Shown piece after piece: positions 1-64,000 of a stretch of 64,000 bases of DNA. The notes under the pieces were generated by a model. The model had not been told where the DNA came from. It made no database searches and was given only the letters and a program-made list of their open reading frames with translations. The DNA is from Mycobacterium sp. (lineage in GTDB: Bacteria; Actinomycetota; Actinomycetes; Mycobacteriales; Mycobacteriaceae): assembly GCA_003987775.1 (NCBI GenBank), contig RXJD01000034.1, forward strand, positions 124,001-188,000, given 5' to 3'. Numbering within the stretch: the stretch's first letter is position 1; each line of letters begins with the position of its first letter. A program made the translations under genes and the position numbers.

Positions 1-1167
1 AGCGTGCTGGAGCACGCCGGCCGCACGCTGGCGCTGGTGGAGGGCGGCGTCGCCAATTACGAGCTCACCGAGGAACTCGACACGATCGGGACGTGCGACT
101 TCGACGGGACGCTGTACGGCGGCTACACCGCCCACCCGCACCGCGACCCGCGCACCGGCGAATTGCACGCCGTCTCCTACTCGTTCGCCCGCGGGCGAAC
201 GGTGCAGTACTCGGTGATCGACACCCAGGGACGGGCCCGTCGCACGGTCGACATCCGCGTGAGCGGGTCGCCGATGATGCATGACTTCTCGCTTACCGAC
301 AAATATGTGGTCATTTACGACCTGCCGGTCACGTTCGACCCGGGGCAGGTGCTCCCGGTCAAGGTGCCCCGCTGGCTGAGCGTGCCGGCTCAGCTGGTGA
401 TGCAGTCGCTGGTAGGCCGCCTGCGGATACCGGGCCCGATCGCGGCGCGGCTGAACAGCAATCCCAAACCGACCGACCGGATGCCGTATGCGTGGAACAC
501 GTCGTATCCCGCGCGCATCGGGGTGATGCCGAGGGAGGGGTCCGACCGTGATGTGCGCTGGTTCGATATCGCGCCCTGCTACGTCTATCACCCGCTCAAC
601 GCCTACTCCGAAATCCGCAACGGCTCGGAATACCTGGTGCTCGACGTGGTCAGTTACGAGCGGATGTTCGACCACGACCGGCGCGGTCCCGGAGACACCC
701 AACCGATGCTGGAGCGCTGGACCATCAACCTGGCCACCGGATCGGTGTCCACCGAACGTCGCGACGACCGGCCACAGGAGTTCCCCCGGATCAACGAGAC
801 CCTGACGGGCGCCCGGCACCGGTTCGGCTACGCCGTCGGGGTCGACGACGGCTATCTCGCCGAGCAGCAGGGCATGCCGATGGTGACCGCGCTGTACAAG
901 CACGACTACGCGACCGGCTCGAGTGAGGTCGCGTCGCTGGACCCCGAACTTGTGATCGGCGAGATGTCATTTGTGCCCAACCCGTCTGACGGCACCGGCG
1001 GCCAAGCGGAAGACGACGGGGTCCTGATGGGGTATGGCTACCACCGCGGCAGCGACGAGGGTCAGTTGCTGCTGCTGGACGCCCAAACGCTGGAGTCGGT
1101 CGCCACCGTGCACCTGCCCCAGCGGGTCCCGATGGGGTTCCACGGCAACTGGGCGCCGGCGGGCTGA
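1..1167 (+). CDS. carotenoid cleavage oxygenase family protein, C-terminal part (5' end outside window)
   Basis: This is the C-terminal ~388 residues of a retinal pigment epithelium/lignostilbene dioxygenase-type non-haem iron oxygenase, which cleaves double bonds in carotenoids, apocarotenoids or stilbenes. The family is usually ~480-500 residues, so roughly 100 N-terminal residues lie upstream; the GTG at position 4 is internal. The four histidines expected to bind Fe(II) are visible, counting from that GTG: H44 (TAHPHRD), H93 (MMHDF), H196 (YHPLNAY) and H380 (GFHGNW). It precedes mkl, as Rv0654 precedes Rv0655 in M. tuberculosis. The family is certain; the substrate is not. Confidence 0.88.
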   Translation, partial: SVLEHAGRTLALVEGGVANYELTEELDTIGTCDFDGTLYGGYTAHPHRDPRTGELHAVSYSFARGRTVQYSVIDTQGRARRTVDIRVSGSPMMHDFSLTDKYVVIYDLPVTFDPGQVLPVKVPRWLSVPAQLVMQSLVGRLRIPGPIAARLNSNPKPTDRMPYAWNTSYPARIGVMPREGSDRDVRWFDIAPCYVYHPLNAYSEIRNGSEYLVLDVVSYERMFDHDRRGPGDTQPMLERWTINLATGSVSTERRDDRPQEFPRINETLTGARHRFGYAVGVDDGYLAEQQGMPMVTALYKHDYATGSSEVASLDPELVIGEMSFVPNPSDGTGGQAEDDGVLMGYGYHRGSDEGQLLLLDAQTLESVATVHLPQRVPMGFHGNWAPAG

Positions 1168-1297
1168 CGCGGCTGATCCTGAGCTGCCGCAGATTGTTAT
1201 CTTTGCAACCCTGCTACGGCGTACGGGGCGTGCGCTACAGTGACTCAAGCCACACGGGGCCTGGTGGCGAATTTGCGCGTTGACGGAAGGATTTCCC

Positions 1298-2302
1298 ATG
1301 GGCGTCAGCATCGAGGTCAACGGACTCACGAAGTCCTTCGGATCCTCGAGGATCTGGGAAGACGTCACGCTCGAGATTCCCTCCGGGGAGGTCAGCGTTC
1401 TCCTGGGCCCGTCGGGTACCGGCAAGTCCGTCTTCCTGAAGTCACTGATCGGTCTGCTGCGCCCGGAGCGCGGCTCGATCATCATCGACGGCACCGACAT
1501 CATCGAGTGCTCGGCGAAAGAGCTGTACGAGATCCGCACCCTGTTCGGCGTGCTGTTCCAGGACGGTGCGCTGTTCGGTTCGATGAACCTGTACGACAAC
1601 ACCGCCTTCCCCTTGCGTGAGCACACCAAGAAGAAGGAAAAGGAGATCCGCGACATCGTCATGGAGAAACTGACGATGGTGGGTCTCGGCGGCGACGAGA
1701 AGAAGTTCCCCGGTGAGATCTCCGGTGGTATGCGCAAGCGTGCCGGCCTGGCCCGGGCCCTGGTGCTGGACCCGCAGATCATCCTCTGCGACGAGCCGGA
1801 CTCCGGTCTGGACCCGGTTCGTACCGCCTACCTGAGCCAGCTGATCATGGACATCAACGCCCAGATCGACGCGACCATCCTCATCGTGACGCACAACATC
1901 AACATCGCCCGGACCGTTCCGGACAACATGGGCATGCTCTTCCGTAAGCACCTGGTCATGTTCGGGCCCCGCGAGGTGCTGCTGACCAGCGACGAACCGG
2001 TGGTGCGGCAGTTCCTCAACGGCCGCCGGATCGGGCCGATCGGTATGTCCGAGGAGAAGGACGAGGCCACCATGGCCGAAGAGCAGGCCGCGCTCGACGC
2101 CGGTCAGCACGCCGGCGGTGTGGAGGAGATCGAGGGCGTGCCGCCGCAGATCGTCGCGTCGCCCGGGATGCCGGAGCGTAAGGCGGTCGCCCGTCGTCAG
2201 GCCCGGGTGCGGGCGATGCTGCACACGCTCCCCAAGGACGCGCAGGCGGCCATCCTCGACGACCTCGAGGGCACGCACAAGTACCAGTCGCACGAATTCT
2301 GA
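1298..2302 (+). CDS. mkl: Mce-associated ABC transporter ATPase Mkl (MceG)
   Basis: Cytoplasmic ATPase thought to energise the Mce lipid and sterol importers. A complete ABC ATPase domain is present: Walker A GPSGTGKS at residues 37-44, signature SGGMRKR, Walker B IILCDEPDSGLD and the switch histidine in IVTHN. A C-terminal extension after ~residue 245 (EEKDEATMAEEQ onward) is typical of the MceG group. I chose the ATG at 1298 because GGAAGG lies 7 nt upstream; a TTG at 1280 is in frame and a longer product cannot be excluded. The sequence is nearly identical to Rv0655. No mce genes are in the window, as expected for this unlinked shared ATPase. Confidence 0.95.
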   Translation: MGVSIEVNGLTKSFGSSRIWEDVTLEIPSGEVSVLLGPSGTGKSVFLKSLIGLLRPERGSIIIDGTDIIECSAKELYEIRTLFGVLFQDGALFGSMNLYDNTAFPLREHTKKKEKEIRDIVMEKLTMVGLGGDEKKFPGEISGGMRKRAGLARALVLDPQIILCDEPDSGLDPVRTAYLSQLIMDINAQIDATILIVTHNINIARTVPDNMGMLFRKHLVMFGPREVLLTSDEPVVRQFLNGRRIGPIGMSEEKDEATMAEEQAALDAGQHAGGVEEIEGVPPQIVASPGMPERKAVARRQARVRAMLHTLPKDAQAAILDDLEGTHKYQSHEF

Positions 2303-6364
<4,062 letters not shown>

Positions 6365-6393
6365 TCTTCTTGAATCAGATTTTCAGTCACTAA

Positions 6394-10368
<3,975 letters not shown>

Positions 10369-10381
10369 CTAGCGCGACCAG

Positions 10382-10424
10382 ACGCAAAGGCCCCCATTTC
10401 CGATGGAAGTGGGGGCTTTTGCGT
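10382..10424 (+). terminator. intrinsic terminator after rpoC
   Basis: A long inverted repeat: ACGCAAAGGCCCCCA pairs with TGGGGGCTTTTGCGT around a short apical region, with a T run in the 3' arm. It lies between rpoC and the convergent ceramidase gene and could work in both directions. The preceding 17 nt GCGCGACCAGACGCAAA (10372-10388) recur exactly at the tuf terminator. Confidence 0.85.
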
Positions 10425-10462
10425 TCCCCCGCAAGCGGGTGGTGCCCCAGCTCGGGCCGAAC

Positions 10463-12424
10463 TCAGCGCACGGTGAACTCGTGCGTGGTGGCCTGGAACG
10501 GTTCGAGCCTGCCGTGGGTGTCGCGGGCCATCCCGTGATGCACGATGCGGTAGTGCCCGGGCGCCGCATCCTCCGGGATGTTCCACCGGATGCGGACATG
10601 TGAGCCGCTGCGCCCTTCGCGTTGCCACTGGAAGGTGGTCGACCAGTCGCCGTCGTCGGCCACCCGCACCCACTCGTTGCCGGCGAGGTGGACCACTTCG
10701 AGGAAGGTGCGGTTGCGGTGGACGTCGTTGTTGGGAAACGCGCTGACGAACGCCGCCTCCGCGGAGTCGCCCGGACGGTAGGTCGCGTTCGGTTCGTCGA
10801 GGAGCGCACCGAAGGAGCCGGTGTCCGCGGGAGCGGCGCGCAGCCAGCTTCGGGGTTTATGGGACTTCGGCCGTGCCGTGGGTGGCATCGGACGGCCGTC
10901 GCGCATGGCTTCGGCCAGTCCGGCGACGGTCTGCATGAACGCCGGCAACTCCCACCGGCCGAACAGGGTGCTGCCGCCCTCGTACCGCTGTTCCAGGTAC
11001 TCCTCGGGGGTGGTCACGTAATGGATATAGGCGTTGCAGTACCCCACGCAGAGCACGTCATCGAGGTCGGCGCCGACGATCGACGCCACCGTCCGGCGCA
11101 GCCGTAAACCGGAGACGATCGTGGGTTCGCCGGGGATGCCGATCAGATACAGTCGCCCGATCCGCAGCAGCTGGACGGGAACGACCTCCTGGATGAAGGG
11201 CTGCAGCCTGTTCAGCAGGTGGGCCGGTATCACCATGCCTTTGGGCTGCTGGGCCGCCCGCACCTTCCCGGCTAGCCGGTAGATGCCGCGGGAGACATTG
11301 TCCCAGAACGGGTTTCGCCCCTGGCCTTGCTGAAATCCCGGAAAGCCCTCGCCCTCGTCGGTCCCGGCGAACATCGCGGCGGCGATCGTCGGCCGCCCGG
11401 TGCGGCGCTGTTGACCGTCGGGGGTGTACTGCCCGCCCACCTCGACGTCGCTGAGGTTGAGGTAGGTGACTCTGCAGTCGACGCTCGTGCCGATCGGGGT
11501 CCCCGTGCCGAGCTGCCCGAACGCATCCTCGAATTGGGACAGACCGATCCGGCGAGTGTTCTCGAGTTCCTCGTCTTCTCTGGACGGCCCGTAATCGATC
11601 GGCCCGTCCACGTGCGGACTAATGTCGCCCGGGTTGGTCTGCGCGAACGCGGCGATGAAGTCGGGCTGGCCGGCGAGGTAGTCCGCGCCGCAGCGGGTGC
11701 GCTCCCAGTGATAGGAGGCGAAGCCCTTGTTGTCTCCGGAGATGAGGAGGTTGCGGTTGGTCATGCTGGTGCCGTGCGTGGCGAAGAAATGGATTGTCCC
11801 GACGGTCTTTTCGCCGCGATCGATCTGCAGCAGCGTGGTGTGCGGGTCGATGCGGCCGGGGAAGAACTCTCGGTCGGAGGCCGGGTTGCGGTCGAAGGCG
11901 GCGGGGGAGCGGTTGACACTCGCCCCGTGCAATTTGCCGTGCGACAGTGCCACCTGTGCCGGGGCCAGATCGTCGTGGGCGTACTTCACCGATTCGACGA
12001 TTCCGTCTACGATCGCCGCGAAGGTCGCCGGCCGGAACCCGCTGGTCGACAGGTTGTACAGCAGATGTCCGCAGTAGCCGCCGGGACCGGAGTGGGTGTG
12101 CGTCGTGGTGATCAGCGTGTTCTGCGCGTTATAGGTGTCGCCGTAGGACGTCGCCAACCGCCGCAGCACCTCGTCGGTGACGTTCTGCATCGGCAGCGGC
12201 AATTCGGCTATCACCAGCAGAACCCGGGCGCCGCCGGGTTCGGCGAAGACGAATGCACGTGACCGCAGCCGAAGATGGATTCCCGCGGTGCGCTGACCGG
12301 TCTTGCCGTAGCCGAGCATGCCGCATTCGGCGGCCTCGCCGGTGATATCTGAGATGCCCCTCCCCACCGAGAGCCCCACCGAAAGTCCCGCCACAAGCGT
12401 TGCCTCGTCCGTCACGCTCAACAC
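10463..12424 (-). CDS. neutral/alkaline ceramidase
   Basis: A 653-residue neutral ceramidase-family amidohydrolase, which hydrolyses the N-acyl bond of ceramide to sphingoid base and fatty acid; close to Rv0669c. Visible motifs are the zinc-site THTHSGPGGY, FFATHGTSMTN, the catalytic-serine element PGDISPH (family GDxSPN-like), and a C-terminal Ig-like part after ~residue 520. The GTG at 12424 is the first start; an internal GTG near VGRGISDITG would match the shorter M. tuberculosis N-terminus. No clear signal peptide is seen, so secretion is uncertain. It is divergent from nfo, 44 bp away. Confidence 0.9.
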   Translation of the reverse strand: MLSVTDEATLVAGLSVGLSVGRGISDITGEAAECGMLGYGKTGQRTAGIHLRLRSRAFVFAEPGGARVLLVIAELPLPMQNVTDEVLRRLATSYGDTYNAQNTLITTTHTHSGPGGYCGHLLYNLSTSGFRPATFAAIVDGIVESVKYAHDDLAPAQVALSHGKLHGASVNRSPAAFDRNPASDREFFPGRIDPHTTLLQIDRGEKTVGTIHFFATHGTSMTNRNLLISGDNKGFASYHWERTRCGADYLAGQPDFIAAFAQTNPGDISPHVDGPIDYGPSREDEELENTRRIGLSQFEDAFGQLGTGTPIGTSVDCRVTYLNLSDVEVGGQYTPDGQQRRTGRPTIAAAMFAGTDEGEGFPGFQQGQGRNPFWDNVSRGIYRLAGKVRAAQQPKGMVIPAHLLNRLQPFIQEVVPVQLLRIGRLYLIGIPGEPTIVSGLRLRRTVASIVGADLDDVLCVGYCNAYIHYVTTPEEYLEQRYEGGSTLFGRWELPAFMQTVAGLAEAMRDGRPMPPTARPKSHKPRSWLRAAPADTGSFGALLDEPNATYRPGDSAEAAFVSAFPNNDVHRNRTFLEVVHLAGNEWVRVADDGDWSTTFQWQREGRSGSHVRIRWNIPEDAAPGHYRIVHHGMARDTHGRLEPFQATTHEFTVR

Positions 12425-12468
12425 CTTATGCTGCGACTCCCGCGCGCCCGCCTCACTAGACTGGTCGA

Positions 12469-13224
12469 GTGCTCATCGGTTCACATGTCCACCAAGATGA
12501 CCCCCTCGCCGCCGCTCAGGCAGACGGCGCCGACGTGGTGCAGTTCTTCCTCGGCAATCCACAGAGCTGGAAGAAGCCGAAGCCGCGCGAGGACGCCGAT
12601 ACGCTGAAATCGTCCAGCGTGCCGCTGTATGTGCACGCCCCGTACCTGATCAATGTCGCGTCGGCCAACAACCGGATCCGGATTCCGTCACGCAAGATCC
12701 TGCAGGACACGTGCGACGCCGCGGCGGCGATCAACGCCACAGCGGTGATCGTGCACGGCGGTCACGCCGACGACAACGACATGGAGGCCGGCTTCGAACG
12801 CTGGGCCAAGGCGCTGGACTATCTGGAAACCGACATGCAGGTCTATCTGGAGAACACCGCGGGCGGCGACCACGCGATGGCCCGCTACTTCGACACCATC
12901 GGCCGGCTGTGGGATCGCATCGGCGACAAGGGAATCGGTTTCTGCCTGGATACCTGCCACGCCTGGGCGGCCGGTGAGGCGCTCATCGACGCCGTCGACC
13001 GCATCAAGGCGCTGACCGGCCGCATCGACCTGGTGCACTGCAACGACTCCCGGGATGCCGCCGGCTCCGGGGCCGACCGGCACGCCAACTTCGGCACCGG
13101 CCAGATCGACCCCGAGTTGCTGGTGGCCGTCGTCAAGGCCGCGGACGCCCCGGTCATCTGCGAGACGGCCGAAGAGGGCCGCAAGGACGACATTGCGTTT
13201 TTGCGCGACAACATCGTCGCCTGA
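12469..13224 (+). CDS. nfo: deoxyribonuclease IV (AP endonuclease family 2)
   Basis: Zinc-dependent apurinic/apyrimidinic endonuclease of base-excision repair (Nfo/End, as Rv0670), 251 residues. The TIM-barrel metal ligands are visible: GSHV at the N-terminus (H6), VHGGH, the glutamate of [39 protein letters not shown] and a final ICETAEEGR. The GTG start at 12469 puts the conserved LIGSHV strand at the very N-terminus. It is divergent from the ceramidase and convergent with the following TetR gene. Confidence 0.95.
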
Positions 13225-13238
13225 GGGCTTGCGGCCGG

Positions 13239-13904
13239 CTAGTTCGTGACGCGCCGGCCGGGCGGCTCGACGGCCTCCATCCACCCGAGATCCATTGGTC
13301 GGCTGCACAACTCGCGCGCCTCGTCCGCCGGGAGCCCGAACATCCGCAGCAGGTCCTCCGTGACCTGGTCGGCGGTCTGGGCGGCGTCGCGCTCCGGTTC
13401 TGCCTGCACCAGTTGCCCCAGACCCAGCAACGCCCCGGCGGCAATCGCCATGGCGAGTCTGGGGTCGGCCACCTGAAATCTTCCGGACTCGGTCGCCGCG
13501 GCGATGTCGCGCCTGGCACGCGGCGCCAGCCCCCGGTCCGCGGTGATCAGTTCCAGCCCGTGATTGAGAACCATACGGCTCTCCGGACGGCGGAACATGC
13601 GCCCGGTGATCCGGAAACTGACAGCGAATACTTCCGCGGGATCGTCGATCGACGCCGTCAGCGCATCGAGCAGTGCGCCGTGCGCGTCGAGGGCGGCGTC
13701 GATGGCGGCGTCGAACAACTGCTCTTTGCTCTCGAAGTGGTTGTAGAACGAACCCACCCCGACGTCGGCGGCCTGACAGATGTCCTGGATCGGCACCTGC
13801 AGAGTGCCGTCGGCGATGAAGCCCTGCGCGGCGGAGATGAGCGCCGCGCGGGTGCGCTGCTTGCGCCGTTCAATGCGATTGGGCGGCGTGCCAGCGGGCT
13901 CCAA
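13239..13904 (-). CDS. TetR-family regulator
   Basis: A 221-residue TetR-type repressor: N-terminal helix-turn-helix at about residues 15-65 (recognition helix VGVGSFYNHFESKEQL) and an all-helical ligand-binding C-terminal domain. The first start is a TTG at 13904. It is divergently transcribed from the 19-codon leader ORF and alpha/beta hydrolase gene; two near-identical 14-bp dyads lie between them, so autoregulation and control of the hydrolase are the natural inference. In M. tuberculosis lpqP lies at this point between nfo and fadE8. Confidence 0.9.
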   Translation of the reverse strand: MEPAGTPPNRIERRKQRTRAALISAAQGFIADGTLQVPIQDICQAADVGVGSFYNHFESKEQLFDAAIDAALDAHGALLDALTASIDDPAEVFAVSFRITGRMFRRPESRMVLNHGLELITADRGLAPRARRDIAAATESGRFQVADPRLAMAIAAGALLGLGQLVQAEPERDAAQTADQVTEDLLRMFGLPADEARELCSRPMDLGWMEAVEPPGRRVTN

Positions 13905-13955
13905 CGCGTTGTGCTCCAGTCCTGAGAGGGTTTCGGTCGAATCTTACCTCGAATC

Positions 13956-13969
13956 TGAAGATTTATTCA
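13956..13969. promoter_or_regulatory. operator-like dyad, copy 1
   Basis: TGAAGATTTATTCA differs at only two positions from the perfect palindrome 45 bp downstream (14001-14014). It lies between the divergent TetR and hydrolase genes, next to a TAAGAT element on the minus strand (13946-13941) that could be the -10 of the TetR gene. Confidence 0.6.
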
Positions 13970-13977
13970 GTTATCAC

Positions 13978-14007
13978 TTGACTGACAAATCCCTCGTAAG
14001 TGAAGAT
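13978..14007 (+). promoter_or_regulatory. candidate promoter of the hydrolase transcript
   Basis: TTGACT (13978-13983), an 18-nt spacer and GAAGAT (14002-14007). The -10 is embedded in the second operator-like palindrome, which would explain repression by the neighbouring TetR protein. Confidence 0.4.
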
Positions 14008-14014
14008 ATCTTCA
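14001..14014. promoter_or_regulatory. operator-like palindrome, copy 2
   Basis: TGAAGATATCTTCA is a perfect 14-bp palindrome immediately upstream of a consensus Shine-Dalgarno. With copy 1 at 13956-13969 it forms a pair with 45-bp centre spacing, the arrangement expected for the divergent TetR regulator. Confidence 0.65.
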
Positions 14015-14031
14015 ATAAAGGAGGCGCAACG

Positions 14032-14091
14032 ATGATGTTCGACGACGCGCAACGACCTGTTTCCAGGCAAACCCCATCCGCGGCATCATGA
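14032..14091 (+). CDS. 19-residue leader ORF coupled to the hydrolase gene
   Basis: AAAGGAGG (14017-14024) stands 7 nt before ATGATG and opens a 19-codon ORF (starts MMFDDAQRP, ends TPSAAS). Its TGA overlaps the ATG of the hydrolase at 14088 as ATGA. The hydrolase has no Shine-Dalgarno of its own, so its translation probably depends on ribosomes finishing this peptide. Function as a peptide is unknown. Confidence 0.5.
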   Translation: MMFDDAQRPVSRQTPSAAS

Positions 14092-15101
14092 CGGCGATCG
14101 CGGATCTGGCGTATACCGAACCGCCGCAACGGGTTACGCACATCCAAGACGGACTGACCGCCGCGGTGCTCGCTGCCGAGCAACTCGTCACGGAGCTTGG
14201 CGAGATGCCACCTGCCCGGTGCAATGACGACGGTGAGACGGAACGGCTCGGCGAGGTGACTGTCGTACACAGGTTCGTCGACGCGCCGGGTGACAGCGAA
14301 ACGGTGCGATGGCACGTCGTGGAAGCCGGTGCGCCGTCCGCGCATACCGTGGTGTTCCTGCACGGTCTGCCCGACTCGTGGTGGCAATGGCACTACGCGC
14401 TGGAAGGCCTCAGCACGCGCTACCACTGTCTGGCCATCGACCTCAAAGGCTATGGGCAGTCGGACAAACGCAGCGGTGACTACCGGCAGGCCGGCGTCGC
14501 CGAGCAGCTCGGCGCCCTGCTCGACACCCTGCGCGTCGGCGAATTCACCCTCGTCACGCATGACCGGGGTACTCCGGTCGGCGACCATCTCGTCGCGGCG
14601 ATGGGCGATCGAGTACGCGGATATGCCCGTGGGCAGCAACACTTCTGGCATCTGCATCCGAGTCTGCACCCGCAGCAGTCGATGATGCAGTCGCCCGATG
14701 CGCCGGCAATGCTCGGCGAGGCCCGCCGCTTCGCCGCAACCGCCTATGACTGGCTCACCGAACGGCCGGTCGCCCGGGAGGACCTGCTGCGCACCTTCGC
14801 AGAATTCAGCCACCCCGGCATTGCGATCGCGGTGCCCCGTTACTTCCACTCGTCGTCTTTTCGCCAGGAATGGGTGGACCGGCGCACCCGGCTGATTCGG
14901 TCCTGGACCACTCCGGTGCTGCTGCTCCAGGGCGCCCACGACCCGCTGCAGCCGCGCGAATTCTACGAAGACCCAGCCATTTTGGCCATGCTGCCACCCG
15001 GCAGCGGCCTGCATCTGTTCGACACCGGGCACTTCTGGCCCTTCGAGGCCCCGCGCGAAACGGTGGAGGTGGTGGGCGCGTTCTGCGACCGGGTCGCCTA
15101 G
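14088..15101 (+). CDS. alpha/beta hydrolase (epoxide hydrolase/haloalkane dehalogenase-like)
   Basis: A 337-residue alpha/beta-hydrolase with a ~55-residue N-terminal extension. The oxyanion region is FLHGLPDSWWQW. The nucleophile elbow is THDRGTP, with Asp at the nucleophile position as in epoxide hydrolases and haloalkane dehalogenases. GAHDPL and DTGHFWPFEAP supply the acid and the histidine. The start at 14088 overlaps the stop of the 19-codon leader ORF, suggesting coupled translation. The substrate cannot be deduced, but TetR control suggests induction by an exogenous small molecule. Confidence 0.85.
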   Translation: MTAIADLAYTEPPQRVTHIQDGLTAAVLAAEQLVTELGEMPPARCNDDGETERLGEVTVVHRFVDAPGDSETVRWHVVEAGAPSAHTVVFLHGLPDSWWQWHYALEGLSTRYHCLAIDLKGYGQSDKRSGDYRQAGVAEQLGALLDTLRVGEFTLVTHDRGTPVGDHLVAAMGDRVRGYARGQQHFWHLHPSLHPQQSMMQSPDAPAMLGEARRFAATAYDWLTERPVAREDLLRTFAEFSHPGIAIAVPRYFHSSSFRQEWVDRRTRLIRSWTTPVLLLQGAHDPLQPREFYEDPAILAMLPPGSGLHLFDTGHFWPFEAPRETVEVVGAFCDRVA

Positions 15102-15161
15102 CCGGGACGACACGGCGTTACACGTCTTGTGCGGTTGTCGGAGAAATGTAACATTGGTGCC

Positions 15162-16790
15162 ATGCCAGACACGCACGTCGTCACCAACCAGGTTCCGCCA
15201 CTCGAGAATCACAACCCGGCGTCCTCTCCCGTCCTCATCGAGGCGCTGATCCGGGAGGGCGGCCAGTGGGGTCTGGACGAGGTCAACGAGCTGGGGGCCA
15301 TCTCCGGTAGCCGCGAGGCGCAGCGCTGGGGTGAGCTGGCCGACCGCAACCGACCCGTCCTGCACACCCACGACACGGTGGGGCACCGGGTCGATGAGGT
15401 GGAGTACGACCCCGCCTATCACGAACTGATGCGCACCGCGATCGCCCATGGACTGCATGCCGCCCCATGGGCGGACGAACGGCCCGGCGCCCACGTGGTG
15501 CGGGCCGCCAAGACGTCGGTCTGGACGGTGGAAGCGGGTCACATCTGCCCGATCTCGATGACGTACGCCGTGGTGCCCGCGCTGCGGTTCAACCCCGAAC
15601 TGGCGGCGGTGTACGAGCCGTTGCTGACCAGTCGCGAGTACGACCCGGAGCTGAAGCTCGCGGCCACCAAGGCCGGCATCACCGCGGGCATGTCGATGAC
15701 CGAGAAGCAGGGCGGTTCGGACGTGCGCGCCGGCACCACCCAGGCGTCGCCCAACGGGGACGGCACCTACAGTCTGCGGGGCCACAAGTGGTTCACCTCG
15801 GCGCCGATGTGCGACATCTTCCTGGTGCTGGCCCAGGCGCCGGGCGGCCTGTCCTGCTTCATGCTGCCGCGCATCCTGCCCGACGGGTCCCGCAACCGGA
15901 TGTTCCTGCAGCGGCTCAAGGACAAGCTCGGCAACCATGCCAACGCGTCCAGTGAGGTCGAGTACGACGACGCCACAGCGTGGCTGGTCGGCGAGGAGGG
16001 GCGCGGCGTCCCGACCATCATCGAAATGGTCAACCTCACCCGGCTGGACTGTACGTTGGGCAGCGCCACCAGCATGCGCACCGGGCTGACCCGCGCCACC
16101 TACCACGCGCAACACCGAAAGGTGTTCGGCGCCTATCTGATTGACCAGCCCTTGATGCGCAACGTGCTGGCCGACCTGGCGGTGGAGGCCGAGGCCGCCA
16201 CCATGGTGGCGATGCGCATGGCCGGCGCCACCGACAAGGCCGTCCGGGGTGACGAGCGGGAGGCGCTGTTACGCCGCATCGGACTGGCGGCCAGCAAGTA
16301 CTGGGTCTGCAAGCGCTCCACCCCCCACGCCGCGGAAGCGCTGGAATGCCTGGGCGGCAATGGCTACGTCGAGGATTCCGGCATGCCGCGGCTCTACCGG
16401 GAGGCCCCGCTGATGGGCATCTGGGAGGGCTCGGGCAACGTCAGCGCACTGGACACGTTGCGCGCCATGGCAACTCGGCCCGAGTCGGTCGAGGTGCTGT
16501 TCGACGAACTGGCCCAGACGGCGGGCCAGGACGCCAGGCAGGACGCCCACGTCGAACGGTTGCGCGAGCAGTTGGCCGACCTGGAGACCATTCAGTACCG
16601 GGCCCGCAAGGTGGCCGAGGACATCTGCCTGGCGCTGCAGGGATCGCTGCTGGTGCGCCATGGCCACCCGGCCGTCGCCGAAGCCTTCCTGGCCACCCGA
16701 CTGGGCGGCCAGTGGGGTGGCGCGTTCGGCACCATGCCGAGCGGCCTTGACCTGGCGCCGATCATCGAGCGTGCGCTGGTCAAGGGATGA
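15162..16790 (+). CDS. fadE8: acyl-CoA dehydrogenase FadE8 (AidB-like)
   Basis: A 542-residue flavin acyl-CoA dehydrogenase of the large AidB/isovaleryl-CoA dehydrogenase-like group; near-identical layout to Rv0672. The FAD/substrate segments MTEKQGGSDVRAGTT and KWFTSAPMCD, and the C-terminal WEGSGNV bearing the likely catalytic glutamate, are clear. The ATG at 15162 matches the FadE8 N-terminus (DTHVVTNQVPPLEN); the upstream TTG at 15129 adds residues not seen in homologues. It leads an operon in which echA4 overlaps its stop codon by 4 bp. Confidence 0.93.
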   Translation: MPDTHVVTNQVPPLENHNPASSPVLIEALIREGGQWGLDEVNELGAISGSREAQRWGELADRNRPVLHTHDTVGHRVDEVEYDPAYHELMRTAIAHGLHAAPWADERPGAHVVRAAKTSVWTVEAGHICPISMTYAVVPALRFNPELAAVYEPLLTSREYDPELKLAATKAGITAGMSMTEKQGGSDVRAGTTQASPNGDGTYSLRGHKWFTSAPMCDIFLVLAQAPGGLSCFMLPRILPDGSRNRMFLQRLKDKLGNHANASSEVEYDDATAWLVGEEGRGVPTIIEMVNLTRLDCTLGSATSMRTGLTRATYHAQHRKVFGAYLIDQPLMRNVLADLAVEAEAATMVAMRMAGATDKAVRGDEREALLRRIGLAASKYWVCKRSTPHAAEALECLGGNGYVEDSGMPRLYREAPLMGIWEGSGNVSALDTLRAMATRPESVEVLFDELAQTAGQDARQDAHVERLREQLADLETIQYRARKVAEDICLALQGSLLVRHGHPAVAEAFLATRLGGQWGGAFGTMPSGLDLAPIIERALVKG

Positions 16791-17725
16791 CCCACTCGAT
16801 CAGGCCGGTCGACTTCGACAACCTGAAGACGATGACCTACGAGGTCACCGACCGGGTTGCGCGCATCACCTTCAACCGGCCGGAGAAGGGCAACGCGATC
16901 GTCGCCGACACTCCGCTGGAGCTCTCGGCGTTGGTCGAACGCGCCGACCTCGACCCGAACGTCCACGTCATCCTGGTCTCCGGTCGCGGCGAAGGCTTTT
17001 GCGCCGGTTTCGATCTGTCCGCTTACGCCGACCGGACCGGCTCGTCGGGCCAGGAAGGCGGGTATCACGGCACGGTCCTGGACGGCAAGACGCAGGCGGT
17101 CAACCACCTGCCGAACCAGCCGTGGGACCCGATGATCGACTACCAGATGATGAGCCGGTTCGTGCGCGGGTTCGCCAGTCTGATGCACGCCGACAAGCCG
17201 ACGGTGGTGAAGATCCACGGCTACTGTGTGGCCGGCGGCACCGACATCGCGCTGCACGCCGATCAGGTGATCGCCGCCGCCGACGCGAAGATCGGCTATC
17301 CGCCGACCCGGGTCTGGGGTGTTCCGGCTGCGGGCCTGTGGGCGCACCGCCTGGGTGACCAGCGGGCCAAACGGCTGCTGTTCACCGGTGACTGCATCAC
17401 CGGCGCGCAGGCCGCCGAATGGGGACTGGCGGTCGAGGCGCCCGATCCGGCAGAGCTCGACGAACGCACCGAACGCCTGGTGGCCAGGATCGCCGCCCTG
17501 CCGGTCAATCAGCTGATCATGATCAAGCTCGCGCTCAATGCCCCGCTCCTGCAGCAGGGCGTCGCCACCAGCCGGATGGTCAGCACCGTCTTCGACGGCG
17601 TGGCGCGGCATACGCCGGAAGGGCATGCGTTCGTCGCGGATGCGGTCGAGCACGGCTTCCGTGACGCGGTCAAACACCGCGACGAACCCTTCGGTGATTA
17701 CGGCCGGAAAGCGTCCCAGGTGTAG
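16787..17725 (+). CDS. echA4: enoyl-CoA hydratase/isomerase EchA4
   Basis: A 312-residue crotonase-fold protein, longer than the usual ~260 because of an insertion around residues 85-115. The oxyanion-hole segments GRGEGFCAGFDLSAY and IHGYCVAGGTDIALHAD are present; the latter carries a Thr-Asp pair in place of one of the usual catalytic glutamates, so plain hydratase activity should not be assumed. It overlaps fadE8 by ATGA and is followed after 4 nt by the PaaX-like regulator, an order shared with Rv0672-Rv0675. Confidence 0.9.
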   Translation: MTHSIRPVDFDNLKTMTYEVTDRVARITFNRPEKGNAIVADTPLELSALVERADLDPNVHVILVSGRGEGFCAGFDLSAYADRTGSSGQEGGYHGTVLDGKTQAVNHLPNQPWDPMIDYQMMSRFVRGFASLMHADKPTVVKIHGYCVAGGTDIALHADQVIAAADAKIGYPPTRVWGVPAAGLWAHRLGDQRAKRLLFTGDCITGAQAAEWGLAVEAPDPAELDERTERLVARIAALPVNQLIMIKLALNAPLLQQGVATSRMVSTVFDGVARHTPEGHAFVADAVEHGFRDAVKHRDEPFGDYGRKASQV

Positions 17726-17729
17726 CGCC

Positions 17730-18452
17730 GTGCGCAAGATGACCGCCCGGTCCGTGGTGCTCAGCGTGCTGCTGGGTGCCCACCCCGCGTGGGCCACCGC
17801 CAGCGACTTGATAAGGCTGACAACAGATTTCGGTATCAAAGAGGCGACGATACGGGTGGCGCTGACCCGGATGGTCAGCGCCGGTGACTTGATTCGGTCA
17901 GCCGACGGGTATCGGCTCTCCGACCGCCTGCTGGCCCGGCAGCGGCGGCAGGACGAGGCGATGCGCCCGCGTACCCGCGCCTGGCGCGGGCACTGGCACG
18001 TGGTCGTCGTCACCAGTGTCGGCACCGACCCGCGAACCCGGGCGGCTTTGCGAAACACCATGCACGACAAGCGGTTCAGCGAGTTGCGGGAAGGTGTCTG
18101 GATGCGTCCGGACAACCTCGGCCTGGACTTGGCGCCCGATGTCGCCGCCCGGGTGCGGGTGCTGCGGGCGCGCGACGACGCGCCGGCCGCGCTGGCCCGG
18201 CAATTGTGGGACCTGACGCAGTGGGCCGACGTGGGCCGCGGGTTGCTGGCGGAGATGGACCGTGCGACCGACGTGCCCGGGCGGTTCGTTGTGGCCGCCG
18301 CCATCGTGCGTCACCTCAATACCGACCCCATCCTGCCCGACGAACTGCTGCCCGCGGACTGGCCCGGTGCCCAATTGCGGGCGGCCTACCACGACTTCGC
18401 CACCGAACTGGCGGAACTGCGTGACACGACCCAACTCCAGGAGGCGACATGA
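17730..18452 (+). CDS. PaaX-like transcriptional regulator
   Basis: A 240-residue protein like Rv0674 with an N-terminal winged helix (ARSVVLSVLLGAHPAW, then ATIRVALTRMVSAGDL) and the PaaX-type central and C-terminal domains. PaaX proteins repress CoA-thioester catabolic operons and release DNA on binding an acyl-CoA. The GTG at 17730 gives the same length as Rv0674; an ATG at 17739 is also possible. Its 3' end overlaps echA5 by ATGA, so the regulator sits inside the operon it probably controls. Confidence 0.88.
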   Translation: MRKMTARSVVLSVLLGAHPAWATASDLIRLTTDFGIKEATIRVALTRMVSAGDLIRSADGYRLSDRLLARQRRQDEAMRPRTRAWRGHWHVVVVTSVGTDPRTRAALRNTMHDKRFSELREGVWMRPDNLGLDLAPDVAARVRVLRARDDAPAALARQLWDLTQWADVGRGLLAEMDRATDVPGRFVVAAAIVRHLNTDPILPDELLPADWPGAQLRAAYHDFATELAELRDTTQLQEAT

Positions 18453-19216
18453 GCGATGTGGTGCGGGTGGAGCGCGACGGCCCGGTGACCACGGTCTGCA
18501 TCAACCGGCCCGAGGCGCGCAACGCCGTCAACGGCCCGACGGCGGCCGCGCTGTACGCCGCGTTCGAACGGTTCGATCGCGACGACAGCGCTTCGGTGGC
18601 GGTCTTGTGCGGCGAGGGCGGAACGTTCTGCGCCGGAGCCGATTTGAAAGCCTTCGGCACACCGCAGGCCAACTCGGTGCACCGCACCGGCCCGGGCCCC
18701 ATGGGACCGTCGCGCATGATGCTGTCCAAACCGGTGATCGCCGCCGTCGACGGCTATGCGGTGGCCGGCGGCCTGGAGCTCGCCCTGTGGTGCGACCTGC
18801 GGGTCGCCGAGGAGGACGCCGTGTTCGGGGTGTTCTGCCGGCGCTGGGGCGTTCCGCTGATCGACGGCGGAACGGTGCGGTTGCCGCGCCTGATCGGGCA
18901 CAGCCGCGCGATGGACATGATCCTGACCGGCCGCGGCGTCAAGGCCGACGAGGCGCTGGCGATCGGTCTGGCCAACCGGGTGGTGCCCAAAGGCCAAGCG
19001 CGCCAGGCCGCCCAGGAGTTGGCGGCCGAACTCGCCGCGCTGCCGCAGCAGTGTCTGCGGTCGGACCGGCTGTCGGCGCTGCACCAGTGGGGCCTGCCCG
19101 AGTCCGCGGCGATGGACCTGGAGTTCGCGAGCATCTCCCGGGTCTCCGCCGAGGCGCTGGAGGGCGCCGGGCGCTTCGCCGGCGGAGCCGGCCGGCACGG
19201 CGCCCCGGCGAGTTAA
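18449..19216 (+). CDS. echA5: enoyl-CoA hydratase/isomerase EchA5
   Basis: A 255-residue crotonase with GEGGTFCAGADLKAFG and DGYAVAGGLELALWCD forming the CoA-binding oxyanion hole; the glutamate in GGLELAL matches one catalytic glutamate of hydratases. It is the last gene of the fadE8-echA4-PaaX-echA5 chain, in which every junction overlaps or nearly touches. In M. tuberculosis mmpS5-mmpL5 and their regulator follow; here the convergent DUF3060 gene follows directly, with 4 bp of overlap. Confidence 0.92.
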   Translation: MSDVVRVERDGPVTTVCINRPEARNAVNGPTAAALYAAFERFDRDDSASVAVLCGEGGTFCAGADLKAFGTPQANSVHRTGPGPMGPSRMMLSKPVIAAVDGYAVAGGLELALWCDLRVAEEDAVFGVFCRRWGVPLIDGGTVRLPRLIGHSRAMDMILTGRGVKADEALAIGLANRVVPKGQARQAAQELAAELAALPQQCLRSDRLSALHQWGLPESAAMDLEFASISRVSAEALEGAGRFAGGAGRHGAPAS

Positions 19217-19707
19217 CCCTTGGTGACGGTGTTGTTCGGGCCGATCTTGTTGATCTCCGGGTCGCCGTCTTTGTAGGTGACGGTGTTGTCCATCCCCAGC
19301 ACCGTGATGCGCTTGTTGACCTTGTCGAGGGTGATCTTGTTCTTGGTGCCGCCGACGCTCACCGTCTCGCAGTTGCCGTTGACGGTCAGCGTGTTGTCAG
19401 AGCCGGTCACGTTCAGCGACTTGCCCTCTTCGCAGGAGATGGTGGCGGTCTGCCCCACGTAGGCGTAGACAACGGTGTCGCCCACCTGCACCGAGGTGCT
19501 GATGGTGGGGCCGCCACCGGTGGTCGACGTCGTCTCCGCGCTCCCGCTGCTGGTGGTCGTCGACGACTTCGTCGAGGACGAACTGCTGCTCGCGGGCGGC
19601 CCGGCGGTCGAACTGCAGCCGGCCAACCCGACGGCCGCGGCGATGGCCGCCGCCGACAGGGCAAGTCCGGCCACCCGGAATGTCTTGGCAGTTCCCTTGG
19701 CGCGCAT
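19213..19707 (-). CDS. DUF3060 lipoprotein (Rv0679c-like)
   Basis: A 164-residue predicted lipoprotein. The ATG at 19707 opens a signal peptide (MRAKGTAKTFRVAG, then an Ala-rich core) with lipobox LAGC. A Ser/Thr-rich linker follows, then a DUF3060 domain built of short repeating strands with asparagine turns (GSDNTLTVNG, GMDNTVTYKDGD). Upstream in-frame TTG at 19743 would precede the signal peptide and is less likely. A GGAGGA lies 11 nt before the ATG. Position and composition match threonine-rich Rv0679c. Function unknown; an outer-surface lipid-anchored location is likely. Confidence 0.85.
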   Translation of the reverse strand: MRAKGTAKTFRVAGLALSAAAIAAAVGLAGCSSTAGPPASSSSSSTKSSTTTSSGSAETTSTTGGGPTISTSVQVGDTVVYAYVGQTATISCEEGKSLNVTGSDNTLTVNGNCETVSVGGTKNKITLDKVNKRITVLGMDNTVTYKDGDPEINKIGPNNTVTKG

Positions 19708-19749
19708 GGTTACTCGATTCCTCCCGTGAAAAAGAACTGTCACACTCGC

Positions 19750-20127
19750 TCAGGGCCCAACACGCTGGATTCGGTTGACCATGCCCAGTTCGCGGCCGCG
19801 ATCCCAGACGACCGGGTCACCGTTCTTGTAGAACACGGTCCCGTCGTACCCGTACACGGTGATGTCGTTGACGACGGTGTCGGCGATGACCGTGTTGCCC
19901 GTCCCCATCATCGTGACCGCCCAGCAGCTGCCTTTTGCGGTGACGATGTTGTTGGTGCCGTTGACGAAGAGCGTGGCGTCGCCGCAGTCGATCGTCGTCT
20001 CAACGCCCTGCCCGGTGATATGGGTGTCGCCGTTCTTCGCGTGCGCAACCGGAGCCGGCGCGGCCGGTAGGGCGACCACGGTCGCGGCGCAGGCTGCCAG
20101 CGTCCCCACGGCGGCTGTCCATTTCAC
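19750..20127 (-). CDS. secreted DUF3060 protein (Rv0680c-like)
   Basis: A 125-residue protein with an N-terminal Sec signal (WTAAVGTLAACAATVVALPA, cleavage probably after AHA) and a DUF3060 domain with the same repeat style (GTNNIVTAKG, GTGNTVIADT, YGYDGTVFYKNGD). GTG at 20127 has AAGGGGGG 6 nt upstream, which fixes the start. It lies immediately upstream of the DUF3060 lipoprotein on the same strand; the two share the ending pattern and look like a tandem duplication. Function unknown. Confidence 0.82.
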   Translation of the reverse strand: MKWTAAVGTLAACAATVVALPAAPAPVAHAKNGDTHITGQGVETTIDCGDATLFVNGTNNIVTAKGSCWAVTMMGTGNTVIADTVVNDITVYGYDGTVFYKNGDPVVWDRGRELGMVNRIQRVGP

Positions 20128-20287
20128 TGCGGGCCCCCCTTCGTTGGGTGGGTGGTCTGCTCGATCAGACCTCGATTGAGATTACGTGCATTTAACTGCG
20201 TGACGACAGCCCCGTGGGCATTTATTCGCCAAAGCCGCGGCGCCGGCGCGACCACGGAGCGCCGCACCCGATGACTACGGCGCAGTC

Positions 20288-20304
20288 AACTAGAGTCATT
20301 AGTT
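20288..20304. promoter_or_regulatory. operator-like dyad upstream of TetR gene
   Basis: AACTA, 7 nt, TAGTT, with a partly symmetric flank, 55 bp before the TetR gene at 20359 and between it and the divergent DUF3060 genes. Such a site would fit autoregulation by the TetR protein. Confidence 0.4.
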
Positions 20305-20358
20305 AGCTCTGACGCCGCGCGCGCGGGGCCGGCCATCCCAACCGAAGGGTGAATCGCC

Positions 20359-21003
20359 ATGGCAGCTCAGCCGGAACCACCGTCGGGTGGTGGCCGTGCG
20401 CGCGCCGGCAAGCCGGGAGCCCGTCAAGCAAAGCTGAGCCGCGAGGGCATCGTCGACGGCGCGCTGACCTTCCTGGACCGGGAGGGCTGGGATTCGCTGA
20501 CCATCAACGCCCTGGCCACCCAGCTGGGCACTAAGGGACCGTCGCTGTACAACCACGTCGACAGCCTCGAGGATCTGCGCCGTGCCGTACGCATCCGGGT
20601 CATCGACGACATCATCACGATGCTCAACCGGGTGGGGGAGGGACGGTCCCGCGACGACGCCGTCCTGGTGATGGCCGGCGCCTACCGCAGCTATGCCCAC
20701 CATCACCCCGGTCGGTACTCCGCGTTCACCCGGATGCCGCTCGGCGGCGACGATCCCGAGTACACGGCCGTGACGCGGGGAGCGGCAGCCCCCGTCATCG
20801 CGGTGCTGTCGTCCTACGGCCTGCAGGGCGAGGAGGCTTTCTACGCCGCTCTGGAGTTCTGGTCGGCCATGCACGGGTTCGTGCTGCTGGAGATGACCGG
20901 AGTCATGGACGAGATCGACACCGACGCCGTGTTCACCGACATGGTGCTGCGGCTGGCGGCGGGCATGGATCGGCGCACCGTCCAGGCAGCGGAGACGCCC
21001 TAG
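20359..21003 (+). CDS. TetR-family regulator (Rv0681-like)
   Basis: A 214-residue TetR protein: basic Gly/Pro-rich N-terminal tail, helix-turn-helix at about residues 32-75 (LATQLGTKGPSLYNHVDSLEDL), and a C-terminal TetR_C-like domain. ATG 20359 follows GAAGGGTGA at 8 nt. It sits between the DUF3060 pair and rpsL, as Rv0681 does. Ligand and targets unknown; the divergent DUF3060 genes are the obvious candidates. Confidence 0.9.
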   Translation: MAAQPEPPSGGGRARAGKPGARQAKLSREGIVDGALTFLDREGWDSLTINALATQLGTKGPSLYNHVDSLEDLRRAVRIRVIDDIITMLNRVGEGRSRDDAVLVMAGAYRSYAHHHPGRYSAFTRMPLGGDDPEYTAVTRGAAAPVIAVLSSYGLQGEEAFYAALEFWSAMHGFVLLEMTGVMDEIDTDAVFTDMVLRLAAGMDRRTVQAAETP

Positions 21004-21012
21004 CCGGCGGCG

Positions 21013-21038
21013 CGAGCGTGAGGCCAGCTTCACGCTCG
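21013..21038. repeat. stem-loop 1 of a tandem pair
   Basis: CGAGCGTGA pairs perfectly with TCACGCTCG around the loop GGCCAGCT. The stem differs completely from that of the next hairpin while the loop is shared. It lies right after the TetR stop codon and may help end transcription, although no T run follows. Confidence 0.7.
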
Positions 21039-21040
21039 GA

Positions 21041-21070
21041 CGCGACTGTGCGGCCAGCTTCACAGTCGCG
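21041..21070. repeat. stem-loop 2 of a tandem pair
   Basis: CGCGACTGTG pairs perfectly (10 bp) with CACAGTCGCG around the loop CGGCCAGCTT. It sits 2 nt after stem-loop 1 and has the same GGCCAGCT core in its loop. Confidence 0.7.
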
Positions 21071-21115
21071 CCACCTGGGGGACCTGTGCGGCTCGCGCGG
21101 GCGATGCCACCGTTT

Positions 21116-21145
21116 TTGACCTGCCAGACTCCGGGCGGGTATTGT
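21116..21145 (+). promoter_or_regulatory. candidate rpsL-rpsG-fusA-tuf promoter
   Basis: TTGACC (21116-21121), an 18-nt spacer and TATTGT (21140-21145). Both hexamers are close to the mycobacterial sigma-A consensus and this is the best match upstream of rpsL. Confidence 0.55.
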
Positions 21146-21372
21146 GGGACCTCGTGCCTGGCGGCTAACGGCGCCTGAAGTAGCGGGCGTAAATGCCGGG
21201 CCAATTCGCGTGTCCACAATGCGACGGATGATGTTTTCCGGGCAAGCGCATGCGACACGCCCGGCCGCGGGGTAATGACGTTAGTCCGCGGAGGGGCATA
21301 ACTGCAGTACAGGAACTTTTGAACAGCGCACTCGACAAGCACCACAAGAACAGCAACACAGAAAGCCGGTAG

Positions 21373-21747
21373 ATGCCAACCATCCAGCAGCTGGTCCGCA
21401 AGGGTCGTCGCGACAAGATCGCCAAGGTCAAAACCGCGGCTCTGAAAGGCAGCCCGCAGCGTCGTGGCGTATGCACCCGCGTGTACACCACCACTCCGAA
21501 GAAGCCGAACTCGGCGCTTCGGAAGGTTGCCCGTGTGAAGCTGACGAGTCAGGTTGAGGTCACGGCCTACATTCCGGGCGAGGGCCACAACCTCCAGGAG
21601 CACTCGATGGTCCTGGTGCGTGGCGGCCGGGTGAAGGACCTGCCCGGTGTGCGTTACAAGATCATCCGCGGTTCGCTGGACACCCAGGGTGTCAAGAACC
21701 GCAAGCAGGCTCGCAGCCGTTACGGCGCCAAGAAGGAGAAGAGCTAA
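21373..21747 (+). CDS. rpsL: 30S ribosomal protein S12
   Basis: A 124-residue S12 of the small subunit decoding centre. The streptomycin-resistance positions are wild type: K43 (in TTTPKKPNS) and K88 (in [10 protein letters not shown]). The start is ATG 21373 with only a weak Shine-Dalgarno. Its TAA shares a base with the ATG of rpsG (TAATG), giving coupled translation. First gene of the str operon. Confidence 0.98.
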
Positions 21748-22217
21748 TGCCGCGCAAGGGGCCCGCGCCCAAGCGTCCGCTGGTCAACGACCCGGTCTAC
21801 GGGTCGCAGCTGGTCACCCAGTTGGTGAACAAAGTTCTGCTGAAGGGGAAGAAATCGCTGGCTGAGCGCATTGTTTATGGTGCGCTCGAGCAGGCCCGCG
21901 ACAAGACCGGCACCGACCCCGTCATCACCCTCAAGCGCGCGCTCGACAACGTCAAGCCCGCCCTCGAGGTGCGTAGCCGCCGCGTCGGTGGCGCCACCTA
22001 CCAGGTGCCCGTCGAGGTGCGCCCGGACCGGTCCACCACGCTGGCACTGCGCTGGCTCGTCAGCTTCTCGCGGCAGCGCCGGGAGAAGACGATGGTCGAG
22101 CGTCTGGCCAACGAGATCCTGGACGCCAGCAACGGCTTGGGGGCCTCCGTCAAGCGACGCGAGGACACCCACAAGATGGCCGAGGCCAACCGCGCCTTCG
22201 CGCACTATCGCTGGTGA
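21747..22217 (+). CDS. rpsG: 30S ribosomal protein S7
   Basis: A 156-residue S7, the primary assembly protein of the 30S head and part of the exit-site mRNA channel. The ATG at 21747 overlaps the rpsL stop; AAGGAG inside the rpsL 3' end serves as its Shine-Dalgarno. Motifs are typical of S7: N-terminal [10 protein letters not shown] and the C-terminal [10 protein letters not shown]. fusA follows 68 bp later. Confidence 0.98.
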
Positions 22218-22285
22218 CGGCTTCCAGCGGAACCCGCTGGCGCATCCGATAGCTAACTGAGCAACGAAAGAGTGGGAAGACTTCT

Positions 22286-24391
22286 GTGGCACAGAAGGAC
22301 GTGCTGACCGACCTGACGAAGGTCCGCAACATCGGCATCATGGCGCACATCGACGCCGGCAAGACCACGACGACTGAGCGCATCCTGTACTACACCGGTA
22401 TCAGCTACAAGATCGGTGAGGTGCACGACGGCGCGGCCACGATGGACTGGATGGAGCAGGAGCAGGAACGCGGGATCACCATCACCTCCGCGGCAACCAC
22501 CTGCTTCTGGAACGACAACCAGATCAACATCATCGACACCCCCGGCCACGTCGACTTCACCGTCGAGGTGGAGCGCTCGCTGCGTGTCCTGGACGGCGCC
22601 GTCGCGGTGTTCGACGGCAAGGAGGGCGTCGAGCCCCAGTCCGAGCAGGTGTGGCGGCAGGCCGACAAATACGACGTCCCGCGCATCTGCTTCGTCAACA
22701 AGATGGACAAGATCGGCGCCGACTTCTATTTCTCCGTGCGCACCATGGAGGAGCGGCTGGGCGCCAACGTCATCCCGATCCAGCTGCCGGTCGGCTCCGA
22801 GGGTGACTTCGAGGGCGTCGTCGACCTGGTCGAGATGAAGGCCAAGGTGTGGAGCGCCGAGGCCAAGCTGGGCGAGAAGTACGACGTGGTCGACATCCCC
22901 GCCGATCTGCAGGAGAAGGCAGAGGAGTACCGCACCAAGCTGATCGAGGCGGTCGCCGAGACCGACGAGGAGCTGCTGGAGAAGTACCTCGGCGGAGAAG
23001 AGCTCACGGTCGCCGAGATCAAGGGCGCGATCCGCAAGCTGACGATCAACTCCGAGGCCTACCCGGTGCTGTGCGGCAGCGCGTTCAAGAACAAGGGCGT
23101 GCAGCCGATGCTGGACGCCGTCATCGACTACCTCCCCTCGCCGCTGGACGTGCCGCCGGCCGTCGGCCACCCGCCCGGCAAAGAGGACGAGGAGATCGTG
23201 CGCAAGCCGTCGACCGACGAGCCTTTCTCCGCGCTGGCGTTCAAGGTCGCCACGCACCCGTTCTTCGGCAAGCTCACCTATGTCCGGGTGTACTCGGGCA
23301 AGGTCGACTCCGGTTCGCAGGTCATCAACGCCACCAAGGGCAAGAAGGAGCGTCTGGGCAAGCTCTTCCAGATGCACTCCAATAAGGAAAACCCGGTGGA
23401 GACGGCGTCGGCGGGCCACATCTACGCGGTGATCGGACTCAAGGACACCACCACCGGTGACACGCTGGCCGACCCGAACAACCAGATCGTGCTCGAGTCC
23501 ATGACGTTCCCGGACCCGGTCATCGAGGTGGCCATCGAGCCCAAGACCAAGAGCGACCAGGAGAAGCTGAGCCTGTCGATCCAGAAGCTCGCCGAAGAGG
23601 ACCCCACCTTCAAGGTGCACCTGGATCAGGAGACCGGCCAGACCGTCATCGGCGGCATGGGCGAGCTGCACTTGGACATCCTGGTGGACCGCATGCGCCG
23701 CGAGTTCAAGGTCGAGGCCAACGTCGGCAAGCCGCAGGTGGCCTACAAGGAGACCATCCGCCGCAAGGTGGAGAACGTCGAGTTCACCCACAAGAAGCAG
23801 ACGGGTGGCTCCGGTCAGTTCGCCAAGGTCCAGGTCAGCCTGGAGCCGTTCGTCAGCGAGGACGGCGCGACCTACGAGTTCGAGAGCAAGGTCACCGGTG
23901 GACGCATCCCGCGGGAGTACATCCCGTCGGTGGACGCCGGTGCGCAGGACGCCATGCAGTACGGCGTGCTGGCCGGCTACCCGCTGGTGAACCTGAAGCT
24001 CACCCTGCTGGACGGCGCCTTCCACGAGGTCGACTCGTCCGAGATGGCGTTCAAGATCGCCGGTTCCCAGGTGCTGAAAAAGGCTGCGGCACAAGCACAG
24101 CCGGTGATCCTGGAACCGATCATGGCCGTCGAGGTCACCACACCCGAGGACTACATGGGTGATGTGATCGGCGACCTGAACTCCCGCCGTGGCCAGATCC
24201 AGGCCATGGAGGAGCGGGCAGGGGCGCGTGTCGTCAAGGCGCACGTGCCGTTGTCGGAGATGTTCGGCTATGTCGGCGACCTGCGGTCCAAGACGCAAGG
24301 CCGGGCGAACTACTCCATGGTGTTCGACTCCTACGCCGAAGTTCCGGCGAACGTGTCGAAGGAAATCATCGCCAAGGCAACCGGCGAATAA
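22286..24391 (+). CDS. fusA: elongation factor G
   Basis: A 701-residue translational GTPase that drives ribosomal translocation. G1 is AHIDAGKT (residues 20-27), the switch II region DTPGHVDF, and the base-specific NKMDK; the EF-G domain IV and V sequences follow ([12 protein letters not shown] and the C-terminal [14 protein letters not shown]). GTG 22286 is the start, with GGGAAG 6 nt upstream. Third gene of the str operon. Confidence 0.98.
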
Positions 24392-24493
24392 GCGAAAACC
24401 CCGACGAGTAAGCTGACGCGGTTAGCACCGCGGCAAACCAAAGAAAAATCAACACTGCTTTTTTAAGCACCAACAGTCCAGGAGGACAACAAA

Positions 24494-25684
24494 GTGGCGA
24501 AGGCGAAGTTCCAGCGGACCAAGCCCCACGTCAACATCGGGACCATCGGTCACGTTGACCACGGCAAGACCACCCTGACCGCGGCTATCACCAAGGTCCT
24601 GCACGACAAGTACCCGGACCTGAACGAGTCCAAGGCGTTCGACCAGATCGACAACGCGCCTGAGGAGCGTCAGCGCGGTATCACGATCAACATCGCGCAC
24701 GTCGAGTACCAGACCGAGAAGCGTCACTACGCGCACGTCGACGCCCCCGGCCACGCCGACTACATCAAGAACATGATCACCGGTGCCGCCCAGATGGACG
24801 GCGCGATCCTGGTGGTCGCCGCGACGGACGGCCCGATGCCGCAGACGCGTGAGCACGTGCTGCTCGCCCGTCAGGTGGGCGTGCCCTACATCCTCGTGGC
24901 GCTGAACAAGTCCGACGCCGTCGACGACGAGGAACTGCTCGAGCTCGTCGAGCTGGAGGTCCGCGAATTGCTGGCCGCTCAGGACTTCGACGAGGAAGCC
25001 CCGGTGGTCCGGGTCTCGGCGCTGAAGGCGCTCGAGGGCGACGCGACCTGGGTGAAGTCGGTCGAGGACCTGATGGACGCGGTTGACGAGTCGATCCCGG
25101 ACCCGGTGCGCGACACCGACAAGCCGTTCCTGATGCCCGTTGAGGACGTCTTCACCATCACCGGCCGTGGCACCGTCGTCACCGGTCGTGTGGAGCGCGG
25201 CGTGGTCAACGTGAACGAGGAAGTCGAGATCGTCGGCATCAAGCCCACCAGCACAAAGACCACGGTCACCGGTGTGGAGATGTTCCGCAAGCTGCTCGAC
25301 CAGGGTCAGGCCGGTGACAACGTCGGTCTGCTGCTGCGTGGTGTCAAGCGTGAGGACGTCGAGCGCGGCCAGGTCGTCATCAAGCCCGGCACCACCACCC
25401 CGCACACCGAGTTCGAGGGCCAGGTCTACATCCTGTCCAAGGACGAGGGCGGTCGGCACACGCCGTTCTTCAACAACTACCGTCCGCAGTTCTACTTCCG
25501 CACCACTGACGTGACCGGTGTGGTGACGCTGCCGGAGGGCACCGAAATGGTGATGCCCGGTGACAACACCAACATCTCGGTGAAGCTGATCCAGCCCGTC
25601 GCCATGGACGACGGTCTGCGGTTCGCGATCCGTGAGGGTGGCCGCACCGTCGGCGCCGGCCGGGTCACCAAGATCATCAAGTAG
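24494..25684 (+). CDS. tuf: elongation factor Tu
   Basis: A 396-residue GTPase that delivers aminoacyl-tRNA to the ribosome. G1 GHVDHGKT at residues 19-26, DAPGHADY and NKSD are intact. GTG 24494 follows AGGAGG at a good distance. The 102-bp fusA-tuf spacer contains a short GC-rich stem-loop (24417-24432, CGCGGT/ACCGCG) and an AT-rich stretch, so extra tuf expression signals are possible. Transcription ends at the perfect palindrome at 25701-25748. Confidence 0.98.
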
Positions 25685-25700
25685 CGCTCACCGCGCGACC

Positions 25701-25748
25701 AGACGCAAAATCCCCCGAAAACCGCGGTTTTCGGGGGATTTTGCGTCT
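25701..25748 (+). terminator. perfect 48-bp palindromic terminator after tuf
   Basis: Two 24-bp arms pair without mismatch (AGACGCAAAATCCCCC at the outside, AAAACCGCGGTTTT at the centre). The 3' arm ends in GGGGGATTTTGCGTCT followed by more T residues. The 17 nt GCGCGACCAGACGCAAA at its 5' edge (25693-25709) are identical to those at the rpoC terminator. Confidence 0.9.
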
Positions 25749-25834
25749 TTTGGGCGCGCTAACTTGTGATCGGTATAGGCCGCGCGGCGCTACTCTGTCA
25801 TCACCTTTTCGGGCGCCTGACCCGAGCACAGTGA

Positions 25835-27574
<1,740 letters not shown>

Positions 27575-27599
27575 TTGTCGTCCGTGCTATGAACTCCAC

Positions 27600-28781
27600 G
27601 TGAGCACACACGGAATCGTGATCGTCGGCGGCGGGCTGGCTGCCGCCCGGACTGCCGAGCAACTACGCCGCGCGGAATACGCCGGCCCCGTCACCATCGT
27701 CAGCGACGAGGTGCACCTGCCCTACGACCGGCCGCCGCTGTCCAAAGAGGTGTTGCGCAGCGAGATCGACGACACGGCCCTCAAGCCACGCGAGTGGTAC
27801 GACGAGAAGGACATCACCCTGCGTCTGGGCCAAGCGGCCACCGGTGTCGACACCGCGGCACAGACGGTGACGCTGGCTGACGGAACCTCGTTGGGTTACG
27901 ACGAACTCGTCATCGCTACCGGTCTGGTGCCACGGCGGATCCCGAGCCTTCCGGACCTGGAGGGCATCCGGGTGCTGCGTTCCTTCGACGAGTGCATGGC
28001 GTTGCGCAGCCACGCGTCCTCCGCCAAGAAGGCGGTGGTGATCGGTGCGGGCTTCATCGGCTGCGAGGTGGCGGCCAGCCTGCGTGGTCTCGGTGTGGAC
28101 GTGGTCCTGGTGGAACCGCAGCCGACACCGCTGGCGTCGGTGCTCGGCGAGCAGATCGGCGCGCTGGTCACCCGGTTGCACCGGGACGAGGGCGTCGACG
28201 TGCGCACCGGCGTCGGGGTGGCCGAGGTCCGCGGCGACGGCCATGTCCAGACTGTGGTCCTCACCGACGGCACGGAACTGCCGGCCGACCTGGTGGTGGT
28301 CGGCATCGGCTCGCACCCGGCCACGAGCTGGCTCGAAGGCAGCGGTATCGAGGTCGACAACGGCGTCGTCTGTGACGAGGCCGGGCGTACCAGCGCGCCG
28401 CACGTTTGGGCGCTCGGTGACGTCGCCTCCTGGCGTGATGCCACGGGACACCAAGTGCGCGTGGAACATTGGAGCAACGTGGCCGACCAGACCCGGGTCG
28501 TGGTGCCCGCATTGCTGGGCCGCGAGGTGCCCTCGGCGGTCGTGGTTCCGTACTTCTGGAGCGACCAGTACGACGTCAAGATCCAGTGCCTCGGCGAGCC
28601 CGAAGCCGACGACACCGTGCACATCGTCGAGGACGACGGCCGCAAGTTCCTGGCGTACTACGAACGCGACGGCGCCCTGGTCGGAGTTGTCGGTGGCGGG
28701 TTGCCCGGCAAGGTGATGAAGGTGCGGGCCAAAGTGGCCGCAGCGGTGCCGATTTCGGAGATGCTGGGCGCAGAGGGTTAG
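27600..28781 (+). CDS. FAD-dependent ferredoxin-reductase-like protein (Rv0688-like)
   Basis: A 393-residue flavoprotein of the ferredoxin/rubredoxin reductase type: FAD-binding VIVGGGLAAARTAEQL at the N-terminus, NAD-binding VVIGAGFIGCEVA around residue 145, FAD segment VWALGDVAS and a C-terminal reductase domain. GTG 27600 is the start. It directly follows the mycofactocin-coupled SDR and may move electrons between NAD(P)H and a small iron-sulfur partner. No ferredoxin gene is nearby. Its stop overlaps the convergent VOC gene by 4 bp. Confidence 0.88.
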   Translation: MSTHGIVIVGGGLAAARTAEQLRRAEYAGPVTIVSDEVHLPYDRPPLSKEVLRSEIDDTALKPREWYDEKDITLRLGQAATGVDTAAQTVTLADGTSLGYDELVIATGLVPRRIPSLPDLEGIRVLRSFDECMALRSHASSAKKAVVIGAGFIGCEVAASLRGLGVDVVLVEPQPTPLASVLGEQIGALVTRLHRDEGVDVRTGVGVAEVRGDGHVQTVVLTDGTELPADLVVVGIGSHPATSWLEGSGIEVDNGVVCDEAGRTSAPHVWALGDVASWRDATGHQVRVEHWSNVADQTRVVVPALLGREVPSAVVVPYFWSDQYDVKIQCLGEPEADDTVHIVEDDGRKFLAYYERDGALVGVVGGGLPGKVMKVRAKVAAAVPISEMLGAEG

Positions 28782-30031
28782 AACTGCCCCAGATAGAACC
28801 GGGAGCCCTGGTCATCGGTGCATTCGGCGGACAGGCCGTAGGGCTGACGTGACGGTTCGTCCAGCACGGTGCCGCCGGCTTCGCGCACCCGGGCCACCGC
28901 CGAGTCGATGTCGTCCACGGTCCACATCGGCACCGTGACGCGTCGCGGGCTGCCGCCCGCCGCGCCCGACATCGGATGGGCGTCCTGCACCTGCCATCCG
29001 TCGGCGACGCGGCCCGGCTCGAATGTCCAGCCCAGCACCCGCCCGTAGAAGTCGCGGAAGCCGGCGGAGTTGGTCACGTCGTAGGTCACGTAGGAGAGCT
29101 CGCCAGGGCCAGATCCGTTGAGCGCCGGGCGTTCCCGGCCCGCGACCGGCTCGTACACTGCGAAAGACGCGCCCTGCGGGTCGGTGGCGTCCAGGGTGGT
29201 GCCGTGCTCGGTGCGACGGGTTTCGCCGACGCTGCCGCCCGCGCCGGTGATCGCCTCGCGCGCGGCCGCCAGGTCGGTGACGGCGTAGCAGCAGAACAAG
29301 CCCGGCGCAAAGCCGGCGCGGATGTCGGTTGGCAACTCGGTGTTGGTCACCCGGTGCGAGGCGGCGTCGACGGTCCACCCCAGCACGTGGGAGTAGAAGG
29401 CAGCTGCGCGCTCGACGTCGGGAACCGACAGCGAGATGAAGCCGAGGTCACCCTGCCTGATACCGGGGGTGCTCATCGGTCCGCTCAGCATCCAGCGGTG
29501 GCCGAACGGGTCGACGATGGTCGCGTTGCGCGCGCCGTGGCCTTCATAGATCTCCCGCTGCACCGTCGCGCCGTGCTCGCGAGCGCGCCGCAACGCCGCA
29601 TCGGTGTCGCCGACATGCAGCATCAGGCTGACCGACACCGCTCCCGGCGCGGGACCCCGCAGGCCCAACTCGGGATACTCGTCGGCCAGGTACAGCACAC
29701 CGTCGCCAATTTCGAGTTCGGCGTGCCCGATCCGCCCGTCGTCCATCACGATTGCTTCACCGACCAGCACGGCGCCGAATGCCGCGGCGTACCAGTCGAT
29801 CGCGGCGCGGGCGTCCCGCACGCTCAGGTAGGGGAGTGCGGCCGGACGAGGCGGCGCGGCGGAGTCTTGGTTCAATCCGGAAACGGTTGTGGTGGTGCCA
29901 CTCATCAGAACTCCTTCGGGTAGTGACAGTGCGGACTCCAGCCGTCTGCGCAGCCGCGCGGCGAAGCCCGGATCGGGTTGCACCGGAAGGTCTTCGGTGT
30001 GCAGCACGTCGAGCGGATCGCGCTGACTCAT
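28778..30031 (-). CDS. triple VOC (glyoxalase-fold) protein coupled to ECF sigma factor
   Basis: A 417-residue protein with three vicinal-oxygen-chelate/glyoxalase-like domains (about residues 60-190, 200-305 and 315-417), each ending in a DPFG/DPQG/DDQG-type motif. The first ~45 residues (ending PDPGFAARLRRRLESAL) are a separate charged segment. The ATG at 30031 has AAGGGGG 6 nt upstream and overlaps the sigma-factor stop (ATGA). An ATG just before SGTTTT, in the linker, is an alternative start. Metal ligands are not obvious in every domain, so a binding rather than enzymatic role is possible. M. tuberculosis Rv0689c seems to be a short remnant here. Confidence 0.75.
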   Translation of the reverse strand: MSQRDPLDVLHTEDLPVQPDPGFAARLRRRLESALSLPEGVLMSGTTTTVSGLNQDSAAPPRPAALPYLSVRDARAAIDWYAAAFGAVLVGEAIVMDDGRIGHAELEIGDGVLYLADEYPELGLRGPAPGAVSVSLMLHVGDTDAALRRAREHGATVQREIYEGHGARNATIVDPFGHRWMLSGPMSTPGIRQGDLGFISLSVPDVERAAAFYSHVLGWTVDAASHRVTNTELPTDIRAGFAPGLFCCYAVTDLAAAREAITGAGGSVGETRRTEHGTTLDATDPQGASFAVYEPVAGRERPALNGSGPGELSYVTYDVTNSAGFRDFYGRVLGWTFEPGRVADGWQVQDAHPMSGAAGGSPRRVTVPMWTVDDIDSAVARVREAGGTVLDEPSRQPYGLSAECTDDQGSRFYLGQF

Positions 30032-30567
30032 GACGTGCCCCCTTCCGGATACTCTTTGCGGAACGCCTTCTTGGCGCGAACCAGCAGCGCCTCGGTGGCG
30101 TGCACGGTGCGCCCGAGCAGTGCGGCGCATTCGCCGACGCTGCAGTCGTCCATGTAGCGCAGGACGAGCACCGCGCGATGTGAGTCGCTCAGCCTGCTCA
30201 GCACGCTCTCGGCGACCAACCTGTCCAGTTCGGCGTCCCAGTCCCCGCTGTTCACCGCGGCTGAATCCAGCGGCTCCGCCGGATCGGCGACCGGCACCGG
30301 GTCACGCCGGCGCCGATAGTGGTCGGCCAGTTTGTGCCGCGCCACCCCCATCAGCCAGGGCATGGCGATCGGCGGCGGGTCACCGTCACGTGCCGCGGCG
30401 CGCGCTGTTTGCAGCCCGGACAGAAAGGTCTCCGAGGTCAGATCCTCCGCGGTTCCGCGATCGCCGCAGCGGCGAAGAAAGTACCCGAAGACCACCGGCA
30501 GCGCCTCGTCGTACAACTCCAGCAGCGCGCTCGCGGCGTCGCGCTGGCGGTGCTGTTGGGCGCTCAC
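30028..30567 (-). CDS. ECF-type RNA polymerase sigma factor
   Basis: A 179-residue protein with sigma region 2 (LLELYDEALPVVFGYFLRR, then AEDLTSETFL) and region 4 (LSDSHRAVLVLRYMDDCSV, then TEALLVRAKKAF). It lacks an obvious SnoaL or other C-terminal extension. I chose GTG 30567; upstream sequence has TATAAGGAT right before it, so the transcript might have a very short leader. The stop overlaps the VOC gene. The genes mftR, DUF2332, sigma and VOC run in one direction. Which promoters it serves is unknown. Confidence 0.8.
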   Translation of the reverse strand: MSAQQHRQRDAASALLELYDEALPVVFGYFLRRCGDRGTAEDLTSETFLSGLQTARAAARDGDPPPIAMPWLMGVARHKLADHYRRRRDPVPVADPAEPLDSAAVNSGDWDAELDRLVAESVLSRLSDSHRAVLVLRYMDDCSVGECAALLGRTVHATEALLVRAKKAFRKEYPEGGTS

Positions 30568-30634
30568 ATCCTTATACGTCGTTGTGGCGGACCGAACTCC
30601 GACGGGCTGACCGAAGATTTTTTCCGCACTGCCA

Positions 30635-31684
30635 TCACTGCCAGTGCACCGGTGCGCCGTGGGCGTGGCACTCGGCCAGCACCCGTTCCTCGCCATCCGG
30701 CCATGTGGTGGCCCGCACCAGGAACTTCAGCGTGCCCTCCGGACCCTGGCGCGCCGGCTCGAGTGTCAGGTGCGCCAACGGTCTGCGCGTGTCGGCCTGC
30801 GCCGCCAGCGCATCGATTCCGGCCCGCACCGTCGCGCGTTCGTCCGGGGAGAGGTACTGCCAGACGATCGAGTGCCACAGCACGGTCAGCGCTCCGTCGG
30901 CGAGGGTGAGCCCGGTGACGGCGTCGGCCGCCGTCCGGCGTTCCACCTGGGCCGGTACCTGGCGGGCCACCGCGATGGCGCCGCGCAACCGTTTCAACCG
31001 GGCGTGCTGGTCGGGCCACACATAGCTCAGCACGGTCAGCCCCCCGCCGGATTCGGTCACGTCGATAGGCGCGATGTCGTACCCGCGCCGCTCGACGATC
31101 TGCAGCGGGCCACCAGGGGGAAGCTGGCCGTGCCAGGCGTCGTCGATGAGCACCGGAGAGTCGGACGGTCCCCAGCGGTTGCCGGCATACCGGTAGTGGT
31201 AATGGTCGGCGCGCAGATTGAGTCCCGCGCTGGTGCCGATCTCGAAAAGCCTTATCGGAAGCCGTGACTCGCCGTTGAGGTGCAGCAGGCCGCCGATCAG
31301 CACCGCTGAGCGGCCCACCTCGTTGGTCTGCGGCGGGTGCTGCAGCGCCGCACGCAATTCCTCGGCTCGCTCAGCCGCGACGAGCAGGATCTCGGGCCAG
31401 GCCCGCTGCGCGTCCCAGCTTCCGCCCGCACTGGGATACCAGCGCTGCAACTGCCCTGCCCGGCCGTCGAGCACCAGCCGGTGCAACCCGCCGAGCAACC
31501 GCAACGGCACCGCCTGACCCGATGAGGCGTCCTCGTGGCCGGCCAGGATCGTCGCGAACACTCCGCCGCTTTCGACGTCGCCGGCCACCAGGTCGAAGAG
31601 TTCGCCGTACATCGCCGAACCGGATCGCGCGCAGAATCTGCCCTGCGACCGCAGGGTGTGCAGCAGGTGTTCGGAGTTGCTCAC
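30635..31684 (-). CDS. DUF2332 family protein (Rv0690c-like)
   Basis: A 349-residue protein, the same length as Rv0690c. Conserved stretches are [20 protein letters not shown], which resembles a methyltransferase-like glycine loop, and [13 protein letters not shown] near the C-terminus. GTG 31684 overlaps the mftR TGA as GTGA, indicating translation coupled to the regulator. Its biochemical role is unknown; constant linkage with mftR suggests a link to mycofactocin. Confidence 0.85.
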
Positions 31685-32310
31685 TCGAGTGAGTCCAGGC
31701 CCGCGCCGACCACGTCGAACGCGTTCCCGAGGGCCTGCGGCAGCGAAACCGATTCGTCCCGCAGCCAGTGTTCGTAGGCACTCAACGCGACCCCGAGCAT
31801 CGTCCAGGCGACGGTCTGCGGCATCAGGTCCGTCGCTCTGGCACCCGACCTGCGCGCCACGAAGCCGGCGATCACTTCCCGCCAACCGGCATACATTGTC
31901 ATCGAATATGCTTGCAGTTCAGCAGTTTCCAGGATCACCCGCATGCGCTGGCGATGGCGGACCGACTCGCATTCGTCGAAGGTGTTGAACGCGAGCAGCG
32001 CCCCCCGCAACGCCTCGCGTAACGGCACCTGTGGATCCACGCCATCGAGCAGTTCCTGCAGCTGTTCGAGGTGGGCGTCGAAGTCGCCCCACGGGATCGC
32101 GTTCTTGGAGGCGTAGTAGCGGAACAGGGTCCGGCGTGCGATCCCGGCGGCATGGGCGACGTCGTCGACGCTGACTTCGGCAAATCCGCGCGCGGCGAAC
32201 AGGTCGATCGCGACGTCGGTGATGTGCAGCGGTGTCGTCGAGCGGCGCCTGCCCACTCGCGTTCCCTGCAGCATCAGACCCTGCCCTTCCATTTCGGCAC
32301 TCGATGCCAT
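31681..32310 (-). CDS. mftR: mycofactocin system transcriptional regulator MftR
   Basis: A 209-residue TetR-family repressor. The helix-turn-helix is near residues 40-75 ([24 protein letters not shown]). Established work in M. smegmatis shows MftR represses the mft genes and is released by long-chain acyl-CoAs. It is divergent from mftA with a 74-bp gap containing two short dyads. The start at ATG 32310 is a choice among several (an in-frame start at 32346 lies further into the promoter region). It leads the minus-strand run mftR-DUF2332-sigma-VOC. Confidence 0.88.
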
Positions 32311-32319
32311 ATTCTGACC

Positions 32320-32369
32320 CACGATCGTGATTGTGACCGGCACCACCCATCATTGTCGAACCCCTTCGA
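32320..32369. promoter_or_regulatory. mftR-mftA divergent regulatory region with two dyads
   Basis: CACGATCGTG (32320-32329) is a perfect palindrome and TCGAA-CCCC-TTCGA (32356-32369) a second dyad just before the mftA Shine-Dalgarno. Either could be the MftR operator; no clear -10 hexamer stands out. Confidence 0.4.
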
Positions 32370-32384
32370 TGAAAGGCAATCGTC

Positions 32385-32474
32385 ATGGACAACGAAAACC
32401 AGACTGAGACCGAACTCGTCACCGAGACGCTGGTGGAAGAGGTTTCCATCGACGGCATGTGCGGGGTCTACTGA
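32385..32474 (+). CDS. mftA: mycofactocin precursor peptide MftA
   Basis: A 29-residue ribosomal precursor peptide. Acidic leader (starts [12 protein letters not shown]) and the invariant C-terminus IDGMCGVY, whose terminal Val-Tyr becomes the redox cofactor. GAAAGG (32371-32376) lies 8 nt before the ATG. The cofactor serves the mycofactocin-coupled SDR dehydrogenases such as the one at 26756. The gene overlaps or abuts mftB, depending on the mftB start. Confidence 0.95.
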
Positions 32475-32476
32475 CG

Positions 32477-32782
32477 GTGGCCGCGCCCGCGCCGGCCCGG
32501 GAGAGCGCGCAGTTCGACCCGGACACTGGCTGGCGCCTGCATCCGCAGGTGGCGATCCGGCCGGAACCCTTTGGGGCGCTGCTGTATCACTTCGGCACCC
32601 GCAAACTGTCGTTCCTGAAGAACCGCACCATTCTGACCGTGGTGCGGTCACTGGCCGACCACCCGGACGTGCGGTCCGCGTGCCGTGCCGCCGGAGTTGA
32701 CGACCCCGACCAGGGCCCGTACCTGCACGCACTGGACGTGCTGGCCCGTTCGACCATGTTGGTACCCCGGGAGGCACAATGA
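32477..32782 (+). CDS. mftB: mycofactocin RRE chaperone MftB
   Basis: A ~101-residue RiPP recognition element protein that binds the MftA leader and presents it to MftC. The conserved body is GWRLHPQVAIRPEPFGALLY, then FGTRKLSFLKNR. The start is uncertain: GTG 32477 gives a length close to the M. tuberculosis protein, GTG 32459 would overlap the mftA 3' end. The stop overlaps mftC as ATGA. Confidence 0.92.
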   Translation: MAAPAPARESAQFDPDTGWRLHPQVAIRPEPFGALLYHFGTRKLSFLKNRTILTVVRSLADHPDVRSACRAAGVDDPDQGPYLHALDVLARSTMLVPREAQ

Positions 32783-33972
32783 CCACCGCAGCCAGAGTCC
32801 CCGCACTGATCGAGCAGTTCGAGCGCGGGCTCGACGCGCCGATCTGCCTGACCTGGGAGCTGACGTACGCCTGCAACCTGGCGTGCGTGCACTGCCTGTC
32901 CTCGTCAGGCAAGCGCGACCCGGGTGAGCTGTCCACCCGTCAGTGCAAGGACATCATCGACGAGCTCGAACGCATGCAGGTGTTCTATGTGAACATCGGC
33001 GGCGGCGAACCCACTGTGCGGCCGGACTTTTGGGAGCTGGTGGATTACGCCACCGAACACCACGTCGGGGTGAAGTTCTCCACCAACGGGGTGCGCATCA
33101 CCCCGGAGGTGGCGGCGCGGCTGGCGGCCAGCGACTACGTGGATGTCCAGATATCTCTGGACGGCGCCACTGCCGAAGTCAACGACGCCGTCCGGGGTCC
33201 GGGCTCGTTCGCCATGGCGGTGCGGGCGCTGGAGAATCTCGCCGCCGCCGGGTTCCGCGACGCGAAGATCTCGGTGGTGGTGACCCGGCACAATGTCGAT
33301 CAGCTCGACGAGTTTGCCGAGCTGGCAAGCCGTTACGGTGCCACCTTGCGCATCACGCGACTGCGGCCGTCGGGGCGGGGCGCTGAAGTCTGGGAGGACC
33401 TGCACCCCACGTCCGACCAGCAGGTGCAGCTGTACGACTGGCTGGTGGCCAAGGGCGAGGGGGTGCTGACCGGCGACTCCTTCTTCCATCTGGCACCGCT
33501 GGGTTCGCCGGGCGCGCTGGCCGGGCTGAACATGTGCGGGGCCGGTCGGGTGGTGTGCCTCATCGACCCGGTGGGCGACGTGTACGCCTGCCCGTTCGCC
33601 ATCCATGACCGCTTCCTGGCCGGAAACGTGTTGTCCGACTCAGGGTTTGGGACGGGTTTCGAAAACGTCTGGAAGAACGCCCCACTGTTCCGGGAACTGC
33701 GCGAGCCGCAGTCCGCCGGAGCGTGCGGCAGTTGCGGGCACTACGACAGCTGCCGCGGCGGCTGCATGGCTGCCAAGTTCTTCACCGGCCTGCCGCTGGA
33801 CGGCCCGGACCCGGAGTGCGTACAGGGCCATGGTGCGCCGGCGCTGGAAGCCGAACGTGAGACGCCACGGCCGCGCGTCGACCACTCCCGCGGCAAGCGG
33901 CTCAGCACCCCGGTGCCGTTGACCCTGTCCATGAGGCCGCCATCGCGGCTGTGCAATGAAAGCCCCGTATAA
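32779..33972 (+). CDS. mftC: mycofactocin radical SAM maturase MftC
   Basis: A 397-residue radical SAM/SPASM enzyme. The [4Fe-4S]-SAM motif CNLACVHC provides C32, C36 and C39; the C-terminal SPASM cysteines lie in CLIDPVGDVYACPFA and the ACGSCGHYDSCRGGC segment, enough for auxiliary clusters. It oxidatively decarboxylates the terminal tyrosine of MftA and then forms the Val-Tyr lactam. It overlaps mftB by 4 bp. Confidence 0.96.
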   Translation: MTTAARVPALIEQFERGLDAPICLTWELTYACNLACVHCLSSSGKRDPGELSTRQCKDIIDELERMQVFYVNIGGGEPTVRPDFWELVDYATEHHVGVKFSTNGVRITPEVAARLAASDYVDVQISLDGATAEVNDAVRGPGSFAMAVRALENLAAAGFRDAKISVVVTRHNVDQLDEFAELASRYGATLRITRLRPSGRGAEVWEDLHPTSDQQVQLYDWLVAKGEGVLTGDSFFHLAPLGSPGALAGLNMCGAGRVVCLIDPVGDVYACPFAIHDRFLAGNVLSDSGFGTGFENVWKNAPLFRELREPQSAGACGSCGHYDSCRGGCMAAKFFTGLPLDGPDPECVQGHGAPALEAERETPRPRVDHSRGKRLSTPVPLTLSMRPPSRLCNESPV

Positions 33973-33974
33973 CC

Positions 33975-35150
33975 ATGGCAGACCAATGGTTTGAAACCGT
34001 CGCGATTGCCCAACAACGCGCTAAGCGACGGCTGCCGAAATCCGTCTATTCGTCGCTTATTTCCGCCAGCGAAAAAGGCGTGACTGTTGCCGACAATGTG
34101 GCGGCATTCAGTGAACTCGGATTCGCCCCGCACGTCATCGGGGCGAGCGCGAAACGCGACCTCTCCACCACGGTTATGGGCCAGGACATTTCGATGCCGG
34201 TGCTTATTTCACCGACCGGCGTGCAAGCGGTCGATCCGGACGGCGAGGTCGCCGTCGCGCGCGCCGCCGCGGCCCGGGGCACGGCAATGGGGCTGTCCTC
34301 GTTCGCCAGCAAGCCGATCGAGGAGGTGGTGGCCGCCAATCCCAAGATCTTCTTCCAGATCTACTGGCTCGGCGGCCGGGACGCGATCGCCGAGCGCGCG
34401 GAGCGGGCGCGCGCGGCGGGTGCGGCCGGATTGATCGTCACCACCGACTGGACGTTCTCGCATGGGCGTGATTGGGGCAGCCCCAAGATCCCCGAAGAGA
34501 TGAACCTGAAGACCATCCTGAAGCTGTCGCCGGAGGCGATCACGAAACCGCGCTGGCTGTGGAACTTCGGCAAGACCATGCGGCCGCCGGACCTGCGGGT
34601 GCCCAACCAGGGCCGCCGCGGCGAGCCGGGCCCGCCGTTCTTCGCCGCGTACGGCGAATGGATGGGCACACCCCCGCCCACCTGGGAAGACATCGCCTGG
34701 CTGCGGGAACTGTGGGGCGGTCCCTTCATGCTCAAAGGCGTGATGCGCGTCGACGACGCCAAAAGGGCGGTGGACGCCGGTGTTTCGGCGATTTCGGTGT
34801 CCAACCACGGCGGCAACAACCTGGACGGCACGCCCGCGTCGATCCGCGCGCTGCCCGCTGTGGCCGAGGCCGTAGGCGACCAGGTCGAGGTGCTGCTCGA
34901 CGGCGGCATCCGCCGGGGGAGTGATGTCGTCAAGGCCGTGGCGCTGGGCGCCCGAGCGGTGATGATCGGGCGGGCCTACCTGTGGGGTCTGGCGGCGGCC
35001 GGCCAGGCCGGCGTCGAGAACGTGCTCGACATCCTGCGCGGCGGCATCGACTCCGCGCTGATGGGCCTCGGGCATTCCTCCATTCATGACCTCACCGCCG
35101 ACGACATCTTGATCCCGTCCGGATTCACCCGGGAGTTGGGCGTGCGCTGA
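33975..35150 (+). CDS. mftD: mycofactocin flavoenzyme MftD
   Basis: A 391-residue FMN-dependent alpha-hydroxy-acid oxidase/dehydrogenase-fold protein (LldD-like). FMN-binding and active-site segments are visible: SFASKPIEEV, LKGVMRVDDAKRAVDAG, SNHGGNNLDG and DGGIRRGSDVVKA. In the mycofactocin pathway MftD converts the released dipeptide product AHDP to premycofactocin by oxidative deamination. It begins 2 bp after mftC. A 219-bp gap separates it from mftE. Confidence 0.95.
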   Translation: MADQWFETVAIAQQRAKRRLPKSVYSSLISASEKGVTVADNVAAFSELGFAPHVIGASAKRDLSTTVMGQDISMPVLISPTGVQAVDPDGEVAVARAAAARGTAMGLSSFASKPIEEVVAANPKIFFQIYWLGGRDAIAERAERARAAGAAGLIVTTDWTFSHGRDWGSPKIPEEMNLKTILKLSPEAITKPRWLWNFGKTMRPPDLRVPNQGRRGEPGPPFFAAYGEWMGTPPPTWEDIAWLRELWGGPFMLKGVMRVDDAKRAVDAGVSAISVSNHGGNNLDGTPASIRALPAVAEAVGDQVEVLLDGGIRRGSDVVKAVALGARAVMIGRAYLWGLAAAGQAGVENVLDILRGGIDSALMGLGHSSIHDLTADDILIPSGFTRELGVR

Positions 35151-35308
35151 CCGCGCCGTAATCGGCCGGATTGCGCATTGTCTGGCCGTATTGCGAAGCC
35201 GCCGTTTCCGTGCGCTGCGCCCTACCACAGAGTCGGCGCCCCGGGAATGGTCAGTTGCCCGAATCTGGTGCTGGCGTTGCAGTCGTGGCAAACGAGCAGC
35301 GATTTCGC

Positions 35309-35343
35309 CTATCGATCAACATCGCGGAAAAAAAAATCGATAG
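35309..35343. promoter_or_regulatory. dyad with A9 tract in the mftD-mftE spacer
   Basis: CTATCGAT (35309-35316) and ATCGATAG (35336-35343) form an 8-bp inverted repeat; the 19-nt spacer holds a run of nine A residues that is very unusual at this GC content. The spacer could hold an internal promoter or processing site for mftEFG; no clear promoter hexamers were found. Confidence 0.4.
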
Positions 35344-35369
35344 ATAGGGCAACAATCGGTGCACGCCAG

Positions 35370-36098
35370 GTGAATTCGTCTTACCATCGGCGGGTGCCTG
35401 TACACGGCGAACTGGGGGATTCGACGTCGAGCCAACTATCCATATCCGCATCGCCGTCAATATTGATTCCGCTAGGGGCTACCGAACAGCATGGTCCGCA
35501 CCTGCCTTTGGACACCGACACCCGGATCGCCGCGGCTGTCGCCCGCGCCGTGGGTGAGTGTCTCGACTGGCTGTTGGCTCCCGCGATCGCTTACGGCGCC
35601 AGCGGTGAGCACCAGAGTTTCGCCGGAACGATTTCGATCGGCACCGACGCCTTGACCATGCTGTTGCTGGAGTACGGAAGGTCGGCCACCTGCTGGGCCC
35701 AGCGGCTGGTGTTCGTCAATGGTCACGGTGGCAACGTCAGTGCGTTGCGGACGGCGGTCGGCCGGTTGCGTGCCGAGGGCCGCGATGCCGGTTGGTGTGC
35801 CTGCGCCTGCGCTGGCGGCGATGCGCATGCCGGCCACACCGAAACCTCCGTGTTGCTCCACATCTCGCCGGGCGCCGTGCACACCGACCGCATGCTCGCC
35901 GGAAACGAAGCGCCGCTGCGCGAGTTGTTGCCGTCCATGCAACGGGGCGGGGTCGCCGCGGTCAGTCGCATCGGAGTGCTGGGGGATCCGACCACGGCCA
36001 CCGCGGCCGAGGGGAAGCGGATCTTCGCCGAGATGGTCGACGACTGTGTCCGGCGCATCGACCGGTGGGCCCCTGGTGCGGACGGGATGTTGACGTGA
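35370..36098 (+). CDS. mftE: mycofactocin peptidase MftE
   Basis: A 242-residue creatininase-family metallopeptidase that releases the modified Val-Tyr (AHDP) from processed MftA. Metal and active-site motifs are [28 protein letters not shown] and [12 protein letters not shown] 35370 gives the N-terminus [10 protein letters not shown] seen in the M. tuberculosis protein; the reading frame is open further upstream but without family support. The Shine-Dalgarno is weak. The stop overlaps mftF (GTGA). Confidence 0.92.
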
Positions 36099-37525
36099 CC
36101 GCGCCGATGACCCGGCTTCCGGATGGATTCGCCGTGCAGGTCGATCGTCGCGTGCGGGTGCTCGGCGACGGCAAGGCTCTGCTCGGTGGTTCGCCGACCC
36201 GCCTGCTGCGGCTGGCGCCCGCCGCTCAGAGCATGCTCTGCGACGGCCGTCTGAAGGTTCGCGACGAGGTCAGCGCCCAGCTGGCCCGCACCCTGCTGGA
36301 CGCCACGGTGGCCCACCCGCGCCCGGCCACCGGCCCGTCCCATCGCGATGTCACCGTCGTTATCCCGGTGCGGGACAACATAACTGGCGTCCGGCGGCTG
36401 GTCGCCTCACTGCGTGGGCTACGGGTCATCGTGGTGGACGACGGGTCTGCGACCCCGATCGAACTGGAAGACTTCGCCGGAGCGCATTGCGACATCGAGG
36501 TGCTGCACCACGTGCGCAACAAGGGTCCGGCGGCGGCCCGGAACACCGGTCTGGCGGCGTGCACCACCGATTTCGTCGCGTTCCTGGATTCCGATGTGGC
36601 ACCACGCCGCGGCTGGCTCGAAGCGCTGCTCGGCCACTTCTGTGATCCCACGGTTGCACTGGTGGCGCCCCGCATCGTCGGCCTGGCGCAGGATGAGAAC
36701 GTGATCGCCCGCTACGAGGCGGTGCACTCGTCACTGGATCTGGGTCTGCGCGAGGCGCCGGTGTTGCCGCACAGCGCGGTGTCCTACGTTCCCAGCGCGG
36801 CGATCGTGTGCCGGACGTCGGCGATCCGGGGGGTCGGCGGGTTCGACGAGACCATGCACTCCGGCGAGGATGTCGATCTGTGCTGGCGACTGGTCGAAGC
36901 CGGCGCCCGGTTACGGTACGAACCCATCGCGCTGGTTGCCCACGACCACCGGACCGAGTTGCGGGACTGGATCGCGCGCAAGGCCTTCTACGGGGGCTCG
37001 GCGGCGCCGTTGTCGGTACGGCATCCCGACAAGACCGCTCCGGTGGTGATCTCCGGTTGGGCGTTGACGGCCTGGATCCTCATGTCGCTCGGAACCGGCC
37101 TGGCCCAACTGGCCTCGGTCGTCATCGCCGTCCTCACCGGCCGCCGGATCGCCAAGGCCCTGCGTGGTGCCGACTCACCCGTCGAGACCTCCCTGTGGGA
37201 CGTGGTCGTGATCGCCACCCGGGGACTGTGGTCGGCGGCGCTGCAATTGGCATCGGCGATCTGCCGGCACTACTGGCCGGTGGCCCTGCTGGCGGCGATG
37301 CTGTCGCGGCACTGCCGACACGTCGTGGTGGTCGCGGCGATCGTGGACGGGGTGGCCGACTGGTTGCGCCGCCGGGACGCCGTCGGCGAGGACGCCGAAC
37401 CGATCGGATTGCTGACCTTCCTGCTGCTCAAGCGCATCGACGACCTGGCCTACGGAATCGGCCTGTGGTACGGAGTGGTGCGCGAACGCAACATCGGCGC
37501 GCTCAAGCCACAGATCCGGACGTAA
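36095..37525 (+). CDS. mftF: mycofactocin glycosyltransferase MftF
   Basis: A 476-residue GT2-family glycosyltransferase: an N-terminal PqqD-like stretch, then [18 protein letters not shown], the DXD-type FLDSDVAPR and [10 protein letters not shown], followed by C-terminal hydrophobic segments (around residues 320-420) that suggest membrane association. MftF builds the oligoglucose tail on premycofactocin. GTG 36095 overlaps the mftE stop; an ATG at 36107 is an alternative. Confidence 0.94.
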
Positions 37526-37533
37526 CCGCCACC

Positions 37534-38967
37534 TTGTCCGCAGCCGCCCGGCACAGCGATGTGCTGATCGTCGGTGCCGGGAGTGCCGGTTCGGTTGTCG
37601 CCGAACGCCTTTCCGTCGATCCCAGCCGCACTGTCACGGTGCTGGAAGCAGGTCCCGGACTGGCCGACGCCGACCTGCTGGCGCGCACCCGCAACGGGCT
37701 GCAGCTGCCGATCGGTGCCGGCAGCCCGTTGGCCGAGCGTTACCTCAGCACGCTCACCGACCATCCCGCCCGGCAGGTGTCGTTGGTGCGCGGCAGCACT
37801 GTCGGAGGGTCCGGCGCCGTCAACGGCGGCTACTTCTGCCGGGGGTTGCCGGGCGACTTCGAGCGCATGGCGATCCCCGGATGGGCATGGGCCGACGTGC
37901 TCGACCACTTCCGGGCCATCGAGACCGATCTCGACTTCGCCACCCCCGCGCACGGCGCTACCGGTCGGATCCCGGTGCGTCGCACGCGCGACCTGACCGG
38001 CGTCACCGAAGCCTTTGTCGCCGCCAGCAGCCGGGCAGGCTTCAGCTGGGTCACCGACCTCAACGACGTCGGACCCGAACTGCCCGCGGGGGTGGGCGCC
38101 GTGCCGCTCAACATCGTCGAGGGCGTCCGTACCGGCTCCGGGGCGGCGTTCCTGTTGCCCGCGCTGCAGCGCCCCAATCTGAGGCTGCTCGCCCGAACCC
38201 GGGTGATGCGGCTCCGCCTGGACGGCGCCACCGCCCTAGGTGTGCAGGCGGTGGGGCCGGATGGCCCGGTGGAGCTCACGGCAGACCGAATCATACTGAG
38301 CGCAGGCGCAATTCGATCAGCACATCTTTTGATGCTCTCGGGCATAGGCGATCCCACAATGCTGCGCACCGTCGGCGTGAAAGTTGCTGCGGCACTTCCG
38401 GTTGGGTTGCGGTGCAGCGATCATCCGGAATGGGTGATGCCGACCAGCTGGGAAGTGGCGTCGGACCATCCGGTGCTGGAGGTGGTGCTCAGCACCACCG
38501 ACGGCATCGAGATGCGGCCATACACAGGGGGATTCGTAGCTATGACCGGCGATGGCACTGCCGGACATAAGGATTGGCCGCACATCGGTGTGGCGCTGAT
38601 GCGCCCCCGATCGCGGGGGCGTATCTCCCTGATGTCCGCGGATCCCGACACGCCGCCGCGCATCGAGCATCGCTATGACAGTGAGCCGGACGACGTCGCG
38701 GACCTGCGTGCCGGAAGTGAGCTGGCCCGTGAATTCTGCGGCAGTGCAACAGGTCCTGCGGTCTGGTCGACATCACAACATCTGTGTGGCAGCGCTCCGA
38801 TGGGTGCAGCCGGTGATCAGGATGCGGTGGTGGACAACAAGTGTCGTGTAATGGGTTTCGAAAACCTCTGGGTCATAGACGGATCGATCTTGCCGGTGAT
38901 CCCCAGTCGCGGACCGCACGCCACCATCGTCATGCTCGGCCACCGCGCGGCCGACTTCGTCCGGTGA
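37534..38967 (+). CDS. mftG: mycofactocin-associated GMC dehydrogenase MftG
   Basis: A 477-residue glucose-methanol-choline oxidoreductase with N-terminal FAD motif LIVGAGSAGSVVAERL, the signature GGSGAVNGGYFCRG, and C-terminal SRGPHATIVMLGHRAAD. MftG reoxidises mycofactocinol and passes electrons toward respiration. Start uncertain: TTG 37534 is chosen, GTG 37561 is the next option; no strong Shine-Dalgarno. From about 38280 to 38900 the GC content falls (about 52% in 38281-38340) and rare codons such as ATA appear, unlike the 5' half. Confidence 0.92.
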   Translation: MSAAARHSDVLIVGAGSAGSVVAERLSVDPSRTVTVLEAGPGLADADLLARTRNGLQLPIGAGSPLAERYLSTLTDHPARQVSLVRGSTVGGSGAVNGGYFCRGLPGDFERMAIPGWAWADVLDHFRAIETDLDFATPAHGATGRIPVRRTRDLTGVTEAFVAASSRAGFSWVTDLNDVGPELPAGVGAVPLNIVEGVRTGSGAAFLLPALQRPNLRLLARTRVMRLRLDGATALGVQAVGPDGPVELTADRIILSAGAIRSAHLLMLSGIGDPTMLRTVGVKVAAALPVGLRCSDHPEWVMPTSWEVASDHPVLEVVLSTTDGIEMRPYTGGFVAMTGDGTAGHKDWPHIGVALMRPRSRGRISLMSADPDTPPRIEHRYDSEPDDVADLRAGSELAREFCGSATGPAVWSTSQHLCGSAPMGAAGDQDAVVDNKCRVMGFENLWVIDGSILPVIPSRGPHATIVMLGHRAADFVR

Positions 38968-38980
38968 GGCGGGTGCCCGA

Positions 38981-39676
38981 TCAGCTCGACGCCGGGGCGG
39001 CTTCTCCGGCTTCCTGCACGCGAGCCACCGGAGCGGGCGTCAGCGCGGCTGCCGGTACCGCCCGTGCGGCCAGCGGCGCCGGCAGTGCCGACACCGTCGC
39101 CGTCTCCTCGATGTCGACGGGCTGTGCGGGGCTCACGGCCGGCGAGGCTGGACGGGTCGCCGGACCCGCCGGGCGCACCGCCCCCGCCGCTACTGCCGCC
39201 CCCACCGATCCCACCGGGGTTACCGCCGGCGCCATCGCCGAGCTCACCGGTGCGGCTGCTGCCGCCGAACTGATGGCCATCGTCTGCGCCGCCACCGCGG
39301 CCGCCGGCACCGCATGGACACTGTCGCTCAGGACCGAGCGTCCGAGCGTCTGCTGCGGCACGTTGACGGCCTCGGTCTGAACGGCCGACACGTTCGCCGC
39401 CTCGGTGACCGCGTAGGACTGGGAGCCCAGATTCATCAGCTGCACGAACTGGTCGTGAAAGGCCGCCGCCTGCGCGCTGAGCGCCTGGAAAGCCTCGGCG
39501 TGTGCACCGAACAGCGCCGCGAGTTCAGTGGACACCGCGTCGGTGCCCGCAGGGAGGAACGCACCCGTGGTGGGAAGTACGGCCGCGGCGTTGGCGTCAC
39601 TGATCGCTGAGCCGATGTTCGCCAGATCCGTTGCTGCCGCGGCCACGTACTCCGGCGCAGCGATTACATACGACAT
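38981..39676 (-). CDS. PE-family protein
   Basis: A 231-residue PE protein. The N-terminal ~100 residues have the PE pair at 8-9 (MSYVIAAPEYV) and the alpha-helical hairpin, ending near SYAVTEAAN, which fits the YxxxD/E type VII secretion signal. The rest is a low-complexity Ala/Pro/Val-rich tail. No PPE partner gene lies beside it. It is on the opposite strand to mftG and is probably exported by an ESX system encoded elsewhere. Confidence 0.88.
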   Translation of the reverse strand: MSYVIAAPEYVAAAATDLANIGSAISDANAAAVLPTTGAFLPAGTDAVSTELAALFGAHAEAFQALSAQAAAFHDQFVQLMNLGSQSYAVTEAANVSAVQTEAVNVPQQTLGRSVLSDSVHAVPAAAVAAQTMAISSAAAAAPVSSAMAPAVTPVGSVGAAVAAGAVRPAGPATRPASPAVSPAQPVDIEETATVSALPAPLAARAVPAAALTPAPVARVQEAGEAAPASS

Positions 39677-39775
39677 ATGGCCCCCCAGCCAAGGATGGAT
39701 CGTGTTCGACGCCCGTTACGACCTTCCCCCTTTCTGCATGGTAGCCCTACCGGGCGCCGGCCGCGGCGTTTTCGC

Positions 39776-41365
39776 TCAGCGGGATCCGGCCCGTGTGCGG
39801 CCGGCCCGGATTCGCCGAGCCAGCCGCAGTTGGCGCCCGTCGCGCCCGGGAGCCCAGAACCCGATCAGCACGGCGGTCACGGCGACGATGACAGCCATGG
39901 TGACCGTCGACGCGTGCATGGCGTCCAGGAAAGCCCGCTGGCTCAGCGCCGCCAAAGAATCACCCTGAGGCCCAAGCTTTTTGGCTACCTCGACGGCCGT
40001 CGCCAGTGAATCCGCGGCCGGCCCGCGCACCGGTTCGGGGAACGCCGTCAGGGTGGGCAGCAACTCGCGGCTGTAGCGCCCGGCGAGTATCGAGCCGGCC
40101 ACGGCGATGCCCAGGGCCCCGCCCAGTTCGCGCGCGGTGTCGTTCACGGCAGAGGCCACCCCCTGCTTCTCGTCCGGAACGGCAGCCATGATCGCCGACG
40201 TCGTGGGGGCCGTGCACAAACCGATGCCGGTGCTCAGGATCAGCGTGGGCCAGGCGAAATCGAGGTAGGACGAGTGCAGGTCAAGTACGAGCATGCACAA
40301 AAAGCCCACCGCCATCATCAGCGTGCCCAGGAACAAGACCAGACGCAGACCCAGTTTCGGTACGTACCACCACGACAGCGCCGAGCAGATACCGAGCGGC
40401 ACCATGAACGGCCCGAGCGCCACCGCGGTCATCAGGGGCGAGTACCCCATGATCTGCTGGACGTACTGCATGGCGAGAAAGAAGAAGCCGAAGGTGCCCC
40501 CGAACAGCACCACGATGGTTGCCACCCCGGTCGCGAAACTCGCGTCGCCGAACAGGCGTACGTCCAGAAGTGGGTGCCGTTTGCGGAATTCGACCACGGC
40601 GAACAGCGCGGCGATGGCCGTCCCGAGCATGAGCCCGCCCCATACCTGGATGTCGTCCCAGCCCCGTGTCGGCGCTTGCAGGATCGCGAACACTCCGATC
40701 GCGACGGCCGCGCCGATCAGTGCCGCGCCCCACCAGTCGACGCGGGGTGCGTCGTCGTCGCGGGAGGACGAAATCGTGCATGCCATAGCGAAGATCACCA
40801 GACCGCCCGCACCCAGCGACCAGAAGATGGCATGCCATTCCCAGAACCGGAGCAGCAGGCCGGAACCGAGCATGCCGACCACCCCGCCGGATCCCGCGGT
40901 GCCGGCCCAGATGCCAACTGCCCTGAGCCGCTGCTCTTTTGGATAGGCGACCGTCAGCAGCGACAGCGTGGCCGGCATGACGAACGCGGCGCCCACACCG
41001 GCCAGGGCGCGTCCGGCGATGATCTGGGTCGGGGAGTGCAGCAGCGCCGGCGCGATCGAGGCCAGCGAGAAGATCGTCAAGCCCGCGAGCAGCGCGCCCC
41101 GGCGGCCATACCGGTCACCGACGGCGCCGGCGGGCAGCAACAGGCAGGCCAGCGCCACGGTGTATCCGTCGACGACCCACGTCAGTTGCGTCTGCGTGGC
41201 CGAGGTGGCGACGGCAATGTCCCCGAGGGCGGTGTTCAGCGCCGTCATCGAGGCGACCACCAAGGAGACGCCCAGGCACGCGACGGTCAGCGTCCAGCGC
41301 TGTGCCCGGGTACTGGGACCGGCTTCGTTCCTGCGCTCGTCGGTTCGGACTAGGGTCTGGACCAT
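39776..41365 (-). CDS. MFS drug:H+ antiporter (DHA2/EmrB-QacA type)
   Basis: A 529-residue membrane protein with about 14 hydrophobic helices, the length and pattern of DHA2 exporters. Motif A is visible after helix 2 (GAVGDRYGRRGALL), and motif C-like glycine/proline-rich helix 5. The ATG at 41365 is divergent from a TetR gene with a 23-bp operator-like dyad in between. Substrate unknown; a multidrug or metabolite exporter is likely. Confidence 0.9.
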   Translation of the reverse strand: MVQTLVRTDERRNEAGPSTRAQRWTLTVACLGVSLVVASMTALNTALGDIAVATSATQTQLTWVVDGYTVALACLLLPAGAVGDRYGRRGALLAGLTIFSLASIAPALLHSPTQIIAGRALAGVGAAFVMPATLSLLTVAYPKEQRLRAVGIWAGTAGSGGVVGMLGSGLLLRFWEWHAIFWSLGAGGLVIFAMACTISSSRDDDAPRVDWWGAALIGAAVAIGVFAILQAPTRGWDDIQVWGGLMLGTAIAALFAVVEFRKRHPLLDVRLFGDASFATGVATIVVLFGGTFGFFFLAMQYVQQIMGYSPLMTAVALGPFMVPLGICSALSWWYVPKLGLRLVLFLGTLMMAVGFLCMLVLDLHSSYLDFAWPTLILSTGIGLCTAPTTSAIMAAVPDEKQGVASAVNDTARELGGALGIAVAGSILAGRYSRELLPTLTAFPEPVRGPAADSLATAVEVAKKLGPQGDSLAALSQRAFLDAMHASTVTMAVIVAVTAVLIGFWAPGRDGRQLRLARRIRAGRTRAGSR

Positions 41366-41406
41366 GTGCGGCGCCCCCTCTTGGTGGCGATGTAGTGACC
41401 GAGACT

Positions 41407-41429
41407 AATGGTCTCGTAGGTAGACCATT
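41407..41429. promoter_or_regulatory. operator-like dyad between MFS and TetR genes
   Basis: AATGGTCT, 7 nt, AGACCATT: a perfect 8-bp inverted repeat typical of TetR operators, 42 bp from the MFS start and 33 bp from the TetR coding sequence. Confidence 0.65.
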
Positions 41430-41461
41430 GATCTCGTTTCCAAACACGGAGGTGCATCACA

Positions 41462-42118
41462 ATCTCTGAGGGCAGTTACCGGGACCCCCGTCCGGCACGG
41501 TCGCGGGCCCGTTTGCTGGAAGCCGCCGCGGCATTGCTGCGCAGCGGGGGACCCAGCGCGGTGACCGTCGACGCGGTGACGCGTGCCGCCAACGTCGCCC
41601 GGGCCACCCTCTACCGCCATTTCCCCAGCGGAAATGATTTGCTCGCAGCAACATTCAGCAGTCTCATCCCGGCCGCGCCGATGCCTCCGGCCGAAGGGTC
41701 GCTGCGCGACCGGCTGCTGGCCCTCGTGCTGGCACAGGCCGACCTCATCGCCGAAGCCCCCGCGGTGCTGACCGCGATGGCGTGGCTGGCGCTGGGCCCC
41801 GACCTGCAGCAACTGCCCGCGCCCGGCCGTTCACTGGCCGCACAGAACGCGATCACCGGCCTGCGCGAGCGCATCGCCCAGCAGTACGCCGCCCCGTTCG
41901 ACGCTCTGTTCGACGGCCCGCAGGCTGCCGAACTGGGTGAGGTGGACCGGTCCAGCGCCATCGCCCTGTTGATCGGACCACTGGTGCTGGGCCGGCTGAG
42001 CACATTGCCTGACTTCGACTACCGCGAGACGGCGCGCGCCGCGGTCGACGGTTTCCTCGAAGTCCAGTGCCGGCGCGGCGCGGGCCCGGGCCCGGACATC
42101 GAATCGACGGGGGCGTGA
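41462..42118 (+). CDS. TetR-family regulator with probable non-canonical start
   Basis: A TetR regulator, 218 residues as annotated. The helix-turn-helix covers VDAVTRAANVARATLYRHFPSG. The first ATG/GTG/TTG in frame is TTG 41513, which would remove the first helix (RPARSRARLL). The frame is open upstream, and GGAGGTG (41448-41454) stands 7 nt before an in-frame ATC at 41462, so I propose ATC as the start. Alternatives are the TTG start or a sequence error. The gene is divergent from the MFS exporter and probably represses it. Confidence 0.8.
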   Translation: MSEGSYRDPRPARSRARLLEAAAALLRSGGPSAVTVDAVTRAANVARATLYRHFPSGNDLLAATFSSLIPAAPMPPAEGSLRDRLLALVLAQADLIAEAPAVLTAMAWLALGPDLQQLPAPGRSLAAQNAITGLRERIAQQYAAPFDALFDGPQAAELGEVDRSSAIALLIGPLVLGRLSTLPDFDYRETARAAVDGFLEVQCRRGAGPGPDIESTGA

Positions 42119-42127
42119 GCCCCGGGA

Positions 42128-42514
42128 CTACAGGCCGGTCCGGTCCCTGATCCGCTGCCGCACCGCGGCCTTGCCTTCCTCGAGTGTTGCCAGGCCCAGG
42201 CGGGTGGCGCTCCACTGGAATTCGTTCTCGAGGATCCATCGGACGTACGCCAGTTCCGAATGCTCCAACAGCTGAATGGCTTCCAACAGCGCTTCCCGCA
42301 CCGGACGGGCCTGCCTGATCAGACCCCTGAGGGGCGGGAAGCCGCGGAACATCCACTCGCTGAAGTCGGACAACGCGAGGGCCGGAACACGCCTGGGTGC
42401 GTCGGGACCGAAGGCGGCCATGAGTTCAGCGGCCAATTCGGCCGGTGGTGCGCCGTTGATCCAGTCGATCATGGGTTGGGCGGCGTCAGGTTCTCCCGGA
42501 TTCGGTCCCGTCAC
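42128..42514 (-). CDS. hypothetical protein
   Basis: A 128-residue protein not recognised. It is acidic at the N-terminus, with no signal peptide or membrane helix, and looks mainly helical (VREALLEAIQLLEHSELAYV and a basic C-terminal tail). GTG start at 42514. It is convergent with the TetR gene (9-bp gap) and divergent from rpsJ. In M. tuberculosis short uncharacterised genes (Rv0698-Rv0699) occupy this place, but I cannot claim homology. Confidence 0.6.
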   Translation of the reverse strand: MTGPNPGEPDAAQPMIDWINGAPPAELAAELMAAFGPDAPRRVPALALSDFSEWMFRGFPPLRGLIRQARPVREALLEAIQLLEHSELAYVRWILENEFQWSATRLGLATLEEGKAAVRQRIRDRTGL

Positions 42515-42670
42515 GGCCTGGCAGCCTACGCCCGCCCGCCGGTGCTGTGGGAAGACCGGGGAGCGGCAGGGAAAAGCGCTGGTAGGGTCGCTGGCGGCGA
42601 CGGGTCTGGACCGTCCGGCGCAGACCGGGGGCGCTGCACCGCAGGCCGGCCGGCGTTCACGACCCGGGAT

Positions 42671-42699
42671 TTGGCCGACGCGGTGATCTGAGGCATACT
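42671..42699 (+). promoter_or_regulatory. candidate S10 operon promoter
   Basis: TTGGCC (42671-42676), 17-nt spacer, CATACT (42694-42699, four of six consensus positions). It would give a leader of over 300 nt before rpsJ. Confidence 0.35.
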
Positions 42700-42747
42700 G
42701 TTCAGGTTGCCTTGCGCCAGGTTTACCCCTGGCCGGGCATACGACCA

Positions 42748-42764
42748 GCGCCCACCATGGGCGC
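42748..42764 (+). promoter_or_regulatory. leader hairpin upstream of rpsJ
   Basis: GCGCCCA-CCA-TGGGCGC, a perfect 7-bp stem with a 3-nt loop, about 50 nt after the candidate promoter. Leader structures of S10 operons can be ribosomal-protein control sites; function here is inferred. Confidence 0.35.
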
Positions 42765-43018
42765 GTCCGGTCCCCACCTTGGAGCGCGACTATTTCGGCC
42801 GCCTACAAGGCTGCGTGCGGGTGACACACCCGACCGCGGGGAGCGGTTGAACCACGACAGGTAAACAGCGGCGCAGTATCCGGCGCAACGCTAGATCGGC
42901 CCTCGGCGAGGGTGGTCGATCCGCGCGCCGGGGGGCACCGGGTCCGATACAGGACTCACAGTTCGAGGCTCGAAGTCCGATCACGGGCTGACAGTGTGGG
43001 AGAAGAGGTAGGAGAAGC

Positions 43019-43324
43019 GTGGCGGGACAAAAGATCCGCATCAGGCTCAAGGCCTACGACCATGAGGCTATTGACGCGTCGGCGCGCAAGATCGTCGAGA
43101 CCGTCGTCCGTACCGGGGCCAGCGTCGTAGGACCGGTGCCGCTGCCGACGGAAAAGAATGTGTACTGCGTCATCCGCTCTCCGCATAAGTACAAGGACTC
43201 GCGGGAGCACTTCGAGATGCGTACACACAAGCGTCTGATCGACATCCTCGACCCGACGCCGAAGACCGTTGACGCATTGATGCGCATCGATCTTCCGGCC
43301 AGCGTCGACGTCAACATCCAGTAG
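43019..43324 (+). CDS. rpsJ: 30S ribosomal protein S10
   Basis: A 101-residue S10 (30S head; also the NusE antitermination factor). GTG 43019 follows GTAGGAGAAGC, a good Shine-Dalgarno. The body matches S10: [43 protein letters not shown]. First gene of the S10 block. Confidence 0.98.
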
Positions 43325-43338
43325 GAGCTTGGGCAGCA

Positions 43339-43992
43339 ATGGCGAGAAAAGGCATTCTGGGTACCAAGCTGGGCATGACGCAGGTATTCGACGAGAACAA
43401 CAGAGTCGTGCCGGTGACTGTCGTCAAGGCCGGGCCGAACGTGGTGACCCGCGTGCGTACCCCGGAGCGTGACGGATACAGCGCCGTGCAACTGGCTTAC
43501 GGCGAAATCAGCCCACGCAAGGTCAACAAGCCGGTCACCGGCCAGTACGCGGCCGCGGGTGTCAACCCGCGCCGGCACCTGGCGGAGTTGCGGCTGGACG
43601 ACGCGGAGGCGGCGGCCGAGTACGAGGTCGGCCAGGAGCTGACGGCGGAGATCTTCGCCGACGGCGCCTACGTCGACGTCACCGGCACCTCCAAGGGCAA
43701 GGGCTTCGCCGGGACGATGAAGCGGCACGGTTTCCGCGGGCAGGGCGCCAGCCACGGCGCCCAGGCAGTGCACCGCCGCCCGGGTTCCATCGGCGGATGT
43801 GCCACTCCGGCAAGGGTGTTCAAGGGCACTCGGATGTCCGGCCGGATGGGTAACGACCGGGTGACCGTGCAGAACCTGGTGGTGCACAAGGTCGACGCCG
43901 CCAACGGCGTGCTGTTGATCAAGGGCGCGGTTCCCGGTCGCACCGGGGGACTCGTCGTGGTCCGCAGCGCGATCAAACGAGGTGAGAAGTAA
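43339..43992 (+). CDS. rplC: 50S ribosomal protein L3
   Basis: A 217-residue L3, an early assembly protein near the peptidyl transferase centre. Recognised by [15 protein letters not shown] at the N-terminus and the [15 protein letters not shown] loop. AGGAG lies about 11 nt before the ATG. Its TAA overlaps the rplD ATG. Confidence 0.98.
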
Positions 43993-44663
43993 TGACTCTC
44001 AAGATTGACGTGAAGACGCCCGCGGGCAAGGTTGACGGCTCTGTCGAGCTGCCCGCCGAGCTGTTCGACGCGCCGGCCAACATCGCACTGATGCACCAGG
44101 TGGTCACCGCGCAACGCGCGGCGGCACGTCAGGGTACGCACTCGACGAAGACCCGCGGTGATGTCAGCGGTGGAGGCCGCAAGCCCTACCGGCAGAAGGG
44201 AACCGGCCGGGCCCGCCAGGGTTCGACCCGGGCCCCGCAGTTCACCGGTGGTGGCGTGGTGCACGGTCCCAAGCCGCGCGACTACAGCCAGCGCACGCCC
44301 AAGAAGATGATCGCCGCCGCGCTGCGCGGGGCGCTGTCCGACCGGGCGCGCAACGGACGCATCCACGCGGTCACCGAGCTGGTGGAGGGGCAGACCCCGT
44401 CGACCAAGAGCGCCAAGGCGTTTCTGGGCACCCTGACCGATCGCAAGCAGGTTCTGGTGGTCGTCGGCCGGGCCGACGAGGCCGGCGTGAAGAGTGTGCG
44501 CAACCTGCCCGGTGTGCACATCCTGCCGCCGGACCAGCTGAACACCTATGACGTGCTGCGCGCCGACGACGTGGTGTTCAGCGTCGAGGCGCTGAACGCC
44601 TACATCGCGAGCAATACCGCCAACACCGCCAATGCGGCGTCTTCCGAGGAGGTTTCGGCCTGA
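43992..44663 (+). CDS. rplD: 50S ribosomal protein L4
   Basis: A 223-residue L4 with the extended exit-tunnel loop ([35 protein letters not shown]). In other bacteria L4 also represses the S10 operon. It overlaps rplC (TAATG) and rplW (TGATG) by one base each. Confidence 0.98.
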
Positions 44664-44965
44664 TGGCGACCATCGCTGACCCCCGCGACATCATCCTGGC
44701 GCCGGTCATCTCCGAGAAGTCCTACGGGCTGCTGGACAACAACGTGTACACGTTCGTGGTGCACCCCGACTCGAACAAGACGCAGATCAAGATCGCTATC
44801 GAGAAGATCTTCGCCGTCAAGGTCGCCTCGGTGAACACCGCGAATCGGCAGGGCAAGCGCAAGCGCACCCGGTCCGGTTACGGGACGCGCAAGAGCACCA
44901 AGCGCGCCATCGTCACCCTGGCACCGGGCAGCAAGCAGATTGACCTGTTCGGAGCCCCGGCCTAG
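44663..44965 (+). CDS. rplW: 50S ribosomal protein L23
   Basis: A 100-residue L23 at the tunnel exit, the docking site for trigger factor and SRP. Recognised by [20 protein letters not shown] and the basic loop [14 protein letters not shown]. Its ATG overlaps the rplD stop. Confidence 0.97.
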
Positions 44966-44996
44966 GGCCGAGCGCGAGAGAAAGATCTGATTAGAC

Positions 44997-45839
<843 letters not shown>

Positions 45840-45851
45840 GAGTAACCAACC

Positions 45852-46129
45852 ATGCCACGCAGCCTCAAGAAGGGCCCGTTCGTCGACGACCATCTGCTCA
45901 AGAAGGTCGACGTGCAGAACGAGAAGAACACCAAGCAGGTCATCAAGACCTGGTCGCGACGGTCGACCATCATTCCGGACTTCATCGGCCACACGTTCGC
46001 GGTGCACGACGGCCGCAAGCACGTGCCGGTGTTCGTCACCGAATCGATGGTGGGTCACAAGCTGGGGGAGTTCGCGCCCACCCGCACCTTCAAGGGACAC
46101 ATCAAGGACGACCGGAAGAGTAAGCGGCG

Positions 46130-46133
<4 letters not shown>
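45852..46133 (+). CDS. rpsS: 30S ribosomal protein S19
   Basis: A 93-residue S19 of the 30S head, recognised by [19 protein letters not shown] and [22 protein letters not shown] lies ahead of the ATG. Its stop overlaps rplV (ATGA). Confidence 0.98.
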
Positions 46134-47478
<1,345 letters not shown>

Positions 47479-47481
47479 ATC

Positions 47482-47898
47482 ATGTTGATTCCCCGCAAGG
47501 TTAAACACCGCAAGCAGCACCACCCGCGCCAGCGCGGTATCGCCAGTGGCGGCACCGCGGTTAACTTCGGCGACTACGGCATCCAGGCGCTCGAACACGC
47601 CTACGTCACCAACCGGCAGATCGAGTCCGCTCGTATCGCCATCAACCGGCACATCAAGCGTGGCGGCAAGGTGTGGATCAACATCTTCCCCGACCGGCCG
47701 CTGACCAAGAAGCCCGCCGAGACCCGAATGGGTTCGGGTAAGGGTTCGCCGGAGTGGTGGGTGGTGAACGTCAAGCCCGGACGAGTGCTGTTCGAGCTGA
47801 GCTACCCGAACGAGCAGATCGCCCGTGCGGCGCTCACCCGAGCGATCCACAAGCTGCCGATCAAGGCACGCATTGTTACCCGAGAGGAGCAGTTCTGA
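47482..47898 (+). CDS. rplP: 50S ribosomal protein L16
   Basis: A 138-residue L16 beside the A-site tRNA elbow. [19 protein letters not shown] at the N-terminus, [20 protein letters not shown] in the middle. Its TGA overlaps the ATG of rpmC. Confidence 0.98.
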
Positions 47899-48140
47899 TG
47901 GCAGTGGGAATTTCCCCTGGCGAACTGCGCGAGCTCACCGACGAGGAGCTGCAGGAGCGGGTCCGCGAATCGAAGGAAGAGCTGTTCAACCTGCGCTTCC
48001 AGATGGCGACCGGCCAGCTGAGCAACAACCGCCGGCTCCGCACGGTGCGTCAGGAGATCGCGCGCGTCTACACGGTGCTGCGGGAACGAGAACTGGGTCT
48101 GGCTAGCGGCCCCGATGGGTCTGACGGTAAGGAATCGTGA
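47898..48140 (+). CDS. rpmC: 50S ribosomal protein L29
   Basis: An 80-residue L29, a helical hairpin near the tunnel exit ([33 protein letters not shown]). The start at ATG 47898 overlaps the rplP stop; the frame is open upstream inside rplP but that is not L29. Its TGA overlaps the rpsQ start. Confidence 0.96.
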
Positions 48141-48475
48141 TGGCAGAGGCGAAGAAAGCGGCTCCCAAAGCGGACGCCCCCGCAAAAGACAAGGGCCCCA
48201 AGCACACTCCGGCCAACCCCAAGCCGCGCGGTCGTCGCAAGACCCGCATCGGCTACGTGGTGAGCGACAAGATGCAGAAGACCATCGTTGTCGAGCTCGA
48301 GGACCGTGTGCGGCACCCGTTGTACGGCAAGATCATTCGGACGACGAAGAAGGTCAAGGCCCACGACGAGAACAGCATCGCCGGCATCGGCGACCGCGTC
48401 TCGCTGATGGAGACACGGCCGCTCTCGGCGACCAAGCGCTGGCGCCTCGTCGAGATCCTCGAGAAGGCCAAGTAG
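48140..48475 (+). CDS. rpsQ: 30S ribosomal protein S17
   Basis: A 111-residue S17 (16S rRNA 5'-domain assembly). The S17 core is [20 protein letters not shown] onward; a ~35-residue Lys/Pro/Ala-rich N-terminal extension is typical of mycobacteria. ATG 48140 is preferred over GTG 48137 because GTAAGGA is then 6 nt away. Last gene of the first ribosomal block, followed by a terminator. Confidence 0.96.
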
Positions 48476-48497
48476 CTCTCGCGAGCAGACGCACAAG

Positions 48498-48528
48498 CCC
48501 CCGTTTCAGCGGCGAAACGGGGGTTTTT
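48498..48528 (+). terminator. intrinsic terminator after rpsQ
   Basis: CCCCCGTTTC (48498-48507) pairs with GAAACGGGGG (48514-48523) around a 6-nt loop, followed by TTTTT. The preceding GCGAGCAGACGCACA (48481-48495) resembles the sequence before the rpoC and tuf terminators. It ends the rpsJ-rpsQ transcript. Confidence 0.88.
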
Positions 48529-48636
48529 GCTTCTCTCACACAGCATTTCGCGGGCGGGGTGTAGAACCCGTCCACCGATCGGGGGACAGCAGAAACCACC
48601 CCACCCACGGCTCATCAGGGGACATCGCCGGCGGAG

Positions 48637-48668
48637 TTGAATCGTTAGTTTCGAATTGCACGATTCAA
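48637..48668. promoter_or_regulatory. 32-bp perfectly spaced dyad upstream of the small peptide gene
   Basis: TTGAATCGT (48637-48645) and ACGATTCAA (48660-48668) are 9-bp inverted arms placed exactly symmetrically around a central TTCGAA palindrome (48650-48655). It ends 22 bp before the ATG of the 26-codon ORF. It looks like an operator for a dimeric or tetrameric regulator, but an RNA role is possible. The likely regulator is not in the immediate vicinity. Confidence 0.6.
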
Positions 48669-48690
48669 CCAGCGAATTGAAGGAGAAGTT

Positions 48691-48771
48691 ATGTCCCACG
48701 AAATGTTGTTCGGCGAGCACGAGATCGTCTACACGGCGCCGATTTACAGCGCGACCGACGTCTGCGAGTAG
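48691..48771 (+). CDS. 26-residue peptide, candidate precursor of a P450-modified RiPP
   Basis: ATG 48691 is preceded by GAAGGAGAAG (AAGGAG, 5 nt spacing), one of the best ribosome binding sites in the window. The peptide is acidic: N-terminus MSHEMLFGEHE, C-terminus IYSATDVCE, with Y14, Y19 and a penultimate C25 as possible modification sites. It has no hydrophobic signal sequence. A large stem-loop and a P450 gene follow on the same strand. Size, acidity and neighbour resemble precursor genes such as mftA, but there is no clear similarity to MftA or to a known family. The function is inferred only. Confidence 0.6.
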   Translation: MSHEMLFGEHEIVYTAPIYSATDVCE

Positions 48772-48788
48772 AGACGCCGAGTTGGTTT

Positions 48789-48834
48789 GCTACCGACCCC
48801 GGCAGTGCCTGCGCACGTCGGGGTCATCGGTAGC
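48789..48834 (+). promoter_or_regulatory. stem-loop between peptide gene and P450 gene
   Basis: GCTACCGACCCCG (48789-48801) pairs with the two segments CGGGG (48819-48823) and TCGGTAGC (48827-48834), leaving a 3-nt bulge and a 17-nt loop. It has no T run, so it would act as an attenuator or an mRNA-stabilising barrier giving more peptide than P450. Such elements are common between RiPP precursor and maturase genes. Confidence 0.55.
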
Positions 48835-48860
48835 TTCGGCCCGAGCCCGAACGGATCTGC

Positions 48861-50099
48861 ATGACAATCTGCTCAACGCCCAGCCTGCTCGGTGTGGACC
48901 TCACCGACCCGGATAACTTCGCCGACGGCTTCCCGTATGACATCTTCGAGTCCCATCGCCGCGAGGCGCCGGTGTTCTGGCATGGGCCCACCGAGCACAC
49001 GCCCGATGACGAAGGCTTCTGGTCGGTCGCAACGTATGCCGAAACCATTGCCGTGCTGCGTGATTCGACGACGTACTCGTCAGAGACCGGCGGTAAGCGG
49101 CCGTTCGGCGGCACCTTGCTGCAAGACTTCCCGGTGTCCGGCCGGCTGATCAACATGATGGACGACCCGCGGCACGGCGCTATCCGGCGGTTGGTCAGCT
49201 CCGGTCTGGGACCCCGGGTGATCGGCCGGATCGAGGACGACCTGCGACGCCGGGCGCGCCGGTTGTTCGATCAGATCAAACCTGGCGAGGTATTCGACTT
49301 CGCCGTCGACGTCGCGGCCGAACTGCCCACGCAGATGATCTGCATTCTGCTCGGGGTGCCCGAGGTCGACCGGCACTGGCTGTTCGAAGAGATCGAGGCC
49401 GGCCTGAACTTCCGCGGCTCCCGCACGGCGTTCGTCTCATGGATCTACGGCACCGACGCACAGTCCCGGCGCGACGAATACGGACGTGAGCTGATCGCCT
49501 GCAAGCGGGCCGAGCCGGCCGACGACATGTTGTCGATCGTGGCCAACGCCACCGTCGACGGCAGGCCGTTCATGTCGGACGAAGAGGTCTATCTGTTCTT
49601 TCATCAGCTGTTCAGCGCGGGCAGTGACACCACCCGCAGCGTCACCTCCGTCAGCCTGCTCGCCCTGGCCGAACAGCCCGATCAATGGCGCCGGCTTCGC
49701 CATGACATCAGCATGTTGCCCACGGCGATCGAGGAATTCGTGCGATGGACGACTCCGTCACCGTCCAAGCGGCGCACCGCCACTCGTGATGTCACCCTCG
49801 CCGGGCAGCGCATCGAGGCGGGCCAGAAGGTACTGGTCTGGGATGCCTCGGCCAACCGCGACCCCAGGGTGTTCGAACGGGCGGACGAATTCGACATCAC
49901 CCGAAAGCCCAATCCGCATCTGGGGTTCGGGCAGGGCGTGCACTATTGCCTGGGCGCCACCCTGGCCCGCCTGGAGCTGCGGGTGTTCTTCGAGGAACTG
50001 TTGCCGCGGTTCGAGGGCATCGAGGTGGTAGCGCCGCCGCAGTGGGTCGGCAGCAACCGGCGCAACGGGCTGAGCAGCCTGATGGTCCGGATGCACTGA
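48861..50099 (+). CDS. cytochrome P450
   Basis: A complete 412-residue class I bacterial P450. The oxygen-activation helix has AGSDTT (residues 253-258), then the ExxR motif in EEFVR, and the haem loop [10 protein letters not shown] with C363 as thiolate ligand. No redox partner is encoded beside it. The start ATG 48861 has only a weak Shine-Dalgarno. It lies between the 26-codon peptide ORF and atsA, and interrupts the conserved rpsQ-atsA order. It may oxidise a small lipid or sterol, as many mycobacterial P450s do, or act on the small peptide. Confidence 0.93.
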
Positions 50100-50204
50100 C
50101 GCCAACCCCGGGAGATGCCCGCAGAATCTCAGCCGATTACTACATAGCGCGTGTAATGTCCTCGGTCGTTCGGGTGGTCAATACAACGGTAAGGCTGGCG
50201 GTAT

Positions 50205-52565
50205 ATGACGGGGCAGTCGAGTCAATTCCAGGGCAAGATCGAGCTGGACATTCGTGATTCGGAACCGGACTGGGGGCCCTACGCGGCGCCGACCGCGCCC
50301 GAGAATGCGCCCAACATCCTGTACCTGGTATGGGACGACACCGGGATCGCGACCTGGGACTGCTTCGGCGGACTGGTGGAGATGCCGGCAATGACGCGGA
50401 TCGCCGAGCGCGGCGTGCGCCTGTCGCAGTTCCACACGACCGCCCTGTGCTCCCCGACCCGCGCGTCGCTGCTCACCGGCCGCAACGCCACCACCGTCGG
50501 CATGGCCACCATCGAAGAGTTCACCGACGGCTTCCCCAACTGCAACGGGCGTATCCCGGCCGATACCGCATTGCTCTCCGAGGTGCTTGCCGAGCACGGC
50601 TACAACACCTACTGCGTGGGTAAGTGGCACTTGACGCCGCTGGAGGAGTCCAGCATGGCCGCCACCAAACGGCACTGGCCGACTTCGCGCGGCTTCGAGC
50701 GCTTCTACGGTTTCATGGGCGGCGAGACCGACCAGTGGTACCCCGACCTGATGTACGACAACCATCCGGTGAACCCGCCTGCCACCCCGGAGGAGGGCTA
50801 TCACCTGTCGAAAGACCTCGCGGACAAGACGATTCAGTTCATCCGCGACGCCAAGGTGATCGCGCCCGACAAACCGTGGTTCAGCTACGTCTGCCCCGGC
50901 GCCGGTCACGCGCCGCACCACGTCTTCACCGAATGGGCCGACAAATACGACGGTGTGTTCGACATGGGCTACGAGAAGTACCGCGAGATCGCACTGGAAA
51001 AGCAGAAGGCGATGGGCATCGTGCCGCCCGACACCGAGTTGTCGCCGATCAACCCCTACCTCGACGTCAAGGGGCCCAACGGCGAGCAGTGGCCGCTGCA
51101 GGACACGGTGCGGCCCTGGGATTCCCTGAACGACGAAGAGAAAAAGTTGTTCAGCCGGATGGCCGAGGTGTTCGCCGGCTTCCTCAGCTACACCGATGCG
51201 CAGATCGGGCGGATCCTGGACTACCTGGAAGAGTCCGGCCAGCTCGACAACACCATCATCGTGGTGATTTCCGACAACGGGGCCAGCGGCGAAGGCGGCC
51301 CGAACGGATCGGTCAACGAAGGCAAGTTCTTCAACGGCTACATCGACAGCGTCGAGGAGAGCATGAAGCTCTTCGATCAGCTCGGCGGACCGCAGACCTA
51401 CAACCACTACCCGATCGGGTGGGCGATGGCCTTCAACACGCCCTACAAGCTGTTCAAGCGCTACGCCTCGCACGAGGGTGGGATCGCGGACACCGCAATC
51501 ATCTCCTGGCCCAACGGCATCGCCGCGCACGGCGAGGTCCGGGACAACTACGTCAACGTCAGCGACATCACGCCGACCGTCTACGACCTGCTGGGCATGA
51601 CGCCGCCGGATACCGTCAAAGGCATTCCGCAGAAGCCGCTGGACGGAGTGAGTTTCAAGGCGGCCCTTGATGATTCGGGCGCGGACACCGGTAAGAAGAC
51701 CCAGTTCTACACGATGCTGGGCACCCGCGGGATCTGGCATGAGGGATGGTTCGCCAACACCGTGCACGCCGCCACCCCGGCCGGCTGGTCGCACTTCGAC
51801 GCCGACCGCTGGGAGCTGTTCCACATCGAAGCCGACCGCAGTCAGTGCCACGACCTGGCCGCCGAGCAGCCGGAGAAGCTCGAGGAACTCAAGGCGCTGT
51901 GGTATTCCGAGGCCGAGAAGTACAACGGACTGCCGCTGTCGGACCTCAACATCATGGAAACCATGATGCGGTCGCGGCCCTACCTGGTGGGCGAGCGGGA
52001 CAGTTACGTCTACTACCCCGATTGCGCTGACGTCAGCATCGGCGCCGCCGCGGAGATCCGTGGCCGCTCCTTCGCCGTGCTGGCCGACGTGACGGTGGAC
52101 ACCACCGGTGCCGAAGGAGTGCTCTACAAACAGGGCGGAGCGCACGGCGGGCACGTGCTGTTCATCCAGGACGGCCGCCTGCAATACGTGTACAACTTCC
52201 TCGGCGAACGCCACCAGCAGATCCAGTCCAACGGCCCGATTCCGTTGGGCCGGCACCTGTTCGGTGTCCGCTACGAGCGCACCGGCACCGTCGCCGACAG
52301 CCATACGCCGATCGGCACCGTGACGCTGTATTTCGACGAACACCCCGTCGGCACGCTTCCCGACGTCGTCACCCATCCCGGAACGTTCGGGCTGGCCGGT
52401 GCCGGCATCACGGTGGGCCGCAACGGCGGCTCGGCGGTGTCCAGCAAGTACAAGGCGCCGTTCGTACTCACCGGGGCCAGCGTCGCCGAGGTGACTATCG
52501 ACCTGTCGGGCCGGCCCTACGAAGACGTGGAAAAGGATCTCGCGCTTGCCTTTTCGCGCGACTGA
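50205..52565 (+). CDS. atsA: type I arylsulfatase AtsA
   Basis: A 786-residue formylglycine-dependent sulfatase (Rv0711-like). The signature C-x-P-x-R is LCSPTRASLLTGR with C82 as the residue converted to formylglycine; metal ligands include DD in LVWDDTG and DNG in VISDNGASGEGG. A C-terminal beta-sandwich domain follows after about residue 600. No signal peptide is seen. ATG 50205 has a modest Shine-Dalgarno. The gene for the activating enzyme follows two genes downstream. Confidence 0.95.
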   Translation: MTGQSSQFQGKIELDIRDSEPDWGPYAAPTAPENAPNILYLVWDDTGIATWDCFGGLVEMPAMTRIAERGVRLSQFHTTALCSPTRASLLTGRNATTVGMATIEEFTDGFPNCNGRIPADTALLSEVLAEHGYNTYCVGKWHLTPLEESSMAATKRHWPTSRGFERFYGFMGGETDQWYPDLMYDNHPVNPPATPEEGYHLSKDLADKTIQFIRDAKVIAPDKPWFSYVCPGAGHAPHHVFTEWADKYDGVFDMGYEKYREIALEKQKAMGIVPPDTELSPINPYLDVKGPNGEQWPLQDTVRPWDSLNDEEKKLFSRMAEVFAGFLSYTDAQIGRILDYLEESGQLDNTIIVVISDNGASGEGGPNGSVNEGKFFNGYIDSVEESMKLFDQLGGPQTYNHYPIGWAMAFNTPYKLFKRYASHEGGIADTAIISWPNGIAAHGEVRDNYVNVSDITPTVYDLLGMTPPDTVKGIPQKPLDGVSFKAALDDSGADTGKKTQFYTMLGTRGIWHEGWFANTVHAATPAGWSHFDADRWELFHIEADRSQCHDLAAEQPEKLEELKALWYSEAEKYNGLPLSDLNIMETMMRSRPYLVGERDSYVYYPDCADVSIGAAAEIRGRSFAVLADVTVDTTGAEGVLYKQGGAHGGHVLFIQDGRLQYVYNFLGERHQQIQSNGPIPLGRHLFGVRYERTGTVADSHTPIGTVTLYFDEHPVGTLPDVVTHPGTFGLAGAGITVGRNGGSAVSSKYKAPFVLTGASVAEVTIDLSGRPYEDVEKDLALAFSRD

Positions 52566-52566
52566 G

Positions 52567-53208
52567 ATGTCGGCGAGACGGCTGGTGGCCCTGGTCTGCC
52601 TGCTGGGTGCGCTGACCGGTTGCCAAACCCGCGGCGGAGGCTCGGGCGCGGCGCCACCGCATCCGGACCCAGCCGAACCGGTGCCCGGCATCGCGCCGAC
52701 CCACCCCGATCGCATACCGCCGGACGCCGCGGCCTGCGTCGTCGCACCGATCGGCGACGGCGAGCCCACCGTGGCTACGGTGTCCGACCCGGAGGCGCCC
52801 CGGATCACGATCAGCGTGCCGCGCGGCTGGACTTCAGCTCCCGGCGCGGGTGATACGGCACTGACGGCGAGCGGTCCCGACACCCTGTCGGCGACGGTGA
52901 CCATCGCGGCCACCGACCTGACGCCCGAAAGCGCGTTCCTGCGCCACACGGCGACGGCCGGCGGTGCCCTGCCGCGGCTGAAGTTCTCGATAACCGGTTC
53001 GCCGTTCTGTGGCTACAGCAGTCAGCAACTCACCGGCACACTGCAAGGGCCCTCCGGCGGAATCGACTTCGCCGATCGGGTCACCCACATCTGGACCAAC
53101 ACCAGGCAATATCTGGTGACCATCCATGTGCAAGCGCACGTGGGCACGCCCGGTTTCAAGGAGGCGAGGTCCAGTTTGACCCAGGACTTCGCGGTCGTCA
53201 TACCCTGA
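52567..53208 (+). CDS. predicted lipoprotein
   Basis: A 213-residue lipoprotein: signal peptide MSARRLVALVCLLGALTGC with lipobox LTGC (Cys19), a Pro/Gly-rich linker, and a soluble domain starting near ITISVPRGWTSA that resembles LpqN/LpqT-type Mog1/PsbP-fold proteins. Family assignment is by eye. It starts 1 bp after atsA and ends 1 bp before the FGE gene, so all three are surely one transcript. In M. tuberculosis atsA is followed directly by Rv0712; I do not recall a lipoprotein there. Confidence 0.8.
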   Translation: MSARRLVALVCLLGALTGCQTRGGGSGAAPPHPDPAEPVPGIAPTHPDRIPPDAAACVVAPIGDGEPTVATVSDPEAPRITISVPRGWTSAPGAGDTALTASGPDTLSATVTIAATDLTPESAFLRHTATAGGALPRLKFSITGSPFCGYSSQQLTGTLQGPSGGIDFADRVTHIWTNTRQYLVTIHVQAHVGTPGFKEARSSLTQDFAVVIP

Positions 53209-53209
53209 G

Positions 53210-54103
53210 GTGGTGCTGACGGAGCTGGTTGAACTTCCGGGCGGGTCCTTCCGGATGGGGTCGACGAGCTTCTATCCCGAGGAAGCGCCGATCCACACCG
53301 TGACCGTGGCCCCGTTCGCGGTGGAGCGTCACCCGGTGACCAATGCGCAATTCGCCGAATTCGTAGACGCCACAGGCTATGTGACGGTGGCGGAGCAGGC
53401 GCTGGACCCGGCGCTGTATCCCGGCGCCAACCCGGCGGACCTGGTTCCGGGGGCGATGGTGTTCCGGCCGACGGCGGGTCCGGTCGATCTGCGCGACTGG
53501 CGGCAGTGGTGGGACTGGGCTCCGGAAGCCTGCTGGCGCCGGCCGTTCGGGGCAGACAGTGATGTACTTGACCGGCCTGAGCATCCCGTCGTGCAGGTGG
53601 CCTATCCCGATGCGGCGGCCTACGCCCGCTGGGCCGGACGGCGGCTGCCGACCGAGGCCGAATGGGAGTACGCGGCCCGCGCCGGAGCGACGGGGACTTA
53701 CGCATGGGGGGACGAAGAGAAGCCCGGTGGCCGGCTGATGGCCAACACCTGGCAGGGCAGGTTCCCGTATCGCAACGACGGTGCGCTGGGCTGGATCGGC
53801 ACCTCGCCGGTGGGGACGTTCCCGGCCAACGGCTTCGGCCTGGTCGACATGATCGGCAACGTCTGGGAGTGGACGACGACCGAGTTCAGTGCACACCACC
53901 GAATCTCGCAGCCGCCCAAGTCCTGTTGCACGCCGACCGGTCCGGCCGATCCGACAGTCAGCCAGACCCTCAAAGGCGGATCGCACCTGTGCGCGCCGGA
54001 GTACTGCCACCGCTACCGGCCCGCCGCGCGATCGCCGCAATCGCAGGACACCGCAACCACCCATATCGGCTTCCGGTGCGTGTTGGATTCAAAGTCGCGC
54101 TGA
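53210..54103 (+). CDS. formylglycine-generating enzyme
   Basis: A 297-residue FGE/SUMF1-type copper oxygenase that converts the AtsA cysteine to formylglycine; close to the structurally studied Rv0712. N-terminal LPGGSFRMGS, the RLPTEAEWEYAARAGA segment, NVWEWTTTEF, and the active-site pair C261 and C266 in GGSHLCAPEYCHRYRP. GTG 53210 overlaps nothing but is only 1 nt from the previous stop. Substrate is very likely AtsA. Confidence 0.94.
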   Translation: MVLTELVELPGGSFRMGSTSFYPEEAPIHTVTVAPFAVERHPVTNAQFAEFVDATGYVTVAEQALDPALYPGANPADLVPGAMVFRPTAGPVDLRDWRQWWDWAPEACWRRPFGADSDVLDRPEHPVVQVAYPDAAAYARWAGRRLPTEAEWEYAARAGATGTYAWGDEEKPGGRLMANTWQGRFPYRNDGALGWIGTSPVGTFPANGFGLVDMIGNVWEWTTTEFSAHHRISQPPKSCCTPTGPADPTVSQTLKGGSHLCAPEYCHRYRPAARSPQSQDTATTHIGFRCVLDSKSR

Positions 54104-54200
54104 ACAAATGCGTGTATGTGTCGCTCGGTGCCTGGTCGCCGGTTAGTGTGTGACGAGTTTCACCGACCTCGCCCGTGCTGTCACCGAAAGGCCGCGACCG

Positions 54201-55139
54201 ATGAGCCACCAGGCCCCGCCGCCCGCACCCCCGGCACCGCCCACCCCGTCGGCGCCGTCATCGCCGCCGCCGAAGTCTTCCTCGCGGGGCAGGCGCATTC
54301 TGATCGACCTCGGCGTGATTCTGGCCGTGGTCGTGGTCTACGTGCTCTCGCTGGTCGGTGTGCACCTGCTGGCCACCTCGGCCGAAGGACTTCCCGAGCC
54401 GGACTTCGGCACCACCGACGACACCGTGGTGCAGGTCAAGGTCGAGGAGCTGGACACGGTCAACAACCGCCTCAAGGTGAGTGTGCTTGTCGTTCCGGAG
54501 GATTCGAAGTTCGACAAGAAGTTCCACGTGTTGACCCAGGATCTGACCGTCCGGATGTATCCGGAGAACGACCTGGGCGACCTGCAGTACCCGGTCGGCA
54601 AGTCGCCGGCGCAACAGACCACCTACCTGGACGCGGAGGGCGATCCGGCCAACTGGCCCTTCGACTCCTACAGCACCGGCACCATCTCCGCGCAGGTCTT
54701 CGGCGGGACCGGGGAGAACCGCTCGGTCGAGGACGCGCGCGTCGAGGTGATCGGATCGGTGGGCGGCTGGGACGTGACCGTGCGACGGGTCGGTGAATCC
54801 ACTCAGAGCTCCCCGCGGCCCGACAACGTGATCATCACCTTGCACCGGTCCAAGAGCACGCTGATCTTCGACGTCGGCATCGTGCTGGTACTGCTCGCCC
54901 TGCCCGCCCTGGCGCTGTGGGTGTCCATCCCGATGGCGTTGGGCAAGAAGAAGTTTCTGCCACCGTTCGTCTCGTGGTTCGCCGCCATGCTGTTCGCGGT
55001 GGTGCCGTTGCGAAATATCTTCCCCGGGAAGCCGCCGGAAGGGTCATGGGTCGACCAGGCCATCACGCTGTGGGTGCTGCTCGCACTGATCGTCGCGATG
55101 ACGCTGTTCATCCTGGCCTATCGAAAACAGTCGGACTGA
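54201..55139 (+). CDS. DUF4436 membrane protein, copy 1
   Basis: A 312-residue protein like Rv0713: Pro-rich N-terminal tail, one membrane helix at about residues 35-58 ([20 protein letters not shown]), an extracytoplasmic beta-rich domain with YPENDLGDLQYPVGKSPAQ and DWPFDSY-type motifs (here NWPFDSYSTGT), then three C-terminal helices around FLPPFVSWFAAMLF. ATG 54201 is preferred over GTG 54150 because GAAAGG precedes it. Function unknown. First of four copies in the window. Confidence 0.85.
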   Translation: MSHQAPPPAPPAPPTPSAPSSPPPKSSSRGRRILIDLGVILAVVVVYVLSLVGVHLLATSAEGLPEPDFGTTDDTVVQVKVEELDTVNNRLKVSVLVVPEDSKFDKKFHVLTQDLTVRMYPENDLGDLQYPVGKSPAQQTTYLDAEGDPANWPFDSYSTGTISAQVFGGTGENRSVEDARVEVIGSVGGWDVTVRRVGESTQSSPRPDNVIITLHRSKSTLIFDVGIVLVLLALPALALWVSIPMALGKKKFLPPFVSWFAAMLFAVVPLRNIFPGKPPEGSWVDQAITLWVLLALIVAMTLFILAYRKQSD

Positions 55140-55155
55140 GGTCCGGCCCGGGACT

Positions 55156-56277
55156 TCACTCCGCCTGCAGCGAGCCGCCCACCGCGCCGATCGCGTCGAC
55201 GGCCTCGGACACCCTGGCCTGGAATCCGGGCGGCAGCGGGATGTAGCCGACCCTGTTCAGGTCGACCTGACCCGGCCCGATCGCGGCCTGCAGGAACGCT
55301 TTGACCGCGAGTGCGACATCGGCTGTGGGGTACTTGGAGCAGACGATCTCGTAGGTGGCCAGCACGATCGGGTACACGTCCGGTTGGGCCGGGTTGTAGA
55401 ACGACGAGATGTCGAGCACGAGGTTGTTGCCCTCGCCGACGATCTTGGCCCCGCTGATGGTCTTGCCGACGGTGTCGGTGCCGATCCGCACCGGCCGCAG
55501 CGACCGGCGGCTGGCGGGTGTCTTGATCTCGGCGGCGTAGAGACCTTGTTCGAGCGCGAAGGACAATTCGTTGTAGCTGATCGCACCCTCGGTGGTCTTG
55601 ACCAACTCCGCCGTGCCCTTGTTGCCGACGGCGCCGATGCCGATGCCGCCGTTGAATGCCTTGCCGGTGCCTTGTTTCCATGCGCCGGCCGACGCGGCGT
55701 TCAGATAGGACTGGAAGTTGTCGGTGGTGCCGGACGCGTCGCTGCGGTAGACGACGCGGATGTCTTCGGCCGGCATCGACGCGTTCAGCGCGGTGAGCGC
55801 GGGGTCGTCCCAGCGCGTGATGGTGCCGTTGAAAATTCTGGCGAGGGTGGGTCCGTCGAGCACCAGGGTGTCCACGTTGGCCAGGTTGTACGTGATGGCC
55901 ATGGGGCCGAACACGACGGGAAGGTTCCAGGCATCGGCCCCGCCGCACCGCTCTTTGGCGGCGGCGTACTGGTCACCTGACAGGGGCGTGTCCGAGCCGG
56001 CCAAATCGGTTTTGCCGGAGAGGAATTCGTTGATCCCGGCGCCGGAACCGATGGCATTGTAGTTGAGCGTCTGTTGGGTGCAGGCCTTGTGGTAGGCATC
56101 GACGAACCGTGTCATTGCATGGGCCTGTGCGGTGGAGCCGCTGGCGAGCAGCGTCTGCTTACCGCCGCAGTCCACCTTGGCCCCGCTGACGTAGGGGAGA
56201 GTGGCCTGCGCGGTGGTGCAGGCCGAGAGCACCAGCGCACCCGTGGCCAGCAGGCTGACGGCAGACGGTCGGAGCAC
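55156..56277 (-). CDS. PstS-like phosphate-binding lipoprotein
   Basis: A 373-residue periplasmic phosphate-binding protein. Signal peptide [19 protein letters not shown] with lipobox LSAC; phosphate-contact motifs [31 protein letters not shown] and [14 protein letters not shown] 56277 is the start because it places the signal peptide at the N-terminus. No pstCAB genes are beside it; it stands alone inside the DUF4436 array, on the opposite strand. A GGTGAAC (GTTCACC on its strand) at 56411-56417 may be a RegX3-type phosphate-response half site. Confidence 0.87.
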
Positions 56278-56505
56278 ACTGACATTTACAACTGCCGGAA
56301 TAGGCCTACAGGCAAACGCCCGGTGAACCGGCAGCCCGCTCTGGATGAACGTCTGGCGTGCCGCGGCGGGCAGCGGATCCGGCCCCTGGATTGCCGCCAG
56401 ATGTATTGTGGGTGAACGTAATTCAGTCGAGGCGCGGGGGTTCGGTGAGTTCGCTAGCATCTGACTGCGCCTCGACGGAGGCGGCGTGGTGAGCGGAGGT
56501 GCGTG

Positions 56506-57480
56506 GTGACCACCGAAGCCCCACCCACCCCTACGCCGGAGAAACCCACCCCGGCAGCGGAGAAGCCGCCCAAGAAAAAGAAGAAGAAGCCGGCGGGCAG
56601 GAAGCAGCAGAAGCCCCGCATCCTGGTGGGCATCATCATCCTGACGGTCATAGTCATCTTCTATGTCCTCTCGCTGGTCGGCGTTCACTTCCTGCAGAGG
56701 TCAGAGGGGCCGCTGCCGCCGCTGGACCTCAGCCAGGGTGGTGGCGATGCCACGATCGTGCAGCTGCGCCTCGAGGAGCTGAAGCCGGTAGCCAACCGGC
56801 TGACCGTGGCTGTGCTTGTCTATCCGAGCATTTCGTCGTACGACAACCGCTTCGACGTGCTGGGCACCGACGTCGCGGTGCGGCTGTATCCCACCAGCGA
56901 CCTGGGCGACCTGCACTACCCGAAGGGCAAGGCGCCGGCACAGCTGATCACCACCGTGGAAGCCCACGGCGATCCCGGCAACTGGCCTTTCGACTCCTAC
57001 CGCACCGAACCGATTGCCGCCGACGCGTTCGTGGGACCCGGTGACAACCTCAAGAAGGTGCCTGCCCGCGTGGAGGTGACCGGAGCGCTCGATGGGTGGG
57101 AGATCAGCGTCAACCGCGTGCATGATCCCGCCGCGCTTCCCACCTCACGCGCCATGGACAACGGAAACGTCGTCATCACTTTCAAGAGGGCCAAGGGCCC
57201 GCTGATCTTCGACCTGGGCATCTGCCTGGTGCTCATCGCGCTGCCCACCCTGGCCCTGCTGGTGGCCGTCCCGATGGCTCTGGGCAGGAGGAAGTTTTTG
57301 CCGCCGTTCGCAACCTGGTACGCCGCAAACCTGTTCGCCATCGTCCCGCTGCGCAACATCCTTCCGGGCGCTCCGCCACCGGGCTCGTGGATCGACCAGG
57401 CGATCGTGCAGTGGGTGCTGATCGCGCTGGTGACCGCGATGAGCCTGTACATCGTCGCTTGGGTCCGGCAGGGAGACTGA
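56506..57480 (+). CDS. DUF4436 membrane protein, copy 2
   Basis: A 324-residue paralogue of copy 1 with a strongly basic cytoplasmic tail ([18 protein letters not shown]), one helix near residues 45-65, the shared [20 protein letters not shown] and [12 protein letters not shown] motifs, and three C-terminal helices with [20 protein letters not shown]. The second GTG (56506) is preferred because GGAGG is 6 nt upstream. It is divergent from pstS and followed by copy 3 after 16 bp. Confidence 0.85.
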
Positions 57481-57496
57481 TCTACCATCTGACTTC

Positions 57497-58384
57497 GTGT
57501 CTCCCGACGCTGCCACGCCTGAGTCGGAAGCTCCCGAACGCAAACACATGTCGGTGCGAAAGCACCTGCTGCTCGACTCGTCGATTCTCATCGGCTTCGT
57601 CGCGTTCTACACCTTCACCCTCCTGAACTATCAGTGGCTGGCGCCGCACCCGCTGCCCAAAGTGGACCTGCGATCCCCCAAGGACACCGTGGTGAAGGTG
57701 CACATCGACAACCTGCGCAACAAAGACAACCTGCTCGACGTGACGCTGGTGCTCAAGCCGAATGAGGCGATCGTCAACAAGAAGACCGGCCGACTCACCA
57801 CCGGCACCGCGGTGCGCTTCCCCCTGCAGGACGACATGGGGGAGGTGACGTACGACCTCGACACTGCGCCCGAACCCAAAAACACCACCATCGAGGCGCG
57901 CGGTGAGCCGCGCAACTGGCCGTTGGACACCTACACCACCGACCCGATCCGGGCGGAGTGGCTGGTCGGTGCCGGCGACGACCGCCACTACGAAGCCGCC
58001 AAGATCGAGGTGGACGGATCGGCGGACGGTTTCGACATCGACGTGGCCCGGGTTGAAGACAGCCCCAACGACGTCGTCATCACGCTGAAGCGGACCAGGG
58101 CGCAGCGGATCTTCGACATCGGTATCTGTCTAGTGCTCATCACGCTTCCGGCGGTGGCGTTGTTCGTGGCCATCCAGATGGTGACGCGCCGGCGGCCGTT
58201 CCTGCCGCCGTTCGGCACCTGGTACGCGGCCATGCTGTTCGCGGTGGTGCCGTTGCGCAACTTCCTGCCCGGCTCGCCGCCGACGGGTGCCTGGATCGAC
58301 CAAGGGTTGGTGATCTGGGTGTTGCTGGGACTGGCCGCCGCCATGGTGATCTACATCGTGGCGTGGTACCGAGACCGGGCCTGA
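57497..58384 (+). CDS. DUF4436 membrane protein, copy 3
   Basis: A 295-residue paralogue, the most diverged of the four: it lacks the LGDLQYP segment (here DDMGEVTYDLDTAPEP) but keeps NWPLDTYTTDPI and the C-terminal FLPPFGTWYAAMLFAVVPLR. GTG 57497 is the start; ATG 57548 is possible. Probably cotranscribed with copy 2. A near-perfect stem-loop (58400-58419) follows the stop codon. Confidence 0.82.
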   Translation: MSPDAATPESEAPERKHMSVRKHLLLDSSILIGFVAFYTFTLLNYQWLAPHPLPKVDLRSPKDTVVKVHIDNLRNKDNLLDVTLVLKPNEAIVNKKTGRLTTGTAVRFPLQDDMGEVTYDLDTAPEPKNTTIEARGEPRNWPLDTYTTDPIRAEWLVGAGDDRHYEAAKIEVDGSADGFDIDVARVEDSPNDVVITLKRTRAQRIFDIGICLVLITLPAVALFVAIQMVTRRRPFLPPFGTWYAAMLFAVVPLRNFLPGSPPTGAWIDQGLVIWVLLGLAAAMVIYIVAWYRDRA

Positions 58385-58399
58385 GGGTCGACGAGCAAG

Positions 58400-58419
58400 G
58401 GCATAAAGTCCTTAATGCC
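58400..58419 (+). terminator. possible terminator after DUF4436 copy 3
   Basis: GGCATAAAG-TC-CTTAATGCC, 8 of 9 pairs, followed by CACCTTTTGC. Weak compared with the ribosomal terminators. Confidence 0.35.
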
Positions 58420-58438
58420 GCACCTTTTGCTGCTGTGT

Positions 58439-58457
58439 TAACCCAGGTGAAGGGTTA
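58439..58457. promoter_or_regulatory. operator-like dyad upstream of DUF4436 copy 4
   Basis: TAACCC, 7 nt, GGGTTA, in the AT-richer stretch before copy 4. Possible regulator site; no regulator gene nearby. Confidence 0.35.
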
Positions 58458-58512
58458 TGTTACGGCCATGTAGCACGTTGTATCAAAGGCTGCTAGCAAA
58501 CAAATCCGTTGC

Positions 58513-58518
58513 TAATCT
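58513..58518 (+). promoter_or_regulatory. -10 element of a probable leaderless promoter
   Basis: TAATCT fits the mycobacterial TANNNT -10 and lies 6 nt before the GTG of DUF4436 copy 4; no Shine-Dalgarno is present. This is the usual geometry of leaderless mycobacterial transcripts. Confidence 0.4.
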
Positions 58519-58524
58519 GCCGCA

Positions 58525-59556
58525 GTGACAGTGCACAGGGAACTCGCATCGGCGGGGACTCGGCCCGAAGACGCGGATCCCGAGTTCGGCCCGGATTCAG
58601 AGTTCGGCCCGGATTCGGAGTTCGGCCCGGATTCGGAGTTCGACATCGCCAAGACATTCGCGTTGCCCGCGCACAGCCCCGAGGACGCCGCACTCAGGCG
58701 GCGCCGCCGCCACCTCATACTCGACGTCTCCGTCGTCGTCAGCGTTGTCGTCGTCTACCTGCTGTCGCTGTTCGGCTACCACCTGCTGGCCACCTCGCCC
58801 GGACCGCTGCCGGAGCCCGACATGACGACCACGGACAACAGTGTGGTGCTGGTGCGTATCGAGCAACTGCACGCCGTCGAACATCGTCTGGACGTGAAAG
58901 TACTTGTCAAACCCGATGATTCGATGATCGACCCGCGGTTGAACGTGTTGAACACCGATACCTCGGTGCGCTTTTTCCCGCAGAACGACCTGGGTGATCT
59001 GCAGTACCCGGTGGGGAAGTCGCCGGCGCAGGTGGCGACCACCATTCCGGCGCACGGCGAGCCCGGCGACTGGCCGTTCGACACCTACACGACCGACACG
59101 ATCCAGGCTGACGTGCTCGTCGGAACCGGCGACGGCCGTCAGTACAAGCCGGCCCGGGTGGAGGTGACCGGCGTGCTGGAAGGCTGGGACGTGTCGGCGA
59201 CCCGGGTCGGGCGCGACAGCCACGATCCAAACCGCCCCGACAACGTGATCATCACCATCAAGCGCGCCAAGGGGCCACTGGTCTTTGATCTGGGAATCTG
59301 CCTGGTGCTGGTGGCGCTTCCGACGCTGGCCCTGTTCGTGGCCATCCAGATGCTGACCGGCCGGCGCAAGTTCCTGCCGCCGTTTTCCACCTGGTACGCC
59401 GCGATGCTGTTCGCGGTGGTGCCGTTGCGCAACATCCTGCCCGGTTCCCCGCCCGCCGGTTCCTGGGTGGACCAGGCCGTGGTCATCTGGGTGCTGATCG
59501 GCCTCGCGACCGCGTTGATCCTCTACATCCTGGCCTGGCACCGGCAGGGGGATTAG
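58525..59556 (+). CDS. DUF4436 membrane protein, copy 4, with EFGPDS repeats
   Basis: A 343-residue paralogue closest to copy 1 (LGDLQYPVGKSPAQVATTIP, DWPFDTYTTDTI, FLPPFSTWYAAMLFAVVPLR). Its cytoplasmic N-terminus carries three near-perfect 18-bp tandem repeats encoding EFGPDS (58582-58638), a likely slippage tract. One membrane helix near residues 70-92 and three at the C-terminus. GTG 58525 probably starts a leaderless message. It has its own upstream region, separate from copies 2 and 3. Confidence 0.85.
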   Translation: MTVHRELASAGTRPEDADPEFGPDSEFGPDSEFGPDSEFDIAKTFALPAHSPEDAALRRRRRHLILDVSVVVSVVVVYLLSLFGYHLLATSPGPLPEPDMTTTDNSVVLVRIEQLHAVEHRLDVKVLVKPDDSMIDPRLNVLNTDTSVRFFPQNDLGDLQYPVGKSPAQVATTIPAHGEPGDWPFDTYTTDTIQADVLVGTGDGRQYKPARVEVTGVLEGWDVSATRVGRDSHDPNRPDNVIITIKRAKGPLVFDLGICLVLVALPTLALFVAIQMLTGRRKFLPPFSTWYAAMLFAVVPLRNILPGSPPAGSWVDQAVVIWVLIGLATALILYILAWHRQGD

Positions 59557-59567
59557 GGCGCGGGCAG

Positions 59568-59762
59568 TCAGTGCCTGGTTTTCGCCGGCGGATAGACCGA
59601 TCGGGCGATCGTCGCCGAGATCCATCCGATGAGCCAGCCGCCGGCGAAGATCAGGAAGGTATACAGGCGGTCGGGGTAGGCCAGCGCCACAACAGTCAGC
59701 ACCACTGCCCAGGTCAACGCGCAGCCGATGCTGTAACCCGAATAGGTCCCCCGCAGCCGCAT
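59568..59762 (-). CDS. small membrane protein
   Basis: A 64-residue protein with two predicted membrane helices (SIGCALTWAVVLTVVALAYP and LIFAGGWLIGWISATIA), ending in a basic tail. ATG 59762 is the chosen start; the frame stays open upstream but that part has no family look and overlaps the rplN promoter. Shine-Dalgarno weak. It is convergent with DUF4436 copy 4. Function unknown. Confidence 0.6.
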   Translation of the reverse strand: MRLRGTYSGYSIGCALTWAVVLTVVALAYPDRLYTFLIFAGGWLIGWISATIARSVYPPAKTRH

Positions 59763-59807
59763 ACGACCAAAAATACTCGCCGGCGGCAGCGGGCGGTCTG
59801 CGGCAAT

Positions 59808-59843
59808 TTGGTGCTGAGCGGACCGTCCCCTAGACTCTAGGGG
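59808..59843 (+). promoter_or_regulatory. rplN operon promoter with palindrome over the -10
   Basis: TTGGTG (59808-59813), a 17-nt spacer and TAGACT (59831-59836). The -10 sits inside a palindrome CCCCTAG-ACT-CTAGGGG (59827-59843). It supplies the second ribosomal block after the non-ribosomal insert. A leader of about 140 nt follows. Confidence 0.6.
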
Positions 59844-59984
59844 TTGCCTTGGGCAGACCTCGGCCGGTGCAGACTGGCCCCGCGTGCCCTTCGGTGACAA
59901 CCGTTTTTCAAGACCGCGCACGTCAGGTGCTCAAAAAGCATGTCCTAGCCTGCCGCGCACACGTCCACCAGGTCAGGAGATCGA

Positions 59985-60353
59985 GTGATTCAGCAGGAAT
60001 CGCGGCTGAAGGTCGCCGACAACACCGGCGCCAAGGAGATCTTGTGCATCCGCGTGCTCGGCGGCTCGTCGCGACGCTATGCCGGCATCGGCGACATCAT
60101 CGTCGCCACGGTGAAAGACGCCATCCCCGGCGGCAACGTCAAACGGGGTGACGTCGTGAAGGCCGTCGTGGTGCGCACCGTCAAGGAGCGCAGGCGCCCG
60201 GACGGCAGCTACATCAAGTTCGATGAGAACGCCGCGGTGATCATCAAGCCCGACAACGACCCGCGCGGCACCCGCATCTTCGGACCGGTCGGTCGCGAGC
60301 TGCGGGAGAAGAAGTTCATGAAGATCATCTCGCTTGCCCCGGAGGTGTTGTAG
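59985..60353 (+). CDS. rplN: 50S ribosomal protein L14
   Basis: A 122-residue L14 (intersubunit bridge, RsfS site). Starts at GTG 59985 after [30 protein letters not shown] and [20 protein letters not shown] identify it. First gene of the second ribosomal block. The rplX GTG begins on the base after its stop. Confidence 0.98.
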
Positions 60354-60671
60354 GTGAAGGTCCACAAAGGCGACACCGTGCTGGTCATCGCCGGCAAGGA
60401 CAAGGGTGCCAAGGGCAAGGTCATTCAGGCCTACCCGGATCGCAACCGGGTGCTGGTCGAAGGCGTCAACCGGATCAAGAAGCACACCGCGGTCTCGACC
60501 AACCAGCGCGGCGCGCGCTCGGGTGGCATCGTCACCCAGGAAGCTCCGATTCACGTGTCGAACGTGATGGTGGTCGACTCCGACGGCAAGCCCACCCGCA
60601 TCGGCTACCGCGTGGATGAGGAGACCGGCAAGCGGGTCCGCATCTCCAAGCGCAACGGCAAGGACATCTGA
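60354..60671 (+). CDS. rplX: 50S ribosomal protein L24
   Basis: A 105-residue L24 with KOW motif ([20 protein letters not shown]) for early 50S assembly. GTG 60354 abuts the rplN stop. rplE follows 2 bp later. Confidence 0.97.
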
Positions 60672-60673
60672 CG

Positions 60674-61237
60674 ATGACAACTGCAGAGAAGACGCTGCCG
60701 CGTCTAAAAGAGCGTTATCGCAACGAGATTCGGGACGCGCTGCACAAGCAGTTCGGCTATGCCAACGTGATGCAGATCCCGACGGTGACCAAGGTCGTCG
60801 TCAACATGGGCGTCGGTGAGGCGGCCCGGGACGCCAAGCTGATCAACGGCGCCGTCAACGACCTGTCGCTGATCACCGGCCAGAAGCCGGAGATCCGGAA
60901 GGCGCGCAAGTCCATCGCGCAGTTCAAGTTGCGCGAAGGCATGCCGATCGGCGCCCGGGTCACCCTGCGTGGCGACCGGATGTGGGAGTTCCTCGACCGG
61001 CTCACCTCGATCGCGCTGCCCCGTATCCGTGACTTCCGCGGCTTGTCGCCCAAGCAGTTCGACGGTGTCGGCAACTACACCTTCGGCCTCGCCGAGCAGT
61101 CGGTGTTCCACGAGATCGACGTGGACAAGATCGACCGGGTCCGCGGCATGGACATCAGCGTCGTCACCTCGGCGACTAACGACGACGAAGGACGAGCGCT
61201 GTTGCGGGCCCTCGGCTTTCCCTTCAAGGAGAACTGA
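60674..61237 (+). CDS. rplE: 50S ribosomal protein L5
   Basis: A 187-residue L5 that binds 5S rRNA and contacts the P-site tRNA. Recognised by [20 protein letters not shown] and [23 protein letters not shown] 60674 start. Confidence 0.98.
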
Positions 61238-61241
61238 GCAG

Positions 61242-61427
61242 ATGGCGAAGAAGGCACTGGTCAACAAAGCCAACCGCAAGCCCAAGTTCGCGGTGCGCGG
61301 CTACACACGCTGCAGCAAATGCGGCCGTCCGCGTGCGGTTTTCCGCAAGTTCGGGCTGTGCAGGATCTGCTTGCGCGAGATGGCGCATGCGGGCGAATTG
61401 CCCGGCGTGCAGAAGAGCAGTTGGTGA
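61242..61427 (+). CDS. rpsN: 30S ribosomal protein S14, zinc-ribbon type
   Basis: A 61-residue short S14 (type Z) with a four-cysteine zinc ribbon: C24, C27, C40 and C43. Mycobacteria may keep a second, cysteine-free S14 elsewhere for zinc limitation. AAGGAG upstream; ATG 61242. Confidence 0.97.
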
Positions 61428-61440
61428 GGAGTAGCGCCCA

Positions 61441-61839
61441 ATGACTATGACTGACCCAATCGCAGACTTCCTGACACGTCTGCGTAACGCCAACTCGGCG
61501 TACCACGACGAAGTGACCCTGCCGCACTCCAAGATCAAGGCCAACATCGCCCAGATCCTCAAGAGCGAGGGCTACATCACCGACTTCCGCACCGAGGATG
61601 CCCGCGTCGGCAAGTCGCTGGTCGTCCAGCTCAAGTACGGCCCCAGCCGCGAGCGCAGCATCGCCGGTCTGAAGCGGGTGTCCAAGCCGGGCCTGCGGGT
61701 GTACGCGAAGTCGACCAACCTGCCGCGGGTGTTGGGAGGCCTTGGCGTGGCGATCATTTCGACGTCGTCAGGCCTGCTCACCGACCGTCAGGCAGCCAGA
61801 CAGGGCGTGGGCGGCGAAGTCCTCGCTTATGTCTGGTAG
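61441..61839 (+). CDS. rpsH: 30S ribosomal protein S8
   Basis: A 132-residue S8, central 16S rRNA binder. [20 protein letters not shown] at the N-terminus and [20 protein letters not shown] at the C-terminus. In other bacteria S8 represses this operon. ATG 61441. Confidence 0.98.
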
Positions 61840-61864
61840 GGCGTGGTAAGAGGAGTTTGAAGCA

Positions 61865-62404
61865 ATGTCGCGTATTGGTAAGCAACCGGTTCCGATTCCC
61901 GCCGGAGTCGACGTAACGATCGAAGGCCAGAACGTCTCGGTGAAGGGTCCCAAGGGTGCCCTGGAGTTGACGGTCGCCGAGCCGATCACGGTGGCGCGCA
62001 ACGACGATGGCGCAATCGTGGTCAGCCGCCCGGACGATGAGCGGCGCAACCGCTCGCTGCACGGGCTGTCCCGCACCCTGGTGGCGAATCTCGTCACGGG
62101 CGTGACGGAGGGCTACACCACCAAGATGGAGATCTACGGCGTGGGTTACCGCGTGCAGCTCAAGGGCAGCAACCTGGAGTTCGCACTCGGCTACAGCCAC
62201 CCGGTGGTGATCGAGGCGCCGGACGGCATCACGTTCGCCGTGCAGGCTCCGACGAAGTTCACGGTCTCTGGGATCGACAAGCAGAAGGTCGGCCAAATCT
62301 CGGCGAACATCCGCCGTCTGCGCCGTCCCGACCCGTACAAGGGCAAGGGCGTGCGCTACGAGGGTGAGCAGATCCGCCGCAAGGTCGGAAAGACAGGTAA
62401 GTAG
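61865..62404 (+). CDS. rplF: 50S ribosomal protein L6
   Basis: A 179-residue L6 near the factor-binding site. [20 protein letters not shown] and the C-terminal [16 protein letters not shown] are standard. GAGGAG-like sequence precedes ATG 61865. Confidence 0.98.
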
Positions 62405-62406
62405 TC

Positions 62407-62808
62407 ATGGCGCAGACACAGGTTGAAGCGCAAAAGCCCGTGGGGCAGAGCGTATCCGCGACCCGCCGGGTCTCGCGGTTGCGCCGGCACGCACGGTTGC
62501 GCAAGAAGATCTCCGGCACCGCGGAGCGTCCTCGGCTGGTGGTCAACCGGTCATCACGGCACATTCACGTGCAGTTGGTGAACGACCTGACTGGCACCAC
62601 CGTGGCCGCGGCTTCGTCGATCGAAGCCGACGTGCGGGGTCTGGATGGGGACAAGAAAGCCCGTAGCGTGCGGGTCGGTCAGTTGATCGCCGAGCGGGCC
62701 AAGGCTGCCGGCATCGACTCCGTGGTTTTCGACCGCGGCGGCTACACCTACGGTGGACGGATTGCGGCATTGGCTGATGCTGCCCGCGAGAACGGATTGC
62801 AATTCTGA
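62407..62808 (+). CDS. rplR: 50S ribosomal protein L18
   Basis: A 133-residue L18 that binds 5S rRNA ([40 protein letters not shown]). A mycobacterial N-terminal extension of about 25 residues is present. Its TGA shares a base with the ATG of a 12-codon ORF leading to rpsE. Confidence 0.97.
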
Positions 62809-62846
62809 TGAGCAGCAGCAGCCTGATGAACGGAAGGACCGCATAA
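62808..62846 (+). CDS. 12-codon bridging micro-ORF between rplR and rpsE
   Basis: ATG 62808 overlaps the rplR stop (TGATG) and the ORF's TAA overlaps the rpsE ATG (TAATG). It would encode [12 protein letters not shown] and contains the rpsE Shine-Dalgarno GGAAGGA. It may keep ribosomes moving from rplR into rpsE; coincidence is not excluded. Confidence 0.3.
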
Positions 62847-63535
62847 TGGCGGAACAATCCGCTGGGGGTCAGGGCCCCGACAGCCGTGACGGCGGCCGCG
62901 ACTCGCGTGACGGACGGGGCCGCCGCGACGGCGGTGGCCGGGGCGGACGCGACCGCGATCGCGACGGCGACAAGAGCAACTACCTGGAGCGGGTCGTCGC
63001 GATCAACCGTGTCTCCAAGGTGGTCAAGGGTGGTCGGCGATTCAGCTTCACCGCCCTGGTCATCGTGGGCGACGGCAACGGCATGGTCGGCGTCGGCTAC
63101 GGCAAGGCCAAAGAGGTTCCCGCCGCGATCGCCAAGGGCGTCGAGGAGGCCCGCAAGGGTTTCTTCCGGGTGCCGCTGATCCGCGGGACCATCACGCACC
63201 CGGTCCAGGGCGAGGCCGCAGCCGGCGTCGTGCTGTTGCGCCCGGCCAGCCCGGGTACCGGTGTGATCGCCGGTGGTGCGGCCCGCGCGGTGCTGGAATG
63301 CGCTGGCGTGCACGACATCCTGGCGAAGTCGCTGGGTAGCGACAACGCGATCAACGTGGTGCATGCGACCGTGACCGCGCTGAAGATGCTGCAGCGTCCC
63401 GAAGAGGTCGCCGCTCGGCGCGGCCTGCCCATCGAGGACGTCGCTCCGGCCGGGATGCTCAAGGCCCGCCGCGAAAGTGATGCGCTGGCCGCTAGCTTGA
63501 ATGCGGGGGCAGCGCGAGAGGGAACAGCACAATGA
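62846..63535 (+). CDS. rpsE: 30S ribosomal protein S5 with Arg/Gly/Asp-rich N-terminus
   Basis: A 229-residue S5 (mRNA entry and accuracy). The S5 domain starts near [20 protein letters not shown]; before it is a ~40-residue low-complexity tail of RDG/RGG units. ATG 62846 has GGAAGGA 9 nt upstream; the frame is open further upstream inside rplR but is not S5. Stop overlaps rpmD (ATGA). Confidence 0.97.
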
Positions 63536-63714
63536 GCCAGTTGAAGATCACCCAGGTGCGCAGCACCATCGGTGCGCGCTGGAAGCAGCGCGAGAGCCTG
63601 CGCACGCTGGGTCTGCGCAAGATTCGCCACTCGGTGATCCGCGAAGACAACGCGCAGACGCGTGGATTGATTTCCGTGGTGAGCCACCTGGTTGAGGTGG
63701 AGGAGGCCAAGTGA
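63532..63714 (+). CDS. rpmD: 50S ribosomal protein L30
   Basis: A 60-residue L30 ([30 protein letters not shown]). It overlaps rpsE by 4 bp and its TGA overlaps the rplO GTG. Confidence 0.97.
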
Positions 63715-64000
63715 CCATCAAGCTGCACGACCTGCGGCCTGCGCCCGGGTCGAAGACCGCGCGCACCCGAGTCGGCCGCGGTGAGGGTTCCAAGGGTAAG
63801 ACCGCGGGCCGCGGCACCAAGGGCACCAAGGCCCGTAAGAACGTCCCGTCGACCTTCGAGGGTGGGCAGATGCCCATCCACATGCGGCTGCCCAAGCTGA
63901 AGGGCTTCCGCAACCGGTTCCGCACCGAGTACCAGGTGGTCAACGTCGGCGACATCAACCGGCTATTCCCCGAGGGCGGCGCGGTCGGTATCGACGAGCT
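63711..64000 (+). CDS. rplO: 50S ribosomal protein L15, N-terminal part (3' end outside window)
   Basis: The first ~96 residues of L15 from GTG 63711, overlapping the rpmD stop (GTGA). [33 protein letters not shown] and [14 protein letters not shown] are diagnostic. The gene runs off the window; the full protein is about 145-150 residues. Confidence 0.95.

Follow-up and report, generated by a model that had tools for sequence, protein, structure and literature searches.

What does a 26-codon open reading frame encode, and which enzymes act on its product, when it lies directly upstream of a cytochrome P450 gene between rpsQ and the arylsulfatase gene atsA of a mycobacterium? The earlier note on this DNA proposed a P450-modified ribosomal peptide that would stand apart from the biarylitides as a class of its own. 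We analysed the locus within its window, the 64,000-nucleotide stretch of contig RXJD01000034.1 (Mycobacterium sp., assembly GCA_003987775.1, positions 124,001 to 188,000), and in related genomes; G, C and L numbers denote genomes, contigs and loci, and G000 carries the window copy. The best explanation, to which we give a probability of about 0.65, is a precursor of a thioamide RiPP that would be modified in trans by YcaO-TfuA and oxidised by the local P450. In window coordinates, the locus comprises:

48140 to 48475, plus strand: rpsQ, resident gene at the left edge of the apparent insertion, matched in 95 of 98 genus genomes
48495 to 48526, plus strand: terminator-like stem-loop 3' of rpsQ, 13 pairs and a T tail; the stem is also in G006 and largely in G227
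48569 to 48588, no strand assigned: palindromic element CGTCCACCGATCGGGGGACA, candidate operator, 12 of 14 letters of TGTCCCC-N6-GGGGACA, unchanged in G006 and G227
48636 to 48669, no strand assigned: dyad with arms GTTGAATCGT and ACGATTCAAC, 5' of the peptide, largely kept in G227 and degraded in G006
48680 to 48685, plus strand: Shine-Dalgarno sequence AAGGAG, 5 nt ahead of the peptide ATG
48691 to 48771, plus strand: 26-aa peptide MSHEMLFGEHEIVYTAPIYSATDVCE, putative precursor, conserved across the family towards the N-terminus and variable towards the C-terminus (putative core)
48789 to 48834, plus strand: RNA hairpin in the gap between precursor and P450, with stable hairpins at the corresponding position in G006, G227 and G023
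48861 to 50099, plus strand: cytochrome P450, CYP126-type paralogue, 412 aa, complete catalytic motifs
50205 to 52565, plus strand: arylsulfatase gene atsA, resident gene at the right edge of the apparent insertion

The 26-codon frame is present as described, starting with ATG behind its Shine-Dalgarno sequence, and the P450 frame on the same strand is complete; its translation contains the P450 motifs AGSDTT and EFVR and a third of 10 residues. The large stem-loop noted between the two genes was recovered (−33 kcal/mol, z = −5.71, 0 of 200 shuffles as good), and its counterparts in G006, G227 and G023 persist with different sequence (z = −2.7 to −4.7); such a hairpin could curb read-through or stabilise the mRNA of the precursor. 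The dyad ahead of the frame is also there, spanning 34 bp by our reading rather than 32 bp, with 10-bp perfect arms (48636-48645 and 48660-48669) in a 51-nt stretch that folds at −16.1 kcal/mol (z = −2.45, 4 of 200 shuffles as good); we assign it no role because it is poorly kept in G006. No sigma-70-like promoter was found between window positions 48400 and 50300. The terminator-like site after rpsQ, one found against an average of 0.9 in shuffles, suggests that the peptide-P450 cassette follows the ribosomal operon and that no transcript is common to both. Pfam matches downstream of the peptide are to the P450, to the sulfatase and, farther on, to a sulfatase-modifying-factor-type protein; the genes for the latter two lie close together 3' of the insertion (50205-54103) and are ordinary resident genes.

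We compared rpsQ loci across the genus, checking 30 of them (95 genomes matched), 20 in genomes negative for TfuA and 10 in TfuA-positive ones. A P450 3' of rpsQ was absent from all 20 TfuA-negative loci within the stretch examined, and the rpsQ-atsA gap, measurable in 18 of these, was 75-193 bp in 15 and 701, 902 and 1200 bp in the other three. The P450-peptide module was also missing at rpsQ in four of the 10 TfuA-positive loci (G010, G063, G073 and G090), and peptide and P450 therefore appear to have been inserted at this site in some members of the genus.

Counterparts of the window peptide at rpsQ-atsA were 85% (G006) and 69% (G119) identical to it, and that of G227 shared 18 of 26 letters with its GTG start scored as a difference. 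A family profile scored the window peptide at 2.3e-14, the peptide itself being among the sequences that built the profile. These counterparts and the profile score place the peptide beyond chance, and it is near certain to belong to a multi-copy family: the first single-sequence search with it retrieved G006, G119 and others at E = 5e-10 to 1e-3, and among 148 genus genomes relatives occurred in 14 at E ≤ 1, with several copies each. No Pfam or NCBIfam model matched it at E ≤ 1. Codon-position counts over six orthologues gave no clear third-position excess, so that the argument for coding constraint is carried by the family profile and not by dN/dS.

In a profile built from 29 peptides, M1 and L6 were invariant and E4, F7, E9, E11, Y14 and P17 were present at 90% or more; the family consensus begins M-[SA]-H-E-x-L-F-x-E-x-E and the C-terminus is variable. 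A short precursor with a conserved N-terminal part and a more variable C-terminal half is what is expected of thioamidated RiPPs, and by this pattern the N-terminal part would be the leader and the C-terminal part the core. Against 297 genus genomes the profile matched 24 at E ≤ 1e-3, with G074 and G108 matched only at E of about 0.03. Against 298 genomes of the order it matched eight at E ≤ 0.1, five of them of the same genus and three of other genera (E = 0.07-0.09), which we take as chance, and no convincing match was obtained outside Mycobacterium. A DNA pattern scan of a species-genome collection returned 48 stretches, 43 from Mycobacterium and five from unrelated bacteria.

Iterating the profile yielded at least 157 copies at E < 1e-3, of which at least 144 were distinct, 22-37 aa long and spread over 23 genomes with 1 to at least 23 per genome; copies were collected from the regions around the matches listed, and these counts are lower bounds. 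Outside the 157 fall one more full-length copy in G112, 15-aa cut copies in G073 and G218, and the G056 copy at rpsQ-atsA, which is extended to 59 aa and exceeds the length limit of the collection. A Shine-Dalgarno-like pentamer (one of 11) precedes the start of 151 of the 157 copies, by a lenient criterion applied without a control set. Tandem arrays of 3-4 precursor genes occur in G112 and G215 (L118, L288, L120, L295).

The distribution of this family coincides with that of TfuA. TfuA (PF07812 above cut-off) was found in 24 of 297 genus genomes, exactly the 24 that were peptide-positive at E ≤ 1e-3, while none of the 273 TfuA-negative genomes had a peptide match at that level; G025 and G254, with sub-threshold TfuA matches only, had no peptide match. 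The 24 genomes are related, such that independent co-occurrence events number fewer than 24; the TfuA-positive G115 and G226 group with TfuA-negative genomes in the P450 tree, which is poorly resolved. YcaO was the nearest downstream gene, on the same strand and within 1.2 kb, for 48 of the 157 copies, and lay within 3 kb of 51, leaving 106 without it in the fetched stretches, where some copies are near contig ends. In G000 the adjacent pair on C109 matched YcaO (PF02624, 8.1e-59) and TfuA (PF07812, 7.9e-43). The general YcaO domain model was passed, and McrA-glycine thioamidation models ranked best or second best, below their curated cut-offs; thioamidation is thus a putative reaction, assigned to YcaO and TfuA by domain. 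The window peptide is accordingly a member of a paralogous family linked to YcaO-TfuA, which speaks against the separate P450-only class of the earlier note.

The window precursor does not lie beside this pair. G000 has at least seven copies, of which two adjoin its one YcaO-TfuA pair on C109, the only TfuA of the genome, together flanked by tyrosyl-tRNA synthetase and FtsJ/S4-domain genes; the window copy is on C37 and the others are elsewhere, and adjacency is seen in the sister copies. A precursor gene beside the pair is usual in YcaO-TfuA thioamidated RiPPs and does not define the chemistry. G236 likewise has at least three copies, none beside its one pair, and the copies away from the single pair in these two genomes favour action in trans. 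Fourteen genomes with a single TfuA match hold at least 52 copies, 16 of them with YcaO within 3 kb, and G112 and G215 have six TfuA matches each. We consider it quite likely, on this genomic evidence, that the window peptide is made as a RiPP precursor and receives a thioamide in trans.

Presence of the pair does not strictly entail working precursors. In G073 the pair is open (YcaO 418 aa, TfuA 488 aa) and the precursor is cut to 15 aa (L253 4526), and in G218 a 15-aa cut copy lies beside one pair (L405 6081). These cut precursors were considered as proof of trans action and rejected as such, given that G218 has an intact copy adjoining a second pair and that the cut copy in G073 is the only one at E ≤ 1e-3 among the matches listed.

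Many copies share an upstream element. Among words enriched 5' of 95 non-redundant peptide genes relative to 537 control genes, TGTCCCC occurred 23 times against 1.0 expected and GGGGACA 18 times against about 2.3. The arrangement TGTCCCC-N5/6-GGGGACA, at 12 or more of 14 letters, preceded 57 of the 157 copies (a redundant set) and 1 of 860 control genes, and at 13 or more letters 40 copies and no control gene. Sixty-seven sites with at least 11 letters lay 89-182 bp ahead of the start. The window copy, with its 12 letters, is not beyond chance when taken alone within the window. With a strict pattern in 12 of the 24 TfuA-positive genomes, 24 of 54 sites preceded a family peptide by no more than 250 bp; the remaining 30 did not, which counts against the best explanation. 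Nor is the element specific to the peptides: the 20-bp pattern occurs in 203 of 297 genus genomes, and its regulator is therefore probably older than they are. The palindrome is also kept 5' of YcaO-TfuA at L402 (G236), L401 (G056) and L404 (G221), where no family peptide was found at E < 1.

At 29 further palindrome loci (L354-L382, mostly TfuA-negative), nine had a narL-type response regulator and/or an E1 dehydrogenase adjoining, and the palindrome there may mark an undescribed mycobacterial regulon; some of these palindromes stand beside short, secreted-looking proteins of about 75 aa. The best solved match of the narL-type regulator is the NarL entry 3eul, the mycobacterial protein. In several relatives that lack the peptides this palindrome also lies near the regulator gene, and that a NarL-type regulator is the controller is only a guess.

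The genes next to family copies are varied. Besides YcaO, the nearest downstream gene on the same strand was a class I methyltransferase for 11 of the 157 copies and a P450 of the window-type cluster for nine, followed by an OsmC-like gene (4), an acetyltransferase-like gene (3), a zinc dehydrogenase (3), an LCM-type methyltransferase (2), an amidase (2), a sulfotransferase (1), two clusters without a Pfam match (5 and 4 copies) and further genes. Some of these neighbours are probably resident genes. Twelve copies had no called gene within 1.2 kb, and many others face a gene on the opposite strand; that many copies without a nearby YcaO have no obvious tailoring gene adjoining counts against the best explanation. 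The class I methyltransferase, represented by 17 genes, accompanies peptides at a number of distinct loci and is found at rpsQ-atsA itself in G119, G104, G056 and G029. Among NCBIfam models it matches that of the daptide RiPP methyltransferase, NF041820, best (1.4e-21), at 77 bits against a cut-off of 175.

We assessed the P450 through its relatives. The closest solved one is CYP126A1 (5li6, E = 9.3e-191), and the module P450s fall among CYP126-type sequences in a tree in which CYP126A1 itself is not a row. Of 48 CYP126-type loci examined (L009-L038, L153-L170), 12, in 11 genomes, formed a group at 69-100% identity, and all 12 lie at rpsQ-atsA with a family peptide at the locus. They constitute a single clade (support 100/100), long-branched and apart from the other CYP126-type sequences. 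At the other 36 loci the 1.5-kb flanks examined contained no family peptide (E < 0.1), no rpsQ and no atsA. A peptide that was absent or frameshifted beside orthologous P450s would have spoken against the proposed partnership; it is present at all 11 loci, extended in G056. The short peptide is real and very probably a RiPP precursor. The expectation that it always precedes this P450 clade held for 11 of the 12 P450 genes and failed in G015, where it lies between two tandem P450s. That locus (C312; L016, L165, L220) appears to be a tandem duplication at rpsQ-atsA with two CYP126-type P450s, and a degraded rpsQ-like fragment accompanies the one peptide between them.

On this synteny, it is likely that the local P450 modifies the window peptide. 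It counts against the best explanation that 13 of the 24 genomes positive for TfuA are without the P450 module and have only other CYP126-type P450s, and that for the family as a whole the excess of P450s is modest and weak, with any P450 within 1.5 kb of 22 of 157 copies compared to 225 of 2809 random positions drawn from those regions. A second P450 cluster, not CYP126-type, is divergently oriented beside a peptide ending FNAYNCE or FNADRCE in four genomes (L105, L110, L272, L286). As to the product, a cross-link between two tyrosines, or tyrosine and cysteine, is unsupported as a fixed pair. The 11 full-length P450-linked peptides, two of them from G023, all have Y14, position 19 holds Y in six, F in three and C in two, and the penultimate cysteine (Cys25) is not conserved. 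In a conservation count across the family, covering 127 of the 144 distinct sequences and selected with E4, L6 and F/Y7 fixed, such that those columns are conserved by construction, Y14 was found in 98.

The idea of a P450-linked RiPP was broadly right, then, and what found no support was the separate P450-only class and Tyr/Cys cross-linking. Modification of the window peptide by the P450 alone, biarylitide-like or otherwise, with YcaO-TfuA serving its adjoining sisters only, would fit the P450 directly 3' of the peptide, the constant presence of the peptide at the locus in the genomes seen, the location of YcaO-TfuA on another contig and the P450-made RiPPs with tiny precursors already known from the accessible part of the literature. 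We nevertheless regard it as unlikely: the N-terminal motif is identical to that of YcaO-adjacent copies, many copies have neither a P450 nor YcaO nearby, and among the matches listed for 148 genomes a P450 match of at least 70% occurred in 8 of 14 TfuA-positive and 0 of 134 other genomes.

More doubtful still is the converse, in which the peptide is a YcaO-TfuA precursor and the P450, either a bystander or an enzyme for another substrate, reached rpsQ-atsA on the same fragment. CYP126-type P450s without peptides in the same genomes, the abundance of P450s (78 PF00067 match rows in G000) and their weak general enrichment near the family all agree with it. It does not readily account for a long-branched clade separate from other CYP126-type sequences, or for P450 and peptide staying together in 11 of 11 genomes despite a variable locus: the methyltransferase is present or absent, a second peptide and further genes separate rpsQ from the P450 in G029, and G015 has its duplication. 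A regulatory upstream frame or attenuator leader peptide for the P450, to which a small frame and a strong hairpin just 5' of that gene might point, is very improbable and largely refuted by paralogues of the same amino acid family before quite different genes, by copies without a P450 and by a reversed methyltransferase gene between peptide and P450 in G119 and G104. Equally improbable are unmodified signalling or toxin-like peptides without RiPP chemistry, which would be small, multi-copy and apparently co-regulated as these are, given the exact co-occurrence with TfuA, YcaO as the next gene of so many copies and the sequence of the window peptide, which read directly is acidic and without a long hydrophobic stretch.

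Under the preferred reading of thioamidation in trans followed by local oxidation, residues 1 to about 11 of the window peptide would act as leader and the variable C-terminal part as core. The single YcaO-TfuA pair, on its other contig beside two sister precursors, would recognise the common leader and thioamidate the window peptide in trans, and the adjoining CYP126-type P450 would then oxidise the core by hydroxylation, desaturation or a cross-link. In some relatives the class I methyltransferase at the same locus may add a methyl group. The common palindrome would co-regulate many of the scattered precursors, and the hairpin may keep precursor mRNA in excess over that of the P450.

A wider scheme, which we put forward tentatively and at somewhat less than even odds, is a regulon restricted to the genus and resembling that of the prochlorosins. 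One or a few YcaO-TfuA pairs would serve up to about twenty scattered precursors in trans, many of them with a palindromic operator controlled by a NarL-type response regulator, while individual loci contribute a finishing enzyme each (a CYP126-type P450, a methyltransferase, perhaps others) to give a combinatorial peptide library. If true, mycobacteria would possess a system of thioamide peptides that are processed in trans and regulated together. What links the family with YcaO-TfuA is their exact co-occurrence and, in part, a common cis element. RiPP mining usually searches beside the enzyme, and enzyme-centred searches can miss scattered precursors; here, the fetched stretches show no YcaO within 3 kb of 106 of the 157 copies.

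Mycobacterial YcaO-TfuA precursors are known in outline. In the accessible portions of the surveys, many mycobacteria encode YcaO-TfuA with a large associated network of short putative precursors, 'Network 1', for which a type III PKS and a sulfotransferase are described nearby (Santos-Aberturas et al. 2019, PMC6511847), and M. szulgai and M. angelicum have six TfuA clusters each, P450s being named among the tailoring genes of TfuA clusters (Malit et al. 2021, PMC8120280). Our family resembles these systems in its mycobacterial pairs with short putative precursors adjoining (PMC6511847); it differs in that the surveys sought precursors near tfuA, according to those portions (PMC6511847, PMC8120280), whereas the window copy and most others here lie away from it. 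It may be the same as Network 1, but a motif scan of the fetched stretches found one sulfotransferase and no type III PKS, leaving that link without a motif match. 'P450' has no occurrence in the RiPPER main text (PMC6511847), and the same portions of PMC6511847 and PMC8120280 mention neither scattered copies outside TfuA clusters, nor a CYP126-type P450 at rpsQ, nor a shared operator. Our search of the open PMC literature, with supplements and most subscription papers outside its scope, found no report of scattered P450-linked copies.

The likeness to biarylitides and related P450-RiPPs lies in a tiny precursor gene with a dedicated P450 adjoining. Biarylitide precursors have five residues (PMC13417212, as far as its accessible text goes), unlike the window peptide with its 26 residues, its YcaO-TfuA-linked family and its CYP126-type enzyme, and the P450-linked peptides have no fixed aromatic pair. 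The family-linked methyltransferase is like the daptide type in its best match and unlike it in score. Prochlorosins combine one enzyme system, the LanM-type ProcM, with many precursors that share a common leader and vary in the core. The accessible text of PMC10783134 describes this one-enzyme, many-precursor scheme; our family parallels it in leader and core, and differs from it in the enzyme, in the Nif11-family leader of the prochlorosins and in their cyanobacterial hosts. Finally, CYP126A1, whose physiological substrate is discussed as unknown in the accessible part of PMC5270475, is the closest solved relative of the window P450, which unlike it sits in a long-branched clade of its own and is partnered by a peptide, and for this one branch of CYP126-type P450s peptides are suggested as a substrate class.
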